A stretch of 64,000 nt of DNA from Bdellovibrio sp. (lineage in GTDB: Bacteria > Bdellovibrionota > Bdellovibrionia > Bdellovibrionales > Bdellovibrionaceae), in contig JANYDD010000020.1 in NCBI GenBank assembly GCA_025359945.1, positions 1-64,000 on the forward strand, given 5' to 3'. This document shows, in pieces, positions 1 through 64,000 of the stretch. Position 1 is the stretch's first letter, and every line of letters begins with the position of its first letter. Both the position numbers and the translations under genes were made by a program. The notes beneath the pieces were generated by a model that did not search any database, had not been told where the DNA came from, and saw only the letters and a program-made list of their open reading frames with translations.

Positions 1-306
1 AAAAAATAAATCGAAGGTCGTATCTTTTTTTGTGCCTAAAGACTAACTATCCCATGTTACCTACTATACGTATGCACATGACGCCACCTACCTGTCGTGT
101 TCGACTGGAGCGCATTCAAGTCGACAATATTCGACAAGGCGAATTTGCTGGCGTCATGTGCATAGGTAGGGTGTTCGACATCAAAACATTTAAACGGCTT
201 TTTTTGATTTGTTGTTGATGGAATGGCCAGGCTTGCGCTGGATACGAAATGTGAATGCAAAACAAAAAAATCTACAAATGTGCACCGAATTTCATACCAA
301 TTTCAC
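1..306. other. Intergenic segment with long inverted repeat
   Basis: I find no convincing gene here. Open frames of about 60 codons exist on both strands, but they overlap one another across an inverted repeat and have no family resemblance I recognise. The segment holds a perfect 16-bp inverted repeat (71-86 and 149-164). A second complementary pair, CCTACCT (87-93) and AGGTAGG (164-170), could form an alternative fold. TCGAC occurs four times between 101 and 179. Confidence 0.5.
71..164. repeat. Perfect 16-bp inverted repeat with 62-bp spacer
   Basis: The left arm 71-86 reads TATGCACATGACGCCA, and 149-164 is its exact reverse complement. The 62-bp spacer contains repeated TCGAC motifs. The element lies downstream of the DEAD-box helicase, which is transcribed toward it, so it may be a transcript-end structure or a small mobile or repeat element. 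There is no T-run after either arm, so it is not a textbook intrinsic terminator. Confidence 0.7.
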
Positions 307-1422
307 TTAAAGTTTTCCACTGCCAAGCCTAGAGACTAAATTTTCATCCCGCTCGGTCACAAAGTTAACGACTGTGCCTGGGCGGCCGGCTCGTGCGGTT
401 CTTCCCACGCGGTGTAAGTAGACGTTCATTTCTTTGGGCATATGATAATTGATCACTCGAGAAACGTGATCGACGTCCAGTCCACGCGAAGCTAAATCAG
501 TGGAAACCAAAAGATTAATTTGGCCGTCTCGGAAAGATTTCAAATTATTTCTTCGCTCTACTTTGTCCATTTCGCCACGATAAATCACACACGGAGTCTT
601 TTTTTCTTTTAATAGAGCGACCAAAACATCGCACTGCTCGCGCGTGTTGGTGAAAATCAAAGTCCCTCCATGACTAGGTTGGGACAAAATGGTTTCCAAT
701 AGCGGAAAGCGCTTTCCGTCAAGAACCGATCGAATTATGGTCTTTAAGGTCGAGACCACGCGATGGCTTCCCTGGCTACGAATTTCTTCAGCGCCCGAAA
801 AAAGTTGATCGATCAGTTCTTGAACCTGATTCGAAACTGTGGCCGAAAAAAGCCCCAGCTGGCGCTTGGGCAGGCAAGCTTCTACGATTTTGTGGGCATC
901 GGCGATAAACCCCTGATCAAGCATTTGATCGGCTTCGTCGAAAATCAACAGGCTAACGTCACTAAGGCTAATCAGTCGACGATTCATCAACTGAACTAAT
1001 CGTCCCGGAGTAGCCACCAGAATTTCGAAGGGCCCTTTGATATTATTTTTTGCAACTTCCAAGGTCGTTCCACCCAGGATCGATCGAACGCGCAAGCGAG
1101 TGCCATGAGTAAAAATTTTAAAAACTTTCGAAACCTGCTCGCCCAGTTCTCGTGTAGGGACAATTACTGCGGCCCGCGGTCGGCTGTGAAGCTCAACAGT
1201 CTGGCCTTGATTTTCTAAATGTTTAAGCTTGTGCAAAAGAGGTAAAACAAAGGCCAACGTTTTGCCACTACCAGTTTCGGAAACCCCAATGATGGATTTT
1301 CCATCTAGCAGAGCTGGCAGCGCGCGCGATTGGATTTCGGTCATTCGTTTCCAACGATTTTCTTTTAATGTGGCTTGCAGCGAGGGCAATAAATCTAATT
1401 CGGAAAATAATTCTGTAGTCAT
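307..1422 (-). CDS. DEAD-box ATP-dependent RNA helicase
   Basis: This is an RNA-dependent ATPase that unwinds or remodels RNA duplexes in the cytoplasm, of the RhlE/SrmB-like minimal type. The 371 residues cover just the two RecA-like domains. Visible motifs are the Q motif (Gln31), Walker A SETGSGKT (48-55), PTRELG (about 88), DEAD (about 163), SAT (about 192), and the C-terminal HRVGRTARAG (about 340). It ends almost immediately after motif VI, without the long basic tail of RhlE or DeaD, so the natural role (ribosome assembly or mRNA decay) cannot be assigned. The ATG start fits the Q-motif spacing. It is transcribed alone toward the inverted repeat at 71-164. Confidence 0.95.
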   Translation of the reverse strand: MTTELFSELDLLPSLQATLKENRWKRMTEIQSRALPALLDGKSIIGVSETGSGKTLAFVLPLLHKLKHLENQGQTVELHSRPRAAVIVPTRELGEQVSKVFKIFTHGTRLRVRSILGGTTLEVAKNNIKGPFEILVATPGRLVQLMNRRLISLSDVSLLIFDEADQMLDQGFIADAHKIVEACLPKRQLGLFSATVSNQVQELIDQLFSGAEEIRSQGSHRVVSTLKTIIRSVLDGKRFPLLETILSQPSHGGTLIFTNTREQCDVLVALLKEKKTPCVIYRGEMDKVERRNNLKSFRDGQINLLVSTDLASRGLDVDHVSRVINYHMPKEMNVYLHRVGRTARAGRPGTVVNFVTERDENLVSRLGSGKL

Positions 1423-1465
1423 GCCCTCGCAATAGTCGGGAACAGGACTGAAGTAAAGTTCTGTT

Positions 1466-1882
1466 CTATTGGCACTTAAATTTCATCTCGACCTGATAAC
1501 CTTTACCTAAGACTCCGTCAGCAATTCCACCGCCCATGCCGACAATCCCGCCGGCGGTCCGTTCATTTCTGCCACCGAAAACCCACGCGGCTCCGCCAAC
1601 TCCTTCGGCCACTTTAGCTGCGGTCTTGGCGTTGTTGTAAGTTTTTTCGTCCATGCTTCCAGTGTAGTTTTTCTTTTCGTCGATAAAGGCCGGAAACTGG
1701 TGGCGCTGCTTGCAAAAATGCTCAGCCTGAGAAATCGCGTCCCGAGCTCCTTCTTCTTGGTCATCGGTCGCGACCACCACGCGGTTAATGCCGTCGCCGC
1801 CTGGTCTGACATCACGGTGATGAGCGCAAGATGCCAACAAAAGACAGAAGACGCCAAAAATTCCAAGCCTAGTTAAATTCAT
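1466..1882 (-). CDS. Glycine-rich lipoprotein
   Basis: A predicted lipoprotein of 138 residues. It has a short basic start, a hydrophobic stretch and the lipobox LLASC (Cys19), so it should be lipidated and carried to the outer or inner membrane. After the Cys there is a charged linker and then a glycine-rich segment (about residues 95-127, with repeated GG/GM pairs) like a glycine-zipper membrane motif. Cysteines near residues 57 and 137 could form a disulfide. I do not recognise the family. The start overlaps the end of a doubtful upstream frame by 4 bp. Confidence 0.75.
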   Translation of the reverse strand: MNLTRLGIFGVFCLLLASCAHHRDVRPGGDGINRVVVATDDQEEGARDAISQAEHFCKQRHQFPAFIDEKKNYTGSMDEKTYNNAKTAAKVAEGVGGAAWVFGGRNERTAGGIVGMGGGIADGVLGKGYQVEMKFKCQ

Positions 1883-2136
1883 AAAAACCTCCTAATTTGA
1901 AAACCACTTTGTCCTTCAAAAAATCCCGGGGCAAGGTTTTTTAAAGTGGGCCATATTGATTCTTGACGATCCCTGGGGCTTGCCTTTAGAAAAGCCCGTC
2001 GATGCGCAAAATCCTGTTTGTATTTATTTTCTTCGTCAGTCGCCAAGCCTTTAGCTTGGAGATCTATTCGTTTTGTTAAAACAGAGTGCTCGGTGGTCAC
2101 GGGTTTGATTGTTCGATTTTCTGATGAAGTTGTCAC
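1879..2136 (-). CDS. Doubtful small hypothetical protein
   Basis: An 85-residue frame with a GTG start (2134-2136), without a recognisable ribosome binding site. Its stop overlaps the start of the lipoprotein gene by 4 bp (ATGA), an arrangement typical of coupled genes and the main argument for it. The product would be charged, soluble and without known motifs. A plus-strand frame (2018-2239) overlaps it and looks at least as protein-like at its C-terminus, so only one of the two can be real. Confidence 0.3.
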   Translation of the reverse strand: MTTSSENRTIKPVTTEHSVLTKRIDLQAKGLATDEENKYKQDFAHRRAFLKASPRDRQESIWPTLKNLAPGFFEGQSGFQIRRFL

Positions 2137-2239
2137 ACTTTTGGATTTATCGGGACGGTCGGTGCTGGTGCCGCAGTCTCAGGTTCAATCGGTCTTGGTT
2201 TACAACGTCGTCGAAAATCCCATCCGTCAATGCGGATGA
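2085..2239 (+). CDS. Possible small beta-rich protein or fragment
   Basis: The frame 2018-2239 has a C-terminal half rich in alternating hydrophobic residues (VVTGLIVRFSDEVVTLLDLS, then VPQSQV), which looks like a small SH3-like or beta-barrel domain. The first half overlaps an opposing frame and looks random. A GTG codon near 2093 could be the start, but I see no good ribosome binding site. It may be the remains of a longer gene. No function is proposed. Confidence 0.25.
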
Positions 2240-2387
2240 CACAGACTGTGAAAACCCCTATAGATCAACTAAAAGCCACCAATACTAATAGTATGTATTT
2301 TAAATTTGGGTCGTCACTGCATTTAAGCTTCTAAATCATGTAGTCTGCTGACATCGAGATCGCTAAAGTCAAACAGTCAAAATCAAA

Positions 2388-3788
2388 TCAGTCGACATCA
2401 ATTAACTTTCCGGGATTAATAATTAAATCAGGATCAAATATTTTTTTTATTTGTTTTAGAATTTCGATCTCTTCTTTAGACCTAGAAAATTGCAAAAAAG
2501 GTTTTTTGGTGAGACCCACCCCGTGTTCGGCAGAAATACTTCCGTGATATTTTTGAATCGTTTCAAACACTAGCTGATCGACTTTTTGGCAGCTTTGAAC
2601 GAAAGCTTCTTTGCTTAGATTCGATGGCCTTAAAATATTCAAATGCAAATTTCCATCGCCGATATGGCCAAACCAGACGACCTCGAAATCTTTGTATTTT
2701 TGCTTTAAAAGAGTGTCCAAATCTTTCATAAAGGCTGGGACCTGAGACACCGAAACAGACAGGTCATTTTTGTAGGGGGAAAAAGGTGCCAAGCTTTCGC
2801 TGATTTGCTCGCGATATTTCCAAAAATTCTGAAGCTGCGTTTCGCCTTGGCTGACAACCCCGTCGGCCACCCAGCCGTTTTCAACCGCTTGTTCAAAAAT
2901 TTGTAATGCTTTTTGTTCGGCTTGCTCACTGGGAATTTCGACCTCGGCCAAAACATAGAAAGGACTTCGCTGCTGGATCGGAAGTGGAAGACCGGTTTGA
3001 TGCAAAAGTTTTTCCAAGGCTAAATCAGAAAAAAATTCGAAGGCGGTCAAAGTCGTTTGTTTTTTATAAAGGGCAAAGACGTTCATCACCGATTCCAACG
3101 CCGGCACGGATAAAATAAAAACCTGCAAGGGTGGGGGGGGTTGAGTTAGCTTTAGCGTGACATGGGTGATAAAACCCAAAGTCCCCTCGCTGCCGATAAA
3201 TAAATGTCTAAGGTCGTACCCTGTCGCATTTTTAACTAGCGAATGATTTAATTCTAGAATTTCTCCTGATCCCGTGACGACGGTTAGTCCCAGAACCCAA
3301 TCTCTGGTCATTCCATAGCGTAAAACTTTAATTCCACCCGCGTTGGTCGCTAAATTTCCGCCGATATGGCTTGATCCCCGGGCGGCAAAATCCACCGGGT
3401 AAAATAATCCCAATTCAAAAGCTTTTTTCTGAATCGATTGAGTGATCACGCCTGCTTCGACGTGTAAAGTTTGTTCGATTTCATTAAATTCTAAAATTTG
3501 GTTCATCAATTCGAACGAAATCACGACTTCATTTTTAGTGGCGCAAGCGCCGCCGCTAAGTCCTGTTCGTCCACCTGATGGGACTAAACTCAATTTATTT
3601 TTTCTGGCCCACAATACAATTTTCTGAACTTCAACGGTGTTTTTCGGAAATAAAATGGCGCGGGCCTTGATGTCAAAATAAGTAGTCCAATCCTTGCCGT
3701 AATATTGCACGGATTCGGAATCTGTCTTGATTTGGGTGGGTTTTAAAAATTGGGTCAGTTCTTGAAGGTCAGGATCTTGGCCCATCAA
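2388..3788 (-). CDS. FAD-linked oxidase, GlcD / D-2-hydroxyacid dehydrogenase family
   Basis: A flavoprotein that oxidises a D-2-hydroxyacid (D-lactate, glycolate or D-2-hydroxyglutarate are the family substrates) and passes electrons to a quinone or carrier. The 466 residues contain the N-terminal PCMH-type FAD domain, with PSGGRTGLSGGA near residue 70, GGNLATNAGG near 143 and GSEGTLGFIT near 199. The C-terminal FAD-oxidase domain has HIGDGNLHLN near 376, the metal-site motif AEHGVG near 428 and the closing NPGK. No iron-sulfur partner (GlcF-like) gene adjoins it, which fits a single-subunit dehydrogenase. It lies just downstream of grxD and the DUF2892 gene. The precise substrate cannot be read from sequence. 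Confidence 0.9.
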   Translation of the reverse strand: MMGQDPDLQELTQFLKPTQIKTDSESVQYYGKDWTTYFDIKARAILFPKNTVEVQKIVLWARKNKLSLVPSGGRTGLSGGACATKNEVVISFELMNQILEFNEIEQTLHVEAGVITQSIQKKAFELGLFYPVDFAARGSSHIGGNLATNAGGIKVLRYGMTRDWVLGLTVVTGSGEILELNHSLVKNATGYDLRHLFIGSEGTLGFITHVTLKLTQPPPPLQVFILSVPALESVMNVFALYKKQTTLTAFEFFSDLALEKLLHQTGLPLPIQQRSPFYVLAEVEIPSEQAEQKALQIFEQAVENGWVADGVVSQGETQLQNFWKYREQISESLAPFSPYKNDLSVSVSQVPAFMKDLDTLLKQKYKDFEVVWFGHIGDGNLHLNILRPSNLSKEAFVQSCQKVDQLVFETIQKYHGSISAEHGVGLTKKPFLQFSRSKEEIEILKQIKKIFDPDLIINPGKLIDVD

Positions 3789-3802
3789 TTGTCCTTTCTT
3801 AC

Positions 3803-4015
3803 TTATTCTGGGGGTAGATAATTTTGTTTTTCGGCAAGACGAGCAGTTCGAATTTTAAAAAAAGAATAAACCGGACACAGACCCCAAGCAGCGCTGGCTA
3901 AAAAATAAATTCCCACTAGGGCCCAAGTAGGTCCGCCACCAAAAAACCAGGTGATTAAAACCAGACTTGCTAAAAATCGCAGAACGCGATCCCAGAGGGC
4001 CAAATTAATTTTCAT
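3803..4015 (-). CDS. DUF2892 (YgaP-like) small membrane protein
   Basis: A 70-residue protein with two hydrophobic helices (about 12-27 and 30-46) followed by CPVYSFFKIRT, the signature of the DUF2892/YgaP-type transmembrane domain. In YgaP this domain anchors a rhodanese; here it stands alone. Its start overlaps the end of the glutaredoxin gene by 11 bp, so the two are probably co-translated. The single Cys after the second helix is conserved in the family. The function is unknown, though family members often sit with sulfur-transfer or redox genes, as here. Confidence 0.85.
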   Translation of the reverse strand: MKINLALWDRVLRFLASLVLITWFFGGGPTWALVGIYFLASAAWGLCPVYSFFKIRTARLAEKQNYLPPE

Positions 4016-4316
4016 TTTTTAATAATTTTTGAAGCTCGCCCGTTTGATGCATCTCCATCATAATGTCGCTGCCACCGACCAAATCTTGCTTTACAAAAAG
4101 TTGCGGAATGGTCGGCCAGTTGGCGTACGTTTTAATGCCGTCCCGGATCTCGGGGTCTTCTAAAACATTCACCGAGTAAAAGCTTGTGCCCACATCCTGC
4201 AAGATTGCCGTAGCTCGAGCGGAAAAACCGCACTGAGGAAATTGCGGGGTGCCTTTCATAAACAAAACAACGGGATGATCTTCTAAAATTTTTTTTATTC
4301 GTGCTTGCGTATCCAT
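4005..4316 (-). CDS. grxD: Monothiol glutaredoxin, Grx4 type
   Basis: A CGFS-type glutaredoxin of 103 residues. It binds a [2Fe-2S] cluster with glutathione as a dimer, or as a heterodimer with BolA, and delivers clusters in the cytoplasm. Visible features are KGTPQFPQCGFSA with the CGFS active site near residue 29, the WPTIPQLFV cis-proline segment near 67, and the GGSDI glutathione-binding turn near 81. The length is typical for the family. The bolA gene lies 28 bp upstream on the same strand and a DUF2892 gene overlaps downstream, so this looks like a small iron-sulfur or redox operon. Confidence 0.95.
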   Translation of the reverse strand: MDTQARIKKILEDHPVVLFMKGTPQFPQCGFSARATAILQDVGTSFYSVNVLEDPEIRDGIKTYANWPTIPQLFVKQDLVGGSDIMMEMHQTGELQKLLKNEN

Positions 4317-4344
4317 ATTTTTTATCGCTCCTGGTAATTCGTGG

Positions 4345-4572
4345 TTATTTTGCTTTCGATTTAATCGACAAAGCGTGAACTTCTCCCGAAGCCAATTCGG
4401 ATTCCAGGACTCCCATGACTTGACGATGCTGTTGAATTAACGACAACCCCGAAAACTGGGAAGCCGAAATCTCGACTTCGAAATGATTGGATCCGCCGGT
4501 CAGGTCAAAAACTTGGACTTCGGCCGAAGCAAAATGATTTTCTAATTTAGCCTTTAGTTCTTCTGTCGTCAT
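4345..4572 (-). CDS. bolA: BolA family protein
   Basis: A 75-residue BolA/IbaG-like protein, the [2Fe-2S]-binding partner of Grx4. Visible are DLTGGSNHFEVEI, the helix SLIQQHRQVMGVL and the closing GEVHALSIKSKA; the conserved His in HRQV is a cluster ligand in the family. The open frame extends 24 codons further upstream to 4644, but family length and the divergent HNH gene favour the internal ATG at 4570-4572, starting MTTEELKAKL. The upstream binding site (AGG) is weak. It sits directly before grxD. Confidence 0.9.
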   Translation of the reverse strand: MTTEELKAKLENHFASAEVQVFDLTGGSNHFEVEISASQFSGLSLIQQHRQVMGVLESELASGEVHALSIKSKAK

Positions 4573-4595
4573 ACCTAGTGTTCTAGCAAAGGTCT

Positions 4596-4934
4596 TTGCG
4601 TTCTGCCACTTTTGAATTGCCCAAGCACTTTTTTTTTGCGACAATTTTTGACTTGGATCCTTTTCTGCTGCAAAAGCACATTAAAATTGAAAAAGCGAAA
4701 GCCCGCGAACTTCGACAAACTCAGTGGTGGAAACAGCAGTTGGGTCTGGGCATTTGCCATCTTTGTGGGCAAAAATTTGCGGCAAAGGGTTTAACGATGG
4801 ATCATCTTATCCCTGTTTCACGAGGCGGAAAATCCAGCAAAAAAAATGTCAAACCCTCGTGTCGCCCGTGCAATCTAAAAAAATCCAATCGGCTGGCCGT
4901 CGAAATTATTTTCGACGAAAAAAATGATTCTTAA
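4596..4934 (+). CDS. HNH endonuclease
   Basis: A small HNH-type nuclease domain protein of about 100 residues. The core is CHLCGQKF, then LTMDHLIPVSRGGKSSKKN, then CRPCNLKK. The two CxxC pairs are the structural zinc site and DH with the downstream Asn is the beta-beta-alpha-metal active site. The N-terminal helix is basic and aromatic. The start is uncertain: TTG at 4596 has AAAGG only 3 nt away, and a later TTG at 4653 has no clear binding site. It is divergent from bolA and upstream of topoisomerase VI. Stand-alone HNH proteins act in repair, restriction or mobile elements; there is no specific clue here. Confidence 0.8.
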   Translation: MRSATFELPKHFFFATIFDLDPFLLQKHIKIEKAKARELRQTQWWKQQLGLGICHLCGQKFAAKGLTMDHLIPVSRGGKSSKKNVKPSCRPCNLKKSNRLAVEIIFDEKNDS

Positions 4935-4967
4935 ATTTTTTTGAAATTTAGGCGCAGCCAAGTCCAA

Positions 4968-4997
4968 TTGACAAAGATTACTTTGTATCGTCACAAT
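4968..4997 (+). promoter_or_regulatory. Candidate sigma-70 promoter for topoisomerase VI genes
   Basis: TTGACA (4968-4973), an 18-bp spacer and CACAAT (4992-4997) lie just before AAAGGA and the GTG start of top6B at 5021. The -35 box is perfect and the -10 matches four of six positions. The inferred transcript would start about 15 nt before the start codon. Confidence 0.45.
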
Positions 4998-5020
4998 GAA
5001 TCTTCAAAGGAAATCTTAAC

Positions 5021-6868
5021 GTGAGCAAAATTACTAAAAGTAGCACCGCGGAATATTTCGCGAAGAACCTGCAACAAGTGGGTTTTTCGTCACCGCTGAA
5101 GGCCGTGTTAACCACACTTAAAGAAGCGGTGGACAACGCCTTGGACGCCTGCGAGGCTGAAAATATTTTGCCCGAAATTTATGTCGAAATTAAAAAAGTG
5201 GGCACTGGTTCAAGCAAAAACACCGATCTGATTAAAATTATTGTTGAAGACAACGGTCCGGGGATCGAACCTGATGACCTGGCCAAGGTTTTTGGCGAGT
5301 ATTTGGCGTCTTCAAAATTTGGAAAAGGACAGTGTTCGCGTGGGCAGCAGGGGATTGGAATTAGCGCGGCCACAACTTGGGCGCAGTTGACCAACGCCAA
5401 GGGTGCTATCGTTAAGACAAAAACCAAAGGGATGCGAAAAGCGATCCAGGGACAGGTGGATGTCGACATCAAATCGAACACTGGAATTTTAAAAAATAAA
5501 GAAGCAGTCGATTGGGACAAGCCCCACGGTGTACGTGTGGAATTTGATATCGATGGTCGCATTCAAATGAACGGCGATGGTGGCCTGATTACCTATCTTG
5601 AGGGTACAGTTTTAGTTAATCCCCATTTAGATTTGCATCACAAACTTTTGGATCAAGAGTGGGTCCATGTCGCGCGAGTCAGTCAAACCATTCCCGAAAT
5701 TCCAGAAAGCACTTTGCCGCATCCCCATACTTTTAAATTGGGCGAATTTATCACTCACTCGACTTTGTACGGAAAGACATCGCTGGATAAATTTTTAAAG
5801 ACTGGTTTTTCGCGTGTGTCTGACCAATCGTTGAAAGATTTTGTCGTTAAAGGTTTGCCGAAAGGGCTTTTAGCAAAGTCTGTGTCGGGTCTAAGCGAAG
5901 TGGATTTTAAAAAAGTTTTTCAGTCGGTGCAAGACACTGAATTGATGCCACCTTCGACGAAATCGGTGTTGACCGTCGGGGAAGAATCTTTGTCAAAAAG
6001 TATTCAGCGACTGGGAAAAATCGATTTTTTTTCGGTGATGACTAGAAAACCCACGATTTGTGATTTTAAACCCGTGGTGGTGGAAGTAGCTTTAGCGCGA
6101 TTTGTGGATCGCAATTTGGCCTTGGATGAACCTGTGCAGCTGTTGCGATTTGCAAACCGAGTTCCGCTTCAGTTTGATAAATCGGGCTGTGCGATCACTT
6201 GGGCGATCGAATCTGTTAATTGGAAAAACTATGGCTTGCAGCAACCAAAAGGAAGCCTTCCGAACGGCCCTTATGTTTTTGCGATCAGTGTGACTTCGCC
6301 GTTTATCAAATTTAAAAACGCTTCCAAAGAAACAATTGATGCTTCTGAGGAGCTGGTCGAAGAAATTCGCAGAGCGCTGATGCAAGCGGGGCAAAAACTT
6401 TCTCGACATATTAAAAAAGAATTTAAAGAGGCCGATCTGGAGCGAAAGCTTGCTCATATTTCGCAATTTGGACCCATTCTTGTTGAAGTTCTAGTTCGCA
6501 TCACCAAATCGGGACCTGAGCGCCGTAAAAAAGCCGAAGAGGGTTTGCGAAAACTTTTAGGTCAGGATTCCGAAGAAGCAAAGGCATCGCTAGAAGAAGC
6601 CGAGACTAAGTTAAGCGCACAAAAATCTAGGCAAGCAAAAAAAGAAGGTCGAAGCGAAGAGAGCAGCGAAGTTCAAGGAGCTCTTCAAAGCCCCATTCAA
6701 AGTGAAGAGTCGCGTGAGAGTGTTGTGACTGACGCTGATGAGAAAACTGAAGCTCATTCTAAAGGCGGCCAGAAAATCTCGAAAAAACTAACCCCACCCA
6801 GGGTCGCGGCCAAATCGTTGCCAACCAAGAAACCGATCAAAAAAACTACGACCAAGAAAGCAAAATAA
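5021..6868 (+). CDS. top6B: DNA topoisomerase VI subunit B
   Basis: The ATPase subunit of a type IIB topoisomerase, which relaxes and decatenates DNA by a double-strand break. The Bergerat (GHKL) ATP fold is clear: EAVDNALDACE (35-45), DNGPG (77-81) and SRGQQGIG (106-113). The middle contains the H2TH-like segment (MPPSTKSVLTVGEE, about residues 310-325). The transducer domain is recognisable from RFANRVPLQFD, then YGLQQPKGSLPNGP, then the NASKETID turn. The last about 100 residues are a low-complexity Lys/Ser/Glu tail ending in KKTTTKKAK. The start is GTG with AAAGGA upstream. Subunit A follows after 3 bp. This enzyme is standard in archaea and plants but sporadic in bacteria. Confidence 0.96.
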   Translation: MSKITKSSTAEYFAKNLQQVGFSSPLKAVLTTLKEAVDNALDACEAENILPEIYVEIKKVGTGSSKNTDLIKIIVEDNGPGIEPDDLAKVFGEYLASSKFGKGQCSRGQQGIGISAATTWAQLTNAKGAIVKTKTKGMRKAIQGQVDVDIKSNTGILKNKEAVDWDKPHGVRVEFDIDGRIQMNGDGGLITYLEGTVLVNPHLDLHHKLLDQEWVHVARVSQTIPEIPESTLPHPHTFKLGEFITHSTLYGKTSLDKFLKTGFSRVSDQSLKDFVVKGLPKGLLAKSVSGLSEVDFKKVFQSVQDTELMPPSTKSVLTVGEESLSKSIQRLGKIDFFSVMTRKPTICDFKPVVVEVALARFVDRNLALDEPVQLLRFANRVPLQFDKSGCAITWAIESVNWKNYGLQQPKGSLPNGPYVFAISVTSPFIKFKNASKETIDASEELVEEIRRALMQAGQKLSRHIKKEFKEADLERKLAHISQFGPILVEVLVRITKSGPERRKKAEEGLRKLLGQDSEEAKASLEEAETKLSAQKSRQAKKEGRSEESSEVQGALQSPIQSEESRESVVTDADEKTEAHSKGGQKISKKLTPPRVAAKSLPTKKPIKKTTTKKAK

Positions 6869-6871
6869 AAT

Positions 6872-8035
6872 ATGGCAAAGTTAATTAAAATTCGGGAGCT
6901 TGATTTAGATATTCCCAAAGAAGCCCAACGTATTGCCGAAAGAATGCTGACGGATCTTGAAAAAAGCAGGCGCCCTGTTCTAGAGGCCGTGAAGACCAGC
7001 CTAGATAATTCTTTCTACGATCCCAAGGTGGGGTATTTGACTCCGGGAGATAAAACCGTCAAGACCGAACTTAATGTTTCCTCGGTTCAAAAATTGGCGC
7101 GCGTTGTATTTATGTTAGAAATTATTCTGCGCAATTTAGATATCGGTTCCGTGAATACCAAAAGGGAGCTCTATTATATCTGCAAAGGTTTGATCCGTTC
7201 AGAAACAAAACTTCGCCCGTTGGATTTTGAAGGTCAGGACGAGAGCGATGCGATCATTGATTTTATCGGCGATATGCTTCGGGTTTACCGTGAAGAACTA
7301 AATTGTTTTGCCAACGATCGGGGCGGGCAAACCTATTCCCAGCAATTGGTAGTTTACGAGACCATGCCCGACGGAGAGAAAGCGACGATTGATTTGTCTT
7401 CTTTGGGAACATCGCCGTTTATGCCCAAAAATAAACCGCAGTCGTTAAAATTAAAAGCTAAAAAGAAAATTGATTTTTGTTTAGTGATCGAGTCCGAAGG
7501 TACCGCGGGGACTTTGCACGCGATGGGATTTACCAAACGCAATAACTGTATTCTGATGGGGGCTCAAGGGGTTCCGTCAAATGCTGTGCGCGGGTGGTGC
7601 AAGCTGATCGAAGACGAGCTTGCAGTTCCCATGTATTTTTTTGGAGATCTAGATGCCTACACTTTGCAAAATATTTTTAGAACACTAAAAGCGGGATCTG
7701 CAGCATCGTTAATACGGAATGCTGATTTTTCTGCTCCGGATGTGAAATTTTTAGGAGTGCTACCCGAAGACGTCAAACGCTATGATTTGCCTCACTACAA
7801 CGTTAAGGAAAGCGATCCGGTCGAGGCCCGCGCTTTAAAAAAAGCAAAAGATGCCCTAGAAAACGACCCTTTTTTTCTGGATAGAAAGAATAAGGGTCTG
7901 GCCGATATTTTAAAATGGTTACTGAGCGAAAAGATTCGTTGCGAACAGCAGTCTTTTTTCTCCGTCGATGCGCGCGATCCGATCATTATGGAAAAGTTGA
8001 TTCTGGAAAAAATTCGCAACAAAAGCTACGTTTAG
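6872..8035 (+). CDS. top6A: DNA topoisomerase VI subunit A (Spo11-like)
   Basis: The DNA-cleaving subunit; two copies with two B subunits form the heterotetramer. The winged-helix/CAP domain carries the catalytic tyrosine in NTKRELYYICK (Tyr101/Tyr102). The Toprim domain supplies metal ligands in VIESEG (Glu207/209) and FFGDLDAYT (Asp259/Asp261), followed by a match to the family segment after the DxD (IFRTLKAGS). The 387 residues are full length for the family, so the enzyme should be active. It starts 3 bp after top6B, so the subunits are translationally coupled. The stop codon directly abuts that of the convergent hemerythrin gene. Confidence 0.96.
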   Translation: MAKLIKIRELDLDIPKEAQRIAERMLTDLEKSRRPVLEAVKTSLDNSFYDPKVGYLTPGDKTVKTELNVSSVQKLARVVFMLEIILRNLDIGSVNTKRELYYICKGLIRSETKLRPLDFEGQDESDAIIDFIGDMLRVYREELNCFANDRGGQTYSQQLVVYETMPDGEKATIDLSSLGTSPFMPKNKPQSLKLKAKKKIDFCLVIESEGTAGTLHAMGFTKRNNCILMGAQGVPSNAVRGWCKLIEDELAVPMYFFGDLDAYTLQNIFRTLKAGSAASLIRNADFSAPDVKFLGVLPEDVKRYDLPHYNVKESDPVEARALKKAKDALENDPFFLDRKNKGLADILKWLLSEKIRCEQQSFFSVDARDPIIMEKLILEKIRNKSYV

Positions 8036-8641
8036 TTAATTTCGAAGTTCTTCTGGTTCTTTGGATCGATCTGCGAAATTGCTGTTATCGTCATCTACTT
8101 CGTCAAGCTGATCGCCTGATTGTGCTAACAAGCTTAAATACTCTTTGCCGATTTCAATTCTAGTTTCGGCATCCAATTCGTTGCGAACAGCTTCTAAAAC
8201 TTCTTCTTCCTCTTGCACGTGGTGTTCGACCAATTCCGCAAGGACTTTTACTTTGGCCGTCCATGTGTCTTCGTCGTCTTTAACTTGGTCAATTTCTTTC
8301 ATCAATTGAGCTGCGATGGCATGTTCGGTATCACCCTCTAAACCTTCGGTTCGAAGCTTGTCTTGTTCTTTCATATGAACGTAAAGACTTTCTTCCTCTG
8401 CCTGAGCGTGGGCCATCAAAAGAGTTTCGAATTCGGCGTAGATGGTTTCTCTTTCTTCCACGCTGACGTCAGGATCTTTGAGCGTTACGAGCATTTCTTT
8501 TATCGGTTCGTGGTCACGAATTATAAGCTGGGTGATGTCGACCTGTTCTACGTTGTCCACGTTGGCTTTTCGCGGAGTCTTCTTTGTGCTTGCGTTTGAG
8601 CTTGCGGATTTCGAAGTTTTTGATTTCTGGCTTGCTTTCAT
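8036..8641 (-). CDS. Hemerythrin-like (HHE) protein
   Basis: A four-helix hemerythrin-like protein that probably binds a di-iron centre for oxygen, NO or peroxide sensing, or iron storage. His ligands are seen in RDHEPIKEML (about 43-52), HAQAEEESLY (about 78), EHAIAAQLM (about 106) and EHHVQEEEEVL (about 139). The first 30 residues are a basic Lys/Ser/Thr/Ala tail and the last 30 are acidic (DQLDEVDDDNS), both probably disordered. The start has GGAG 8 nt upstream. It is convergent with topoisomerase VI with no gap. HHE proteins are often oxidative-stress or RIC-type repair proteins, but this one lacks the RIC N-terminal domain. Confidence 0.88.
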   Translation of the reverse strand: MKASQKSKTSKSASSNASTKKTPRKANVDNVEQVDITQLIIRDHEPIKEMLVTLKDPDVSVEERETIYAEFETLLMAHAQAEEESLYVHMKEQDKLRTEGLEGDTEHAIAAQLMKEIDQVKDDEDTWTAKVKVLAELVEHHVQEEEEVLEAVRNELDAETRIEIGKEYLSLLAQSGDQLDEVDDDNSNFADRSKEPEELRN

Positions 8642-8933
8642 TAAATGGACTCCTTTTTTTTAATTGTTTCGCGTTTTCTGCGACGGATACACGTTGGTTT
8701 AAGCAAATCACCAGCCAGACTAAAAGGTGAGTTCAATTTATTTGGCCCCGAAAAATAATCAGGTAAGAGTAATTTTGCATCGTCCCTGCAAAACCACGGT
8801 GCATATTGACCCGTCTGTTATCTTTGCGGGTGTTTTCGGATGCGAAATCAGGTGGCAACTGCTTTGCAATCCTTAGAAAATGACTTGAGTGGAAATTAAA
8901 TCGGTCGGTCGACTGCAATCAACAAAGGAATTT
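8642..8933. other. Intergenic region, no gene seen
   Basis: This lies between the divergent hemerythrin gene and the lipoprotein relic. Short frames on both strands have no family likeness. It probably holds the hemerythrin promoter on the minus strand; I cannot place its boxes with confidence. Confidence 0.5.
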
Positions 8934-9203
8934 ATGAAATCAAATACTCATACAACGTTTTTAATACTCGCGGTTGCTACTGTTATGACATACGGACAGC
9001 TGTCGTGTTCACAAAAGGATTCCAACAACGCTAACCCTAGCTTACCTGAAAATGCAAACCCGTCCGAGCCTTCTAATTCGAATATTTTGAGAATGGGTGG
9101 CACCAACACCGGCGGCAGCTACAAGCTCCGCGATCGAAACACAGACTTCGAAAATTCCGGCCGGCGCTTTTGTAGACCTTGCTTTCGGAGCGATGGCTTT
9201 TAG
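8934..9203 (+). pseudogene. Lipoprotein gene fragment (frameshifted)
   Basis: ATG at 8934 follows a good AAAGGA site and starts a classic lipoprotein signal peptide with the lipobox QLSC (about residue 25) and an Asn/Pro/Ser-rich linker. After about residue 55 the frame reads as nonsense-like sequence and stops at 9203. The frame one step over (from about 9097) continues as a Thr/Ala linker (APTPAAATSS) and then a plausible domain start, but stops at 9288. This suggests a frameshift, followed by fusion to the alcohol dehydrogenase remnant. The signal part alone might still be made. Confidence 0.5.
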
Positions 9204-9208
9204 TTCTG

Positions 9209-9514
9209 TGGGCCACGGATCCGGCGATTCAAGCGTGTCGCAAAGCGGGCACCATTTCGGTACCAGGAGTTTACGCGGCCATGCTTGATAGCATTCCTTT
9301 CGGTGCTGCCTTTGCAAAAGGTTTAAAGTTTAATATGGGCCAAACTCACACATAAAAATATATGGCGCCCCTGTTAGGCCGAATTCTCGATGACGAAATC
9401 GATCCTTCAATCGTGATCAGCCATCGGATTCAAATCTCGGAAGGACCCGACGCCTACAAAAAATTCAATGAATCAAAAGAAGACTACAGAAAAGTCGTTA
9501 TTCGAATGCATTAA
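9209..9514 (+). pseudogene. Zinc-dependent alcohol dehydrogenase, 3' remnant
   Basis: Read in one frame, this segment gives [20 protein letters not shown], then [17 protein letters not shown], a TAA stop (9353-9355), then KYMAPLLGRILDDEIDPS and ISHRIQISEGPDAYKKFNE, ending VVIRMH. This is the C-terminal third of a zinc-dependent (formaldehyde/threonine dehydrogenase-like) alcohol dehydrogenase, with CAA to TAA as the simplest explanation of the internal stop. The catalytic and NAD-binding N-terminal two thirds are missing, replaced by the lipoprotein fragment. The true stop overlaps the convergent DUF2252 gene by 4 bp. It cannot make a working enzyme. Confidence 0.75.
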
Positions 9515-10614
9515 AAATCGTGAAATGGCGGTGATCTAAGGCGATTTAACTCGATCAGATAGTCGTTGGCCATTTTTAGAGCGCCCACTTGAACTGCGAT
9601 TCTTTCGGTGGCCCACTTTCCAGCCCATAAATGTGAACCACTTTGCGCTTGGTGAAAATACCCCAAATACTGAGCTACAAAAAGCGCGTACTCTGACAGA
9701 TTTTCCGCATCGGTATTGTTTTTCACAAGGTCTTCGATGACGTTTGAGTATTTTAGTTTTTGACGCTTTAAAAATAGTCCATCTGGGGTGGTGATCAGCT
9801 CGAATTCGTCGTCCACTAATGGGCGATAAACAGTTTGTCTAAAGTTTTCAGCGACAACTGCGGCCGCTTTGATTCCGTTCCAGTAACTTGTCGAAGGTTT
9901 GGCTAACATTTTGAATTCAAAAAGTTGGTCTTGGTTGTCTTTTAAAATTCTTAGCAAAAATCGCGGCTGATTTTGACTTCCGCCGCCAGTTTTAAGATGG
10001 AAGCGAACTTCTGCAACAGTCGCCACTCCCAGCGAATGCAAAAAATTGGGTTCTACTTTTTGATACAATTTTTGCTGGGTCAGGGTGATCTGGCTAAGAA
10101 GGGGCAACCTTAAAAAAGCTTTCCAGTGAAAATCAGGTTTGATGACGTATTCATTTTTAAAAAAAGCCAATGGTTTTGGCACGACCCCTTTTAAACCAAG
10201 GTCGTAACCTTTAAAAATATCCTCCAAAGATATTTGCGGGTTCATTGAATGGGTAGCTGCCAGATATCGAACAAGGTCCAACACAAAAGGTGCATCGCCT
10301 AGATCATCAATGTCGATCAGTGCAAACTGAAAATGATTCTGAACAAAGGCGTAGCCAAAATTCAAAACGTGTGGATCGCCTGAAACCTGGCCTTCGATTA
10401 AAATTTCCGTCGCAAAATAATGACTAGCATGATCGTGGCACCAGCTCCAAAAGTGAGGTGCATTAGCGCGTACAGATTCAAATAAATTTTGTCCGCCAGG
10501 CCGAAAAAGTCCTTGTGTTGAAACACCCAAGCTAGGCAAGCTGACAGCGCTAAGGACGAAAATTGCAAAGGCCAAAGAGAAAGCTTTGTTACAAAAACAA
10601 TAAAGTGGTTTCAA
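9511..10614 (-). CDS. Secreted DUF2252 family protein
   Basis: A 367-residue protein with a hydrophobic export signal (about residues 10-32). The body matches the DUF2252 family, which has a protein-kinase/aminoglycoside-phosphotransferase-like fold. The marker motifs are SGDPHVLNFG (about 78-87) and ALIDIDDLGDAPFVLDLVR (about 98-116). In cytoplasmic relatives these resemble the nucleotide and metal loop, but the substrate is unknown. A signal peptide is unexpected for a kinase-like domain, since ATP is lacking in the periplasm. The C-terminus (FHQAQSGSHLWAGKW) is also family-like. The start is ATG; the gene appears monocistronic. Confidence 0.75.
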   Translation of the reverse strand: MKPLYCFCNKAFSLAFAIFVLSAVSLPSLGVSTQGLFRPGGQNLFESVRANAPHFWSWCHDHASHYFATEILIEGQVSGDPHVLNFGYAFVQNHFQFALIDIDDLGDAPFVLDLVRYLAATHSMNPQISLEDIFKGYDLGLKGVVPKPLAFFKNEYVIKPDFHWKAFLRLPLLSQITLTQQKLYQKVEPNFLHSLGVATVAEVRFHLKTGGGSQNQPRFLLRILKDNQDQLFEFKMLAKPSTSYWNGIKAAAVVAENFRQTVYRPLVDDEFELITTPDGLFLKRQKLKYSNVIEDLVKNNTDAENLSEYALFVAQYLGYFHQAQSGSHLWAGKWATERIAVQVGALKMANDYLIELNRLRSPPFHDF

Positions 10615-10659
10615 GTTTTCCCCAGGTTCTCTCTTCGGTAGCTTGAAATAATTTTTAGG

Positions 10660-11328
10660 TCAATGAGTCTGGCCTGGCTTTCGATTTTTGCGAATTGGCG
10701 AAGCTGACTGGTCTTTTTCCATTTGTGAAAGGTCGTCAGCAGCAGGGCTAGTGCCGGCGGTTTTCAAAATGCAAATCTGGTGTCGCAAACCCATGGCTAA
10801 AACCGCCGGAGTTAAGTCAGCAACGGTATAGAGGAATTTAGGTCGTTTCTTTTCTTCTTTTAATTCTGATTTTTGTTTTTTGACGACAGGAATTTTCGAA
10901 TTTGCCTGGTAACAGATGACATTGCCAATGATGGAGTCTCCATCAGTAATTTGGCCTGAATCATCAGTTTTTTTAACGATCCTTACGCCATTCATAGCTG
11001 AAAGGGGCTTTGCGGAATTCAATTTGCAAATCACCGAAGGCGTGACATCCGAAACTTGCCCCGTGGATTCCACAAAAGCAAAATTTTTAGGATTTGCTTG
11101 CACTTTCAAATCGGCCGCCATAGGTGCACCATCAGCGAAAGTTTTTTCTGTAGGCATGTCATTTTTAAAATTGAATTTCACCTTTACTTTTTTTTCGATC
11201 ATCCGGGTGGTGGCAGGGTCGACCTGGTCGCAATCGTTCATCAATGCAGACTTTTCTGAAAGCTTATTAACTGCGAAAGACTGGCACACAAAAAGCACGG
11301 CGCTTAGAAAAATGAATTTTGAAAACAA
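10660..11328 (-). CDS. Secreted hypothetical protein
   Basis: The start is best placed at TTG 11328: GGAGG lies 6 nt upstream and the product then begins with a clean signal peptide (FSKFIFLSAVLFV, cleavage after QSFA). The open frame runs 21 codons further upstream, but that part is not signal-like. The mature protein is about 200 residues, Lys-rich, with about five cysteines (CDQVD, ICKLN, VICYQ, QICIL) that could form disulfides. I do not recognise a family. It is downstream of and divergent from the aconitase gene. Confidence 0.7.
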   Translation of the reverse strand: MFSKFIFLSAVLFVCQSFAVNKLSEKSALMNDCDQVDPATTRMIEKKVKVKFNFKNDMPTEKTFADGAPMAADLKVQANPKNFAFVESTGQVSDVTPSVICKLNSAKPLSAMNGVRIVKKTDDSGQITDGDSIIGNVICYQANSKIPVVKKQKSELKEEKKRPKFLYTVADLTPAVLAMGLRHQICILKTAGTSPAADDLSQMEKDQSASPIRKNRKPGQTH

Positions 11329-11542
11329 AGAAAACCTCCAGGGACTTGCTAAAATTATACTGCGTTCGCGGGCCGTAGGCGAGCAATCCACAGGCGGTCC
11401 AAACTATTTGTCGACGAAAGTCGGGGCCACTGATTTTTTTTGATCAACGCGACATTTCTTGGGCGGGGGTGCCAGTGTTTGATTTTCCAATAGAGAGAGT
11501 TACACTAATCAAGAACTTTTCAACGTAACTTCAACAAAGGTG

Positions 11543-14059
11543 ATGACTGTGGCGACAAAAAAGAGCGGCAAAAAATTAAAAAAATTAAAAAAACCCAAAA
11601 AACTCCAAAAACTCAAAGCTTCGAAGAAAGCGGCCCCAAAAAGGGCTTTAAAACCCAGCCAAAAAAGTGTGAAGAAAATTGCTAAAAAAATCAAAAAGAA
11701 AGTGGCGCCCAAACTTGCTGCTAAAAATACGAAAAAAGTGAAGTCAAAACTTTTGGCGAAAAAAGTTTCAGGCTCAACTGCTAAATCAACCTCTGCACCC
11801 AAAATTGAAACGTCTCCGGAACTGGTTCAAAAGACTTACGCGACCTTGGAAAAAAATCTAAAAATCATGAGACAACGCTTGGGTCGCCCGATGACATTGG
11901 CCGAAAAAATTTTATACGGTCACTTAGATGACCCTCAAAAACAAGAAATTATTCGCGGCGAAAGTTTTTTAAATCTTCGCCCTGACCGGGTTGCCATGCA
12001 GGATGCCACAGCACAAATGGCCCTGTTGCAATTTATGCTAGCGGAGAAAAAAGAATCTGCGGTTCCAGCTACAGTTCATTGCGATCATTTAATTCGCGCC
12101 AACGCTGGAAAAGCCAAAGACATGAACATAGCCATGCAAGAAAACGCCGAGGTCTTTGATTTTCTTTCTTCGGCTTGCTCGAAATATAATTTGGGTTTTT
12201 GGAAACCCGGCGCTGGAATTATTCACCAAGTGATTTTAGAAAATTACGCTTTTCCAGGTGGCTTGATGATCGGGACTGATTCTCACACCCCCAATGCTGG
12301 TGGACTGGGAATGATCGCAGTGGGCGTTGGCGGATCCGATGCTTCGGATGTGATGGTGGGTTTGCCCTGGGAAGTTAAAAATCCCAAATTAATCGGCGTC
12401 CATTTGAAAGGCAAAATGAATGGCTGGACCTCGGCCAAAGATGTGATTTTAAAACTTTGCGGGCTTCTGACTGTAAAAGGTGGCACTGATAAAATAGTTG
12501 AATATTTTGGCGAAGGCACGGTTTCCATCAGTTGCACCGGAAAAGCCACGATCACCAATATGGGCGCTGAACTTGGCGCCACCTGTTCTTTGTTTCCTTA
12601 CGATCATCGAATGGCTGCGTATTTAAAAATCACTCAACGTGGCGCTTTGGCAAAACTAGCTGGCGACAACAAACACCTTTTGGTCGCAGATAAAGAATGT
12701 GAACAGGATCCTGTAAAATATTACGATGAAGTGATTGAAATTAATCTGTCGGAACTTGAACCTCATTTAGTGGGCCCTCATTCGCCAGACGTGGCTAGAC
12801 CGATTTCCAAAGTGGCTGAGGAAGCTAAAGAGAAAGGTTATCCCACTAGGTTATCGGCGGCTTTGATTGGTTCGTGCACGAATTCTTCCTATGAAGATAT
12901 TGGTCGCGCTTCGTTTATCGCTGAACAGGCTTTAAAAATTGGACTGAAAATGCCTCAGCATTTTTTAGTGACACCGGGATCAACGCAAATCCAAAAAACG
13001 ATCGAGCGCGATGGCCAGATGCAGGTTTTTAATTCTGTTGGTGCCACAGTTTTGGCGAATGCGTGCGGACCTTGCATTGGTCAGTGGAAACGCGACGATA
13101 TGAAAATCGGTGAAAAAAATACGATCATCACTTCATTCAATAGAAACTTTCGCGGAAGAAATGATTCCAACGCCGAGACCTTGGCTTTTATAGGCAGCCC
13201 CGAAATAGTTATGGCGCTGGGCTTGGCGGGTCGCTTGGATTTTAACCCGATGAAGGACGAACTGCAGGGACCCAACGGTAAAATTCGATTGAAAGCTCCG
13301 GAAGCCCCAGAGCTTCCGTTGAAAGGATTTGTAGCGGATCCCGATGGATATCAAAAGCCTTTAGGTTCTCAGGCCAAATTACAAATCAATCCTAAATCGC
13401 AGCGTCTAGAATTGCTGAAACCTTTTGCGCCTTGGGATAAAAAAGATTTTTTAGGTCAGGCGATTCTGGCAAAAGCTAAAGGCAAATGCACTACGGATCA
13501 TATTAGTCCAGGTGGACCTTGGCTGAAATTTCGAGGGCATTTGAATCATATTTCTGACAATCTTTTGCTGGGGGCAGACAATGCATTTACCGGAGAAATC
13601 GGTAAGGGTAAAAATATTCTTTCTGGCGAAACCGGAATTGAATTTGCCAAAATTGCGCGAAATTATCAAGAGATCGGTCAAGGGTGGGTGATTGTCGGCG
13701 ACGAAAACTACGGCGAAGGGTCCTCGCGAGAGCACGCTGCGATGTCTCCTAGATATTTAGGTTGTACCGCAGTGATTGCAAAAAGTTTTGCGCGAATTCA
13801 CGAAACCAATTTAAAAAAACAAGGCGTGTTGGCCTTGCAATTTAAAAACCCCAGCGACTACAGCAAAGTTCAAGAAGCCGATCAAGTGGATATCATCGGA
13901 CTGTCTCAGTTGCAGCCAGGCAAAACTGTCGACATGATTTTAAAACATGGCGATGGGACAAGTGAAAAAATTCAGCTGAAACATACTTACAGTAAAGATC
14001 AGTTGGATTGGTTCAAAGCGGGCTCTGCTTTGAACTTGATCCGAAAGCAGACCAAGTAA
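11543..14059 (+). CDS. acn: Aconitate hydratase, mitochondrial type, with Lys-rich N-terminal tail
   Basis: This TCA-cycle enzyme isomerises citrate and isocitrate using a [4Fe-4S] cluster. The cluster ligands are Cys446 (GSCTNS), Cys509 and Cys512 (ACGPC), counted from the GTG at 11540; their 63 and 3 spacing matches that known for pig mitochondrial aconitase. The domain starts near residue 95 (LEKNLKIMRQRLGRP) and includes GTDSHTPNAGGLG and the C-terminal swivel domain (GEGSSREHAA). Before it lie about 90 residues made mostly of Lys, Ala, Pro and Ser, like a histone H1 tail, which normal aconitases lack. No start codon lies between tail and domain, so the tail is translated. ATG 11543 or GTG 11549 is the likely start, since AAAGG is 8 nt before the GTG. 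Confidence 0.95.
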   Translation: MTVATKKSGKKLKKLKKPKKLQKLKASKKAAPKRALKPSQKSVKKIAKKIKKKVAPKLAAKNTKKVKSKLLAKKVSGSTAKSTSAPKIETSPELVQKTYATLEKNLKIMRQRLGRPMTLAEKILYGHLDDPQKQEIIRGESFLNLRPDRVAMQDATAQMALLQFMLAEKKESAVPATVHCDHLIRANAGKAKDMNIAMQENAEVFDFLSSACSKYNLGFWKPGAGIIHQVILENYAFPGGLMIGTDSHTPNAGGLGMIAVGVGGSDASDVMVGLPWEVKNPKLIGVHLKGKMNGWTSAKDVILKLCGLLTVKGGTDKIVEYFGEGTVSISCTGKATITNMGAELGATCSLFPYDHRMAAYLKITQRGALAKLAGDNKHLLVADKECEQDPVKYYDEVIEINLSELEPHLVGPHSPDVARPISKVAEEAKEKGYPTRLSAALIGSCTNSSYEDIGRASFIAEQALKIGLKMPQHFLVTPGSTQIQKTIERDGQMQVFNSVGATVLANACGPCIGQWKRDDMKIGEKNTIITSFNRNFRGRNDSNAETLAFIGSPEIVMALGLAGRLDFNPMKDELQGPNGKIRLKAPEAPELPLKGFVADPDGYQKPLGSQAKLQINPKSQRLELLKPFAPWDKKDFLGQAILAKAKGKCTTDHISPGGPWLKFRGHLNHISDNLLLGADNAFTGEIGKGKNILSGETGIEFAKIARNYQEIGQGWVIVGDENYGEGSSREHAAMSPRYLGCTAVIAKSFARIHETNLKKQGVLALQFKNPSDYSKVQEADQVDIIGLSQLQPGKTVDMILKHGDGTSEKIQLKHTYSKDQLDWFKAGSALNLIRKQTK

Positions 14060-14071
14060 TTTTCTTAAGAG

Positions 14072-14112
14072 TCTAGCCTGGCCCATTGTCGGGTAAGGCT
14101 AGATTTTTTTTT
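14072..14112 (+). terminator. Intrinsic terminator after aconitase
   Basis: TCTAGCCT (14072-14079) and AGGCTAGA (14096-14103) form a perfect 8-bp stem with a 16-nt loop, followed by nine T residues. It is 12 bp after the aconitase stop codon. Confidence 0.9.
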
Positions 14113-14225
14113 CGAAGGCATATCTTTTGTTTTAAAATGAAACATTTCTTTAGTTCAAAGGCCCAATAGCCTAACAAAGCTTAAATCCAGTCAATTTTTT
14201 GTCGGTTCCTGCCGAGAACAGAAGA

Positions 14226-16172
14226 GTGAAAAAAACTTACGCATTTCTCTTTTCATGTTTTATTTTTTTCTCGGTTTTGTTTGTGCATTTTATTCTTTCC
14301 TACCGAATCCAGACTGAAATTAAATATCGCGAAGACGACAAAATCATTTACGCCAAGGACAAGTTCAAAGCCCAAGTTTTGAAATCCTTTGAACAACAGG
14401 CCGAACTTTTGCATTTTTTTTCGTTTCAAGGATTTACTTCCGGATCTAGCCGTCCGGATTTTATCAAAGACAATTCCTACCACCGATTTTTATTATTAAT
14501 AGGTGAAATCGATTCCAAAAAACCAAGCAAAGTTCGCTTGATTTACAAACTGGAAGGACAAGAATATTTAGAACTGCACCTGATCAAACAAATCCAGTGG
14601 TTTGAAACGGCGGGTGTCTCCAACGGTCTAAAAAGTACAATTTTGGCAGCAGGAAGTTCGAAACCGCTTTTGCTATTTGGCTTGCGCATTCCGAAAACCA
14701 GCCGAATAGTTTTTTCGATGATCGATGTTAAGCTGTTTCTATCTGAACTAGGTTTGGTTAATGCTCAGTTGGCTATGGGACCTAAAGTCGGCAAAGAAGA
14801 TCAAAGTAACGAATCTTACGAAGATTTGTCCAACCCAAAAACCCAATGGCAGCAGACCGGTTTTGACTTCGCTGGAAAAAACTGGGAGTTGAAATATCCT
14901 ACAGACCAAAATACTCGAGCGCAGTTTTTGGACTATGTCCCTCAGGGGTTTGTCTTGTTTGGCGTTATCAACTCTTTCTTGTTGGCGACGTTGATGTGGT
15001 CTTTATTAACGACGCGATGGATGTCTGAACAAAAAGAATCTAGCATGCTGAAAAAAATCGAAAGTAAGAACGAAGAATTGACGGCCATTTTAAATTCATT
15101 TCCCGGTATGGTTTCGTGGGTGAACAAAGATTTACATTACGTGGGCGTTAATAAAGAATTGGCTTCAAGCTTTCAACGGAAGCCAGAGGATTTTGTCGGT
15201 CAAGAAATTGGTTTTTTATCCACGCAAGACCCAGGAAATGAGCCCTTTAAAAAAATTATTACTGACTTTTTCCAAGGCTTGCAACCCAGACAAATTATTC
15301 ATTATTCGTTCTCGACGGAAAGGGGCGAACACCATTTTATGACCACTTTGCAAAAGTACTGGAATAATGAAATGGCGATGGTGGTTTCGATCGATATCTC
15401 GGAGCAAAAGCGTTTAGAGAAACAAGTCGAAGAGACTAAAGTAAAAGCTTTGAATTCGTCTAGAATGTCAGCTTTGGGCGAGATGGCTGGGGGCATGGCC
15501 CACGAGATCAACAATCCATTGACCATAATTTATGCAAAGGCCAGTTTACTTAAGCGGGCCTTGTTGATGAAAAAGGGCGAAGTGGATTTACCCTGGGCGA
15601 TTGAGTCTTTAGAAAAAATCGAAGCCACTGCGGACCGCATTTCAAAAATTATTAAAGGCCTTCGAACTATAGCCCGCGATGGAGAGGGCGATCCTTTTCA
15701 ACCCGCGCGCGTTCAGAATCTGGTCGCTGATTTAGTTGAACTTTGCAAATACCGAATGGCCTCGAAAAGTATTGAATTTAGATTTCCAAAGGACATTCAA
15801 GCGCATTGGGATTTAGACTGTCGATCGACTCAAATCGTGCAAGTTCTGTTGAATTTGATCAATAATTCGTACGATGCCATCCAAAAAAATCAGGAAAAAT
15901 GGATTGAGCTGAATGTGTCTGTGAATAGCGATACGGTGGAGTTTTCAGTCACCGATAGTGGCACGGGTATCCCCGAGAAAATTCGTGAAAAAATGATGCA
16001 GCCCTTTTTCACAACCAAAGAAATCGGCAAAGGGACAGGACTGGGACTAAGTATTTCCAAAGGAATCGTCGAGAGCCACAAAGGACAATTTTATGTGGAT
16101 ACTCAATCACCCAACACGCGTTTTGTGATGAAGCTTCCTAGGTATCAAATCAAAATTCCAAAAGCCGCGTAG
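14226..16172 (+). CDS. Membrane sensor histidine kinase with PAS domain
   Basis: A two-component sensor. Starting at GTG 14226 (MKKTYAFLF) gives a clean first membrane helix; the frame is open to a TTG at 14199. Order: helix 1 (about 5-25), an extracytoplasmic sensor of about 210 residues, helix 2 ([18 protein letters not shown]), a PAS domain ([20 protein letters not shown]), the HisKA box with the phospho-acceptor His in [11 protein letters not shown], then HATPase_c with N box [11 protein letters not shown]1 DSGTGIP and G2 GTGLGLS. No response regulator is adjacent, so the partner is elsewhere or is the orphan regulator at 18.8-19.7 kb. An intrinsic terminator isolates it from the aconitase gene. 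Confidence 0.93.
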
Positions 16173-16181
16173 GCCCCAATA

Positions 16182-16730
16182 CTAAAAGTAGTAAACAGTT
16201 TTCATTTCTTTCTCAGAAAGAACTTCATAGACTTCGATCACGGAATCATTTTTTTTTATCTGATGATCAAGAATATATTTTTCAGCTTTAGGATAGACTT
16301 TCATGGGACCGATTCCGGGCGAGCCTTCGAACCTGGCTTGTAGAAAATGCCCTTCGGGAATTTCTTTTGTCTTGAAATTCGGTGGTAAGTTTCTAGGGAA
16401 TTCATCGACCAAACATCCCCCAAGGCTTCGAAGTCTTTCTTCGTCGACGCTTCTGGGGTCATCAAAATATTGCCCAAAAGTTTTTGCGCAGCTAAAACCG
16501 TTGGCTTTGGCCCACACTTCTACTTCTTGGATTTTTGAGACAATTTTATGATAGGCACCTTGATGGTCTTGATAAATCAGTTTTACGGGACCAAACGTAG
16601 CTTCGGACAAATCCACATCTTTAAAGGCACCCAAATAATTGGCCAAATAGATTCCAAATCCCAGGACCCCAAGCATGATCGCCAACATCACGTATCGAAT
16701 AAATTTTATTTTTTCCATTTGATCGAACAT
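16182..16730 (-). CDS. Membrane-anchored GyrI-like effector-binding domain protein
   Basis: A 182-residue protein with one N-terminal membrane helix (about 12-30) and a GyrI/AraC-effector-binding-like domain. Typical elements are FGPVKLIYQDHQGAYHKI (about 47-64), FGQYFDDP (about 86), GGCLVDEF (about 103) and MKVYPKAEKYI near the end. Such domains bind small hydrophobic or cationic molecules; anchored versions have no known single role. Its start overlaps the thioredoxin-like gene by about 25 bp, so it is the last gene of the minus-strand operon beginning with the response regulator. Confidence 0.75.
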   Translation of the reverse strand: MFDQMEKIKFIRYVMLAIMLGVLGFGIYLANYLGAFKDVDLSEATFGPVKLIYQDHQGAYHKIVSKIQEVEVWAKANGFSCAKTFGQYFDDPRSVDEERLRSLGGCLVDEFPRNLPPNFKTKEIPEGHFLQARFEGSPGIGPMKVYPKAEKYILDHQIKKNDSVIEVYEVLSEKEMKTVYYF

Positions 16731-17254
16731 CCCATGGATGGTGTTTCCCGGGGAAGTGGTTTTCCATCACGAAGACAAAGCGCGGCTTCAAAAAGTTCTC
16801 GTCGGGTCACCAGATCTGCACTTTTCCAAGAATCATCTAAGCGACCTCGATATTTTAATTTTAATTGGGAATCATAAAGGAAAAAATCAGGGGTGCAAAC
16901 TGCACCAAAAGTTTTAGAGACCTGTTGAGTTTCGTCATGAAGGTAAAGAAAGGGATATTTTTTTTCTTTGGACCTTTTTTTTAGTTCTTCAAAAGAATCT
17001 TCTGGGTAAGCAGCAGAGTCATTCGCGCAAATTGCTACAATTTGAATTTTTTCTTTCAAAAAGTCGCGACCCAATTGAATCAGTCTGTCTTCGATGGCCT
17101 TCACGTAAGGGCAATGATTGCAAATGAACATGACTAAAAGTGGTTGATGGCGGTCAAAGTCCGAAAGTGAATAAGTTTTTCCGTCGACGCCTGGTAAACG
17201 AAATTCAGGGCAAGGCATTCCTTTTTCCGTTTCAGGAGTATGCAAAAGCGCCAT
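16706..17254 (-). CDS. Thioredoxin-like redoxin (AhpC/TSA-type fold)
   Basis: A cytoplasmic thioredoxin-fold protein of about 182 residues. The motif MFICNHCPYVKAIEDRL holds a CxxC-type pair (CNHC), typical of a redoxin subfamily with GxxxPxFxLPGVDGKxYSLxDF at the start. A second feature is GAVCTPDFFLYD, where the Thr-Pro is the cis-proline of the fold. The frame extends to 17305, but ATG 17254 (MALLHTPETEKG) is preferred: it lies one base after the stop codon of the ligase gene, implying coupling. Members are annotated as peroxiredoxin-like, but the physiological substrate is not known. Confidence 0.85.
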   Translation of the reverse strand: MALLHTPETEKGMPCPEFRLPGVDGKTYSLSDFDRHQPLLVMFICNHCPYVKAIEDRLIQLGRDFLKEKIQIVAICANDSAAYPEDSFEELKKRSKEKKYPFLYLHDETQQVSKTFGAVCTPDFFLYDSQLKLKYRGRLDDSWKSADLVTRRELFEAALCLRDGKPLPRETPSMGCSIKWKK

Positions 17255-17255
17255 T

Positions 17256-17969
17256 TTAAAGATCCATCCAATGTACGCTCTTGGATTTGAATTTAAGACT
17301 GGCATTGCCGCTGACCTGCAAAATGGGATCGGAAAGGGGTGTATGATTGTTTAAAGCGTATTTTAAATTTTCACATTCCAGCCCAGTGAGCTGGTCAGAC
17401 AAAGACCCAAAGACGGCGACAAATTCAAAATAAAGTTGATCCAGAAATAAATTCCAATGGCCGGCTGTCATTTGATAGTCCGAAGCTTTTTTTTGCAGGC
17501 ATTGTACAAGATTTCCTGACAGATCCAGCCCAGGGTCCGAGAAAACATTTAAACCTAAACCAAGGACAATCTTCCATTGAGATTTTTCCGCAAAAGTTTC
17601 GACCAGCAACCCTGCGATTTTTTTGTTCTCACAATAAATATCATTTGGTGCTTTTATCGAAAAGTTTTGAAAGGCAAAAGTCTTTTGGAGACTGCTCCAA
17701 ACTGCCAACCCCAAACGACACGTCAGCAAGGGGTGAGGTGCTGCGGCAGATTCAAAAACCCATGAACTTAACAAAGCATCGCCGCGCGCAGGAGAATTCC
17801 ATAGGTTTTGGCCTCGGCCGCGTCCCGCCGTCTGATCGTCGGTAAGTACTAATCGAACTGAATTCGTTTTTGCGTGCAAATTAGTACTGTCCATTTGGAC
17901 TTGATAAAGACACGAAAGTTTTTTCTCTTTCGCCCATTCTTCGGTTTTTTTTCCAACGGTAAAAGTCAT
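17256..17969 (-). CDS. birA: Biotin--protein ligase
   Basis: This attaches biotin to the biotin carboxyl carrier domain of carboxylases. The catalytic domain shows DSTN (about 27), TDDQTAGRGRGQNLW (about 42-56, the biotinyl-AMP loop), KAPNDIY (about 107), KKIAGLLVE (about 117) and GLGLNV (about 137). The N-terminal HTH of bifunctional BirA is missing, so it is an enzyme only. ATG 17969 is chosen because AAAGGA lies 8 nt upstream; the open frame to 18005 would overlap nadC. With nadC upstream, the two genes form a cofactor pair. Confidence 0.9.
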   Translation of the reverse strand: MTFTVGKKTEEWAKEKKLSCLYQVQMDSTNLHAKTNSVRLVLTDDQTAGRGRGQNLWNSPARGDALLSSWVFESAAAPHPLLTCRLGLAVWSSLQKTFAFQNFSIKAPNDIYCENKKIAGLLVETFAEKSQWKIVLGLGLNVFSDPGLDLSGNLVQCLQKKASDYQMTAGHWNLFLDQLYFEFVAVFGSLSDQLTGLECENLKYALNNHTPLSDPILQVSGNASLKFKSKSVHWMDL

Positions 17970-17986
17970 GATGCAAATCCTTTTTA

Positions 17987-18817
17987 TTAGGTCTTGGAAA
18001 GCCAATCAAATTTTAAGCTTAAATCACTGGACGGCGCCGAATGGGTCAAAGCTCCGACGCTAATAAAATCTACTCCCAATTCAGCGACTTTTTGCACTCG
18101 ATCCAAATTCATATTTCCGCTGGCCTCGGCTTCGATCGCATCGGGTATCAACTGCAACGCACTTTTGGTCATTTCATCGTTCATGTTGTCTAAAAGAATT
18201 CGGTCCACGGCCAGGTCAACGCATTCTTGAACTTGGCTTAAAGTCGCGGCTTCGACTTCGATCGGCAGTTTGGTATGCAGGCGAACGCGTTGGACAGCGA
18301 TGGGAATTCCCTTCATCAGGGCAATATGATTGTCTTTTAAAAGAACGGCAGAGCTTAAACTCTTGCGATGATTTAAACCCCCACCATGCACCACTGCGCG
18401 CTTTTCCAAATCGCGATACCCGGGCAATGTTTTACGTGTATCCAAAATTCGACAAGGCGTGTGCTTCACCTTGGCCACATAATGCGCGGTCAAGGTCGCA
18501 ATCCCAGATAAGTGCATTATAAAATTTAAAGAAATTCTTTCGGCTTTTAAAATTTGCACTAGATCACCCAGTAGAGTGCAAACGATTTGGCCATTGGGAA
18601 CAAGTTCGCCCTCTTCAAAATGCCATTTCAGTTTGGCGTTGGGCTCTAGTAATAAAATAGTTTGTTCGAAGGCGCCTGAACCCGACAAAACTAAATCTTG
18701 TTTTGCTAAAAGTTGAGCTTTGCCAAACTGCGGGCCAACGCCCAGGCTTTCGGTAGTCATGTCTCCAGAGGGCATGTCCTCTTTAAGGGCGGCTTGAATC
18801 AGTTCGTGAAGTGTCAT
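17987..18817 (-). CDS. nadC: Nicotinate-nucleotide pyrophosphorylase (carboxylating)
   Basis: This converts quinolinate and PRPP to nicotinate mononucleotide in de novo NAD synthesis. The quinolinate phosphoribosyltransferase signature is clear: RILDTRKTLPGYRDLEK (about 123-139), VVHGGGLNHR (about 142), LKDNHI (about 160), IEVEA (about 186), RILLDNM (about 205), EASGNM (about 232) and ISVGALTHS near the end. The 276 residues are normal length. The start overlaps the stop of the upstream response regulator by 4 bp. nadA and nadB are not in the window. Confidence 0.96.
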   Translation of the reverse strand: MTLHELIQAALKEDMPSGDMTTESLGVGPQFGKAQLLAKQDLVLSGSGAFEQTILLLEPNAKLKWHFEEGELVPNGQIVCTLLGDLVQILKAERISLNFIMHLSGIATLTAHYVAKVKHTPCRILDTRKTLPGYRDLEKRAVVHGGGLNHRKSLSSAVLLKDNHIALMKGIPIAVQRVRLHTKLPIEVEAATLSQVQECVDLAVDRILLDNMNDEMTKSALQLIPDAIEAEASGNMNLDRVQKVAELGVDFISVGALTHSAPSSDLSLKFDWLSKT

Positions 18818-19719
18818 GGATATTTTTCAGATTCTAGTAAAAGCTTTTGGATCTCTTCGCGGACTACACGCTCTATCACATCGGGAAGTAGCTTCCAAGC
18901 AAGCTCTTGAATCATTTCTTGCGCTTTTTCGCGCAAGATTTCTTCGGCCACTTCTTTTGAAAGGTTGGGCATCGACGGTGACGGCGAAAAAGTCAGTGAA
19001 CTAGAGCTACGGGAAGTGTGTGGCGGCGGCGAAATCGAAGAAACGCCGGAATTCTCTTCGCCGGGCATTTGAATTTTAAATTTACTTAAGTCTTTATGTG
19101 ACCAGCTTTCAGAATCAGCGGCTTCCAAAGCTAAATCGTTTTTGTGAGTTCGGGGCAGCGGAATCTGCTGAAATTCTTCGGGCTCGTCAGCTTCGTCAAA
19201 GGCAGCCGGCGATTTTTTAGCGAATTGATCATCATCCGAGATTTCGTCACTTGCTTCCACAGGAAAACTTGCCGGAGGCTCGACAAAATCAGGCAAAGGT
19301 GGAAACTCAAGGTAGTTAGAAATGGCGTTGGTCTGCAAATGAGGCACCCATTTTTTAACTAAATTTCTAAGCGTATCGGCATCGAAGGGTTTCTCTAGAC
19401 GATCGCTGGCACCCGAAGCATTCATTTTTTCTTCGTCGATCTCCATAAACCCGCTCCACATCAAAATCACGGGTATGGAGGCCAATTCTTTCTGAGATTT
19501 TAATTCTTGGCTCATGTCGTAGCCAGATTTTTTTGAAAGTAAGATATCCGAAAAAATGATATGTGGTTTGAAATTTCTTGCGATCGGCACGACGTCAAAT
19601 CCGCTGCTGACCGATTTGACTTCGACCTGAAAATCTTGCAGTGCCAGCTGCATTACTTTTTTAATTGAGATGCTCTCATCAGCCAGCAAGACGCGTAAAG
19701 CCATACCTAAAGTAGACAT
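18814..19719 (-). CDS. Response regulator with disordered linker and helical tail
   Basis: A receiver domain (about residues 6-125) with the acidic pocket ADES, phospho-acceptor Asp in HIIFSDILL (about 57) and the conserved Lys in EKPFD (about 109). After it comes about 125 residues of low-complexity acidic and Ser/Pro-rich linker, then a charged helical C-terminus (VAEEILREKAQEMIQELAW, then IERVVREEIQKLL). This tail recurs in receiver proteins of Myxococcota and Bdellovibrionota; its role is not established. No DNA-binding or enzymatic output domain is present. It heads an operon with nadC and birA. ATG 19704 (MALRVLLADES) is an alternative start. Confidence 0.88.
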   Translation of the reverse strand: MSTLGMALRVLLADESISIKKVMQLALQDFQVEVKSVSSGFDVVPIARNFKPHIIFSDILLSKKSGYDMSQELKSQKELASIPVILMWSGFMEIDEEKMNASGASDRLEKPFDADTLRNLVKKWVPHLQTNAISNYLEFPPLPDFVEPPASFPVEASDEISDDDQFAKKSPAAFDEADEPEEFQQIPLPRTHKNDLALEAADSESWSHKDLSKFKIQMPGEENSGVSSISPPPHTSRSSSSLTFSPSPSMPNLSKEVAEEILREKAQEMIQELAWKLLPDVIERVVREEIQKLLLESEKYP

Positions 19720-19789
19720 TCATGTCAGTCACGAGTCAAGGTGAAGAGAAGTTAATAAAGATAAATTTAAAAAAACTAAATGAATCGCA

Positions 19790-20872
19790 ATGAATCGTAT
19801 CGATAAATACATTTCGCAACTTTTCGGAACCTACTTTTTAGCTGGTTTGGTGATCTTCGCGACCATTTTTATGGCGATGGATGCGCTTTCTCAAATGTTG
19901 ACCTTTGAAAACGTCACACCGATCGCCTTGTTGCATCTTTATTCGGCCTCGCTTCCGGAAACTCTTTATCGAATGGTGCCAGTGGCGTGTTTAATGTCGA
20001 CCGTTTTCACTTTGACGACGCTGAACCGATCCAACGAGATGATTGCGCTTTTTAGTTTGGGAATGAGTCTATTTCGGATGAGCCTTCCCATTTTATTTTG
20101 GGTTGTTTTGCTGTGCTTTGTGCAACTAGGCTTGTCTGATTTTGTCTTGCCCAACTTTACTCGCCAAAAAAACTTTGTCTTTTACAACGAAATTAAAAAG
20201 ACGCCCCATTTGTATTCGACAGTCAAAACCAACAAAATTTGGTATCGATCAAAAAACAATATTTTTTATATTAAAACTCTGAACGAGAAAACATCTAAAG
20301 CCCAGGGGTTGACCTTATACACTTTCAACGACGATTGGGATTTGTTGCAGATGACCACCGCCGAACAAGTTGAACTGAACAAATCAAATTGGACGCTAAA
20401 AAATGGCTCGGTCACTTTATTCACCCAAGAATCGTCGTTTCCACTGACCAGCAATTTTGCGGAAAAAAAAATTACCATGGGCGAAGACACCACGGATTTG
20501 ACTCAAACTACGGCGCACACCTCGGATGTTTTGAACCATCATGATCTGGGAGAATTTATTCGCAAAAATAAAGAAGCCGGGTTGGACACAGTTCGCTACG
20601 AAGTGGACTACCATGCGAAATTTGGATTTGCGGTCACAGCTTTGGTCATGTCGCTTTTGGGAATTCCTTTTAGCGTAGGTTCATCCCGGTCGGGTGGCGT
20701 GATGAAAGGCGTTTCGATCAGTTTAGGATTGGTCGCTTTCTACTGGATTTTTTATAATTCTTCTTTGACGTTGGGTCAGTACGGCCAAATTCCACCGGTG
20801 GCTGCGGCTTGGATTCCAAATGTGGTGATGTCGGCCTTTGCTTTTATTTTCATTCGGCAGCTTAAAAAATAA
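19790..20872 (+). CDS. lptG: LptG/LptF family LPS export permease
   Basis: An inner-membrane permease of the Lpt machine that extracts lipopolysaccharide (or a lipid A relative) and passes it to the periplasmic bridge. The 360-residue YjgP/YjgQ protein has three N-terminal helices (about 12-33, 52-75, 97-120), a periplasmic beta-jellyroll region (about 130-265), and three C-terminal helices (about 275-295, 305-325, 335-355). It starts RIDKYISQLFGTYFLAGL, a family signature. Whether it is F or G cannot be decided with certainty, and its pair is not in the window. Confidence 0.9.
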   Translation: MNRIDKYISQLFGTYFLAGLVIFATIFMAMDALSQMLTFENVTPIALLHLYSASLPETLYRMVPVACLMSTVFTLTTLNRSNEMIALFSLGMSLFRMSLPILFWVVLLCFVQLGLSDFVLPNFTRQKNFVFYNEIKKTPHLYSTVKTNKIWYRSKNNIFYIKTLNEKTSKAQGLTLYTFNDDWDLLQMTTAEQVELNKSNWTLKNGSVTLFTQESSFPLTSNFAEKKITMGEDTTDLTQTTAHTSDVLNHHDLGEFIRKNKEAGLDTVRYEVDYHAKFGFAVTALVMSLLGIPFSVGSSRSGGVMKGVSISLGLVAFYWIFYNSSLTLGQYGQIPPVAAAWIPNVVMSAFAFIFIRQLKK

Positions 20873-20887
20873 AAAAGCTGAATGGAA

Positions 20888-21922
20888 CTAACGAATCGGC
20901 GGCGCAGTGAAAAGGGTGGGCGAGACGTCTGGTATAAGCTCGATGGTGGCTGTTTTTCCATCATCTAACGAAATTTTTCGCGTAAAAACATCAAATTTTG
21001 TCGTGATGATCAGATCCACCGACGGTGAGTTTTTCAGAGCATTTGTTGCTTTTTTATACTCCAGCTTCGGCGAATTTGGGACGGCAACAATGGTCAGAAT
21101 TTGATCCCCATCAACAGTGGAGATAGCAACTTCTCGGGATAAAGTCCCGGCCAAATCATCTTGCTTCGAGGCATTTGGAAAATTGATTTGGCCCTTGTAC
21201 GTATTTTTGCCCCTGGCGGCTTGAGTTCGTCGCAGGTTGATCACCTGACCTTGTTCAAAACTTTCTAGTTCTAAAGTGCTGGGATTCAGTCTGGTCACAA
21301 GATTGGGCAAAGCCTCTTTTCCGGGATCTGTTTTAGGGTAGGAAACAATTTCGATCAGCTTCGAATCACCGGGCTTTGCGGGTTTTTGAATGCTTATTGT
21401 CTGCTTGTGGCCAGCCGCTGCTTCGATAAAGTAAAGTTTTGATAGCGGTGCAAAATGCCGACAATCTCCACCATCGTGAATGCAAACACGGGGGGTCAGT
21501 GGTTTTGAGAAATAAAGGTTGGCGGTTTTTTTAGAAAATCCCGAGGGCAGGTGAAGTGACGTTTGGGAACCCGAACGGCTGAGTTGCCCGATAATTTGAG
21601 CGCTTACCGTGCGCTCTTGGTCCGGAGTAGCCATTCCAAGATAAATTCTTATTACGGTTTTTCTGAAATCTGTTCGGTCCGACACCATCGCTGAAATCGA
21701 AGCATTTCCCAGTAAACCTTCGTTCAGTGTTTTTGAGATCATTGAAAGTTCTGATTCTGCTGGGGAATTTTGATGGCCTAGGGGTGATCGACGTATTTTT
21801 ACCAGTGCTGCCGCTAAGCCGGATTTTGGAGAATCATTGGCCCAAACGTTAATTGGCCCGACAAAGATCAAAGTCAACATGACTTGGATCAAAAATTTTA
21901 CAGACTTCACAAGTGGTCCCAT
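20888..21922 (-). CDS. Secreted hypothetical protein
   Basis: A 344-residue protein with an N-terminal signal (KSVKFLIQVMLTLIFVGP, cleavage probably after VWA). The mature part is beta-rich with alternating charged and hydrophobic stretches. It has a single close Cys pair (CIHDGGDC, about residue 150) that may form a disulfide or metal site. I do not recognise a family. It is convergent with lptG and divergent from def. Its C-terminus (ELIPDVSPTLFTAPPIR) is Pro-rich. Confidence 0.7.
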   Translation of the reverse strand: MGPLVKSVKFLIQVMLTLIFVGPINVWANDSPKSGLAAALVKIRRSPLGHQNSPAESELSMISKTLNEGLLGNASISAMVSDRTDFRKTVIRIYLGMATPDQERTVSAQIIGQLSRSGSQTSLHLPSGFSKKTANLYFSKPLTPRVCIHDGGDCRHFAPLSKLYFIEAAAGHKQTISIQKPAKPGDSKLIEIVSYPKTDPGKEALPNLVTRLNPSTLELESFEQGQVINLRRTQAARGKNTYKGQINFPNASKQDDLAGTLSREVAISTVDGDQILTIVAVPNSPKLEYKKATNALKNSPSVDLIITTKFDVFTRKISLDDGKTATIELIPDVSPTLFTAPPIR

Positions 21923-21977
21923 TTGATTTTATCGGGAATTGTCAGGCGAAACTAAAAGCGACGAAGGTCCAGGCGAC

Positions 21978-22006
21978 TTGACGAGATTCCAGCCCAAAGT
22001 TACAAG
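21978..22006 (+). promoter_or_regulatory. Candidate promoter for def-fmt-rpe
   Basis: TTGACG (21978-21983), a 17-bp spacer and TACAAG (22001-22006) lie 21 bp before the def start codon. Box matches are five of six and four of six. Confidence 0.5.
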
Positions 22007-22027
22007 AAGCTTTGGGATCGGAGCCCT

Positions 22028-22642
22028 ATGTTGTTGGAAGTTTTAAAATACCCAGATCCAAGGTTGCGCGAGAAGTCTTTGCCGGTGACTCGATTTGATA
22101 GCCAACTTAAAAAACTGGTCGCGAATATGTTTGAAACCATGTACTCCGAGGGCGGAATTGGTCTGGCGGCTCCTCAGGTCAATCAATTGGTTCGCTTGCT
22201 AATCGTGGATGCTCGACCCAATGAAGAAAAAGATCCCAGTCTCAAAAAAGAGGATTCCGAAGATCGATATTCAATCGAAGACATGACCGAGCTTGAAAAA
22301 AAACTGACGCAGCCCTTGGTGATTATCAATCCAGAAATTGTTTCAGGCCAAGGAAAAACGACCTTTGACGAAGGCTGCTTAAGCGTTCCCTCTTTTTATG
22401 AAACTGTCGAACGCATAAAAACGATAAAGCTAAAATACCAAGACGTGGAAGGCAAAACCCATCAAATTGAAATCGACGGCTTGGTCGCCATCGTAATCCA
22501 GCACGAAATGGATCATCTTGATGGAACTTTATTTATCGATCACTTAAGTTTGATCAAGTCTAATAAAATTAAAAATCTAATTAAGAAAACGGGTTATCCC
22601 CAAAGACGTTTAAAATCCGCTAAAGATCCTGTTGAAATATGA
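22028..22642 (+). CDS. def: Peptide deformylase
   Basis: This removes the formyl group from the N-terminal methionine of new proteins. All three family motifs are present: GGIGLAAPQ (about 42-50), EGCLS with the metal Cys (about 120), and QHEMDHLDG with the two His ligands and catalytic Glu (about 158-166). The 204 residues include a charged insertion (about 72-92, rich in Lys/Glu/Asp) longer than in E. coli Def. fmt follows on the same strand with a small overlap or gap depending on its start, so deformylase and formyltransferase are co-expressed, as in most bacteria. Confidence 0.97.
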   Translation: MLLEVLKYPDPRLREKSLPVTRFDSQLKKLVANMFETMYSEGGIGLAAPQVNQLVRLLIVDARPNEEKDPSLKKEDSEDRYSIEDMTELEKKLTQPLVIINPEIVSGQGKTTFDEGCLSVPSFYETVERIKTIKLKYQDVEGKTHQIEIDGLVAIVIQHEMDHLDGTLFIDHLSLIKSNKIKNLIKKTGYPQRRLKSAKDPVEI

Positions 22643-22652
22643 GACAAAAAAA

Positions 22653-23636
22653 GTGAGCCGCATCCGAGTTTGTTTTTTAGGTACACCAGAGTTTGCGATC
22701 CCAAGTCTGAATCAACTTTTGGAAGATGAACATTTCGAAGTCGTCGGAGTTATTTCTCAGCCTGATCGACCTGCGGGCCGCAACCTAAAGCTGACTCCAA
22801 GCCCAATCAAACTATTGGCACAATCCCAAGGGCTAAGAGTTTTAACACCTGTGTCGGTCAACACCCCTGAAACTTTGTCGCAGATTCAAAGTTGGGGCGC
22901 CGAGGTCGCCATCGTGGTGGCGTTTGGACAAATTCTTTCGCAGGGCTTTTTGGATTTTTTTCCGCTGGGCGCATTGAATGTGCATGGATCGATTTTGCCT
23001 TTCTGGCGAGGAGCTGCTCCGATTCAGCGATCGATTGAAGCCGGTGATTTAGAAACCGGTGTGACTTTGCAGAAAATTGTAAAAAAATTAGACGCCGGCG
23101 ATACTTTAGGTTTTCGAAAAATTCCCATTGGGGAAAATCAGAATTCTTTAGAGATTCATTATCAGTTGGCGGTGCTTGGCGCCGAACTGATTCACGTCGA
23201 GGCCATGGATTATATTCGCGGCCACTTAGGCCCTATTCCCCAAGACCATACCAAAGCCACGCACGCTGCAAAGATTTTGAAAACCGAAAGTTTGATTGAT
23301 TGGGCGTTGCTGGCGCAGAAAATTCATAACAAAGTTCGCGCGTTTGTTTGGGGACCAGGAACCTTTGCGTGGATTCAATGGGGTGACGAAATTAAAAAAA
23401 TAAAAATTCACCAAACTGTCTTGGCAAAAACATCTGCTGCCAAGATTCAACTGGCCGCTGGCGAAATCTTATGGATAAACCAAAGATTTTTAGTCGGCAC
23501 CGGCGATCAGCCGTTAGAGCTTTTAGTGGTTCAGCTGGAATCCAAACAGAAAGTAAAAGCGTCGGAATTCGTCAAAGGAATTTCTGCAGATGAATTAAAA
23601 AAAATTAAATTTGTATCCAAAGAAGGAAATCAGTGA
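22653..23636 (+). CDS. fmt: Methionyl-tRNA formyltransferase
   Basis: This formylates Met-tRNA(fMet) using 10-formyl-tetrahydrofolate. It begins VCFLGTPEFAIPSL, then has the folate site NVHGSILPFWRGAAPIQ (about 110-126), TLQKIVKKLDAGD (about 140) and the C-terminal tRNA-binding barrel (KIHNKVRAFVWGPGTF). GTG 22653 is preferred, with GAGA 7-8 nt upstream; the open frame from TTG 22632 overlaps def by 11 bp. The stop overlaps the rpe start (GTGA). Confidence 0.97.
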   Translation: MSRIRVCFLGTPEFAIPSLNQLLEDEHFEVVGVISQPDRPAGRNLKLTPSPIKLLAQSQGLRVLTPVSVNTPETLSQIQSWGAEVAIVVAFGQILSQGFLDFFPLGALNVHGSILPFWRGAAPIQRSIEAGDLETGVTLQKIVKKLDAGDTLGFRKIPIGENQNSLEIHYQLAVLGAELIHVEAMDYIRGHLGPIPQDHTKATHAAKILKTESLIDWALLAQKIHNKVRAFVWGPGTFAWIQWGDEIKKIKIHQTVLAKTSAAKIQLAAGEILWINQRFLVGTGDQPLELLVVQLESKQKVKASEFVKGISADELKKIKFVSKEGNQ

Positions 23637-24322
23637 AAATAATTGCGCCAAGTATTTTATCTGCTGACTTTGCTGACCTTGGTTCTGAACTTCGCAGGAT
23701 CGAAGCGGCCGGGGGTGATTGGGTCCACGTCGATGTGATGGACGGGCATTTTGTTCCCAATCTAACGATCGGCCCCCCGGTGGTGGCGTGCCTAAGGTCG
23801 GTGACCAAGCTTCTCTTAGATGTGCACTTGATGATCGAAAACCCAGAAAATTACATCGAAGCCTTTGCGAAAGCTGGCGCTCATTTTTTAACAGTTCATA
23901 TCGAAGCCGCCAAAGATCCGGTGTCTTTAATTCAAAAAATTAAATCTTATGGAGTCAAGGCCGGTTTAACTTTGCGACCGGGGACCAAGCTTTCTGAAAT
24001 TCAACCGTTTTTATCGCTTTGTGATTTAGTCCTAGTCATGACTGTCGAACCCGGTTTTGGCGGGCAGTCGTTTATGTCTGATCAAGTTGAAAAAATTGAT
24101 CATCTTGAAAAATGGCGATCGCAAAATAAATGGCGCTATTTGATCGAGGTCGACGGTGGCATTAATCCAGAAACCGCAAAAGCTTGCGCGCATGCCGACG
24201 TGTTGGTAGCCGGCAATTATATTTTTAAAAAAGATTTTTTACTAAAATCCGCTGCCGCAAGCGCAGATCCAGAAGACTTGTACGTACAAAATTATCGCGA
24301 CCGCATTTCAAAACTAAAATAA
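23633..24322 (+). CDS. rpe: Ribulose-phosphate 3-epimerase
   Basis: This interconverts ribulose-5-phosphate and xylulose-5-phosphate in the pentose phosphate pathway. It is a TIM barrel of 229 residues with the family motifs PSILSADFA (6-14), HVDVMDGHFVPN (about 33-44, metal His and Asp), DVHLMIENP (about 62), VMTVEPGFGGQ (about 135-145) and EVDGGI (about 176). The GTG start overlaps the fmt stop by 4 bp, so def, fmt and rpe form one operon. Confidence 0.97.
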   Translation: MKIIAPSILSADFADLGSELRRIEAAGGDWVHVDVMDGHFVPNLTIGPPVVACLRSVTKLLLDVHLMIENPENYIEAFAKAGAHFLTVHIEAAKDPVSLIQKIKSYGVKAGLTLRPGTKLSEIQPFLSLCDLVLVMTVEPGFGGQSFMSDQVEKIDHLEKWRSQNKWRYLIEVDGGINPETAKACAHADVLVAGNYIFKKDFLLKSAAASADPEDLYVQNYRDRISKLK

Positions 24323-24359
24323 ATTAGGAAAATTGTGGTTCAAATCGTAAATTTCCTAC

Positions 24360-25121
24360 TTACCTTTGGGCTGGGTTTTGGATTTTGCCTTGGCCCTCGA
24401 CTTTGGCGATAGCTTTTTCCACCACCGCTGGGTCGCCTAAGTATTTTTTCTCAAGAACTTTCATTTTTGCATCCAAACGGTAAAGAAGCGGAATTCCTGT
24501 AGGAATATTGATTTTCATGATTTCATCAGCAGTCAAATTTTCTAAGTTTTGAATTAAAGCGCGCAGACTGTTTCCGTGAGCGACAACCAATAAAGTTTTT
24601 CCCAACGCAATTTCCTTTTGCAGAGTATTTTGCCAATACGGCAAAAATCTTTCAACCGTGTCCTTCAACGATTCGCCTAGTGGCAAATCTTTGGGGTTCA
24701 CCGATTTATATTTGTCCTCGAACTGCGGTAGTTGAGAATCTCCCGGCGGAAGTAAAGGCGGCGGCACATCGTAACTGCGACGCCAAATTTTAACTTGTTC
24801 TTCGCCGTGCAAGGCAGCGGTTTGGGCTTTGTTCAATCCGGTCAGCGCACCATAGTGTCTTTCGTTCAGTCGCCACGACTTTTGCACGGGTAACCACAAC
24901 TGGTCCATTTCTTCCAAGGCCAAATGCAGAGTTTTAATCGCACGTTTCAAGACTGAAGTGTGGGATTGGTCAAAGTTTAGGCCCGACTGAAGTAAAGTTT
25001 TTCCCGCTGTTCGAGCTTCTTCGACACCCAAACTAGAAAGATCCACGTCTTTCCAACCGGTGAATCTGTTTTCGTGGTTCCAGACACTTTCTCCGTGCCG
25101 CAAAATGACGAACTGATGCAT
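24360..25121 (-). CDS. gpmA: 2,3-bisphosphoglycerate-dependent phosphoglycerate mutase
   Basis: This interconverts 3- and 2-phosphoglycerate in glycolysis and gluconeogenesis. The start is ATG 25121, with AAGGAG 7 nt upstream; the much longer open frame to 25547 is antisense to sucA and is not coding. The 253 residues show the phospho-His motif LRHGESVWN (7-15), NRFTGWKDVDLS, ERHYGALTGLNK (about 85) and the second His in VAHGNSLRAL (about 184). It is divergent from sucA across a 66-bp promoter region. Confidence 0.96.
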   Translation of the reverse strand: MHQFVILRHGESVWNHENRFTGWKDVDLSSLGVEEARTAGKTLLQSGLNFDQSHTSVLKRAIKTLHLALEEMDQLWLPVQKSWRLNERHYGALTGLNKAQTAALHGEEQVKIWRRSYDVPPPLLPPGDSQLPQFEDKYKSVNPKDLPLGESLKDTVERFLPYWQNTLQKEIALGKTLLVVAHGNSLRALIQNLENLTADEIMKINIPTGIPLLYRLDAKMKVLEKKYLGDPAVVEKAIAKVEGQGKIQNPAQR

Positions 25122-25187
25122 TCGATTCTCCTTTGCCAAAATGATTGTTAATATAAATTCATCTTCATTCAAAAGACGAGGTACCCC

Positions 25188-27911
25188 GTGTCCAATACGA
25201 TCACCCGAGACAACGCTGATTTTGTCGATCAGTTGTACGCCCAATTTAAACTTAACCCCAATTCGGTGCCGCCCGATTGGCAAAAATTTTTTGAAGGCGT
25301 TGATTTCGCTCAAAGCGGAAATTTTGGTCTGTCTGAAAAAGAATTGGATGTTTATCATCTGATTTCTGCTTACAGAAATTACGGTCACTTCGAGGCCCAT
25401 TTGGATCCGTTGACCAATACTCCGGTGCCGTCGGATCAGTTGGCATTGTCGCGATTTCATTTGACCGATAAAGACTTGGATCAAAAATTTCAAATCGGTT
25501 CTATTATCGGAAAGCCGCAGGCCACTTTGCGAGCAATAATTGCGCACCTGCGCTCGTGTTATTGCGGCAAGCTGACAGTTCAGTGTGCCGAGGCCCTCCC
25601 AGAAGTTCGAAACTGGTTTATCAATGAGTTTGAAAAAAATAAAGCTCCTGTGCCGACACCAGAAGAGAAAAAGAAAATTTTATCGGTGCTCACCCAAACC
25701 GAAGTTCTAGAAAAATTTATTCACGCTCGTTACGTCGGCGCTAAAAGATTTTCCGTCGAAGGCGGCGATGCTTTGTTGCCCATGTTAGAGGCATTGGTCA
25801 ATCAATCCAGCAAGGCCGGGGTTAAAGAAATTATAGTCGGAATGGCTCATCGCGGTCGGGTGAATGTCTTGGCCAATTTTATGGGAAAACCCGTCGAGAA
25901 AATTTTTGCCGATTTTAATGGACCTACAGAAACTGTTGTTCCGATCGAAGACTTTGACGGCGACGTTAAATATCATTTGGGTTATCAAGCCGATCGAAAA
26001 ACGCCTTCTGGCGAATGCCGTGTCACCTTAGCTTTTAATCCCAGCCACCTTGAAGCGGTGAATCCGGTGGTGATCGGTATGACCCGAGCGGCTCAGCGCT
26101 GGCAAAAAGACACGCAAAAAAGAAAAAAAGTAATTCCGCTTTTAATCCACGGAGACGCAGCGTTTGCGGGCCAAGGAGTAGTCGCCGAGACTTTTCAAAT
26201 GGCTTACGTCAAAGGCTACACTGTGGGTGGAACTATTCATTTGGCGATCGATAACCAAGTGGGATTTACGACCAGTCCTGAAAACGGCAGAAGTTCTCAT
26301 TACTGTAGCGATGTTTCAAAAGTTTTGGCGACGCCAGTTCTTCATTGTAATGGCGATGACGTTGAATCTTGTGTGCGCGCGATGGAAATAGCTCTGCGCT
26401 TTCGACAAGAATGGGGCAAGGACGTGGTTGTCAATTTAATTTGTTATCGGCGCTTTGGTCACAATGAAGGTGATGAACCGGCCTACACCCAGCCGCAGAT
26501 GTATGAGTTGATTCGAAAACATCCGACCCTTCGAGAAATTTATTCGAAGCAATTAATTCAAAGCCAAGTTATCGTTGCCGCAGATGCGGAACTTTTAGTG
26601 CAAAATGAAATGGATCGGTTGCAAAAAATTTATGAAAAAACAAAAAATGATCCTCCAAAAATCGAGCCTTTTGAATTTAAAGAATTTTGGAAGGGCTTAC
26701 GAAAAGGCGGATCTGCCGACGCTGAGAAATCTTTCGACACTTCGTTTTCATTGCCCGAACTTAAAAAAATCGCCAGGCATTTGGGAGAAGTTCCTGCTCA
26801 TTTTAAAATCCATCCCAAGCTGATAAAACTTTTAGACACCAGAAAAAATGTGGCTGACGGCAAAGAACTGATGGATTGGGGCATGGGCGAATTGTTGGCC
26901 TATGGATCGCTTTTGTCGGAGGGAACGTCAGTGCGTTTGACCGGACAAGACTGCGTTCGCGGGACTTTTACTCATCGGCATGCGGGATTTTACGATACTC
27001 AGACCGGTGAAATGTATGCGGCCTTGGATCACGTCAATGAACAAAAAGTGGAATTTTGCGTTTATGATTCAATCCTGTCTGAATATGGCGTGCTGGGTTT
27101 CGAATATGGAAATTCGATTGCCGACCCCACGTTTTTGACTTTATGGGAAGCACAGTTTGGGGATTTTGGTAATAGCGCTCAGATTATCATCGATCAGTTT
27201 ATTGCGGCCGGAGAATCCAAGTGGCAGCAGATGAGCGGTCTGGTGATGTTGCTGCCTCATGGGTACGAAGGTCAGGGGCCCGAGCATTCGTCGGCAAGGC
27301 TGGAAAGATTTTTGCAATTGGCGGCGCAGAATAATATTCAAGTTGTTAATCTAACTAGTCCCGCACAAATTTTTCACGCCATTCGACGCCAAATCAAACG
27401 ACCTTTCCGAAAACCCTTAATTGTGATGTCGCCAAAATCGCTGCTTCGACATCCTAAAGCGGTTTCAAGTTTAGAAGATCTGGCCAATGGATCTTTCCAA
27501 GAAGTGATTGCGGATCCTTTCGTAAAAGATCCCAAAAAAATAAAATCCTTGGTGCTTTGCACGGGCAAAATCTATTACGAGCTTTTGGAAGAACGCGAAA
27601 GAAATAAAAATGAAACCACCGCTTTTGTGCGCGTCGAACAGATTTACCCAACTCCGATTAAAGCTTTGGCCGCTGCGATTAAAAGTTACCCTCAGCTAAA
27701 AAATTTGGCGTGGGTGCAAGAAGAACCCAAGAACATGGGCGCTTACCAACACATTTATTTTAAAATTTCGGAAATGTTGGTCAAAGAAAAACTGACTCAC
27801 CTGGGATTGTCGTACGTGGGTCGCAGCGAAAGAAGTTCTCCGGCGACAGGGTCCATTTACCGGCATAAAGTTGAACAGGCAGAAATTATTAAAAATGCAT
27901 TTTTGGCTTAG
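25188..27911 (+). CDS. sucA: 2-oxoglutarate dehydrogenase E1 component
   Basis: The thiamine-diphosphate-dependent decarboxylase of the 2-oxoglutarate dehydrogenase complex. The 907 residues begin with the E2-binding segment (VDQLYAQFKLNPNSVPPDW). The ThDP domains show MAHRGRVNVLAN (about 220), GDAAFAGQGVV (about 322), DNQVGFTT (about 353), CYRRFGHNEGDEP (about 424) and the C-terminal TGQDC with RGTFTHRHAGF near 590. The start is GTG with GAGGT upstream. sucB follows after about 80 bp. lpd is 9.5 kb away. Confidence 0.97.
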   Translation: MSNTITRDNADFVDQLYAQFKLNPNSVPPDWQKFFEGVDFAQSGNFGLSEKELDVYHLISAYRNYGHFEAHLDPLTNTPVPSDQLALSRFHLTDKDLDQKFQIGSIIGKPQATLRAIIAHLRSCYCGKLTVQCAEALPEVRNWFINEFEKNKAPVPTPEEKKKILSVLTQTEVLEKFIHARYVGAKRFSVEGGDALLPMLEALVNQSSKAGVKEIIVGMAHRGRVNVLANFMGKPVEKIFADFNGPTETVVPIEDFDGDVKYHLGYQADRKTPSGECRVTLAFNPSHLEAVNPVVIGMTRAAQRWQKDTQKRKKVIPLLIHGDAAFAGQGVVAETFQMAYVKGYTVGGTIHLAIDNQVGFTTSPENGRSSHYCSDVSKVLATPVLHCNGDDVESCVRAMEIALRFRQEWGKDVVVNLICYRRFGHNEGDEPAYTQPQMYELIRKHPTLREIYSKQLIQSQVIVAADAELLVQNEMDRLQKIYEKTKNDPPKIEPFEFKEFWKGLRKGGSADAEKSFDTSFSLPELKKIARHLGEVPAHFKIHPKLIKLLDTRKNVADGKELMDWGMGELLAYGSLLSEGTSVRLTGQDCVRGTFTHRHAGFYDTQTGEMYAALDHVNEQKVEFCVYDSILSEYGVLGFEYGNSIADPTFLTLWEAQFGDFGNSAQIIIDQFIAAGESKWQQMSGLVMLLPHGYEGQGPEHSSARLERFLQLAAQNNIQVVNLTSPAQIFHAIRRQIKRPFRKPLIVMSPKSLLRHPKAVSSLEDLANGSFQEVIADPFVKDPKKIKSLVLCTGKIYYELLEERERNKNETTAFVRVEQIYPTPIKALAAAIKSYPQLKNLAWVQEEPKNMGAYQHIYFKISEMLVKEKLTHLGLSYVGRSERSSPATGSIYRHKVEQAEIIKNAFLA

Positions 27912-27921
27912 GTCGCTGAAA

Positions 27922-27940
27922 GGATAAAAAGTTTTTATCC
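27922..27940. repeat. 19-bp near-perfect palindrome between sucA and sucB
   Basis: GGATAAAAAGTTTTTATCC lies 10 bp after the sucA stop and 52 bp before the preferred sucB start. It can form a hairpin in the sucAB transcript. It may be a processing or partial-attenuation site that sets the E1:E2 ratio, or an operator. Confidence 0.5.
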
Positions 27941-27992
27941 GGTGCTTGCAGGCGATTTTGATTGTATTGAAAAAAACAGGAGTCCTAATATT

Positions 27993-29288
27993 ATGAAATA
28001 CGAAGTTAAAATTCCAACTGTGGGCGAATCCATCACTGAAGCGACGATTGGTCAGTGGATGAAGAAAAATGGCGAGATGGTCAAACGAAATGATGTGTTA
28101 ATGTCGATCGAAACGGACAAAGCCAGCGTTGAAGTGGTGGCTGAAAATGATGGAGTGTTGACCATCACAACAGAGCAGGGAAAACCGATCCCGATTGGTA
28201 CAGTAGTCGGCATGATTGATTCTGAAGGCAAGGCATCGGTAGCCAGCGCGGCATCTGCAAGTGCGGCTAGTTCTGTTTCGACTACTTTTGTTGCTGGTGC
28301 AAAGTCTTCTCCGCAGATTCACGCTGATTTAAAAAATCATTTAAGTCCCGCGGTGCAAAAAATGGTGACTGAAAAAAATCTTGATCCTCAAAATATCGTT
28401 GGCACTGGTCGTGGCGGTCGACTGACAAAGGAAAACGTTGCCGCCGCGGGTGGTGCATCAGAGGCTGGTTCCGCAAGCCAAGCGAAAGCGTCGCAATCCC
28501 AAGAAATGGCTTGGTCAAAAATGCCAATTCCCTCGAGCTCTAGCACTGTGCCAGTTGGAAAAATTCCGGCGCTTGTTGGCGCGACAAGCCCCACTCAAAA
28601 ACGTGTTCCGATGACCACCATCCGTAAGCGGATCGCCGAGCGTCTGGTGCAGTCTCAACAATCGACTGCAACGCTTACGACATTTAATGAAATCGATATG
28701 TCCCGAGTGATGGCCATCCGATCTAAATACAAAGATTCATTCAAAGAAAAATTCGGTGTTGGCTTGGGGTTTATGGGCTTTTTCGTCAAAGCCTGCGTTG
28801 AAGGTTTAAAGGCTTTTCCATTGGTGAACGGCTTTGTCGACGGCACCGATGTAATCCACAATAACTATTATAACGTGGGTGTCGCCGTCGGCACTGAAAA
28901 GGGCTTGATCGTCCCCGTAATTAAAGACGTGGACCGCATGAGCGTCGCCCAGATCGAAGGTGCCATTCGTGATTTCGCAGTAAAAGCCCGCGAAGGAAAA
29001 ATTTCAATCGATGATTTAAACCACGGCACATTTACAATTTCAAACGGCGGCGTCTACGGATCGCTGTTATCTACGCCCATCTTGAATCCGCCACAAAGCG
29101 GAATTCTAGGAATGCACAAAATCGAAGATCGCGCCGTCGTGATCGCCGGAAAAATCGAAGTTCGCCCCATGATGTACCTAGCTCTGTCCTACGATCACCG
29201 CATCGTTGACGGCAAAGAAGCCGTTAGCTTTCTAGTCAAAGTAAAAGAAGGCATCGAAGATCCCGAGCGCCTACTATTAGAAATCTGA
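27993..29288 (+). CDS. sucB: Dihydrolipoyl succinyltransferase (E2)
   Basis: The core acyltransferase of the 2-oxoglutarate dehydrogenase complex. It contains an N-terminal lipoyl domain with the lipoylated Lys in [11 protein letters not shown] (about 42), an Ala/Ser-rich linker, a peripheral-subunit-binding domain ([19 protein letters not shown]), a second long linker, and the catalytic domain ending [13 protein letters not shown] with the active-site His and Asp. ATG 27993 is preferred: AGGAG lies about 10 nt upstream, whereas the open frame to 27942 adds nothing family-like. The last about 400 bp are richer in C than the rest of the gene. Confidence 0.97.
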
Positions 29289-29306
29289 GCGGAAAGGTAC
29301 CTTTTG

Positions 29307-29952
29307 CTAGATTGGGTCTGAGTTTTTTATATAGTCAACGCCCTTTGGGCCTTCCGGTTGTGCTGGGTTAGCTTCGCTGTACCAAATTGTTTCAATCGCA
29401 TCATTGGTCAGAATCAAAATAACTTTGATCATCATCCCGTTTGCATTTTTAGGTCGTCGCATTTGGCCTACAAAAACTGAATCTTGGGATTTTATTCCGG
29501 TCCTCAAGAACAATTTGCTTTCGGCGGTGACAAATGTGGCTGGCTAGGCCAAACGATTGACGAACTTAAATCGGACCATTCCGTTACTTAAGATTCCAAC
29601 GATTTCGAGGATGTTTCTGTTGGATCCGAAGTAGCCTCGCTGACCGACGCTGACTTGGTGGCCATTCATCATCATTTTTCGATCATTCAGCGAACGAAAC
29701 AATTTGGTTTCTGCGATTTTAAAACTGTTACCTTTCAACGGCCCAGAAAGGAATCTGACCAAGGATTCATCGCCAGACGTCCAGAGGATCTCAGGCTAAA
29801 GTGGCTTCTTCGCCCTCGACATAAGCTTTTGGTAGGCCAGATTCATATTTGTATTTTCCGTTACAGGCGCTCGCAGAATGTGCCTTGAAACCCAAGATTG
29901 AAAAAAAACCAAAAGCTAAAGTCAGAAAACCAAAACGGTTCAATGATCTCAA
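29307..29952 (-). pseudogene. Secreted repeat protein, frameshifted and with internal stop
   Basis: TTG 29952, with a run of six G 5 nt upstream, starts a signal peptide (FGFLTLAFGFFSILGF, cleavage near SASA). The frame stops at 29791, but the next frame over continues without a break from about 29795 (PEILWTSGDESLVRFLSG) to a TAG at 29544, and then in the same frame to 29307. The two later parts each carry a KLF...VGQ...I..I unit of about 45 residues, so the intact product was a secreted protein of about 215 residues with internal repeats. One frameshift and one nonsense mutation separate it from a complete gene. The family is not recognised. Confidence 0.65.
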
Positions 29953-30031
29953 TGCTACCCCCCTTTTTTTTTGACGTCTTTAGCTTTGATACAGGCGACC
30001 CCCATTTAAATCAAGGGTCGCCGAAAAATTC

Positions 30032-30309
30032 TTAAGGACAGTTTTTTCGGAGTTGGTCGATTTGGACTTGGGTCATGTATTTACTGGAGTAGTCGGTTGC
30101 AGAATTCCATTGAGCCACTAGCGCTTTTAATTTTCCTGTGCGATTTGCAAAAGTGGGATTGTCGCATTTTGACCAAATTGGCTCAAGGGCAAAAACATCC
30201 GCGAAGAGTGAGGCTCTCATCGGCGAGTTTGTATAACCCGGAATCGCATTTACATTCGCACTTAGTTCGCCCGCGTAAACTAGGTAACGTCGTGCTAAGG
30301 GATTAGCGT
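30032..30309 (-). pseudogene. Probable 3' remnant of an unknown gene
   Basis: An ATG at 30220 opens a 62-codon frame, but the same frame is protein-like further upstream (LARRYLVYAGELSANVN, then AIPGYTNSPMRASLFADVFA) and stays open to 30340, with no start codon there. The sense upstream sequence collides with the end of the DUF3253 gene at about 30300. The best reading is the C-terminal 90 or so residues of a larger protein truncated by a rearrangement. Two Cys near the end (KCDNPTF, RKNCP) suggest a secreted disulfide protein. No family is recognised. Confidence 0.4.
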
Positions 30310-30651
30310 CAGTCGAATGGGTCCCTTGGCTGTCGACGGATCAACCGCCACCGAATTTTGCAAAATCTTAATTTTTCCTTGGGCCACCAAACGCCTGGCC
30401 GCTGATCGCACTTTTTCCATGACTATCTTGTTTTGCTTATCTGAGTCCTGAAGCAATTCAGATGGAAAAATCGTTTTGTTAGCGCCACGGAGTTTAAGTA
30501 ATTCTAGAATTTTTTCTTCAAATAAATCTTTAGGCCTATTTTTGCGACAGCGATCACTGCAGTATTTTATTTCTTCCCAATTTTTGAGCCATTTCTTTCG
30601 GGGCTCAATAATTCTTCCGCAGCTGGAACAGGTTTTCTTGGTCACTTCCAA
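30295..30651 (-). CDS. DUF2256/DUF3253 zinc-finger and winged-helix-like protein
   Basis: A 118-residue protein of two known small domains. The N-terminus is a zinc finger (CSSCGRIIEPRKKWLKNW, then KYCSDRC; DUF2256-like). The C-terminus is DUF3253-like (KILELLKLRGANKTIFPSE, AARRLVAQGKIKI, VDPSTAKGPIRL), predicted to form a winged helix. The family is widespread but uncharacterised, and often lies near photolyase or DUF2805 genes. Its start overlaps the DUF2805 gene by 10 bp, so the two are co-translated. Confidence 0.85.
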   Translation of the reverse strand: MEVTKKTCSSCGRIIEPRKKWLKNWEEIKYCSDRCRKNRPKDLFEEKILELLKLRGANKTIFPSELLQDSDKQNKIVMEKVRSAARRLVAQGKIKILQNSVAVDPSTAKGPIRLTLIP

Positions 30652-30947
30652 CCCTTGGTGACACCGTCAACGGATTGGCGGGTGGATTTAAACCTTGTCT
30701 TTTTAAATCCTCGTTTCGTTTCATGCTTCAATTGACCCTGATTATGGGCCCGCTTTCGCCATCTTGTGAAAGCTGATGCAGACAACTGCGTGCGCATAAA
30801 CCGAACAAACTCATTTTCACTAAGGCCAAACTGATGCTGAATGGCTTCAAACGTTGTCCGATCTTCCCACCCCATTCGGACCATGCGATCCAGATCGTCA
30901 GCAGTAAACTGCGCCAACTTTTTCTTTAGGTCTTGAGAAACGCCCAC
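30642..30947 (-). CDS. DUF2805 / TIGR03643 family protein
   Basis: A 101-residue basic protein. The conserved core is DDLDRMVRMGWEDRTTFEAI, followed by QFGLSENEFVRFMR and SASAFTRWRKRA, a helix-turn-helix-like arrangement typical of the DUF2805/TIGR03643 family. The tail is Lys/Arg-rich and probably disordered. The family is known to occur next to DUF2256/DUF3253 proteins, as here. The function is unknown; nucleic-acid binding is an inference from its charge and fold. Confidence 0.85.
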   Translation of the reverse strand: MGVSQDLKKKLAQFTADDLDRMVRMGWEDRTTFEAIQHQFGLSENEFVRFMRTQLSASAFTRWRKRAHNQGQLKHETKRGFKKTRFKSTRQSVDGVTKGWK

Positions 30948-30959
30948 AGTTGTTATTCC

Positions 30960-31643
30960 TTACTTGGTCGTTGGAATTGCCCAATCCATTTCAACAAATT
31001 GAAAATGCAATCGCAAATCATCTTTCACATTTGAAACTAAGCCGCCGGCAAGCTTGGGCCGCTTCAACATAAACTCCGTGAATGTGGTCGCGATGGTCCC
31101 AGACGCAGATCTATGGCCTGGCTGTCCGTCAATAGTGACAAAAGTTTCAAAGCTAAAATCTTGCCCTGCCATTTTCAAATTTAATTTAATCATTCCTGAC
31201 TTTTCTTTGAGAATTTTTTCCCACGCGCCTGTCGGAATGGGCAAAGTTTCAATCTCTAAATTGGGTTGAGTTTCTGCCTTTAAAATTTTTTGAACATCTA
31301 CGTCGCGTTCCGTTTCACCACTATCAAAGTCTTTGATGGGAACTAGGGCTCTCACGATTCGACCAGTTTTGCTTAGGCTCGAGGAAACTTGAACATTGCA
31401 ATTCATCCCCACGGGTTCTGAACTGCTGACCAGTAAAAGAGTTTTTCGGGCTTGCCAAGCTACGCAGGATTTGTCAGCCCGCCAAGAAATACTTTCTGCC
31501 CTCGCTTGATTGGGTAGAAATCCTAAGATCACAAAACATAGAAAAAAGACGGCACCAATTTTACTTTCAATGTTACCTTCAATTTTACTTTCTAAAAAAA
31601 GTTCGCATTTAAAAGCATTGATATTTTTATTATTTAAGTTCAA
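30960..31643 (-). CDS. YceI-like secreted protein
   Basis: TTG 31643 is the preferred start, with AGGAG 7 nt upstream; the open frame begins at 31682. A signal segment (GAVFFLCFVILGFLPNQARA) precedes a mature domain of about 175 residues. This resembles YceI-like lipocalin-type barrels, which bind isoprenoid quinones or other long amphipathic lipids: VPIKDFDSGETERDVDVQKI followed by a hydrophobic beta pattern and a late RPKLAGG strand. The N-terminal part repeats ESKIEGNIESKI, from a short tandem DNA repeat. It lies just downstream of the type III PKS operon, so it may bind the product lipid. Confidence 0.55.
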   Translation of the reverse strand: MNLNNKNINAFKCELFLESKIEGNIESKIGAVFFLCFVILGFLPNQARAESISWRADKSCVAWQARKTLLLVSSSEPVGMNCNVQVSSSLSKTGRIVRALVPIKDFDSGETERDVDVQKILKAETQPNLEIETLPIPTGAWEKILKEKSGMIKLNLKMAGQDFSFETFVTIDGQPGHRSASGTIATTFTEFMLKRPKLAGGLVSNVKDDLRLHFQFVEMDWAIPTTK

Positions 31644-31724
31644 TTCCAGTCTCCTAATTATTCTTGCAAAAGACTTTCTCAAGTAAGATGTCGTGTCAAT
31701 GAAGATGAAAAAACGCCCTTGTCC

Positions 31725-32450
31725 TCATTCCGTTGGTTTCGCCTTTGCTCCACTTTTTTGGAATTCTATGGAGTATTTAAACGCCCATCGCCACTGAATT
31801 TTTACCATACATGTATCCACTTTCGCGGCCAGCAAATATTTTTGCCAATCGGATTTTCGAAAACTGCGTTTGACCGAAACGACCGAATCGTTTTGAACAA
31901 CGGAATGAAAACCAAGCGCCCAAGTCAATCCGCGCAAAAATTCTCGGCTAAGGGCGTGTCGCTGCAGATCCTCAAAATACCAACCCCAATTTGCAGTGTC
32001 CGACGCACCTTGGATCAGCTCGACGATTTGCAGATCGGAAAGGTGGTGAGCGAACAATGTTGACACATACACATCTGGCTTTTCATGAGGACTTGAAAAA
32101 AACTGCAAAGCGTCCCCGCAAATAATTTCAACATTTTCAAATTTTAATTTTTCTTTCGCTAGCGCCACAGACTTGGGATTTAAATCGATACCTAGCCAAC
32201 GGATTTTCAATTTGCGATTTTGGCTCCATGAAATCAACTGAAAAAGCAAATCACCTTGGCCGCACCCTAAATCCATAACGCTCAATTCTGGACCCAAACT
32301 TTGCGCAGCACTTTCTAAAAAACCAAAAAGCGGTGTTAAACTTCCAAACTTAGAATTTAACCAAGTGACTTGCTTCAGAATGGCTGCCATCTCTGATTCA
32401 TCCAGCTTTTCAGTTTCCATTTTTTCAATTTCGGTAGATCGGATTTTCAT
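31725..32450 (-). CDS. SAM-dependent methyltransferase of the type III PKS operon
   Basis: A class I methyltransferase of 241 residues. Motif I is VMDLGCGQGDLL (about 58-69), then IDLNPKSVALAKEKL (about 88), and FAHHLSDLQIVEL (about 133) in the position of motif post-II. It starts 3 bp after the polyketide synthase stop codon. The natural inference is O- or C-methylation of the polyketide phenol or pyrone, as SrsB does in Streptomyces griseus. The substrate is not proven. The C-terminus has Trp/Lys-rich segments that could contact membrane. Confidence 0.85.
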   Translation of the reverse strand: MKIRSTEIEKMETEKLDESEMAAILKQVTWLNSKFGSLTPLFGFLESAAQSLGPELSVMDLGCGQGDLLFQLISWSQNRKLKIRWLGIDLNPKSVALAKEKLKFENVEIICGDALQFFSSPHEKPDVYVSTLFAHHLSDLQIVELIQGASDTANWGWYFEDLQRHALSREFLRGLTWALGFHSVVQNDSVVSVKRSFRKSDWQKYLLAAKVDTCMVKIQWRWAFKYSIEFQKSGAKAKPTE

Positions 32451-32453
32451 TTA

Positions 32454-33527
32454 TTAAACCCCAGCTTTAAAAAACTGCATTGATTCCATAGTAAATCCGG
32501 GGCCAAAAGACAGCGCGGCGCCCGTTCCAAATAAATCAGTTCGTTGCAAAATTTCACCAAGCACAAACAAAATAGTCGCCGAGGACATATTGCCGAATTC
32601 GCGCAGGATTTTTCGCGAAGGTTCCATTTGAGATTCATCTAAACCAAGGCCTATAGCTACCGCATCCAGGATGGCGCGCCCGCCGGGATGGATTGCGGCC
32701 AGTGCCGGCTTTTGCTGGCTCAGTGTTGTTGACGAAACCATTTGCGGCAGTTTCTGCGCTAGTACCTTTGGAACATCCATAGATAAAAACATTTCAAATG
32801 CTTGGTCGCGAATTTTCCAGGTGATCAGTTCGGCGGCGTCGGGATCGACGTGACACATAAATTGATCCATTCGTATGCCGTTTGCTTCAGATGAAACCAC
32901 GGCGGCAGCAGCACCATCTGCAAAAAGTAAAAATCCCATAAGGTCTTCAAGGTTTTTGGACTCGCGCAAATGCAAAGTGCAAAGCTCTAAGGAAACCACT
33001 AAGACTTTTGCACTGGATGTACTTCGCACGATATGATGGGCCAATTTTAGCGCGTTGACGGCGGCATAACATCCCATAAAAAAGACGTTCGTGCGCTCAA
33101 GCTCTGGCTTCATTTTCCATTTTTTCTGAATCAATAAATCTAATCCGGGCGCCATCATTCCTGTGCAATTAGTGACAATCAAATGTGTGAATTCATCGGC
33201 AGCATGTTTCGAAAACAAAGGCAGCAATAACTTGTCAGCTAAAATCATCGAATGCTGTTCGAAGTATTTCATGCGATCTCCAAGCGATGGAAATTGTCCA
33301 AAGCGGTAAAATCCATCTTGATCCAAACTTGTTTTGGTTCCCAAGGGATTCATAAATGAATAGCGATGCTGAATTGCGGATTTTTTTGCCAACCTTTGAA
33401 ATAGCAATTGTTGTCGGGGATCCAATTGGGACTTGGCATACTGAACAAAAGCGCTGTGAACGTCATGGGGTGGAACCGCCGTAAAAATTTGATTTATAAA
33501 AGCTTCGCCGCCAGCCTTTAAAGTCAT
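32454..33527 (-). CDS. Type III polyketide synthase
   Basis: A chalcone-synthase-superfamily homodimeric ketosynthase that condenses an acyl starter with malonyl-CoA to make alkylresorcinols or alkylpyrones. The catalytic triad is intact: Cys153 (FFMGCYAAVNAL), His280 (AIHPGGRAILDAV) and Asn313 (REFGNMSSATI). The 357 residues are normal length. TNCTGMMAPGLD (about 119-130) and LSFGPGF near the end are also family-typical. Starter preference cannot be read directly; bacterial relatives in such clusters use long fatty acyl chains. The start overlaps the PLD-like gene by 4 bp and the methyltransferase follows after 3 bp. Confidence 0.95.
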   Translation of the reverse strand: MTLKAGGEAFINQIFTAVPPHDVHSAFVQYAKSQLDPRQQLLFQRLAKKSAIQHRYSFMNPLGTKTSLDQDGFYRFGQFPSLGDRMKYFEQHSMILADKLLLPLFSKHAADEFTHLIVTNCTGMMAPGLDLLIQKKWKMKPELERTNVFFMGCYAAVNALKLAHHIVRSTSSAKVLVVSLELCTLHLRESKNLEDLMGFLLFADGAAAAVVSSEANGIRMDQFMCHVDPDAAELITWKIRDQAFEMFLSMDVPKVLAQKLPQMVSSTTLSQQKPALAAIHPGGRAILDAVAIGLGLDESQMEPSRKILREFGNMSSATILFVLGEILQRTDLFGTGAALSFGPGFTMESMQFFKAGV

Positions 33528-35032
33528 AACTGAATCCGCGCCGAAGACCGGCTTAAAATATTTTTAGTTTCTTTGGTTTTTTGCGCACCAAGTTTTGTTT
33601 TTAAATAGTCTTCCGCATTTTCAATTTCGTCTTCCGTCCACTGGTGCCAGCTTGCAAAGTGTTCGCTTTTGAGCATTTTTTGAACTGGCAACCATGTGTC
33701 TTTAGAGCCCGCGTCCAAGACGACAAAAGAATTAGAATCCAATGTAAACGAACGGAGATCCCAATTAGCATTTCCAATCCAAATAAGGTCGTCGTCGACC
33801 AACGTCAATTTGGCGTGGAAGCACTCGCCGGCGGGACGATCCAAAGTTTTAAACACCAGACCTCCTATCTGTTGTTTCCAGTCTTTCATATTCAAATAGG
33901 TATAGATAGCGACTAGTGGAACATCCGAAGATTCTGTGGAGTTTGTCAGGATCTCGACGTGAACGCCTTTCCGGACAGCGGATCGCAATCCCGAAAGGAC
34001 TTTGTTGGATGGAGCAAAATAAGGTGTGTAAATAGAAATTTTTTTTCTGGCCGAAGAAATCAAATCTAAAGTACTCTTTTCAAAATATTCCGCGCTGTTT
34101 TTGCGCGGACCGGACGAAACAAAAATCAGTGCTTTTGTTTTTTTCCCAGAAGATTGTAGGGTCGTTTTAAATTTAAGGTCAATGTCCGAATACGAAAGCG
34201 AGCCCTCGGGTTGTGTAAAAAAATTATCCGCCCAACCGCGCCCGCCGATCAAGTAAGTCTGCCCCTGCGGATTTTCAGCAATTAATAATTTATCATGAAA
34301 TCGATAAGACAAATCGCCTAGATTTGATTTCAATTTCCACAGACTAAATAACCCAGTTTCGTCGATTACTTTTTTCATAACCAAACCCAAGATCACTTCT
34401 GGAGTTTTTAAAATTGCTAGGTCGTCGGGCAGAGCCCCTTGCAACCTAGTCCCTTCCAATTCTTTAGAAACGGCTAAAGGGTTGGCGTCGATGACTGCGT
34501 CGATCAGCTGAATGGGCGACTCTACACCGTAAGTATTCCTTACAAAATCTTCAAAACTTTTCGACGGGGGATTTTCAACCGTTAAATGGAAATTTTCAAA
34601 AGATTTCAGATCGTCGAAAATGTGCAGTGCTGAAACTGAAAACATAAAATCCAACTGAAGATCAACGGCCACGCCTCGTTTCAAACTTTTCAAAAGATGA
34701 TCATGTATGTTTTTAGTCATCTTGCCTTTACGAACATAAAACTGTCGAATCTTTAATTTTTCTCTGGGCCCCGCCGCATCGATCAATTCAAGTAAAGTTT
34801 TTTCAGACGATTCTCCGGTGGTGATCCATGTTAAATCAGAAGCAGTGATTTCCTGGGCCTGAGGGAAGCTTTGCTGAAAGCGAGAAAACGCATTGCCAGA
34901 ATCGGATTTTGATTTTTTTGTTTCGCAAGAAATGACTAAGGTGACGAGTGAAAGAAAAAAACAAAGTCTGACTAAAATAAAATGTAAAAAATCTCTTTTC
35001 GCGAAAACCGAAGCCAATGGTTGATTGAGCAA
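33524..35032 (-). CDS. Phospholipase D-like lipoprotein
   Basis: A lipoprotein of about 500 residues with an N-terminal hydrophobic segment and lipobox LVISC (about residue 36), so it is membrane-anchored outside the cytoplasm. Two PLD/cardiolipin-synthase HKD regions are present: YRFHDKLLIAENPQG with IGGRGWAD (about 245-270) and FHAKLTLVDDDLIWIGNANWD (second motif, about 415-435). Together they form one active site for phosphodiester transfer or hydrolysis. It is the first gene of the operon with the polyketide synthase, implying extracytoplasmic lipid processing. The start is assigned at the frame end; internal starts nearer the signal are possible. Confidence 0.85.
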   Translation of the reverse strand: MLNQPLASVFAKRDFLHFILVRLCFFLSLVTLVISCETKKSKSDSGNAFSRFQQSFPQAQEITASDLTWITTGESSEKTLLELIDAAGPREKLKIRQFYVRKGKMTKNIHDHLLKSLKRGVAVDLQLDFMFSVSALHIFDDLKSFENFHLTVENPPSKSFEDFVRNTYGVESPIQLIDAVIDANPLAVSKELEGTRLQGALPDDLAILKTPEVILGLVMKKVIDETGLFSLWKLKSNLGDLSYRFHDKLLIAENPQGQTYLIGGRGWADNFFTQPEGSLSYSDIDLKFKTTLQSSGKKTKALIFVSSGPRKNSAEYFEKSTLDLISSARKKISIYTPYFAPSNKVLSGLRSAVRKGVHVEILTNSTESSDVPLVAIYTYLNMKDWKQQIGGLVFKTLDRPAGECFHAKLTLVDDDLIWIGNANWDLRSFTLDSNSFVVLDAGSKDTWLPVQKMLKSEHFASWHQWTEDEIENAEDYLKTKLGAQKTKETKNILSRSSARIQL

Positions 35033-35143
35033 ATTAAATCCTCATAGTTCGTAACTTCTAGGGAACGTTTTTTTTGAGGGGGCCCGTCTTTGCTATGATC
35101 TTGGTTTTCGCAGGTGACTTTCTTCCCACTCACTTCAATAATG

Positions 35144-35172
35144 TAGTTGATCACAATTCTCGAGATCAACTA
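35144..35172. promoter_or_regulatory. 9-bp inverted repeat overlapping monooxygenase start
   Basis: TAGTTGATC (35144-35152) and GATCAACTA (35164-35172) are perfect complements with an 11-bp spacer. The last base of the right arm is the first base of the ATG of the monooxygenase gene. It lies in the 139-bp region between the divergent PLD/PKS operon and that gene. It could be an operator or an RNA hairpin masking the start. No normal ribosome binding site is visible in front of this ATG. Confidence 0.6.
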
Positions 35173-36341
35173 TGAAAAAAAAGATAGCCATCGTTGGCGC
35201 CGGAATATCTGGATTAACTTTAGCCAAAGCCCTTCTACTACAGAATCATGAGGTGACATTGTTCGAGCAACATTTCCAGGTGGTTGGAGCGGGATCTGGG
35301 TTAACCTTATGGCCTAACGCAACGTATGTTCTAGAGAAAATTGGCGCGCTAGAATTTTGTTTGCAAACGGCAAGGCCGCTGAACGAGTTGCACGTGCTAG
35401 ATCATTTGGGCAGGCTGCTGATGTTGATCCCAACCGAAAAGTTTTCTAGCCTTGCGATAGCTATACATCGACGCGATTTGCACAACGCGCTCTCTATGGG
35501 GCTTCCAAGAGAAATGATCAAAACTTCGCAAGCTGTCACTGCTGTTCGCGAAACAGACCGGGGTGTGGAATTAATTTGCGGCTCTAGTCAGTTTGGGCCA
35601 TATGATTTGGTCGTTGGCGCTGATGGCTTGCATTCTATTGTGCGAAGTTTTGTGAACGGAACTTCTGCGAAAAAAAAAGAATTACTAAGATACAAAGGGT
35701 ATTTGATTTGGCGAGGAATCGCCGACGGGGATTTTCTAAAGCCTGGTCAGTTTTTAGAAATATGGGGGGCAGGGCATCGCTTTGGATTTCTTCCCATTGC
35801 GGAAGGTCGCGTCTGTTGGTATGCCACGGCAAATCTTGCCAGTGATTGGCCAGGATTAAAAAACGCGGCAATGCAGCGTGAATTTTTAGGCCAAGTTTTT
35901 TCAGGATGGACCAGTCCAATTTCTGAACTTTTGCGCCGAACGCCAGATGCGGATATTATTTGCAATCGCGCGTTTGACCATCGCCCTGCTAGATTGTGGT
36001 CCCGGGGAAAAGTAGTTTTGATCGGCGACGCTGTTCACCCGATCGCCCCTAATTTAGGGCAGGGCAGTTGCTTAGGCATCGAAGACGCCATGGTTTTATC
36101 CCTAGTTTTAGACTTACCAACTAGCACGGAAAATTCTTTAAGAATTTTTGAGAAGCTTAGGCGCGGGCGCGTGAATTCTATTAGCCGGAGCTCGAATTTT
36201 ATTGGTCTGGTGGGGCAAATCCAAAACCCGATACTATCAAGAATCAGAAACGAAATCGCATCAGTCATTCCGGGTGAATGGTTTACACTTTCCAGCCGCA
36301 GAATTCATGCCTACCAAGCTGATCAGCAGGTGATTAAATAA
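35172..36341 (+). CDS. FAD-dependent monooxygenase
   Basis: A class A flavin hydroxylase of 389 residues in the UbiH/zeaxanthin-epoxidase group. FAD-binding motifs are GAGISGLT (about 9-16), VVGADGLHSIVR (about 148-159, the DG motif) and VVLIGDAVHPIAPNLGQGSC (about 278-297, the GD motif). It is divergent from the PKS operon. By analogy with SrsC it may hydroxylate the polyketide-derived phenol to a hydroquinone that oxidises to a quinone. The C-terminal 50 residues are amphipathic and may touch the membrane. The start has no clear Shine-Dalgarno site but is fixed by the GxGxxG position. Confidence 0.9.
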   Translation: MKKKIAIVGAGISGLTLAKALLLQNHEVTLFEQHFQVVGAGSGLTLWPNATYVLEKIGALEFCLQTARPLNELHVLDHLGRLLMLIPTEKFSSLAIAIHRRDLHNALSMGLPREMIKTSQAVTAVRETDRGVELICGSSQFGPYDLVVGADGLHSIVRSFVNGTSAKKKELLRYKGYLIWRGIADGDFLKPGQFLEIWGAGHRFGFLPIAEGRVCWYATANLASDWPGLKNAAMQREFLGQVFSGWTSPISELLRRTPDADIICNRAFDHRPARLWSRGKVVLIGDAVHPIAPNLGQGSCLGIEDAMVLSLVLDLPTSTENSLRIFEKLRRGRVNSISRSSNFIGLVGQIQNPILSRIRNEIASVIPGEWFTLSSRRIHAYQADQQVIK

Positions 36342-36353
36342 AAAATGGGTGAA

Positions 36354-36815
36354 TTATTTTTCGGCGGAAAGAAAAGTCTTTAATCCATTTTTTGCAATCT
36401 CTGTTGCGTCTGAAAAATTTAAAGAAGGTTTTTGAATACAAGTGGTCAAGGTCACATCAATAAAATTTTTCGCACGCAATTCTTTACTATCGCCGGAGAA
36501 CCATTCAGAAATTTTCTGATCCGAATTTTGTGAAAGCATCTTTTCAAAATAATCTTCCCGAAACTTTTCGCGGATCGTCTCATACCGAATTTTAGCACGG
36601 TCCAAGGCAAGAGTTTCGCGATTTTTCAAACGAACTTTATTCGCCAAAGAGTGAATGGTTTGGGAAAGCTCTAAAACCAGGGCGCATTGACTCTGTATTT
36701 CGTCGCCCATTACGGCCAAGGGCTCGCGCTCAAGAGCTTGCGACAGTTGCCCTGACGCCGTGAAAGCGAAAAGTAACACCGCCGGCATCAAAATGTTTAT
36801 TCCAGATAGGGTCAT
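36354..36815 (-). CDS. Secreted hypothetical protein
   Basis: A 153-residue protein with a signal peptide (INILMPAVLLFAFTASG, probable cleavage before LSQA). The mature chain is mostly helical and charged, with two Cys (QCALV near 44 and TCIQK near 131) likely in a disulfide. I do not recognise the family. It is convergent with the monooxygenase gene, separated by 12 bp. Confidence 0.65.
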   Translation of the reverse strand: MTLSGINILMPAVLLFAFTASGQLSQALEREPLAVMGDEIQSQCALVLELSQTIHSLANKVRLKNRETLALDRAKIRYETIREKFREDYFEKMLSQNSDQKISEWFSGDSKELRAKNFIDVTLTTCIQKPSLNFSDATEIAKNGLKTFLSAEK

Positions 36816-36965
36816 AGTTTTCTCCAGTGAACTACTGTCGATTATCGTTGCAACAAAATATCTCGCGCTTTAACTTTGTCGGGATCGAATTGAAAGGTCT
36901 CTACAATTTCGAACTTGCCGATACTTAAAAGCTTCTATTAAAAGTTTTTTCGCACAAAACATGCA

Positions 36966-36987
36966 GGGGACTTATTCCCCAATTTTT
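36966..36987. terminator. Weak hairpin with T-rich tail
   Basis: GGGGA (36966-36970) and TCCCC (36976-36980) form a 5-bp stem with a 5-nt loop, followed by AATTTTT. It lies in the 252-bp gap 36816-37067, which otherwise holds nothing I recognise apart from a possible promoter for the small gene at 37068. Confidence 0.3.
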
Positions 36988-37067
36988 AGGTCTATCAATC
37001 TTTTGTGATTTACTATCAAAACCTGAGCCATTCCTAGACCGAATATTTTTGCCATAAGGTTCAAGGA

Positions 37068-37253
37068 GTGTCGAAAAAAAATAAATGGTACCCAAGGGGG
37101 CTATTCGACGAACTTTTTGACACGTTTAAAGAAACTATGACCCGATTCGACCGTCGATTCGTTGGGCCAAAGACCTTAAAAAAAAACCAAAGTCCTTTCT
37201 TACTAAAATTCCACCCTGCGACAGGTCCAGATCGCAATTTTCTAAAAATTTAA
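37068..37253 (+). CDS. Possible small basic protein
   Basis: A 61-codon frame starting with GTG, with AAGGT 7 nt and AAGGAG immediately upstream. The product is rich in Lys, Arg and Phe (for example RGLFDELFDTFKETMTRFDRRF) and could form an amphipathic helix. No family is recognised. The good binding site and the isolated position in front of lpd are the only support. Confidence 0.35.
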   Translation: MSKKNKWYPRGLFDELFDTFKETMTRFDRRFVGPKTLKKNQSPFLLKFHPATGPDRNFLKI

Positions 37254-37354
37254 AAGTTTTTGATAGTCAGAAAGTGGGCGCTTAAAAAACTAAAAAATGC
37301 GCCGTCAGATGTCAAAGTTTAAAGCCGTCTGTGAAATCAATATATGTAAATTGA

Positions 37355-37374
37355 CGACGCCATCCTTAGCGTCG
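37355..37374. promoter_or_regulatory. Hairpin in the lpd leader
   Basis: CGACGC (37355-37360) and GCGTCG (37369-37374) form a perfect 6-bp stem with an 8-nt loop. TTGACG (37351-37356) followed at 17 bp by GAAAAT (37374-37379) could be an overlapping promoter. It is about 45 bp before the lpd start codon. Confidence 0.35.
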
Positions 37375-37419
37375 AAAATAAACAGGCCTTCGCAATTTCA
37401 AAAAAAAGGAAAATCTAAA

Positions 37420-38853
37420 ATGGTAAAAGCAGTAAATCAATTTGACGTCGTAGTTATTGGCAGCGGCCCTGGAGGATACGTCGGAGCTATTCGATGCGCA
37501 CAATTGGGACTAAAGACGGCCATTGTCGAAAAAGACAAAACCCTAGGGGGCACTTGCCTTAACGTTGGTTGTATCCCTTCAAAAGCTCTTTTAGAAAGCT
37601 CTGAACTGTACGAGATGTCCTTGCACGATTTTAAAAATCACGGGATCGACCTATCGCAGGTCAAACTTAATTTATTTCAAATGATGGCTCGCAAAGACAA
37701 AATCGTGAAAGAACTGACTCAAGGGATTTCGTTTTTGATGAAGAAAAATAAAATTGAAACCTTTAAGGGGCTGGGCAAAATCGTGCAGGCATCAGCCGCC
37801 GCTCAATCTGCAATTGTTGAAGTCACCAATGATGAAAGTGTGCCGATCCGAATTGAAACTAAAAATATTATTTGTGCCACTGGAAGTATCCCCACTGCGC
37901 TGCCCTTTTTAAAATATGACGAGACAAAAATCGTGTCTTCGACCGGGGCTTTGGCGCTGCAGGAAGTGCCCAAGCAAATGATCGTGGTGGGCGGCGGCGT
38001 GATTGGCTTAGAGCTTGGTTCGGTGTGGCAGCGTTTGGGATCGCAGGTCACCGTAATAGAATACGCCGATAAGCTTTGCCCGACGATGGATCAGCAGTCG
38101 ATTGCCGTTTTGAAAAAAAGCCTAGAGAAAAGCGGCATGATTTTTATTTTGCAAGCCAAGGTGACTAACTCCACTGTTAAGGGCTCGCAAGTTGAAATCG
38201 AATTCGAAGAAATAAAAACCGGCCAAGTCAAAAATCTAAAAGCTGACGTGGTGATGGTCTCGACAGGTCGAAAGCCTTTTTCCCAAGGTTTGGGCTTGGA
38301 TGAAATCGGAGTCCAAAAAGACAAATTGGGCAGAGTGCTGGTCGACGGTCACTTCCAAACAAATATTCCTGGCGTTTACGCGATTGGTGATTTGATACCT
38401 GGGCCAATGCTAGCTCACAAGGCCGAGGAAGAGGGCGTTGCCGTGGCTGAAATTTTGTCGGGTCAGGCCGGACACGTGAACTACCCTACCGTCCCCAGCG
38501 TGATTTACACTCACCCCGAGGTCGCTAGCGTTGGGCTTACCGAGGAAGAAGCCACCGCAAAAGGTTACAAACTGGCTGTGGGAACCTTTCCGTTTATGGC
38601 CAACGGTCGCGCCAAAGCTTTGGGCACTCACGAGGGTATGGTTAAGATTATCGCCGACAAAGCTTCAGACAAAATTTTAGGCGGGCATATTGTTGGCCCT
38701 CGCGCTGGTGATTTGATCCACGAGATTGTTGTGGCGATGGAATTTGGTGGCAGCAGCGAAGACTTGGCGCGAAGCTTTCACGCACATCCAACACTGAACG
38801 AAGTTGTTCGCGAGGCCGCGTTGGCCGTGGATAGGCGCGCGCGGCAAATGTAA
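37420..38853 (+). CDS. lpd: Dihydrolipoyl dehydrogenase (E3)
   Basis: The flavoprotein that reoxidises the lipoyl groups of 2-oxoacid dehydrogenase complexes. It begins FDVVVIGSGPGGYVGAIR, the redox disulfide is in GGTCLNVGCIPSKALL (about 37-52), the NAD site is VVGGGVIGLELGSVW (about 189), and the C-terminal catalytic His-Glu is in HAHPTLNEVVREAAL. ATG 37420 is preferred, with AAGGAAA about 9 nt upstream; the open frame adds 41 unrelated residues. It lies 8 kb from sucAB and so is presumably shared with other complexes. Confidence 0.97.
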   Translation: MVKAVNQFDVVVIGSGPGGYVGAIRCAQLGLKTAIVEKDKTLGGTCLNVGCIPSKALLESSELYEMSLHDFKNHGIDLSQVKLNLFQMMARKDKIVKELTQGISFLMKKNKIETFKGLGKIVQASAAAQSAIVEVTNDESVPIRIETKNIICATGSIPTALPFLKYDETKIVSSTGALALQEVPKQMIVVGGGVIGLELGSVWQRLGSQVTVIEYADKLCPTMDQQSIAVLKKSLEKSGMIFILQAKVTNSTVKGSQVEIEFEEIKTGQVKNLKADVVMVSTGRKPFSQGLGLDEIGVQKDKLGRVLVDGHFQTNIPGVYAIGDLIPGPMLAHKAEEEGVAVAEILSGQAGHVNYPTVPSVIYTHPEVASVGLTEEEATAKGYKLAVGTFPFMANGRAKALGTHEGMVKIIADKASDKILGGHIVGPRAGDLIHEIVVAMEFGGSSEDLARSFHAHPTLNEVVREAALAVDRRARQM

Positions 38854-38939
38854 TCTTGAAAAAATCAACCCGTCAGCGTCACAAGTTCTAGTTGCCACCG
38901 ATTTAAAAATCGTCTATCTCTTGAAAAAAAGGGGATTTT

Positions 38940-39794
38940 ATGAAAAAGTTTTTTGGATCTAGTTTTGTTTTTGCGAACTTATTGGCTTTGGGTTTTGCGC
39001 AGCCGTCCTTTGCGGTGCAACCCTCAAGCAAACCCTCAAGCAAAATTGATGAGTTGAATCAGTTGTTGGCCGATACCTTAAAGCCACTGAATATCGTCGA
39101 TGCCAGCGGACTGAAAGTTTCTGAGGCCTCGCTGGTTTTCACTCAGCTCGAAACCACCGATGCCGGCACCAAAGCTTTAGCTGGGAAGCTGGTTTACGAT
39201 CGGAAGGGTTCGCAAAGAAATTTAAAGTTTTCTTTCGAAGGCAGTTATGTAAATCCCCAAGACGGCACCGACCCGGCGCTTGCTTTATCTGCAGTTTTTA
39301 ATTCCGATTTTGTGATTCAGATGACAAATGCAAAGTCGTTCGAGGATTTGGTAAAAACAGGTGAGAACGACAACCTGGCCGCTATCGCTAAAGAGGGTTT
39401 TGATATGGCTAAAGGTATATTGGGGCCAGTAGAAAGTGACAGCGTGCAAATTACGACAAGCCGAACCACAGACGCAAATAGGGCGATTGCAAGTGCTTCT
39501 TTAGTCATCGAAGCAAAAATCGATTTTGCGGATCCTCGATATGCGGGCCGCGAGGAGGTTTTTATGGCGACTCACACGAAAATTTCTTTTAAAGTTGGAA
39601 AAGACAAAACACAGGTCAGCGTTGAGGCAACTCCAAATATTAAGGCGTCATACTTCAAAAAAGACCAGCAAGGTTTGAAGGAATTTGTAGATGCTCTTTT
39701 AGCGAAAGATCCAAAGACCGTTTCGCAACTGCAATGGATCGTAGAGTTGGTGAACAGCTTTGCGATGGATTACACCGAGAAGGCTAATCCGTAA
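38940..39794 (+). CDS. Secreted hypothetical protein
   Basis: A 284-residue protein with a clear signal peptide (FFGSSFVFANLLALGF, cleavage after SFA) and GGGG before the ATG. The mature part has no cysteine, is rich in beta-type alternation and repeats SSKPSSK (from a short tandem repeat) just after cleavage. It is probably periplasmic or outer-membrane associated. No family is recognised. It is the first of three consecutive plus-strand genes for exported proteins. Confidence 0.75.
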   Translation: MKKFFGSSFVFANLLALGFAQPSFAVQPSSKPSSKIDELNQLLADTLKPLNIVDASGLKVSEASLVFTQLETTDAGTKALAGKLVYDRKGSQRNLKFSFEGSYVNPQDGTDPALALSAVFNSDFVIQMTNAKSFEDLVKTGENDNLAAIAKEGFDMAKGILGPVESDSVQITTSRTTDANRAIASASLVIEAKIDFADPRYAGREEVFMATHTKISFKVGKDKTQVSVEATPNIKASYFKKDQQGLKEFVDALLAKDPKTVSQLQWIVELVNSFAMDYTEKANP

Positions 39795-39909
39795 TTCTGT
39801 TATCAGTCTTGTGCTTTTAGTTCGATTCCAGTACATCAACTCCTTTGGTTGGTGAACAGGCCACAATGGGCCCCAGGGCTTCATTGGGGACGCTGCCGGG
39901 GGAGCAAAA

Positions 39910-41085
39910 ATGAAAAAAATAAGTTTACTATTGGTTCTGGTTTGTTTCTCGCTTCTTTATCAGCTAGCGAACGCTACCATTTCTTGCTTAAATTCAAATT
40001 CTGAAACAACTTCGCAACGGTCATTTAGAATTTCGAAGCCCATTAATGAAGCGGCATCCTTACAGCTTTATAACCTGATGGCGTCTGATATCCGATTTAG
40101 GACGGACAAAGGACTTCCGACAGGTTTCAACCGCAAAATGCGCCAGTACCTAACTGCTCAGGCGGATCCCAACTTGGGATATGAACAAACTGACCTTTTA
40201 AATTATATGATCGACGCCGTCAGAAGGGGCGCCAATCGGCAGTTATTGGATATTTTAGTGAACCGTAGACCCTATACCGAGCATCGGGCGCTTCAGATGA
40301 CACCATTTCTTAGAGCTGTCGGGGCGGGGGACTTGGCTTTAATTCGAAGTCTTGCTGCCATCGGAGCTAACATTCATGCCACTGTTGCAGGATTGGGGGG
40401 TGCTATCGAAATCGCCACTGACGGTAGATATCGCCCGAATAACTACAATCAAGTTGTAGAAGTATTGAACCAACTTGGGGTTCAATACTTGGATCTTAAA
40501 AAACAAGACAAGGTTCGAACCGCTGTTAAGAAAATTTTAGGTGGCGATATAGGTTACTATCGAAAACTGGTTGCCCTTGTGAAAAAAGGTGCTAACCCCA
40601 ACGAAATTTTCATTGGGGAAGATGGGGTGCCCTGGGATCTGCTTTCGGTGCTGGTCGAAAAGGATGCACCCATTGCGATATTTCGTAATGCTGTCACGAT
40701 GCCATATGTTTTTCGAAACAATCGCATGGGACCAAAGCTTCAATCCGCTTTTCAGCGGCTGGTTGAAAAATATATGGAACAGGTTGAACTTGTGATTGAT
40801 CCAAAAGACTTTCGACTGGTCGTAAAAGTTGATGATGAAGTGCCCCAAAATCTGCGAAAACTTCATTACTTGGTTAAAAAGGGAATAGACCCTTGGCTGC
40901 GGTCCTTTGGCGGAGCAAATGCCTGGGACACAATGATCCACGGATGGCCTAAAGACCTGTCGATCGACCCAGTCAATCCTCAAATTTTAATCTATGATTT
41001 TTTAACCGAACAGGCACTAAACCCTAAACATTTTAATGATTATAAATTTCGGATACCTAACTTGCCTGGAATCCGACCTGAATAA
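39910..41085 (+). CDS. Exported ankyrin-like repeat protein
   Basis: A 391-residue protein with a signal peptide (ISLLLVLVCFSLLYQLANA) and GGGGGAG before the ATG. Several degenerate ankyrin-type units can be seen: LLNYMIDAVRRGANRQLLDI, TPFLRAVGAGDLALIRSLAA followed by IGANIHA, LVALVKKGANPNE, and LHYLVKKGIDPW. The GAN/GxDP turns and helical spacing support the call, but the repeats are divergent. It would be a periplasmic protein-protein interaction scaffold; the partner is unknown. Confidence 0.65.
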   Translation: MKKISLLLVLVCFSLLYQLANATISCLNSNSETTSQRSFRISKPINEAASLQLYNLMASDIRFRTDKGLPTGFNRKMRQYLTAQADPNLGYEQTDLLNYMIDAVRRGANRQLLDILVNRRPYTEHRALQMTPFLRAVGAGDLALIRSLAAIGANIHATVAGLGGAIEIATDGRYRPNNYNQVVEVLNQLGVQYLDLKKQDKVRTAVKKILGGDIGYYRKLVALVKKGANPNEIFIGEDGVPWDLLSVLVEKDAPIAIFRNAVTMPYVFRNNRMGPKLQSAFQRLVEKYMEQVELVIDPKDFRLVVKVDDEVPQNLRKLHYLVKKGIDPWLRSFGGANAWDTMIHGWPKDLSIDPVNPQILIYDFLTEQALNPKHFNDYKFRIPNLPGIRPE

Positions 41086-41156
41086 ATTCCTTCTCGCCAA
41101 ATCACTAGCCTGAAGTCCCGTTGAAAACTAGCGCGTAGATACCGATCTTTAATTCC

Positions 41157-41909
41157 ATGAAGTCGATGTTTATTTTTCTTTTTGCGGCAATTCAAATCAG
41201 TTGTGGCCAAGCTACGCACTCAACCAACCAAAGTTCCACTTCAGCAGAGCTTCCCTCAGTCGCTCGACCCGCCGAACCTGCCATGCCGGTGATTGTTGCT
41301 CCCGCGATTCCTGCCGAGACTTCGTCGGATTCCCAATTGCCGACGCAGCTGACGGCGATAAAAGTTTCTTTTAGTCCTACGGCTTTGTCCGGAAATTTGG
41401 GTTTCGCATCACTTACTACATTGCTTCGAAACGGCGACACACTTGAACTTTATCACGGTGGGAAGACTCTTCCCAAAAATTGGCAGCTTAGTTTTTCGGC
41501 GTCTAGCCCTGCTGATAGCGTGGATCAAATTATTCTATTTTCACTTCGAGTCCCAGTTGCAGGGGCTGCGACAATTCCCGGAGTTTGTTCAGGGCTGGTT
41601 TGCCGACTGGATTTCGCGAACTATTTTTTTCAGCCAACGTGTGGCGGAAAATTTTCCTGGGGCACTTATCCGACGCCCGGAGAATACCAACTGATGGCCG
41701 TCTACAAAGACAACACCATCCGAACCGTCAAATTTAAAATGGCCGACCCTTGCAATAACGTTGTCGTGCAATCTAACAATACCTACCGCAAGCCAAGCTC
41801 GGAAAGTGCGGGAATAAAATCCAAAAAAAGAAATTCAAAAAACAAGACCACCATTAAAACCCACCCAGATAAAAAACATTCCCAGAAAAAAAGTCAAATC
41901 GGCTATTAA
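41157..41909 (+). CDS. Lipoprotein with Lys-rich C-terminal tail
   Basis: A 250-residue lipoprotein: short signal (MFIFLFAAIQ), lipobox QISC (Cys16), then about 50 residues of Ser/Pro/Ala linker, and a beta-rich domain with two Cys pairs (CSGLVC and the TCGGK/DPCNN Cys). The last 35 residues are a basic, low-complexity tail (KSKKRNSKNKTTIKTHPDKK). A tail like this on the periplasmic side could bind peptidoglycan, LPS or nucleic acid. No family is recognised. It overlaps the convergent J-domain gene by 4 bp. Confidence 0.7.
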   Translation: MKSMFIFLFAAIQISCGQATHSTNQSSTSAELPSVARPAEPAMPVIVAPAIPAETSSDSQLPTQLTAIKVSFSPTALSGNLGFASLTTLLRNGDTLELYHGGKTLPKNWQLSFSASSPADSVDQIILFSLRVPVAGAATIPGVCSGLVCRLDFANYFFQPTCGGKFSWGTYPTPGEYQLMAVYKDNTIRTVKFKMADPCNNVVVQSNNTYRKPSSESAGIKSKKRNSKNKTTIKTHPDKKHSQKKSQIGY

Positions 41910-43078
41910 AATCTAGAATGATTATTAGGGAGTCTTCGTCTTCGCGAAGAACCGCCGTCCCTTTTATGCCGACGTCGATGTTTCTCCATCGCTAACATTT
42001 GATGGTAACTTTCGATACGCTCGGATTCTTCCTCGAACAGACGAATCTCGTGACGAATTTCTAATGAAATTTTTCTCTCAAGTTCGCCCAACCCCGAGGC
42101 CTTGGAAAAACCCCATGCGGGACTTTTCTTCAGTTGTCTTTCCTGGGATTTAAGATTTTTTAGTTCCACGGAAAAAGTTTGCTCGATCGAATGGACGTCT
42201 GAAATCGAAAGATCGTTCCACTGATTTAATCTAAGAAGGGTCAACGCCCAAAGTTTCTCCAAGGCCACAAGATCCATGGCCACATACGCTGCTTGAGTTT
42301 GTTGCCAAACATTTTCTAGCCAGGGCGGCGGATCTTTGCGGCCTTCTGCATTTACGAAGGTATCTGGATGAAGTTTTCGAACGAGCTTCCGATACAAAAG
42401 TTTTGTCGATTCCAAAATTGCATTTTCGGCGATAGCCTGACTTTCAAGTTCGGCGAATCTTTTTTTATCATGAAGTTTTTTAGTTTCGCCTTCGGCTTCG
42501 CTAAACAAAGATTCATTAAGCTGGTCAAACAGGTCATCCAGCATATCTTTCAGCCCTTCGCCGTCGTCTGCATCCCAATCTTCCAAATCGTCGCTGTCAT
42601 CGAAATCATCAAAGTGCTGTTCTTCAAATCGAGCCCTTTGTTTTCGCGCCTGATCGATGTTCTGGCGTTCTTCAACCCCTAATGACCCATACTTTTCCTT
42701 TTCTTCCAGCACTCGTTGAAAGGCCTCGCCCATGGAAATATTATTCATCAGGTGTTCTGCGACGATTTGATTGTGAAAGGTAGAAAGCTCGCGCAGTTTA
42801 GTTCGACAGCGCTCGTGGTACTGATTCAATTTCTCAAAAGTCAGTTGATACCAATTTTGGTACAAACTAAGCTCAACGTCCTGAAAATCTTTGATTTTTG
42901 CTTCTAACTTTTCAATCGCGATAATTTTTTTCTGGGCCTTGTTGAACGCACTTTTTCGAATTTCAGCATCGTCGATCACCAGGACCGAGCGCGACGAACT
43001 GTAAACGGCATTGAAAACAGCCGAAGGTCTGTTAGCAAATTTTCGATTTTTTATTCGATGTGATCTTCGCGCAGCCAC
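41906..43078 (-). CDS. Divergent J-domain (DnaJ-like) coiled-coil protein
   Basis: A 390-residue soluble protein. The J-domain core is in the middle (LYRKLVRKLHPD, about 229-240), with the HPD tripeptide that stimulates Hsp70 ATPase, followed by an insertion and a helix (VWQQTQAAYVAMDLVALEKLW). N-terminal to it lie a coiled-coil region (about 45-150) and a strongly acidic stretch (FDDFDDSDDLEDWDADDGE, about 158-176). The C-terminus is a long charged helix ending in an Arg-rich tail (RRRRL). It is not a canonical DnaJ: there is no G/F region or zinc domain. It is probably a specialised co-chaperone. Confidence 0.75.
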   Translation of the reverse strand: MAARRSHRIKNRKFANRPSAVFNAVYSSSRSVLVIDDAEIRKSAFNKAQKKIIAIEKLEAKIKDFQDVELSLYQNWYQLTFEKLNQYHERCRTKLRELSTFHNQIVAEHLMNNISMGEAFQRVLEEKEKYGSLGVEERQNIDQARKQRARFEEQHFDDFDDSDDLEDWDADDGEGLKDMLDDLFDQLNESLFSEAEGETKKLHDKKRFAELESQAIAENAILESTKLLYRKLVRKLHPDTFVNAEGRKDPPPWLENVWQQTQAAYVAMDLVALEKLWALTLLRLNQWNDLSISDVHSIEQTFSVELKNLKSQERQLKKSPAWGFSKASGLGELERKISLEIRHEIRLFEEESERIESYHQMLAMEKHRRRHKRDGGSSRRRRLPNNHSRF

Positions 43079-43161
43079 GGGGTCTCGTTTTATTTTAAAG
43101 GTCTAACTTTCCTACAACCTAAAGTAAGAAGGCTCAAAAAGTCCATACGAAACCTGCGGGA

Positions 43162-44361
43162 TCACTCGACAGTCTTGATTCGAGTAACCAAAAAGAAGGC
43201 CACCAGACTGAGGGCGATCGAAAGCATTCCGATGACATCGTAGTTGATCAATTGGCCGCTGCCGTCGCTGGCTTTCTGAACCACCGAACCCGCGATAAAA
43301 GCGCCGATGGCTCCGGCAAACTGCTGAATGCTAGATAACAAACTCATAAAACTTCCGCGCCGCTGAGGTTTAACCGTGCTGGTCACCAATGCCATGGCCG
43401 GAATGGCACGGCCGGTGGTGAAAATAAAAAAGAAACACGCCACCGTCAAAATTTGCCAAAAAGGAGTCACCCCTAGATGTGAAATCAGCAAAACCGGAAA
43501 AAGCGATAAAATAAGGTTAGAACGAAACAACAAAACTTTGCCAAATTTGTCACTCATGCGGCCCACCAAGGGCGCAGCCAACATCGATCCAATTCCCCCG
43601 ACCATATACATAAATGGCAATTCAACCTCTTTCATGCCTGCGTTAGCGACCAGCGATGGGCTTAGGAAGGGGATAATCATAAATTGCGCCAACATTAATA
43701 AGCCCATAAATAAAATAGCCATGCGGGGGGATTTTTCTTCCAGCAAGTTTAAAATATTTCGAAACGGATTCACTGGGTTTGGATTTTTCAAGTGTTCGTT
43801 AACCGGTGGTAGAACAAAAAGTATCAGCAGAAATAAAACAATCGAAAGCAAAACTAAAAATACGAATGGCGCATGCCAGGTATATTGGTTCGCCAAGAAT
43901 AAAGAAAAAGGAACACCAAAAATCGAAGCCAATGAAAAAGCAGTCATAACAATTCCCATGGCAGTACCGCGTTTTTCAGGTGCTATCACGTCGCCCACAA
44001 TCGCCAAAACCAAGGCGCCTAAAACGCCACCAAAAGTCCCGGTCAATAATCGTGACACCAATAAAAAGCCGTAATTTGGCGAAAACGCACACGCCAAGGT
44101 TCCTAATGCAAAACCCACGAAAAAAAATAGCAAAGATTTTTTTCGATCAAAGCGATCCAAAAACAAAGCGGACAACAACCCCGAGGCACCCGCCGCAAAA
44201 GTATACGCCGAAACTAAAAAACCAAACTCGGAGGGTCCAATTTTAAAATTGCGCATCAACTGCGGCCCCAGGGGCATTAAAATCATAAAATCAACAATAT
44301 GAATAAATTGAATCGAAGCCAGCGCGAACAAAATCAGTTTTTCTTTAAAAGAAAATTTCAT
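43162..44361 (-). CDS. MFS transporter
   Basis: A 12-helix major facilitator of 399 residues, predicted in the inner membrane. The motif A-like loop between helices 2 and 3 reads LFLDRFDRKKSLL (about 66), and GRMSDKFGK is the corresponding loop in the second half (about 272). RGTAMGIVMTAFSLASIFGVP (motif C-like, about 131-151) favours a proton-driven drug or sugar exporter of the AraJ/Bcr type. The substrate is unknown and no regulator adjoins it. Confidence 0.9.
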   Translation of the reverse strand: MKFSFKEKLILFALASIQFIHIVDFMILMPLGPQLMRNFKIGPSEFGFLVSAYTFAAGASGLLSALFLDRFDRKKSLLFFFVGFALGTLACAFSPNYGFLLVSRLLTGTFGGVLGALVLAIVGDVIAPEKRGTAMGIVMTAFSLASIFGVPFSLFLANQYTWHAPFVFLVLLSIVLFLLILFVLPPVNEHLKNPNPVNPFRNILNLLEEKSPRMAILFMGLLMLAQFMIIPFLSPSLVANAGMKEVELPFMYMVGGIGSMLAAPLVGRMSDKFGKVLLFRSNLILSLFPVLLISHLGVTPFWQILTVACFFFIFTTGRAIPAMALVTSTVKPQRRGSFMSLLSSIQQFAGAIGAFIAGSVVQKASDGSGQLINYDVIGMLSIALSLVAFFLVTRIKTVE

Positions 44362-44420
44362 TACGTAATGATTTCTTGAGGATTCATTTTTGTCGAGGCT
44401 TTTTTAATTTAAGAAAAAGG

Positions 44421-45047
44421 TCAGTTAAAGTTGATCGAAGCACAAGGCTCAAAAAAATCAGGCCCTAAAACGCACCACAAAATCTTTCCGGTTGTTTTGT
44501 TTTTTATAAGCTGAACATTGTTCGCCGGAGAGATAATATTTGAAGAGTAGATGTTTTTCGCATCTGAAAACTCAAAAACTTTCTCAAGATTAACGGCGGG
44601 CAATTGGCGAACTAACAAAAGTCTTTTTACCGTAACTGACACCCGATCGAGGCCGCGGATGACGGTGCCGCCCTGTTCAAAGCCACCGTCGTAAATCGAT
44701 CCTTCAAACGCAGTTAGGCGACCCGACACAAAATCATTCAAAGAGAACAACTCCGCTGGTTTCATTGAAAAGGTTCCGCCTGAAAAATCGCGGTTGATTT
44801 TCTGGCCCGCAATATTACGCAGCTCAATTTCAACAATAATCTGAAAATCATGGGGTGGTGACAACATTGGAATATGTTCTAAAAAATAAGTTTCAGAACC
44901 TACTAGAATCATGCCATGCAGACCCCGTCGGCCACCCATCTGCAACTGGGATTGATCGTGCACCTGATTTGGACTTGGAACACCAGCGTAAACTGAGGCG
45001 CCGAGCTGACCGCCTAGCAAAATTAAAAGCGAAAGTAAATTGGCCAC
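44421..45047 (-). CDS. Secreted hypothetical protein
   Basis: GTG 45047 is preferred over the frame-opening GTG at 45062 because GGAG lies 9 nt before it and the product starts MANLLSLLILLGGQLGASVY, a clean signal peptide with cleavage near VYAG. The mature protein of about 185 residues carries FLEHIPMLSPPHDFQ, resembling a motif with an HxPMxxxPH core that I have seen in uncharacterised bacterial proteins. Two Cys lie at the C-terminus (WCVLG, PCASI). The function is unknown. Confidence 0.65.
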   Translation of the reverse strand: MANLLSLLILLGGQLGASVYAGVPSPNQVHDQSQLQMGGRRGLHGMILVGSETYFLEHIPMLSPPHDFQIIVEIELRNIAGQKINRDFSGGTFSMKPAELFSLNDFVSGRLTAFEGSIYDGGFEQGGTVIRGLDRVSVTVKRLLLVRQLPAVNLEKVFEFSDAKNIYSSNIISPANNVQLIKNKTTGKILWCVLGPDFFEPCASINFN

Positions 45048-45329
45048 TTTATTATTCTCCACAGCAGACGGCGTGACTTTAGTTACAGCGACAAAAACTC
45101 CAATAGTATCCGAAGAACAGAAAAACTAAAAACACGCAACGAACTTATAGATTTTTTTTCCTTAAGGCAATTCGCATCGAACGCTTGAACGGCCTTATGA
45201 AGCTGCGCGGCCAATCGCCGCAACAAGTTTGACGATCTAAGAACTGAAATTCGCGCCCCATTTGCTAAAACCAGCAATAAATTTTTCCAAGTATGATTGA
45301 AGGTCACCAAGAGATAAAACTGTTTAGTT

Positions 45330-46988
45330 TTAATCAAGCCACAAGCTGTGAACGCCGCGATCCGCCGCTGTTTTCTTGGCGTCTTCGTAGCCGGCGTCCA
45401 CGTGGCGGAAAACTCCCATAGCAGGATCCGCGGTCAGCACCCGGCTTAATCTTTTTGCGGCGGCTGCGGTTCCGTCGGCCACGATCACCTGGCCTGCGTG
45501 TTGACTGTAACCCATCCCGACGCCGCCGCCATGATGAAGGCTGACCCATGTGGCACCGCAGGCCGTGTTGACCATGGCGTTAAGCAGCGGCCAATCGCTG
45601 ACAGCGTCGGATCCATCTTTCATGCTTTCGGTTTCGCGATTGGGCGATGCCACGCTTCCACAATCCAGGTGATCGCGTCCAATTACAATCGGTGCTTTTA
45701 CTTTTTTGGTGCGTACTAATTCATTCAGCATCAGGCCGGCCTTTTCGCGCTCGCCGTATTCCAGCCAGCAGATGCGCGCGGGCAACCCTTGAAAAGCGAT
45801 TCTTTCCCCGGCCATATCTAACCATCGCAATAAATCTTTTTTGTGCGAGAAAAGTTCTTTCATGGCCTGGTCGGTGACGTGAATATCTGCTGGGTCTCCG
45901 CTAAGGGCCACCCAGCGAAAAGGGCCGCTACCCATGCAAAAAAGCGGGCGGATGTAGGCGGGTACAAAACCAGGGTAATCAAAGGCTTCTTTCACGCCAG
46001 CTTCTTGAGCGCGAGCCCGCAAATTATTGCCGTAATCAAATGCAATTGATCCGCGATTTTTCATTTCTAAAATTCCGCGCACATGTGCAGCCATGGATTC
46101 AGAAGCTTTCTGCAAGTAAAGTTTTTGATTTGAAATTCTTAAAGCGTCGGCCTGGGGTAAGGTCATTCCTGCAGGAATATATCCCACCAGCGGATCATGC
46201 GCCGATGTTTGATCGGTGACTATATCGGGAATAAAATTTTTCGCTAACATTTGGTGAATGACCGTCGACATATTTCCTAACAATGCGACAGATTTGGCCT
46301 GCCCCGTTTTTTGAAAATGACGAATTCTTGCGATCGCTTCATCCAGATTGTCGACGCGTTCATCGACGTACTTTGAATCCATGCGCTTTTGAATTCGGTC
46401 GGGATCAACTTCGACAGCCAATACGCAAGCACCAGCGAAAACACCCGCCAAGGGTTGTGCGCCACCCATACCCCCAAGGCCCGCAGTAAGGATCACGCGC
46501 CCTTGAAGATTGCCGTTGAAATGTTGTCGTCCAGCTTCGACAAATGTCTCGTAGGTGCCTTGAACGATTCCTTGTGTGCCAATGTAAATCCAAGATCCGG
46601 CGGTCATTTGCCCATACATCATCAGACCCTTGCGATCCAGCTGGTGAAAGACATCCCAAGTGGCCCATTTGGGAACTAAATTTGAATTGGCAATTAAAAC
46701 TCTGGGTGCGTCTTCGTGGGTGCGCAAAATACCGATGGGCTTTCCGCTTTGAACCAACAATGTTTCATCGTTTTCTAAAGTCTTAAGCGCTGATAAAATT
46801 TTATCAAAGCATTCCCAATTTCTAGCCGCCTTTCCTATTCCACCATAAACGATTAGTTCGTCGGGTTTTTCGGCGACAGCAGGGTCTAAGTTATTTTGTA
46901 TCATTCGGTAGGCGGCTTCCTGCAACCAGCCTTTGCAGTGCAGTTCAGATCCAGTGGGCGAGCGGACGATTCGCGGGTTTTTTGGCAT
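45330..46988 (-). CDS. hutU: Urocanate hydratase
   Basis: The second step of histidine degradation: it hydrates urocanate to imidazolonepropionate with NAD as an electrophilic cofactor. The signatures are intact: the NAD loop [14 protein letters not shown] (about 170-183), the active-site Cys in ICWLEYGER (about 408-416) and the closing [20 protein letters not shown] block (about 480-500). ATG 46988 (MPKNPRIV) is preferred because AAGGG is 9 nt upstream; ATG 46997 has no space for a binding site. It stands alone, 3 kb from hutH. Confidence 0.97.
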
Positions 46989-47000
46989 ATTTTTCATCCC

Positions 47001-47016
47001 TTAAAAGTTCTTTTAA
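47001..47016. promoter_or_regulatory. 16-bp palindrome at the hutU ribosome binding site
   Basis: TTAAAAGTTCTTTTAA is a perfect 7-bp inverted repeat with a 2-bp centre. It abuts the hutU binding site AAGGG (minus strand, 46998-47002). It is a candidate operator. An AAAGTTCT octamer from it also occurs at 51768-51775, in the divergent hutH/hutI promoter region. Confidence 0.4.
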
Positions 47017-47203
47017 ACCTTAAGTTTTGCTCTGGACGTCAATCAAGGAAATTCAACTGCTTACTTTCCAAGCGAACATCTTCAGGATTTGGTTAGGCTG
47101 CATTTATTGCCGTGAATTTTATAAAAATTATAGATAAATCCCGCCCATAAGCAAAATGGTTAAGAAATCGTTAGGGCAAGTCTGTTGAGCTTTTGGGGTA
47201 CTG

Positions 47204-49756
47204 ATGCAGTGGCGGTTAGGGTTCCGGTGGATTTTAATTCTGCAACTTTCAGTTGCATTTAATCCTGGATTTGCACGCGCTGATGACTTTGAAACCCAAG
47301 GCCCCGTTCCCAACCCGGCAGAACTTTTTCACATTCCCACTCAATACTTGGCGCAAAAGCCAGGCGTACCAGCCATTCCTCCAGAACTTTGGAATCAATT
47401 TATCGCTCAGCTGGGCCCCATCACAGCCAAATCTCAGGTTGTTTTTCAAGAGGTTCTGATTTTAGTTCAGGGACTTTTTGAAAAAACCAATTTGTACGTC
47501 AAAGAAAAAGGTTTGGATGCTCTGTTCGCGCAGGTTTCGGAAAAGCGGGACATGACCAGTTTGGATTTTGATATTTTAGGTGTGGGCAAGGCCGAATTAA
47601 AAGCCATCGGACACGGTTACGATCAACGCCTGATCACTACTGTCAGACACAATAGTGGCCAATATTTTATTTTCGCCGACCGATCGCAATTTAGTCCAGA
47701 CTTTTTGGAAACCCCCGGATCCGAACCACTATCAAAAAATGAAATCTCGATCCGAAAATGTTTATCTGGAATTATTCGCAGAATGGCGGCAGAAGTTTTG
47801 TTGCGCGGTGATCGCAGTCATATCTACGAACCTTTGGTTGAAACAACGGGCCTGAAGCTAGAACAGGTCCAAGAGAAAGTTAGTCAGGAATTGGATCCAT
47901 TAAGTTCGCGTTATCAAATGCTTAAAGAAAAATTGGACCACGAGGAAATTTCGCAGTCTCAGCGAAAAAGTTTTTTAGCCGAGATGGATTTATTGGAAAA
48001 TCAATTGGTCAAAAAACAAAATAGCCATCAAGGAATTTTATCTAAAATCATTGAAATGGCCGTGATCGATTTAGGAAATTCGGTCGCCATCGAGGGTTAT
48101 GAAACCACTGTGATCATGCACGATTTCGGTCGCACAATGGCTTCAGTAAAAACGCAAACGCCTCCGAAAAAAGGCAGTTTCGAGGCTTGGAAGAAATACT
48201 GGGAAAGTATTTATCTTGCGCCCCACATGCGAACTGATTTGCTAAAAGAAAAATCGATTCTTAAAAAAGCCCAATTTTTTGTAAAAGGTGATATTGGCTT
48301 GGCGACTTTTTCGGTGGCTTCACAGGTTCCGATCAATTACATATCTCTGAATTTGGCGCATCATTTAGGTTTCAGTCAAAATGTCAGTCAAATTTCTTTG
48401 GCGATAACTACGGTCACATTTGGAATGCTATTTGGAACTTATGCGAAGACCATTAACCATTGGCTTCGCATTGGAAGTTCTAACGAGCGTTCCGCCAAGC
48501 AAGCATTTATAGGCACTGCTTTTGGCTACGGTGTTTTTTGGGTTCAGAGTCTTCTTCAGGGCAAGTGGGTGATGAAATGGGAAAATCATTTAAGCATCTG
48601 GACCCATCAATTTTTAAAAGGGCCGACGTCAACAGTGATCCAGGAAATTCCGCAATTCAATGTCAAGACCGGAGACAGTTTGGGAAATAAGGTTATTTTT
48701 GGCTACGACACTGAAATTAGAAAAGCGGATCTTGAGCCTCAGCTTTTGCAGATTGCGATGAGCGGGCCCAGGCTTTTATCGCTTTTTGTTCCCGGCGGAA
48801 AGGGCGTTCCAGTTTATTTTTACGCTGGGGCCATTGCAAAGAAATACCTTGTTGAAAAAACCGAGCGTTTTGCAAGGGCTTACCAGCAAGAACAGATGAA
48901 CCGTCTGGCGACTTCTGGTGCGATGACTGTGAATCAAACTAAGTTGCAGGCTTATCAGTTAGAGGCCCAGATTCAAAAAGAAGAATGGGATAGTGCCCAG
49001 TTGTGGGATGCGGTGAAACTACTTCAGCAAACAGATCGTTTTGGAAATCAAATTAAGTATCGCGCTGAAATGATCGCCGAGGCAAATCCTGAAAGCGGGT
49101 TGACCAGATTGTCAGTGCGAATTCTTCGCGGGATGACCGATCTGGCGATGGGTTTGATGACAGTTGGGATCAAAAATATAGATTATTTTATGCAAAGCCA
49201 TATCGCTTTGAATGTGGATATTTGGGATGTCGGAAAAAAATATCTGAATAGCGAATATCTTTTGAATGGCATGGATGCTGTTGGCAACAAGATCAATCAC
49301 TTTGTGGAACTTAGGCAGGACCACAGTGACGACGGTCTGGTCGGTTTGAAAGTCAGAACTTACCGCTGGGTGGGACCCGCTGTAGAAATAGTTTCCGGGG
49401 GTTTTAGGGGCGCAATTCACGCCACCGACTTTGTGGTCCGTAATCTAATGGTGCCCGCGTTCACCCTGTCGCGATTTCCAGGATTTTATTTAAAACCAGT
49501 ATTAAAAGCCACCGCAAGTGGAGTAAAAAAAGTAATCATACCAATTTGGCAAGAATTCAATAAACCAGTGTCTTATGTCATAGAAGATGCTGTCGAAGTT
49601 TCAAAACAAATATGGGATAAAATCGAACGCGCCGGAGCCCTGCTTTCCTATCGAACGGCCATAGCAGCCAACGAAGTACGCCTCAACTATCTAACCAAGC
49701 CCAAAAAAGAATCCGGCACCAACGCAATCAATTCCTGCCGGGGCAAATCCAAATAA
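47204..49756 (+). CDS. Large exported membrane protein of unknown function
   Basis: 850 residues with an N-terminal signal or anchor (WILILQLSVAFNPGFARA). The first 360 residues are soluble-looking, with a coiled-coil segment (about 220-270). A membrane-like middle follows: LATFSVASQVPINYISLNLA, LAITTVTFGMLFGTYA and QAFIGTAFGYGVFWVQSL (about 370-450). Further hydrophobic stretches occur near 535-550. The last 150 residues are amphipathic. I recognise no family. Long orphan proteins of this kind are common in predatory bacteria, but the link is inference. It lies between hutU and hutH on the opposite strand; the final about 250 bp differ in base composition (A+C rich). Confidence 0.7.
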   Translation: MQWRLGFRWILILQLSVAFNPGFARADDFETQGPVPNPAELFHIPTQYLAQKPGVPAIPPELWNQFIAQLGPITAKSQVVFQEVLILVQGLFEKTNLYVKEKGLDALFAQVSEKRDMTSLDFDILGVGKAELKAIGHGYDQRLITTVRHNSGQYFIFADRSQFSPDFLETPGSEPLSKNEISIRKCLSGIIRRMAAEVLLRGDRSHIYEPLVETTGLKLEQVQEKVSQELDPLSSRYQMLKEKLDHEEISQSQRKSFLAEMDLLENQLVKKQNSHQGILSKIIEMAVIDLGNSVAIEGYETTVIMHDFGRTMASVKTQTPPKKGSFEAWKKYWESIYLAPHMRTDLLKEKSILKKAQFFVKGDIGLATFSVASQVPINYISLNLAHHLGFSQNVSQISLAITTVTFGMLFGTYAKTINHWLRIGSSNERSAKQAFIGTAFGYGVFWVQSLLQGKWVMKWENHLSIWTHQFLKGPTSTVIQEIPQFNVKTGDSLGNKVIFGYDTEIRKADLEPQLLQIAMSGPRLLSLFVPGGKGVPVYFYAGAIAKKYLVEKTERFARAYQQEQMNRLATSGAMTVNQTKLQAYQLEAQIQKEEWDSAQLWDAVKLLQQTDRFGNQIKYRAEMIAEANPESGLTRLSVRILRGMTDLAMGLMTVGIKNIDYFMQSHIALNVDIWDVGKKYLNSEYLLNGMDAVGNKINHFVELRQDHSDDGLVGLKVRTYRWVGPAVEIVSGGFRGAIHATDFVVRNLMVPAFTLSRFPGFYLKPVLKATASGVKKVIIPIWQEFNKPVSYVIEDAVEVSKQIWDKIERAGALLSYRTAIAANEVRLNYLTKPKKESGTNAINSCRGKSK

Positions 49757-49765
49757 TTCCCCTTT

Positions 49766-50034
49766 AGGTACCGCATCCCTTTTTTCGCGTAACGATTCGT
49801 CGAATATATTTTAATGACACCCGCGCAAGAGCGCGACTTAAGATGAGTAGGTTTTTTCTTCTGGAGTTTTATTTGTTTTTTAAAGTGACAAAAAAAATTG
49901 AATTAACACCGCATTTTCCCTTTTTTGGTGAATCGGGAATTCTTGGTTCGACAGGAGGTCGCCGTGGCGTTCTGCAAAAAAGGGATGCGGTACCTGCGAG
50001 TAGTGGCGTTACGTAAAAAGGGATGCACCTGCGA
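49766..50034. repeat. Three-copy intergenic repeat cluster
   Basis: The 20-bp sequence AGGTACCGCATCCCTTTTTT (49766-49785) is exactly the reverse complement of 49976-49995. Copies 2 and 3 are tandem direct repeats (49964-49999 and 50003-50034) sharing GTGGCGTT, AAAAAGGGATGC and ACCTGCGA; copy 3 lacks the GGT of the first part. The pair encloses about 190 bp with a small GC hairpin (CGCGC, GCGCG near 49831). It could be a MITE-like element or a transcript-end repeat between convergent genes. No coding frame is seen. Confidence 0.65.
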
Positions 50035-50038
50035 AAAG

Positions 50039-51706
50039 CTAAATTTTATTTTTAGTCAGCGTTAAAATTTTAGGTAGAACTTGTTTTAGTGCTTTCAAGT
50101 CATCAGAGAAAATGCGGTCTTTGCTGGCGAAGGGGACTTCAGTGCGCACCAACGCATGGACTTCTTCTAAGATGGTAGTAGTTTTTAAGGGTCGCAAAAA
50201 ATCAATGGCTTGGCACGCGGATAAAAATTCCATGCATAAAACATTTTCTAAATTTTGAATCACCTGGTGAAATTTTCGAGCGGCGATGGTTCCCATGCTA
50301 ACGTGATCTTCCTTGTCGGCCGAGGTTGGGATGCTATCCACGCTGGCGGGGTGAGATAAAACCTTGTTTTCGCTGACTAGCGAGGCTGCCGCCACGTGGA
50401 CGATCATGTGGCCTGATTGCAGTCCACCGTTGCGGGTCAGGAAGGCGGGGAGGTCACTCATGTGTGTGTTGACTAGTTTTGAAATTCTTTGTTCTGAAAT
50501 GCTGGACAAGCTTGTGGCTGAAATGGCCAACAGATCCAAGGCTTGGGCCACCGGCATGCCGTGAAAATTTCCGCAGGACACAATTAAATTTTCATCTGCG
50601 AATACCAGTGGGTTGTCGGTGGAACTGTTGGCCTCGGTTTCAAGAATTTGTTTCGCGTACTCCATGGCATTGCGGGCGGCGCCATGAACGGCGGGAATAC
50701 ATCGCAATGAATACGCGTCCTGCACTCGGCCGCAGCTAGCATGACTGTCGCCGATGCTTGAAGAGCGTCCCAAAAAAGTGCGAAGCCTGGCAGCAGTTTT
50801 TATTTCTCCAGCGTGCGGTCGGGCCCGCGTGATCAATGGGTGAAAGGCTTTTCTGGATCCCCGAAGAGATTCCAATGAAAGACTGGCAGCAACATCGAAA
50901 AGATCTAGAAGATCCGAGTATTTTTTTAAATCCAAAAGTCCGATCGCAGTCATCACTTGGCAGCCATTAATGAGCGACAAACCCTCTTTAGCTTGCAACG
51001 CCAAGGGCTGAATGCGCAATGATTTCAGCAAACGTTTTGTCGAAATAAATTTTGGATAAGGACTTTTTAAATCCCAAACCTGGCCCTCGCCAATCAAGGA
51101 CAAAGCCAAATGCGATAACGGAGCAAGATCGCCGCTAGCACCAACGCTTCCCTGACTGGGCACGACGGGGATCACGTGATGATTAAGAAATTCTAAAATT
51201 TTTTCCACGACCTGGACGCGAACTCCACTATGCCCCCGAGCCAAGGTGTTAGCCCGAAGAATCATCAAAGCCCGCGTTTGGTTGGGGTCAAACGGTTGAC
51301 CGATCCCACAAGAATGCGATCGAATCAAATTAACCTGCAGCTGTTGCAGTTGAGATTCTGAAATGCGCACACTAGAAAACGACCCAAACCCAGTGTTGAC
51401 GCCGTAAATAGCTTCGCCACTAGACATTTTTTTCTCTATGAAACGCCTGGATCTTTCAATCTGCGATCTTGCGGATTTCGAAAGCTTCAACGGCACTTTT
51501 AAATTCACAATTTCGCTAAGATTTTCGAAGTCAACATTTTTTCCATCAAGCGCAAACGCTTTTCCAAAAGTCTTTGTTATTGCCGATAAGTTTTTAACTG
51601 ATTCGCGCTTTGGTTTTCGGATCGGACTCACAGGAATTTTTCCGCTAGTAGATTGGTCTAATAAAACAGGAGATACTTTTTTTGTAGCGCGGGATGTGGA
51701 TTTCAT
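50039..51706 (-). CDS. hutH: Histidine ammonia-lyase
   Basis: The first step of histidine degradation: it releases ammonia to give urocanate. The MIO electrophile forms from the Ala-Ser-Gly in GSVGASGDLAPLSH (about 187-200), and other family blocks are GVNTGFGSF (about 100), NTLARGHSGVR, EGLSLINGCQ and DNPLV. The length of 555 is about 45 residues more than usual, from a basic N-terminal extension (MKSTSRATKKVSPVLLD, then PIRKPKRESVK). ATG 51706 has no binding site; GTG 51631 would remove about 25 residues of it. It is divergent from the MFS-hutI operon. Confidence 0.95.
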   Translation of the reverse strand: MKSTSRATKKVSPVLLDQSTSGKIPVSPIRKPKRESVKNLSAITKTFGKAFALDGKNVDFENLSEIVNLKVPLKLSKSARSQIERSRRFIEKKMSSGEAIYGVNTGFGSFSSVRISESQLQQLQVNLIRSHSCGIGQPFDPNQTRALMILRANTLARGHSGVRVQVVEKILEFLNHHVIPVVPSQGSVGASGDLAPLSHLALSLIGEGQVWDLKSPYPKFISTKRLLKSLRIQPLALQAKEGLSLINGCQVMTAIGLLDLKKYSDLLDLFDVAASLSLESLRGSRKAFHPLITRARPHAGEIKTAARLRTFLGRSSSIGDSHASCGRVQDAYSLRCIPAVHGAARNAMEYAKQILETEANSSTDNPLVFADENLIVSCGNFHGMPVAQALDLLAISATSLSSISEQRISKLVNTHMSDLPAFLTRNGGLQSGHMIVHVAAASLVSENKVLSHPASVDSIPTSADKEDHVSMGTIAARKFHQVIQNLENVLCMEFLSACQAIDFLRPLKTTTILEEVHALVRTEVPFASKDRIFSDDLKALKQVLPKILTLTKNKI

Positions 51707-51714
51707 AGTTTCAC

Positions 51715-51743
51715 ATTAAAGTAAAAATAAAATTAAACATCAA
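51715..51743 (-). promoter_or_regulatory. Candidate hutH promoter
   Basis: On the minus strand TTGATG (51743-51738), a 17-bp spacer and TTTAAT (51720-51715) match four of six and five of six consensus bases. Transcription would start at about 51708, only 2-3 nt before the annotated ATG, which would give a leaderless message or point to a later start. Confidence 0.45.
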
Positions 51744-51798
51744 TACAAAATCCATTTCAAGTTGACGAAAGTTCTAGGTCACCGCCAAACTTTGATTC

Positions 51799-53022
51799 AT
51801 GAAAAAATTTGGAAATTACCATCTTAGCTCGACGACCCTACTAGCACTTTTAACTGGGCTGAATCTGTTGAATTACGTCGATCGCTATCTACTGAACGGA
51901 GTTTTGGTTCCCCTTCAGCAGGAATTTGGGCTGACCGACGCCCAACTGGGGCGTCTGAACACGGTGTTCATGTTGGGATATTTTCTAACGGCTCCGTTTT
52001 TTGGTTATCTAGGAGATTTTTGGTCTCGCAAAAAATTAATCGCCTTTGGCGTTGGCGTCGGAGGGTTGGCGACATTGCTAACGGGGTCGGCGACAACTTA
52101 TTTTGCGTTGTTGATTACGCGCGTATTTGTGGGCCTGGGTGAAGCCAGCTATGCCACAATCAGCCCGGGACTTTTATCAGATAAATTTTTGCCGGAAAAA
52201 AGAAACAACGCGCTGACAATTTTTTATACAGCTTTACCAGTGGGTGCGGCTCTAGGATACATTCTTGGCGGTCAATTTCACCAAGCGATGGGTTGGCGCC
52301 AAGGTTTTTTTTGGATCGGCCTTTTAAGTGTACTTGTCACCTTTGCCTTGCAGCCGTTCGAAGAGGTGCCTCGCGCACCAACTACGTCCAACGAATCTGT
52401 GGTAACGCCTTCGCTTAAAAATATTTTTCGTGTTTTTAGAATTCCAGATTTTTCCAACTGTATTTGGGGTTACGTGGCCTATACTTTTTCGATGGGTGCG
52501 ATGAGTGTTTGGGCGCCGATTTTTTTGCAGAGATATCATCATCAGACAAATGCCGACGCGACTTTTTTCTTTGGTGCCGTTGCGGTCGTCACCGGATTGG
52601 TCGGAACTTTATGCGGGGGATTTTTAGCGACCCATTTAAGAAAAAAATATCCACTGAGTTACCATTTTATTTTGATGAGCTCGATCTTGTTATCGATTCC
52701 ATGGACACTTTTGGCGATTTTCTCCAGCGATGTAGTTTTGGTAAAACTTGGATTTTTTATGAGCCTTTTTTGCCTTTTTCTGTCAACCGGTCCCGTCAAT
52801 TCGGTGCTGTTGGAAAGCGTTCCGGCTTCGATGCGAGCCACTGGGATGGCAGCCTCGATTTTTGCGATTCATCTTTTTGGTGACCTGTGGTCGCCCGAAT
52901 TTGTGGGCTTTTTATCGGATTATTTTGGCGGATTGCGACCGGCATTTTTCGTGGTGATATTTTCATTTGTTGTGGGTGCGTATTTTTGGTCTTTGCCGTT
53001 TTGGAGATCCCGAAAAATATGA
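51799..53022 (+). CDS. MFS transporter, spinster-like
   Basis: A 12-helix major facilitator of 407 residues. The loop after helix 2 is GYLGDFWSRKKLI (about 73-85), and RVFVGLGEASYATISPGLLSDKF (about 114-136) is the signature of the spinster/UhpC-like branch. Its stop overlaps the hutI start by 4 bp (ATGA), so it is most likely an importer for histidine, urocanate or a related compound, or an exporter of a pathway product. The assignment to the hut pathway rests on coupling only. Confidence 0.9.
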   Translation: MKKFGNYHLSSTTLLALLTGLNLLNYVDRYLLNGVLVPLQQEFGLTDAQLGRLNTVFMLGYFLTAPFFGYLGDFWSRKKLIAFGVGVGGLATLLTGSATTYFALLITRVFVGLGEASYATISPGLLSDKFLPEKRNNALTIFYTALPVGAALGYILGGQFHQAMGWRQGFFWIGLLSVLVTFALQPFEEVPRAPTTSNESVVTPSLKNIFRVFRIPDFSNCIWGYVAYTFSMGAMSVWAPIFLQRYHHQTNADATFFFGAVAVVTGLVGTLCGGFLATHLRKKYPLSYHFILMSSILLSIPWTLLAIFSSDVVLVKLGFFMSLFCLFLSTGPVNSVLLESVPASMRATGMAASIFAIHLFGDLWSPEFVGFLSDYFGGLRPAFFVVIFSFVVGAYFWSLPFWRSRKI

Positions 53023-54245
53023 AGAAAAAATCTTTCTTATTTCGAAATATCGGCGAAGTCTTAACAATGGCAGGAGCTTTTGAAAAGCAGTCTCGAAAAA
53101 TTCAAGAGGCCGATTTAGGTTTTGAAAAAAAACAGTCGATGCTGGTCGAAGACGGTCGAATCGTGTGGATAGGCCCAGATAAAAAAACTCCAAAGATCAA
53201 AGTGCAAAAAGAAATCAATCTGATGGGACGAACTCTTTTGCCTGGGTTTGTCGAGTGTCACACGCACACCTTATTTTCGGGACATCGAGCCGATGAATTG
53301 GAAATGAAAAATAAAGGCCTGGGGTATTTAGATATCGCCGCCGCTGGTGGTGGGATTGTGTCCACCGTGCGAAAAACCAGGGCCGCCAGTGCGAAGGATC
53401 TACTGCAACAAACGCAAAAAAAAGTAGACCGATTTGTTCAGCAAGGTGTGACCACTTTGGAAGTTAAATCAGGATATGCGCTGGATTTAAAAAACGAGAT
53501 GAAGTCTTTGGAAGTCATCGGCCAACTTTCCGGACCACAAATTGTGCCCACATTTTTGGGCGCGCATGCGATTCCTCCTGATGCCAAAAACCAAGAGCAA
53601 TACCTGAAATTTTTAGAACAACAAGTAATCCCGCAAATAAAAAAAAGGAATCTTTCCAAACGTTTGGATATTTTTATTGAAAGTGGTTTTTTTTCTTTCG
53701 ATGCCGCAAAAAAATATTTGTTGGCGGGAAAAAAAATGGGATTCGACATTGTCATTCATGCTGATCAAATCACTTTGAACGGAGGCACAAAACTGGCGTG
53801 CGAAATTGGCGCGATCTCGTGCGACCATGTTTTGCAAGTGATGGACCCTGAAATCCAGGCACTAGCTAAAAGCGAAACAACAGCCGTTCTTTTGCCAAGT
53901 GCTGATTTTTACCTGCAGTGCGCTTTTCCCAAAGCCCGAAAAATGATTGATGCCGGTGTTCGAGTAGCCTTGGCAACGGATTACAATCCGGGCAGTTCGC
54001 CCACTCAAGATTTAAGTTTTGTTGGAATTCTAGCTCGTCTAGAGATGAAAATGTCTTTGCCCGAAGTGATCAGCGCGTACACTGTAGGTGCGGCCTTTGC
54101 TTTGGGATTGCAAAATGAAGTTGGCGCGCTAATAGCCGGTCACCGAGCGGACTTTTTAGTTTTAGAAAAAGAATGGCGAGAGCTTTTTTATCGCGTCGGT
54201 GAAATCATGCCTTTGGAAATTTATCGCTCAGGCCAAATTTTATAA
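53019..54245 (+). CDS. hutI: Imidazolonepropionase
   Basis: The third step of histidine degradation, hydrolysing imidazolonepropionate to formiminoglutamate. A metal-dependent amidohydrolase of 408 residues: PGFVECHTHTLFSGHRADE (about 73-91) with the HxH ligands, GVTTLEVKSGY (about 140-150), HADQI (about 247) and the metal Asp in ATDYNPGSSPT (about 320). ATG 53019 overlaps the MFS gene stop; the frame is open upstream for 44 codons, but that part is antisense-like. The formiminoglutamate-processing enzyme (hutF/hutG) is not in the window. Confidence 0.96.
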   Translation: MKKKSFLFRNIGEVLTMAGAFEKQSRKIQEADLGFEKKQSMLVEDGRIVWIGPDKKTPKIKVQKEINLMGRTLLPGFVECHTHTLFSGHRADELEMKNKGLGYLDIAAAGGGIVSTVRKTRAASAKDLLQQTQKKVDRFVQQGVTTLEVKSGYALDLKNEMKSLEVIGQLSGPQIVPTFLGAHAIPPDAKNQEQYLKFLEQQVIPQIKKRNLSKRLDIFIESGFFSFDAAKKYLLAGKKMGFDIVIHADQITLNGGTKLACEIGAISCDHVLQVMDPEIQALAKSETTAVLLPSADFYLQCAFPKARKMIDAGVRVALATDYNPGSSPTQDLSFVGILARLEMKMSLPEVISAYTVGAAFALGLQNEVGALIAGHRADFLVLEKEWRELFYRVGEIMPLEIYRSGQIL

Positions 54246-54421
54246 AGCGCGTTAGAAAGGTCCATTTCTGTCATGACCTTACAAATTCCTTTTGCATTCC
54301 CTCTATTTTGTTTCCTAGGCTAAGAGTGAGGGGCAATTGGGCGCTTTTTTGTGCCGCATTAAAATCAATTTCGAGCAACAATTTGACGATTTACAAAACA
54401 CCATGAAGGAGTTTTTAAGCC

Positions 54422-54859
54422 ATGGATAAGTCCACCTACACGAGCCTAGTCCATTCTAAATATTTTAATCCTGCGTTTAATGCGGCATTGTTTGATGGCC
54501 CTTTACGAATTTATTTTTCTCAAGCTCACGAATTTTTGGCCTTAAAAATTTATTTTTCGATTCAACAAAAACTGGCCGAGAAATTTGCCCGCGTTAAGAA
54601 CATCCACGAAGCCACAGGTAAAAATGTTTTGGTTCTGATTTATCCAAATAGTGAAAGTTTTAGTTTGTCGTTTGAAAATAAAAATCAATTGTTGGCTTTG
54701 GAAACTTTGGATAACGATGATCTGATGGGAGTCAACGGCCCTTTCGACGATCAACAACTAGAAGCGGTCTTGCGCGGAATCGAAAACGCCATCGATGCAT
54801 GGGTGGAACTTCCGCCCGAAGATACGAATGTCGAAGCCACAGCTACCGCACAAATCTAA
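54422..54859 (+). CDS. Hypothetical cytoplasmic protein
   Basis: 145 residues with AAGGAG 11 nt before the ATG. No signal peptide, membrane helix or known motif. Helical core (EFLALKIYFSIQQKLAEKFA) and an acidic C-terminus (ELPPEDTNVEATA). The pattern of a conserved helix followed by beta strands (VLVLIYPNS, SFSLSFENK) suggests a compact alpha/beta domain. It overlaps the downstream prepilin-like gene by about 32 bp and may be co-expressed with it. Confidence 0.65.
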   Translation: MDKSTYTSLVHSKYFNPAFNAALFDGPLRIYFSQAHEFLALKIYFSIQQKLAEKFARVKNIHEATGKNVLVLIYPNSESFSLSFENKNQLLALETLDNDDLMGVNGPFDDQQLEAVLRGIENAIDAWVELPPEDTNVEATATAQI

Positions 54860-55046
54860 GTTAACTTCCAATTCTTACGGGCAAGTTGCTGTTGAATACT
54901 TGCTTTTGTTTACACTTGCGATTTCCATTGGACTTTTAATTACCAATCAGTTGGTTCGCCGCGATCCCAACAATCCCGGTGCGCTGATCGCAAAATGGCA
55001 AAAGATCCTTCAGTTTATCGCAACCGACGATCCTAATCAGCATTGA
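54828..55046 (+). CDS. Flp/TadE-like small prepilin
   Basis: A 72-residue protein. After a hydrophilic basic leader (about 18 residues) comes G then QVAVEYLLLFTLAISIGLLI. This is the class III/IVb prepilin pattern: cleavage after Gly, Glu at +5 and Tyr at +6 of the mature chain, then a 16-20 residue hydrophobic helix. The mature protein would be 54 residues, the usual size for Flp pilins, with a hydrophilic tail. ATG 54828 overlaps the upstream gene; an earlier ATG at 54795 is possible. No tad/flp secretion genes are nearby. It is probably an inner-membrane pseudopilin. Confidence 0.6.
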   Translation: MSKPQLPHKSKLTSNSYGQVAVEYLLLFTLAISIGLLITNQLVRRDPNNPGALIAKWQKILQFIATDDPNQH

Positions 55047-55152
55047 CAAAAAAATTATTTCTAAAATGGTTAAACTTTCTGGCCATTTCACACAAACGGC
55101 GCTAGTCACACCCCAAGACCAGGACTTTAAATTACTATTTTGAGGAGTAAAT

Positions 55153-56412
55153 ATGAAAATCCTATCAGTTTTGCTTTTAACTCTTAACGCGCTTTCAAGT
55201 GGGGCGAAGAGTCTGGATCAGGCTAATTCTATCAAAAAGTGGCAGCCGCTGGAGAGTACAACTGGCGTGATTGATGCTAGCCAATTAAAACTTCCAGGAA
55301 AATTATTAGCCAATGGTGCTTTAGCTTTAAAGCCGTACAGTAATCATTTGGTCTCCGGGGTTTCAATGGCTGCGGCGTTAGCCATGCTTGAATCCGCTGC
55401 AAAAGATTCTTCAAAATCTTTGTTTGAGAATTATTTAACCCAAGGCTCTACCTTAAAATTTGAAACTTTGCTGGATTCACTTCGACAATCGATCGCAGAA
55501 CCCGGAAACCCAGATGACGCCAGGCTTGTGATGATCAATAGCGCTTGGAGCTCGAAGGAAAAAAGTTTTCGGTTTTCGACCGCGTTTAAAGACGAAATCA
55601 TTTCTGGATTTGATGCAAATATTAGTTCTGTGGACTTTGCAACAGAGGCTGGCGTTTCAGAAATTAATCAGTCGGTTAAAGATTTAATACCCGCAGTCAT
55701 TGATCTAGCTACATTGCAGAATTTAGATTGGCTTATAATGAACACCGCTTATTTTAGCGGAAAGTGGGGCTTTAAATCCCATCGCTTTTCTGATTTAAAA
55801 TTTTATAGTGGTGGTCGTAACGATCATAAAAAATTTAAAAAAGTACAGGCCGTCGCGGCTGAACTTTACACTGGATACTATATTAGGCCCAACGGCGAAG
55901 CCGGAATTGTTTTGCCATTTCGTGGAGGCAAATATTCTCTCTATGCGATTATGCCGCCATTTCAAAATTTTGATGATATGTCAGAAAGTGTATTGATCAA
56001 GGGGATTCAGACTCTTGCTCAAAAAAGAAAAGACGAAAACACAAATGTCAGTTTTCAGATGCCAATATTTAAATTTGAAGATGGGTTGGATGTGACCGAA
56101 GAAACTATCGAGACTAGAGGAAGCCTACTGGGTTTAGATTGGCTTTTTGCTCCCGAAATGAACTTGTCCTTGATGTCCGCAGATCCCAATGTCCGGGTTC
56201 AAGTGCGACTGATTCGTCAAAAGACTGCGATCGACCTTGATGAAAACGGCGTCAGCGCGGTCGCAGCTTCTGTCGTCGGAGGCGTCAGTGTGACCTCGGC
56301 AATTCATCCGCCGGCGAAAGATTTGGTAAATTTTAATCGACCCTTTATCTTTGCAATTGTTGACGAAGCAACCGGGCATCAAGTTTTCACCGGGACCTTT
56401 TTTCAGCCGTAA
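55153..56412 (+). CDS. Secreted serpin (serine protease inhibitor)
   Basis: A serpin of 419 residues with a signal peptide (ILSVLLLTLNALSSG) and a strong TGAGGAG site. Family features: SGVSMAAALAML near residue 68 (the S-x-x-A helix), MINSAWSS, DWLIMNTAYFSGKW (about 190-203, breach/shutter strand), YAIMPP, the hinge DENGVSAVAAS (about 363-373), FNRPFIFAI and FTGTFF at the end. The hinge is rich in small residues as in inhibitory serpins, though the P14 position is Val where Thr or Ser is usual. Counting from the hinge, the scissile bond falls near VSV-TS, suggesting an elastase-like target. It may protect the cell from its own or a host's proteases. Confidence 0.85.
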   Translation: MKILSVLLLTLNALSSGAKSLDQANSIKKWQPLESTTGVIDASQLKLPGKLLANGALALKPYSNHLVSGVSMAAALAMLESAAKDSSKSLFENYLTQGSTLKFETLLDSLRQSIAEPGNPDDARLVMINSAWSSKEKSFRFSTAFKDEIISGFDANISSVDFATEAGVSEINQSVKDLIPAVIDLATLQNLDWLIMNTAYFSGKWGFKSHRFSDLKFYSGGRNDHKKFKKVQAVAAELYTGYYIRPNGEAGIVLPFRGGKYSLYAIMPPFQNFDDMSESVLIKGIQTLAQKRKDENTNVSFQMPIFKFEDGLDVTEETIETRGSLLGLDWLFAPEMNLSLMSADPNVRVQVRLIRQKTAIDLDENGVSAVAASVVGGVSVTSAIHPPAKDLVNFNRPFIFAIVDEATGHQVFTGTFFQP

Positions 56413-56420
56413 ATAGCGCT

Positions 56421-57476
56421 TTACGATCGAGGTGACATTCGATCTAAAGTTTCTAAAATATCTAAAAAGCGTCGCTTGATGTCCGCGTAAAGAAGAATGT
56501 CTTCGAAGTCTACTGGCCGGAAAGCAATTTGATTCCGCTTTTCGTAGTCCGCTATAAATGGCCCGAGACTATTCTGAAGCTCAGCGGGAAGCAGAGAAAA
56601 CAGGTCAGAACCTAATAATGCTAAGTTCATTGAATTCACGATTTCAATTTCTTCTGCGGCAAGTTTTGAAAGATCTAATAACTTGGCATCTTTTTTATTC
56701 TGCCTGGCCATTTCTTTTAAACCTTTTTGCAAGGGATGAGAAAGAAGCTTCTCTAATTTGAAAACCAGTGTTTTACGAATATTTCGAATTTTTCTCTGAG
56801 CCAATTTTAACTCGGTTGAATCTTTGAACAAGGCCCCCTGGTAAATCATTTCAAGGTAATCTACTGCTTCCCATAAAACAGACATTCTGGCTTGAGCATT
56901 CTGAACAATTTTGGGAGCCAGAAAAATAGATCCAGGAAAGGAACTTACATTTTTTAAAATGGGGCTTAGGCCGGGCATGCTACCGCGATTAACATCATAG
57001 CGATTAAATGCTGGCACGCCAGCCCTAATCGAGTGAACCCGATCGTCGAAAATAGGGGTTGCGACGCCTTTGCAAAACTGGTCGATAAAAACATTATTGG
57101 AATGCAAGTTAGGATAAAAATTGACCGGCAAAATTTCTTGACCGTGGTTAACCAGGTCTTGATTGATTCGTAGTGTGGCATCGATAAGTCCACTGAGCGT
57201 GGGAACACGTAAACGAGCTTTTGTTTCCAGAGAAAAATAAAGGGTGCTGGCACGTGCAGGTCCCAGTAGCTGAATCATGTTGGTGGGATCCACATTAGCT
57301 TGAGAGACCCAATTTTTGCCCACTCGATTGACTTCAATAAAATGCGGACTTGCAGCCGGGCTGCTTATTTCAGTTTTTAATTGTGGACGTCTGCAAGAAT
57401 TTGCGTCTGAGACATGCGGAAATGAAAACAAAAATAAAGCGGCAAACGATAAAATCAGGCGAGGTTGAGTGACCAA
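56421..57476 (-). CDS. Secreted hypothetical protein
   Basis: 351 residues with a signal peptide (LILSFAALFLFSFPHVSDA, cleavage before NSCRR). The mature part has a beta-rich first half (PVNFYPNLHSNNVFIDQFC) and a long helical second half (about 220-340). The motif FYPNLHSNN is striking but matches no family I can name. It is convergent with the serpin gene, 8 bp apart, so could be functionally separate. Confidence 0.65.
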   Translation of the reverse strand: MVTQPRLILSFAALFLFSFPHVSDANSCRRPQLKTEISSPAASPHFIEVNRVGKNWVSQANVDPTNMIQLLGPARASTLYFSLETKARLRVPTLSGLIDATLRINQDLVNHGQEILPVNFYPNLHSNNVFIDQFCKGVATPIFDDRVHSIRAGVPAFNRYDVNRGSMPGLSPILKNVSSFPGSIFLAPKIVQNAQARMSVLWEAVDYLEMIYQGALFKDSTELKLAQRKIRNIRKTLVFKLEKLLSHPLQKGLKEMARQNKKDAKLLDLSKLAAEEIEIVNSMNLALLGSDLFSLLPAELQNSLGPFIADYEKRNQIAFRPVDFEDILLYADIKRRFLDILETLDRMSPRS

Positions 57477-57597
57477 AGTATAAGTCTCCAGCGACGAAAA
57501 TTTTGATGAGCGCAGAGGCTATTCGATTTTGAGAAAATTTTGTACTTATTTACGAGCCGAATGAAAAAAAGCTTATAGTGGCAGGCGGTTTGATACC

Positions 57598-58365
57598 TTA
57601 AAAAAGTTTTTTCCGCTTCTTAATTTCTAAATTCAGGGCTTCTTGCATGGTTTCTTGGATGTCTTCCGAGATTTCTACGACCAGCTCGCGGTTCTCGGCT
57701 TGGCTGGGCTTGTAGGGTAGGTAAATCGCCGGCAAAAATTTGATTTTCCATTTTACGGGCAGGGGCAAAAAATTTAAGGGCAATGGCAAAACTGTGCCTC
57801 GAAGAAATTTGGTGAATTTAAGTTGGCTGAGGTTGATATGGGTTTCTTCGGCACCAATCACTAGTGTGGGCACAATGGGCGCCGAAGTCTTCAGCGCCAT
57901 TCTGACAAAACCGCGCTTAAATTCTTGAAGTTGATACATCTCTGACGAAGGTTTGAAATTTCCGGATTCACCTTCGGGAAATAGAACGATCAGATTATTT
58001 TTTTTTAAAAGACGAAGTCCGTTTTCATAAGTAGCTTCAGTAAACCCTAATTTTTTTGCTGGAACTGAAGTTGTGCTGCTAAGGAACCACAGATGGTGCG
58101 ACAATACTCTGGGAACTCTTTTTTTTTCTTGGTGAAGAATATGCGCAATGATTAGGGCATCAAAACCCGAAAAGCCTGAATGGTTTGGAGCCATCAGAAC
58201 CGGCCCTTTTTTAGGAATATTCTCAAGGCCTTCAATTTCAAGACGAAAATACTTGCGCAAGATTTCCATCGCAAAATACGGAACCACTCGATACAGTAAA
58301 GTGTCACGATCCAGGTTCTTGAGGTTGAAAAGTTTTTCTGTTCTCTTTTTAAAATAGGAAATCAT
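57598..58365 (-). CDS. 1-acyl-glycerol-3-phosphate acyltransferase-like
   Basis: A PlsC-family acyltransferase of 255 residues that esterifies a lysophospholipid or similar alcohol at the inner membrane. The catalytic block is APNHSGFSGFDALIIAH (about 57-73), a variant NHxxxxxxD spacing known in one subfamily instead of the common HX4D, and VLFPEGESGNFKP (about 127) is the substrate-binding block. Phe/Leu-rich N-terminal helix, no signal. Its start codon lies inside a 13-bp tandem repeat shared with the glpK promoter region. Confidence 0.85.
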   Translation of the reverse strand: MISYFKKRTEKLFNLKNLDRDTLLYRVVPYFAMEILRKYFRLEIEGLENIPKKGPVLMAPNHSGFSGFDALIIAHILHQEKKRVPRVLSHHLWFLSSTTSVPAKKLGFTEATYENGLRLLKKNNLIVLFPEGESGNFKPSSEMYQLQEFKRGFVRMALKTSAPIVPTLVIGAEETHINLSQLKFTKFLRGTVLPLPLNFLPLPVKWKIKFLPAIYLPYKPSQAENRELVVEISEDIQETMQEALNLEIKKRKKLF

Positions 58366-58389
58366 ACCAGAAAATCATACCAGAAAATC
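58361..58389. repeat. 13-bp tandem repeat between acyltransferase and glpK
   Basis: ATCATACCAGAAA is repeated twice (58361-58373, 58374-58386) followed by ATC. It covers the start codon of the acyltransferase gene on one side and the upstream region of glpK on the other, so copy number could change divergent expression. Confidence 0.6.
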
Positions 58390-58403
58390 AAAAAGGATTA
58401 TCT

Positions 58404-59891
58404 ATGAAATATATCATGTCAGTGGATCAAGGAACTACCGGTACAACGATTAGTCTGGTCGATCAGCTGGGGCAAATCGTCTTTCAAGCCGATAAAGATT
58501 TCCACCAGCACTTTCCTAGACCTGGCTGGGTCGAACACAATCCTGAAGAAATCTGGCAAACAGTCTTGCGAAGTGTTGGAAAAGTTCTTTTTGATTCAAA
58601 AGTTTCTGCGCATCAGATCGTTGGGATCGGCATCACCAATCAGCGCGAGACCGTGGTCGCTTGGGATCGCCAAACAGGCAGGTCATTGTATCCTGCCATT
58701 GTCTGGCAATGTCGACGAACGCAAAAGATTTGCGACGACCTTAAGAAAAAAAAATGGGAGAAAAAAATCCATTCCAAAACGGGCTTGTTGGTAGACCCTT
58801 ATTTTTCGGCAACAAAAATTCATTGGCTGATCGAAAACGTAGCCGCTGTGAAGTCTGCGGTATCCAAAAAAAGTGTTTGTTTTGGAACCATCGATTCTTT
58901 TTTGCTTTTCAAGCTCACTAACGGAAAATCTTTTGCTACGGATGTTTCTAATGCGTCTCGAACTTCGCTGATGAATTTAAAAACACTTTCGTGGGACGCC
59001 GATCTTTTAAAATTATTTAAAATTGCCATCGATTGTTTACCCACAATAAAGTCGACCGTTGATTCTTTTGGCGTCACCGAATCAGTGGAAGGCTTACCCA
59101 ATGGAATTCCAATTTTTGCCATGGTCGGAGATCAGCAAGCCGCTTTGTTCGGCCAAGGGTGTTTCAGCGTCGGAGAATCCAAATGCACTTTTGGTACTGG
59201 AAGTTTTATTCTTTTCAATACTGGGCCCAAGATTGTTTACTCGGGATCAAAACTTTTAACTACTGTGGCATGGAAGATTCGAAGTCAGAAAGCCATTTAT
59301 GCGCTGGAAGGTGGCGCCTATATTTGCGGCGCTGCCGTTCAGTGGCTGCGCGACGGTTTAGGAATTATTAATGCCAGCCACGAAGTCGAAAGTTTGGCCA
59401 TGACTGTTCAAAGTGCCCAGGGCGTCAGTTTTGTTCCGGCCTTTTCAGGTTTAGGCGCGCCCTATTGGGTCAGTGAAGCCCGGGGTCAGCTCAGCGGATT
59501 GACCCGTGGATCGACGGCGGCTCACATTGCGTTTGCAACTCTTGAAGCCATGGCCTTGCAAAACGTCGATATTTTGTTGGCTATGGAAAAAGATTTGGGA
59601 AAAAAATTAAAAACTTTGAAGGTCGACGGTGGCGCGACTCAAAATGCTTTGCTGATGCAGCTTCAGGCTGATTTTTTGGGCTGCGAAATCGAACGCCCCA
59701 AAAACGTCGAGAGCACTTCGCTAGGCGCCGCCTTGTTGGCGGGCTTGGGAGCGGGAATTTGGAGCGAGATTTCAGATCTTAAAAAAATCCAAACGGCCGA
59801 TCGTGTTTTTCAACCGAAGATTTCGCACAAAGATCGTCAAAAAAAGCATCAAGAATGGTTAAGGGCCGTGAAAAGGACGGCCGTAAAATAA
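58404..59891 (+). CDS. glpK: Glycerol kinase
   Basis: This phosphorylates glycerol to glycerol-3-phosphate. The 495 residues are normal for the family: SVDQGTTGTTISL (about 5-17, phosphate loop), QRETVVAWDRQTG (glycerol site), MVGDQQAALFGQGCF (about 237-251) with SKCTFGTGSF, and GGATQNALLMQLQAD near the end. The ATG has AAGGA 7-8 nt upstream. The transporter and glycerol-3-phosphate dehydrogenase genes are not adjacent. The divergent neighbour is an acyltransferase that may use a glycerol-phosphate lipid precursor. Confidence 0.97.
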   Translation: MKYIMSVDQGTTGTTISLVDQLGQIVFQADKDFHQHFPRPGWVEHNPEEIWQTVLRSVGKVLFDSKVSAHQIVGIGITNQRETVVAWDRQTGRSLYPAIVWQCRRTQKICDDLKKKKWEKKIHSKTGLLVDPYFSATKIHWLIENVAAVKSAVSKKSVCFGTIDSFLLFKLTNGKSFATDVSNASRTSLMNLKTLSWDADLLKLFKIAIDCLPTIKSTVDSFGVTESVEGLPNGIPIFAMVGDQQAALFGQGCFSVGESKCTFGTGSFILFNTGPKIVYSGSKLLTTVAWKIRSQKAIYALEGGAYICGAAVQWLRDGLGIINASHEVESLAMTVQSAQGVSFVPAFSGLGAPYWVSEARGQLSGLTRGSTAAHIAFATLEAMALQNVDILLAMEKDLGKKLKTLKVDGGATQNALLMQLQADFLGCEIERPKNVESTSLGAALLAGLGAGIWSEISDLKKIQTADRVFQPKISHKDRQKKHQEWLRAVKRTAVK

Positions 59892-59896
59892 CTTAA

Positions 59897-60301
59897 TTAC
59901 TTGGCGGCGTTAGATCGTACTTTTTCGTTCATCAATCGCAATCGCTTTGAAAAAGATCTTAGCATCGAGCTTGCCCAAATCGGAAGCTCACCTAAAAGTT
60001 GATTGTAACCCGCCTGCGAAACCTTGATTAGCATCCCTTCGGTCACGGCCATAGCCGAAGCGCTTCGGGGTTGTTTGTCCAACAAGGCAAATTCACCAAA
60101 GGATTCACCTTCGCCAATAGTCATTAGTTCGATTTTCTTTTTTTGCGGGCTGGTGACGTAAATCTGAACTTGCCCTTTCTCGATAATATAAAAATCCAAG
60201 TCGTCGTCGCCCTCGGCAAAAATAATTTGACCGGGCTTAACCCTAATTTTTAAAATTTCGTTCGAGGTCTCCAAGAAAAACTCCTTTTGAAAAATAAACA
60301 C
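59897..60301 (-). CDS. Solo cyclic-nucleotide-binding domain protein
   Basis: A 134-residue protein consisting of one CNB (CRP-type) domain. The phosphate-binding cassette FGEFALLDKQPRSASA (about 67-82) retains the Gly-Glu and the Arg that bind cAMP or cGMP. No helix-turn-helix or enzymatic domain follows; the C-terminus is a single helix (SSMLRSFSKRLRLMNEK). It may act as a ligand-controlled adaptor. It is convergent with glpK, 5 bp away. Confidence 0.85.
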   Translation of the reverse strand: MFIFQKEFFLETSNEILKIRVKPGQIIFAEGDDDLDFYIIEKGQVQIYVTSPQKKKIELMTIGEGESFGEFALLDKQPRSASAMAVTEGMLIKVSQAGYNQLLGELPIWASSMLRSFSKRLRLMNEKVRSNAAK

Positions 60302-60437
60302 TCAAAAATTTTTTGCAATGTCTTTTAAGATAAATTATTTTTAGCTTTTGCGATATTCCGTGCACCCGCAACAGACGCCCCTTAAGTTTTATAATTGGCC
60401 CAAATTCTATTTCAATTCAGGTTGATTCATCCGTCTA

Positions 60438-61874
60438 TCAAAAAATTGCAGATGGATTTTCCAAAGTCCTTTTTTGATCAATAGGTTTTTTGGACTGCAG
60501 GATTTCTCGTTTAAGATCGTAGACGTTTTTTAAAAAGACGATTTTTTTGCCTTTTAAATCAAGGCCCCAGTCTTTTAGATTTTTTTGATGTTGCTCGGAA
60601 ATATAAAAAATCTCGAACCCCAACCGCAGAGCCTCTTTAATTCTTTGATCGATAAAAGGCGACGATCTGATCTCGCCAGTCAAACCTAGTTCGCCAATAA
60701 AAACGGAAAGTGCTGGTAAAGGGGTTTGCCAATCCGTCGAAAGCAATGCGGCGGCTACGGCCAAATCCGAGGCCGGGTCCGAAAGTTTTAGTCCGCCCGC
60801 AACGTTAATGTAGATTTCGCTAAAACCTAATTTGACTCCTAAGTGCCGTTCCAAAACAGCCGAAATCATATTCAGTCTTTGCAGTTCGATGCCTACGGAA
60901 GTTCTTCTTGGCATGGGCATTTGCGATGCCAAGGTCAAGGCTTGGATTTCACATAATAAAGGTCTGGATCCCTCAAGCGCCGCAAATACCGATGATCCTA
61001 AGCTAGACGCTTTACGATCTTGCAAAAAAAACTCTGATGGATTTAGCACTTCTCGTAATCCTAAAGAGTTCATTTCAAAAACTCCAAGTTCCTGAGCCGC
61101 ACCAAATCGATTTTTGAGCGAACGAAGCAGTCGGTAAGGATACCCCGAATCGCCTTCGAAGGATAAAACGCAGTCGACCATGTGCTCTAAAACTTTGGGG
61201 CCGGCCAAACTTCCGTCTTTGGTGATGTGACCAATTAAAATCACGCTGATGTTTTCATTTTTTGCCAACATCATTAACTTTCCTGCGCACTCTCGAACCT
61301 GTGAAACACTTCCTGGGGCTGATTCAAGTTCCGGCAGATAAACTGTTTGGATAGAATCCACGATCAGAACGGATGGTTTTTTAGCTCGTGCCAGCGCTAA
61401 AATTTCATTTAAATTATTCTCCGAACCAATTTCACACTGAGCAGATCGCAGGCCTAGCCGCTGGGCCCGATTGGCTGTCTGTGCCACGCTTTCTTCACCC
61501 GAGATATACAAAACAGTTTGGTTTTTACTTTGAGTTAAACCCGCGGCGGTTTGAATCAACAAGGTGCTTTTTCCAACTCCAGGGGCTCCGCCCAACAGAA
61601 CAAAACTACCCTCGACTAATCCGCCGCCCAGCACGCGGTTTAATTCTTGCAAGCCTGTACTCATTCTTTCGAAGGTGACCTCATCTAGGCTTTGGTCCAG
61701 GCGAAATGTGGCCGTTGATGAAATTGTTTTTCCAGTGGTTGGCGAGGCCATTGATGTGACGGACTCCTCAACAAAAGTATTCCAAGAATTGCAGTCCGAA
61801 CATTTTCCTTCCCAACGCGATCGTTGAGCTCCGCAATTCTGACAACTGAAAACAGTTTTATTTTTCTTTGCCAT
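60438..61874 (-). CDS. radA: DNA repair protein RadA
   Basis: A RecA-like branch-migration ATPase for recombination intermediates. Order: N-terminal zinc finger (CQNCGAQRSRWEGKCSDC), Walker A LGGAPGVGKSTLL (about 83-95), Walker B region (VLIVDSIQ), the RadA motif LKNRFGAAQELGVFEM (about 245-260), and the Lon-like C-terminal domain (VSVGIELQR..., ending with GELGLTGEIRS). The 478 residues are typical. Confidence 0.97.
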   Translation of the reverse strand: MAKKNKTVFSCQNCGAQRSRWEGKCSDCNSWNTFVEESVTSMASPTTGKTISSTATFRLDQSLDEVTFERMSTGLQELNRVLGGGLVEGSFVLLGGAPGVGKSTLLIQTAAGLTQSKNQTVLYISGEESVAQTANRAQRLGLRSAQCEIGSENNLNEILALARAKKPSVLIVDSIQTVYLPELESAPGSVSQVRECAGKLMMLAKNENISVILIGHITKDGSLAGPKVLEHMVDCVLSFEGDSGYPYRLLRSLKNRFGAAQELGVFEMNSLGLREVLNPSEFFLQDRKASSLGSSVFAALEGSRPLLCEIQALTLASQMPMPRRTSVGIELQRLNMISAVLERHLGVKLGFSEIYINVAGGLKLSDPASDLAVAAALLSTDWQTPLPALSVFIGELGLTGEIRSSPFIDQRIKEALRLGFEIFYISEQHQKNLKDWGLDLKGKKIVFLKNVYDLKREILQSKKPIDQKRTLENPSAIF

Positions 61875-61956
61875 AGTTCATGATTTAACAAACACAGTTT
61901 GTAAAGCCACTAAAAAGTCATCTTACAATAACAGGTCCCAGCAAAGGTCATTTATT

Positions 61957-64000
61957 ATGCATAAATCTCATCTTCTTTTTTGGGTCCAAATCACAATGGT
62001 GTTTCAGCTAGTCCATGCAGCGGCCAGTGAAAAGACTCAGCCGGACATTCCGTGGGTTGAAATCCGAAAAACGGTCCAAGCCAATCAGTTTCAAAAAGTG
62101 ATTGATTTGCTGAACCCCATAGTCGTTCAGCAATTGCCGCCAAAAGACAAAGATCGTGTGCAATTTTTGCGTGGAGTATCGAATTTTTATTTAAGTCATA
62201 ATGCTGAGGCCGAATTGTTTTTGAAGTCCGTGCCTGAGGCTTTTATTTTGAATGACTACGTTTATTATTATCTTTCGCAAGTCTACGATGCTCAGAAAAA
62301 CACAGACCTTTCGCAAAGTTTTTTAGAAAAAAGTTTAAAAGCCGAACCTCATGCAAAGCTTACTCAAGAAATTCTACTGAGCACATCGGATTCTTTTTTT
62401 AAGAAAAAAAATTATCAGCAGGCGAAGAACGCCCTGCTGAAATTGCAGAAGCGAATTCGACACGAGGAAAAAGAACCTCATTACTATTTTCAGTTGGCTC
62501 ACATCGAAAAAGCATTGGGCCAGAAAAAACTTTTCTGCGATCGCATCCGAAAATTATTTACTCACTTTCCGCAGTTTCCCGAAATTCAGGATTGGGGACC
62601 GGATCTGCCGTCGAATTTGTTTTTTGGCGAGCCCACCCAATGTGCCGTCGGTTTAGAGGATTTGAAAAAACGAATTCAGCGTTGGCAGTCGGAAGGTTTG
62701 CCCAATCGTGCGCGTGTAGAAATTCAATCGCTTAAAAATAAAATTCCCAAAGTAGACCCTTTCGAAATAGATCAACTAGAAGCCCAGTATTTGATGCAAG
62801 AGCAAGAGCCCGAGAAGGCCATTTCTCTTTTAAAAAAATACTTTGAAGGCAAAAAGAACGATCCGCATTTTCTTTTTTTAATGGCTGGAAACTTGGCCAA
62901 AGCCGGAGAGTACCAAGCAGCGGTGGGGCTTTACTATCGACTTTACCAACGCACGCCTCAGACCAAGCAGGGCCGAAAGGCTTTATTTCAAGCTGCATTT
63001 TTAAGTTATCAGTTTAAAGATTACGACGGAGCCTACAAAAAATTTCTTGAACTAGTAAAAAAGTTTCCCAATGCAACGATGGCAAGGGACGCAGAATGGC
63101 AGATCTCTTGGATCAGTTATTTACGAGAAGACTATGAATCCAGTCTGAAATCTTTTTTGAAATCTAAAAGTGCACCGCAGGAACGAAGTAAGTATTGGGC
63201 GGCGATGTCTTACTTAAAATTGGGCCAAATTCCAAAAGCGCGCGATCTTTTTTTGCAGCTTTCACAAAATAAATTACGCACTTACTATACTGTTGCGGCT
63301 GCTCAACGCTTAAATGCTTTGAAAAGTAGCCGACCAAACTCGTTTTTTAAACAAGAATCAATGAATAGTCTCTTTCTGACCGAGAGCCTATTTCCGATAG
63401 ATGATCAAATCCCGACTGTGGTTACATTGGCGACATTGCCGTCATGGCCTCAGAAGTCATCGGATCCTGCTGAAAACGAAGACGAAAACATCGCAGACGC
63501 CACGTTGGCCACGGGCGAAGAATCTGCCGATCCAGAGGATGTTGATCCGGAAGAGGCTGACAACTCGACAGTGGCCGAAAAGGGTTCGATCATAGAAGAG
63601 TTCTCGGACCCCAAGCTGGTGAAGCGTTTTGAAAAAGCCAAAGAAGCCGCTCTGCTGGGATTTCAAGACTGGGCTAAATGGGAACTTTATGAAATCGAAA
63701 AAAAAACCAGAAACAAAGATTATTTGAAAACATTGATGGCCGAGTACGAAAAGATCGGTGTGTTTCAACGAAGCGCAGGAATTTCGCAGAATTTTTTTTC
63801 ATCTCAACGCGCTAATTTCGGCATCGATGGCAATCGAAGCTTGTGGGAGTCCGCGTATCCTGCCGCCTACAAAGATGAGGTCGAAAAAACAAGTCGAAGG
63901 TTTGATGTGCCTCAGTCGCTGATTTGGGCCATTATGCGCGCGGAAAGTTTATTTCGGAAAGAAGCCAGATCCCCGGTGGGGGCATTGGGGTTAATGCAGG
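61957..64000 (+). CDS. slt: Soluble lytic transglycosylase with TPR-like domain (3' end outside window)
   Basis: A periplasmic peptidoglycan-cleaving enzyme. ATG 61957 (AAAGG about 10 nt upstream) starts a signal peptide (LLFWVQITMVFQLVHAAA). The next about 580 residues are helical repeats of the superhelical U/L region, e.g. AQYLMQEQEPEKAISLLKKY and KFLELVKKFPNA, with an acidic disordered insertion (about 515-545). The SLT domain begins at about residue 640: SLIWAIMRAESLFRKEARS, with the catalytic Glu in MRAES (about 663), then PVGALGLMQ, where the window ends. The rest of the catalytic domain is not visible. Confidence 0.92.
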   Translation, partial: MHKSHLLFWVQITMVFQLVHAAASEKTQPDIPWVEIRKTVQANQFQKVIDLLNPIVVQQLPPKDKDRVQFLRGVSNFYLSHNAEAELFLKSVPEAFILNDYVYYYLSQVYDAQKNTDLSQSFLEKSLKAEPHAKLTQEILLSTSDSFFKKKNYQQAKNALLKLQKRIRHEEKEPHYYFQLAHIEKALGQKKLFCDRIRKLFTHFPQFPEIQDWGPDLPSNLFFGEPTQCAVGLEDLKKRIQRWQSEGLPNRARVEIQSLKNKIPKVDPFEIDQLEAQYLMQEQEPEKAISLLKKYFEGKKNDPHFLFLMAGNLAKAGEYQAAVGLYYRLYQRTPQTKQGRKALFQAAFLSYQFKDYDGAYKKFLELVKKFPNATMARDAEWQISWISYLREDYESSLKSFLKSKSAPQERSKYWAAMSYLKLGQIPKARDLFLQLSQNKLRTYYTVAAAQRLNALKSSRPNSFFKQESMNSLFLTESLFPIDDQIPTVVTLATLPSWPQKSSDPAENEDENIADATLATGEESADPEDVDPEEADNSTVAEKGSIIEEFSDPKLVKRFEKAKEAALLGFQDWAKWELYEIEKKTRNKDYLKTLMAEYEKIGVFQRSAGISQNFFSSQRANFGIDGNRSLWESAYPAAYKDEVEKTSRRFDVPQSLIWAIMRAESLFRKEARSPVGALGLMQ

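Follow-up and report, generated by a model that had tools for sequence, protein, structure and literature searches.

The window, by which we mean the whole stretch of 64,000 nucleotides from Bdellovibrio sp. that was analysed, carries an operon that appears, with moderate confidence on our part, to make and handle a phenolic lipid (a methylated alkylresorcinol or a related quinone), with a secreted YceI-like lipocalin as a partner. It can be regarded as a hid-like phenolic-lipid operon of new composition, in which the biosynthetic core is ordinary and the envelope partners are the notable part. To our knowledge, it has not been established how phenolic lipids or polyketide quinones reach the outer envelope of Gram-negative bacteria, and we know of no agreed natural ligand for the YceI lipocalins, despite their wide distribution. 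The association of type III polyketide synthase (PKS), MMPL transporter and YceI genes described below, which includes a fusion of YceI with an isoprenylcysteine carboxyl methyltransferase (ICMT), joins these two questions and makes them testable.

Gene layout and insertion between sucB and lpd

All five genes assigned to this locus in the preliminary description were confirmed, with their coordinates, as open reading frames. On the reverse strand, a gene for a lipoprotein resembling PLD/cardiolipin synthases (33524–35032) is followed by the type III PKS gene (32454–33527), a class I SAM-dependent methyltransferase (MT) gene (31725–32450) and the gene of the YceI-like protein (30960–31682), and a FAD monooxygenase (FMO) is encoded divergently on the forward strand (35172–36341). 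The PLD and PKS genes share 4 bp in an ATGA overlap, the MT start lies 3 bp past the PKS stop, precisely the spacing that had been claimed, and the YceI-like gene begins 42 bp after the MT gene on the same strand. The operon probably extends further into two genes of the reverse strand, coding for a DUF2805/TIGR03643 protein (30642–30947), 12 bp away from the YceI-like gene, and a DUF2256+DUF3253 protein (30295–30651), whose gene overlaps the former. The 139 bp between the divergent units (35033–35171) possibly constitute a control region shared by the operon and the FMO gene; a promoter scan of the locus yielded predicted promoters no better than those of shuffled sequence. A 61% homolog of the DUF2805/TIGR03643 protein was also observed near another type III PKS (L238, 11131–11397), the two loci belonging to different PKS clades.

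The position of the PLD-type lipoprotein at the head of the operon was confirmed by gene order and by its lipobox, LVISC. This protein matched PLDc_2 and presented two HKD-like motifs, the first being HxK(x)4E, with Glu in place of Asp, and the second an intact HxK(x)4D. No PLD ortholog was found beside the PKS gene in 60 relatives. In a Rhodospirillales MAG (L118, 2930–8474), genes for a UbiE-like methyltransferase, a PKS and an MT are followed by a PLD-type lipoprotein gene, whose product is 23% identical to that of the window and represents only a distant echo of the PLD-PKS link. The idea of PLD as a recurrent PKS partner was dropped, this being a single distant case.

The operon is part of a block of 8 kb (29289–37296) inserted into the old sucA-sucB-lpd unit, since sucB and lpd were directly adjacent in 11 of the 12 relatives examined and are separated by 8 kb in the window. 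The exception among the relatives (G012, locus L233) carries another, different insertion of 5 kb at the same site. The GC content of the block and that of its flanks showed no clear difference, so that base composition gave no sign of a foreign origin. It could be argued that only the PKS and the MT form a pathway, the PLD, YceI-like, DUF and monooxygenase genes being unrelated passengers of the insertion. This agrees with the lack of any such partner linked to the PKS in its four nearest PKS relatives and with the fact that the YceI subfamily of the window differs from that of the PKS-linked copies. The same-strand arrangement, with its overlap of 4 bp and its gaps of 3 and 42 bp, argues against it, as does the YceI-PKS linkage observed elsewhere, which is far above chance, and we consider it rather unlikely.

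Active site and phylogeny of the type III PKS

The PKS presented both chalcone/stilbene synthase domains (Chal_sti_synt_N/C) above cut-off and a Cys-His-Asn triad, already described as intact and here located at C153, H280 and N313, all invariant in the alignment, which together identify it as a type III PKS. It is the one clear enzyme of this type in a genome of 2.74 Mb that is 96% complete. Alignment to the solved structures 3vs8 and 3vs9 placed W237 at the position of ArsB Trp281 and ArsC Gly284, which decides between resorcinol and pyrone products in Azotobacter; in fact, the ArsC G284W mutant (3vs9) moves its product to resorcinol (PMC6274091). Trp occupies this position in 84/84 hid-type enzymes, the members of the window's PKS clade, and in 25/26 ArsB/C-like and 9/9 PKS11-like enzymes, the corresponding residue being Tyr in THNS, Leu in PKS18 and Gly in CHS. 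Similarly, M246 corresponds to CHS Phe265, a position that holds Met in 83 of 84 members of the window's PKS clade, Cys in PKS18, and Phe in THNS and CHS; Met has also been reported there for relatives of HidC (PMC8086630).

A search with the single sequence gave no matches, and relatives of the PKS were found by an alignment-based search of contigs, which returned hundreds. The best 80 came from Alphaproteobacteria, Acidobacteria, Planctomycetota, delta-type bacteria and a few Gammaproteobacteria, and the nearest within the order were 46–49% identical. Trees were built with PKS11, PKS18, ArsC, THNS, DpgA, PhlD, plant CHS and a planctomycete enzyme from an operon of hid order as references, the support values being SH-aLRT from quick searches. 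The PKS of the window fell in a clade with 99% support that held only those relatives and none of the characterised enzymes of the reference set, and its product is therefore assigned by analogy. It grouped with none of RppA/THNS, DpgA, PhlD, PKS18 and CHS, a result that bears directly on the preliminary description, for which a placement with THN synthase would have spoken against a phenolic lipid. It was also located outside the PKS11-like clade, PKS11 serving as a stand-in for SrsA, and its 99% clade did not include the HidC-like enzyme L170, which stood in for HidC, the trees giving no firm branching order between the two.

On the basis of the resorcinol-type Trp and of a clade away from THNS, the enzyme probably makes an alkylresorcinol, as analogy with the characterised synthases suggests. 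The proposal that it would form alkylpyrones or a short-starter aromatic such as THN or DHPA draws on two similarities, namely its best NCBIfam model, DpgA, matched with 102 bits and far below the cut-off of 425, and its closest solved sequence, the pyrone synthase PKS18. Both enzymes were set apart from the PKS of the window in the trees, and W237 and M246 differ from the residues of PKS18 (Leu/Cys), THNS (Tyr/Phe) and CHS (Gly/Phe), so that this product class seems very unlikely.

Regarding the Azotobacter arsABCD system, the window shares the logic of a long-chain alkylresorcinol and the Trp of ArsB. However, its PKS lies outside the ArsB/C clade, which is the common one in Bdellovibrio-like relatives, and genes for fatty acid synthases like ArsA and ArsD are absent from its block. 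A link to resting cells, which had been offered as a speculation, found no support at the locus. In most species of a large Bdellovibrio-like genus (g6, represented by L013, L242–L244 and others), there is a type III PKS that is ArsB/C-like, has the resorcinol Trp and is encoded alone, with no MT, FAD or YceI genes nearby. A literature search for alkylresorcinols or PKS in Bdellovibrio returned nothing specific.

The PKS, methyltransferase and FAD enzyme among known systems

The joint presence of a PKS, an MT and a FAD enzyme is a stable trait of most relatives in the window's PKS clade. In the four nearest relatives the gene order was PKS, MT and FAD oxidoreductase, and among the best 80 loci of the clade an MT gene was present in 75 and a FAD oxidoreductase gene in 71; the order was rarely different, and all three genes occurred together in about 70. 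A copy on a Mesorhizobium plasmid is annotated with the same arrangement. The methyltransferases of these loci and that of a hid-order operon of Paludisphaera belong to the same PRK06202 family (this model scored 110 bits for the MT of the window, 145 for L044 and 232 for L170), and the FAD proteins of both groups belong to the geranylgeranyl-reductase superfamily. These shared families relate the cluster to operons of the hidABC kind, which have been shown to form alkylresorcinols (PMC10896814).

The trio of the window thus resembles hidABC, the hierridin genes, more closely than srsABC, as far as family assignments can indicate. With the hidABC operons of cyanobacteria and Planctomycetota (PMC8086630, PMC10896814) it shares a type III PKS and an MT that is of class I and belongs to PRK06202; the PKS of the Paludisphaera operon has the same W/M active-site signature, and the order PKS-MT-FAD (hidC>hidA>hidB) is known there too. 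Nevertheless, the PKS of the window is only 33% identical to the Paludisphaera enzyme and belongs to its own clade, and the operon differs from hidABC in the absence of a FAD protein of the geranylgeranyl-reductase superfamily, in the presence of another, divergent monooxygenase and in the addition of the PLD lipoprotein and the YceI-like protein.

The preliminary description had equated the locus with the srsABC set of Streptomyces griseus, and this was not borne out. The same three activities are found in principle in srsABC and in pkqABC of M. smegmatis and Streptomyces MNU77, and the resorcinol-type Trp is shared with them. However, SrsB is a membrane methyltransferase of the ICMT family (PMC6669644), and the MT of the window, a class I enzyme with matches to PF13649/PF13847 (Methyltransf_25/31), gave no ICMT match; this difference by itself separates the window from an srs set, to which a PKS outside the PKS11-like clade and a FAD enzyme that is divergent and of another subfamily can be added. 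The proposed phenolic-lipid pathway itself was supported by the resorcinol Trp, the dissimilarity to THNS and the conserved trio.

The divergent FAD monooxygenase was indeed present, with the predicted orientation and a FAD_binding_3 domain, but its subfamily (PRK06753/HpxO-like) is not that of the FAD enzyme of the trio elsewhere, and its relatives were not found beside PKS genes. No copy of the usual oxidoreductase of the geranylgeranyl-reductase superfamily was found in the genome, and the FMO is likely to act as a stand-in ring hydroxylase for it. In the proposed pathway, the PKS would load a long-chain acyl starter, extend it with three malonyl-CoA units and close the chain to an alkylresorcinol. 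Methylation by the MT would take place on the ring or on one of its hydroxyls, and hydroxylation of the ring by the FMO would give a methylated hydroquinone or a quinone-type lipid.

Another operon with which the window can be compared is that of 'Saltatorellus ferox' (PMC10896814), which likewise has genes for a PKS and for methyltransferases, together with one for a lipoprotein, of a kind left unspecified, and one for a lipid/isoprenoid-binding protein. Its PKS belongs to the methylmalonyl-CoA group and it has two methyltransferases, which distinguishes it from the window.

YceI lipocalins beside type III PKS genes

The protein encoded after the MT had been described as YceI-like, and its homologs favour this assignment, although no direct match to the Pfam family was obtained. 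It has a signal peptide, is predicted to be secreted and probably represents a divergent subfamily of the lipocalin-fold family. A Pfam scan assigned it to no family and missed YceI even at E=5, while three homologs (L191, L192 and L194, with 65–89 bits to the window protein) passed the cut-off of Pfam YceI (PF04264). An AlphaFold2 single-sequence model reached a pLDDT of 41, too poor for a structure search, and no solved structure matching the alignment was found.

In G054, a PKS gene of another clade is followed by genes for a FAD oxidoreductase and YceI, which prompted an examination of the surroundings of 58 type III PKS genes in the phylum, about 11 kb for each. In 23 of these neighbourhoods a YceI gene lay no more than about 5 kb from the PKS, in 21 of them on the PKS strand. 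Since genomes have about 3–4 YceI genes each (PF04264 in 291 genomes, among the matches listed), fewer than one of the 58 loci would be expected to have one. A binomial estimate gave <1e-19 even at 3% per locus, related genomes not being independent, and YceI was found in 0/11 control loci around sucB. By PKS clade, YceI accompanied 9/9 PKS11-like loci, 13/14 of a second clade and one BcsA-like locus, in addition to four loci of Acidobacteria and one of Azospirillum that belong to the window's own PKS clade, and it was found at none of the ArsB/C-like loci. The same neighbourhoods contained MMPL/RND transporters (19 loci), FAD oxidoreductases (25), ICMT (14) and UbiE-like methyltransferases (22), as well as LuxR-type regulators (18), almost always on the opposite strand. 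In the literature searched, no mention was found of YceI together with a type III PKS.

The PKS-linked YceI proteins of the phylum formed one clade (98%), apart from the window copy and from those of Acidobacteria. As the copies fall apart in the tree, distinct YceI subfamilies appear to have been recruited beside type III PKS genes more than once. Other known members of the window's subfamily were not located beside a PKS, and its own proximity to one could be a matter of chance (about 1%) or unrelated.

The presence of YceI, often with an exporter, beside type III PKS genes far above chance suggests that these lipids are moved into the envelope, and the recurrent linkage with MMPL exporters in the phylum supports the earlier idea of lipid handling outside the cytoplasm. 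The MMPL proteins matched HAE3 and HpnN-like transporters; a search for a dedicated MMPL exporter in the genome of the window found none, and the locus has the PLD lipoprotein instead. A coherent route from the cytoplasm to the outer envelope would result from a PKS producing an alkyl phenol or quinone, combined with an MMPL exporter and with a lipid-binding barrel in the periplasm. Ligands that have been found in YceI lipocalins are octaprenylphenol, octaprenyl phosphate and ubiquinone-8, and these proteins give protection from lipid peroxyl radicals (PMC9113575; PMC5350466). In the window, the secreted YceI-like lipocalin would bind the lipid in the periplasm and either shield it or carry it toward the outer membrane, and the PLD lipoprotein may adjust the phospholipids where the lipid inserts. 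A secreted protein of this family, putative in the window, is common to the window and to the BcnA-type systems (PMC9113575), and the window copy is distinguished by its location beside a type III PKS and by being, taken alone, below Pfam detection.

The capacity of BcnA to guard against lipid peroxyl radicals and to bind alpha-tocopherol (PMC9113575) raises the alternative that the lipid is an envelope antioxidant, a tocopherol-like phenol held by the lipocalin and quenching such radicals. Ring methylation and hydroxylation by the linked MT and FAD enzymes would fit this role, but no cytochrome b561, the partner found in BcnA-type systems, was observed in the cassette, and the locus gave no evidence of stress regulation; we regard this function as rather improbable.

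A polyketide quinone that serves respiration as an additional electron carrier, in the manner of pkqABC of M. smegmatis and Streptomyces, with YceI as a periplasmic quinone-binding accessory, seems slightly less probable still. PkQ operons do combine a PKS with the same Trp, a methyltransferase and an oxidoreductase (PMC9927152), sets of PKS11-like PKS, ICMT and FAD genes with YceI and MMPL exist in the phylum, and some loci have methyltransferases of the UbiE type, which act on quinols elsewhere. Nonetheless, neither the PKS nor the MT of the window is of the PKS11/ICMT type, and the export genes favour the envelope over a chain in the inner membrane.

Returning to the envelope phenolic lipid, a wider generalization can be offered tentatively, with somewhat less than even confidence. 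Throughout the phylum, and seemingly in Acidobacteria too, the phenolic lipids or quinones made by type III PKS would be methylated and hydroxylated inside the cell, exported by MMPL/HpnN-like RND transporters and received in the periplasm by YceI proteins. The window would then hold a separate version, put together independently, in which the YceI protein is of a subfamily of its own, the hydroxylase has been exchanged and a PLD lipoprotein is present. If this is true, such a delivery route gives the YceI proteins a defined biosynthetic ligand.

Several other loci of the phylum deserve mention. Nine of them (L250, L259, L261, L262, L269, L274, L279, L284 and L286) combine a PKS11-like PKS with ICMT, FAD and YceI genes, mostly with MMPL as well, and by their predicted gene families are true srs/pkq-like sets in the window's phylum. 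In L259 (5923–7044, genome G174), a single frame directly after the PKS11-like PKS gene encodes a fusion of an SrsB-type ICMT with YceI. A further seven (L265, L267, L277, L283, L285, L287 and L292) are PKS-MMPL-FAD-YceI loci, mostly with a divergent gene for a small membrane-anchored LuxR-type regulator, which possibly regulates phenolic-lipid synthesis. Finally, a YceI gene of the window's subfamily lies beside a DUF393 gene in L191/L239 (G056:C4), and DUF393 was also seen near the PKS locus L238.
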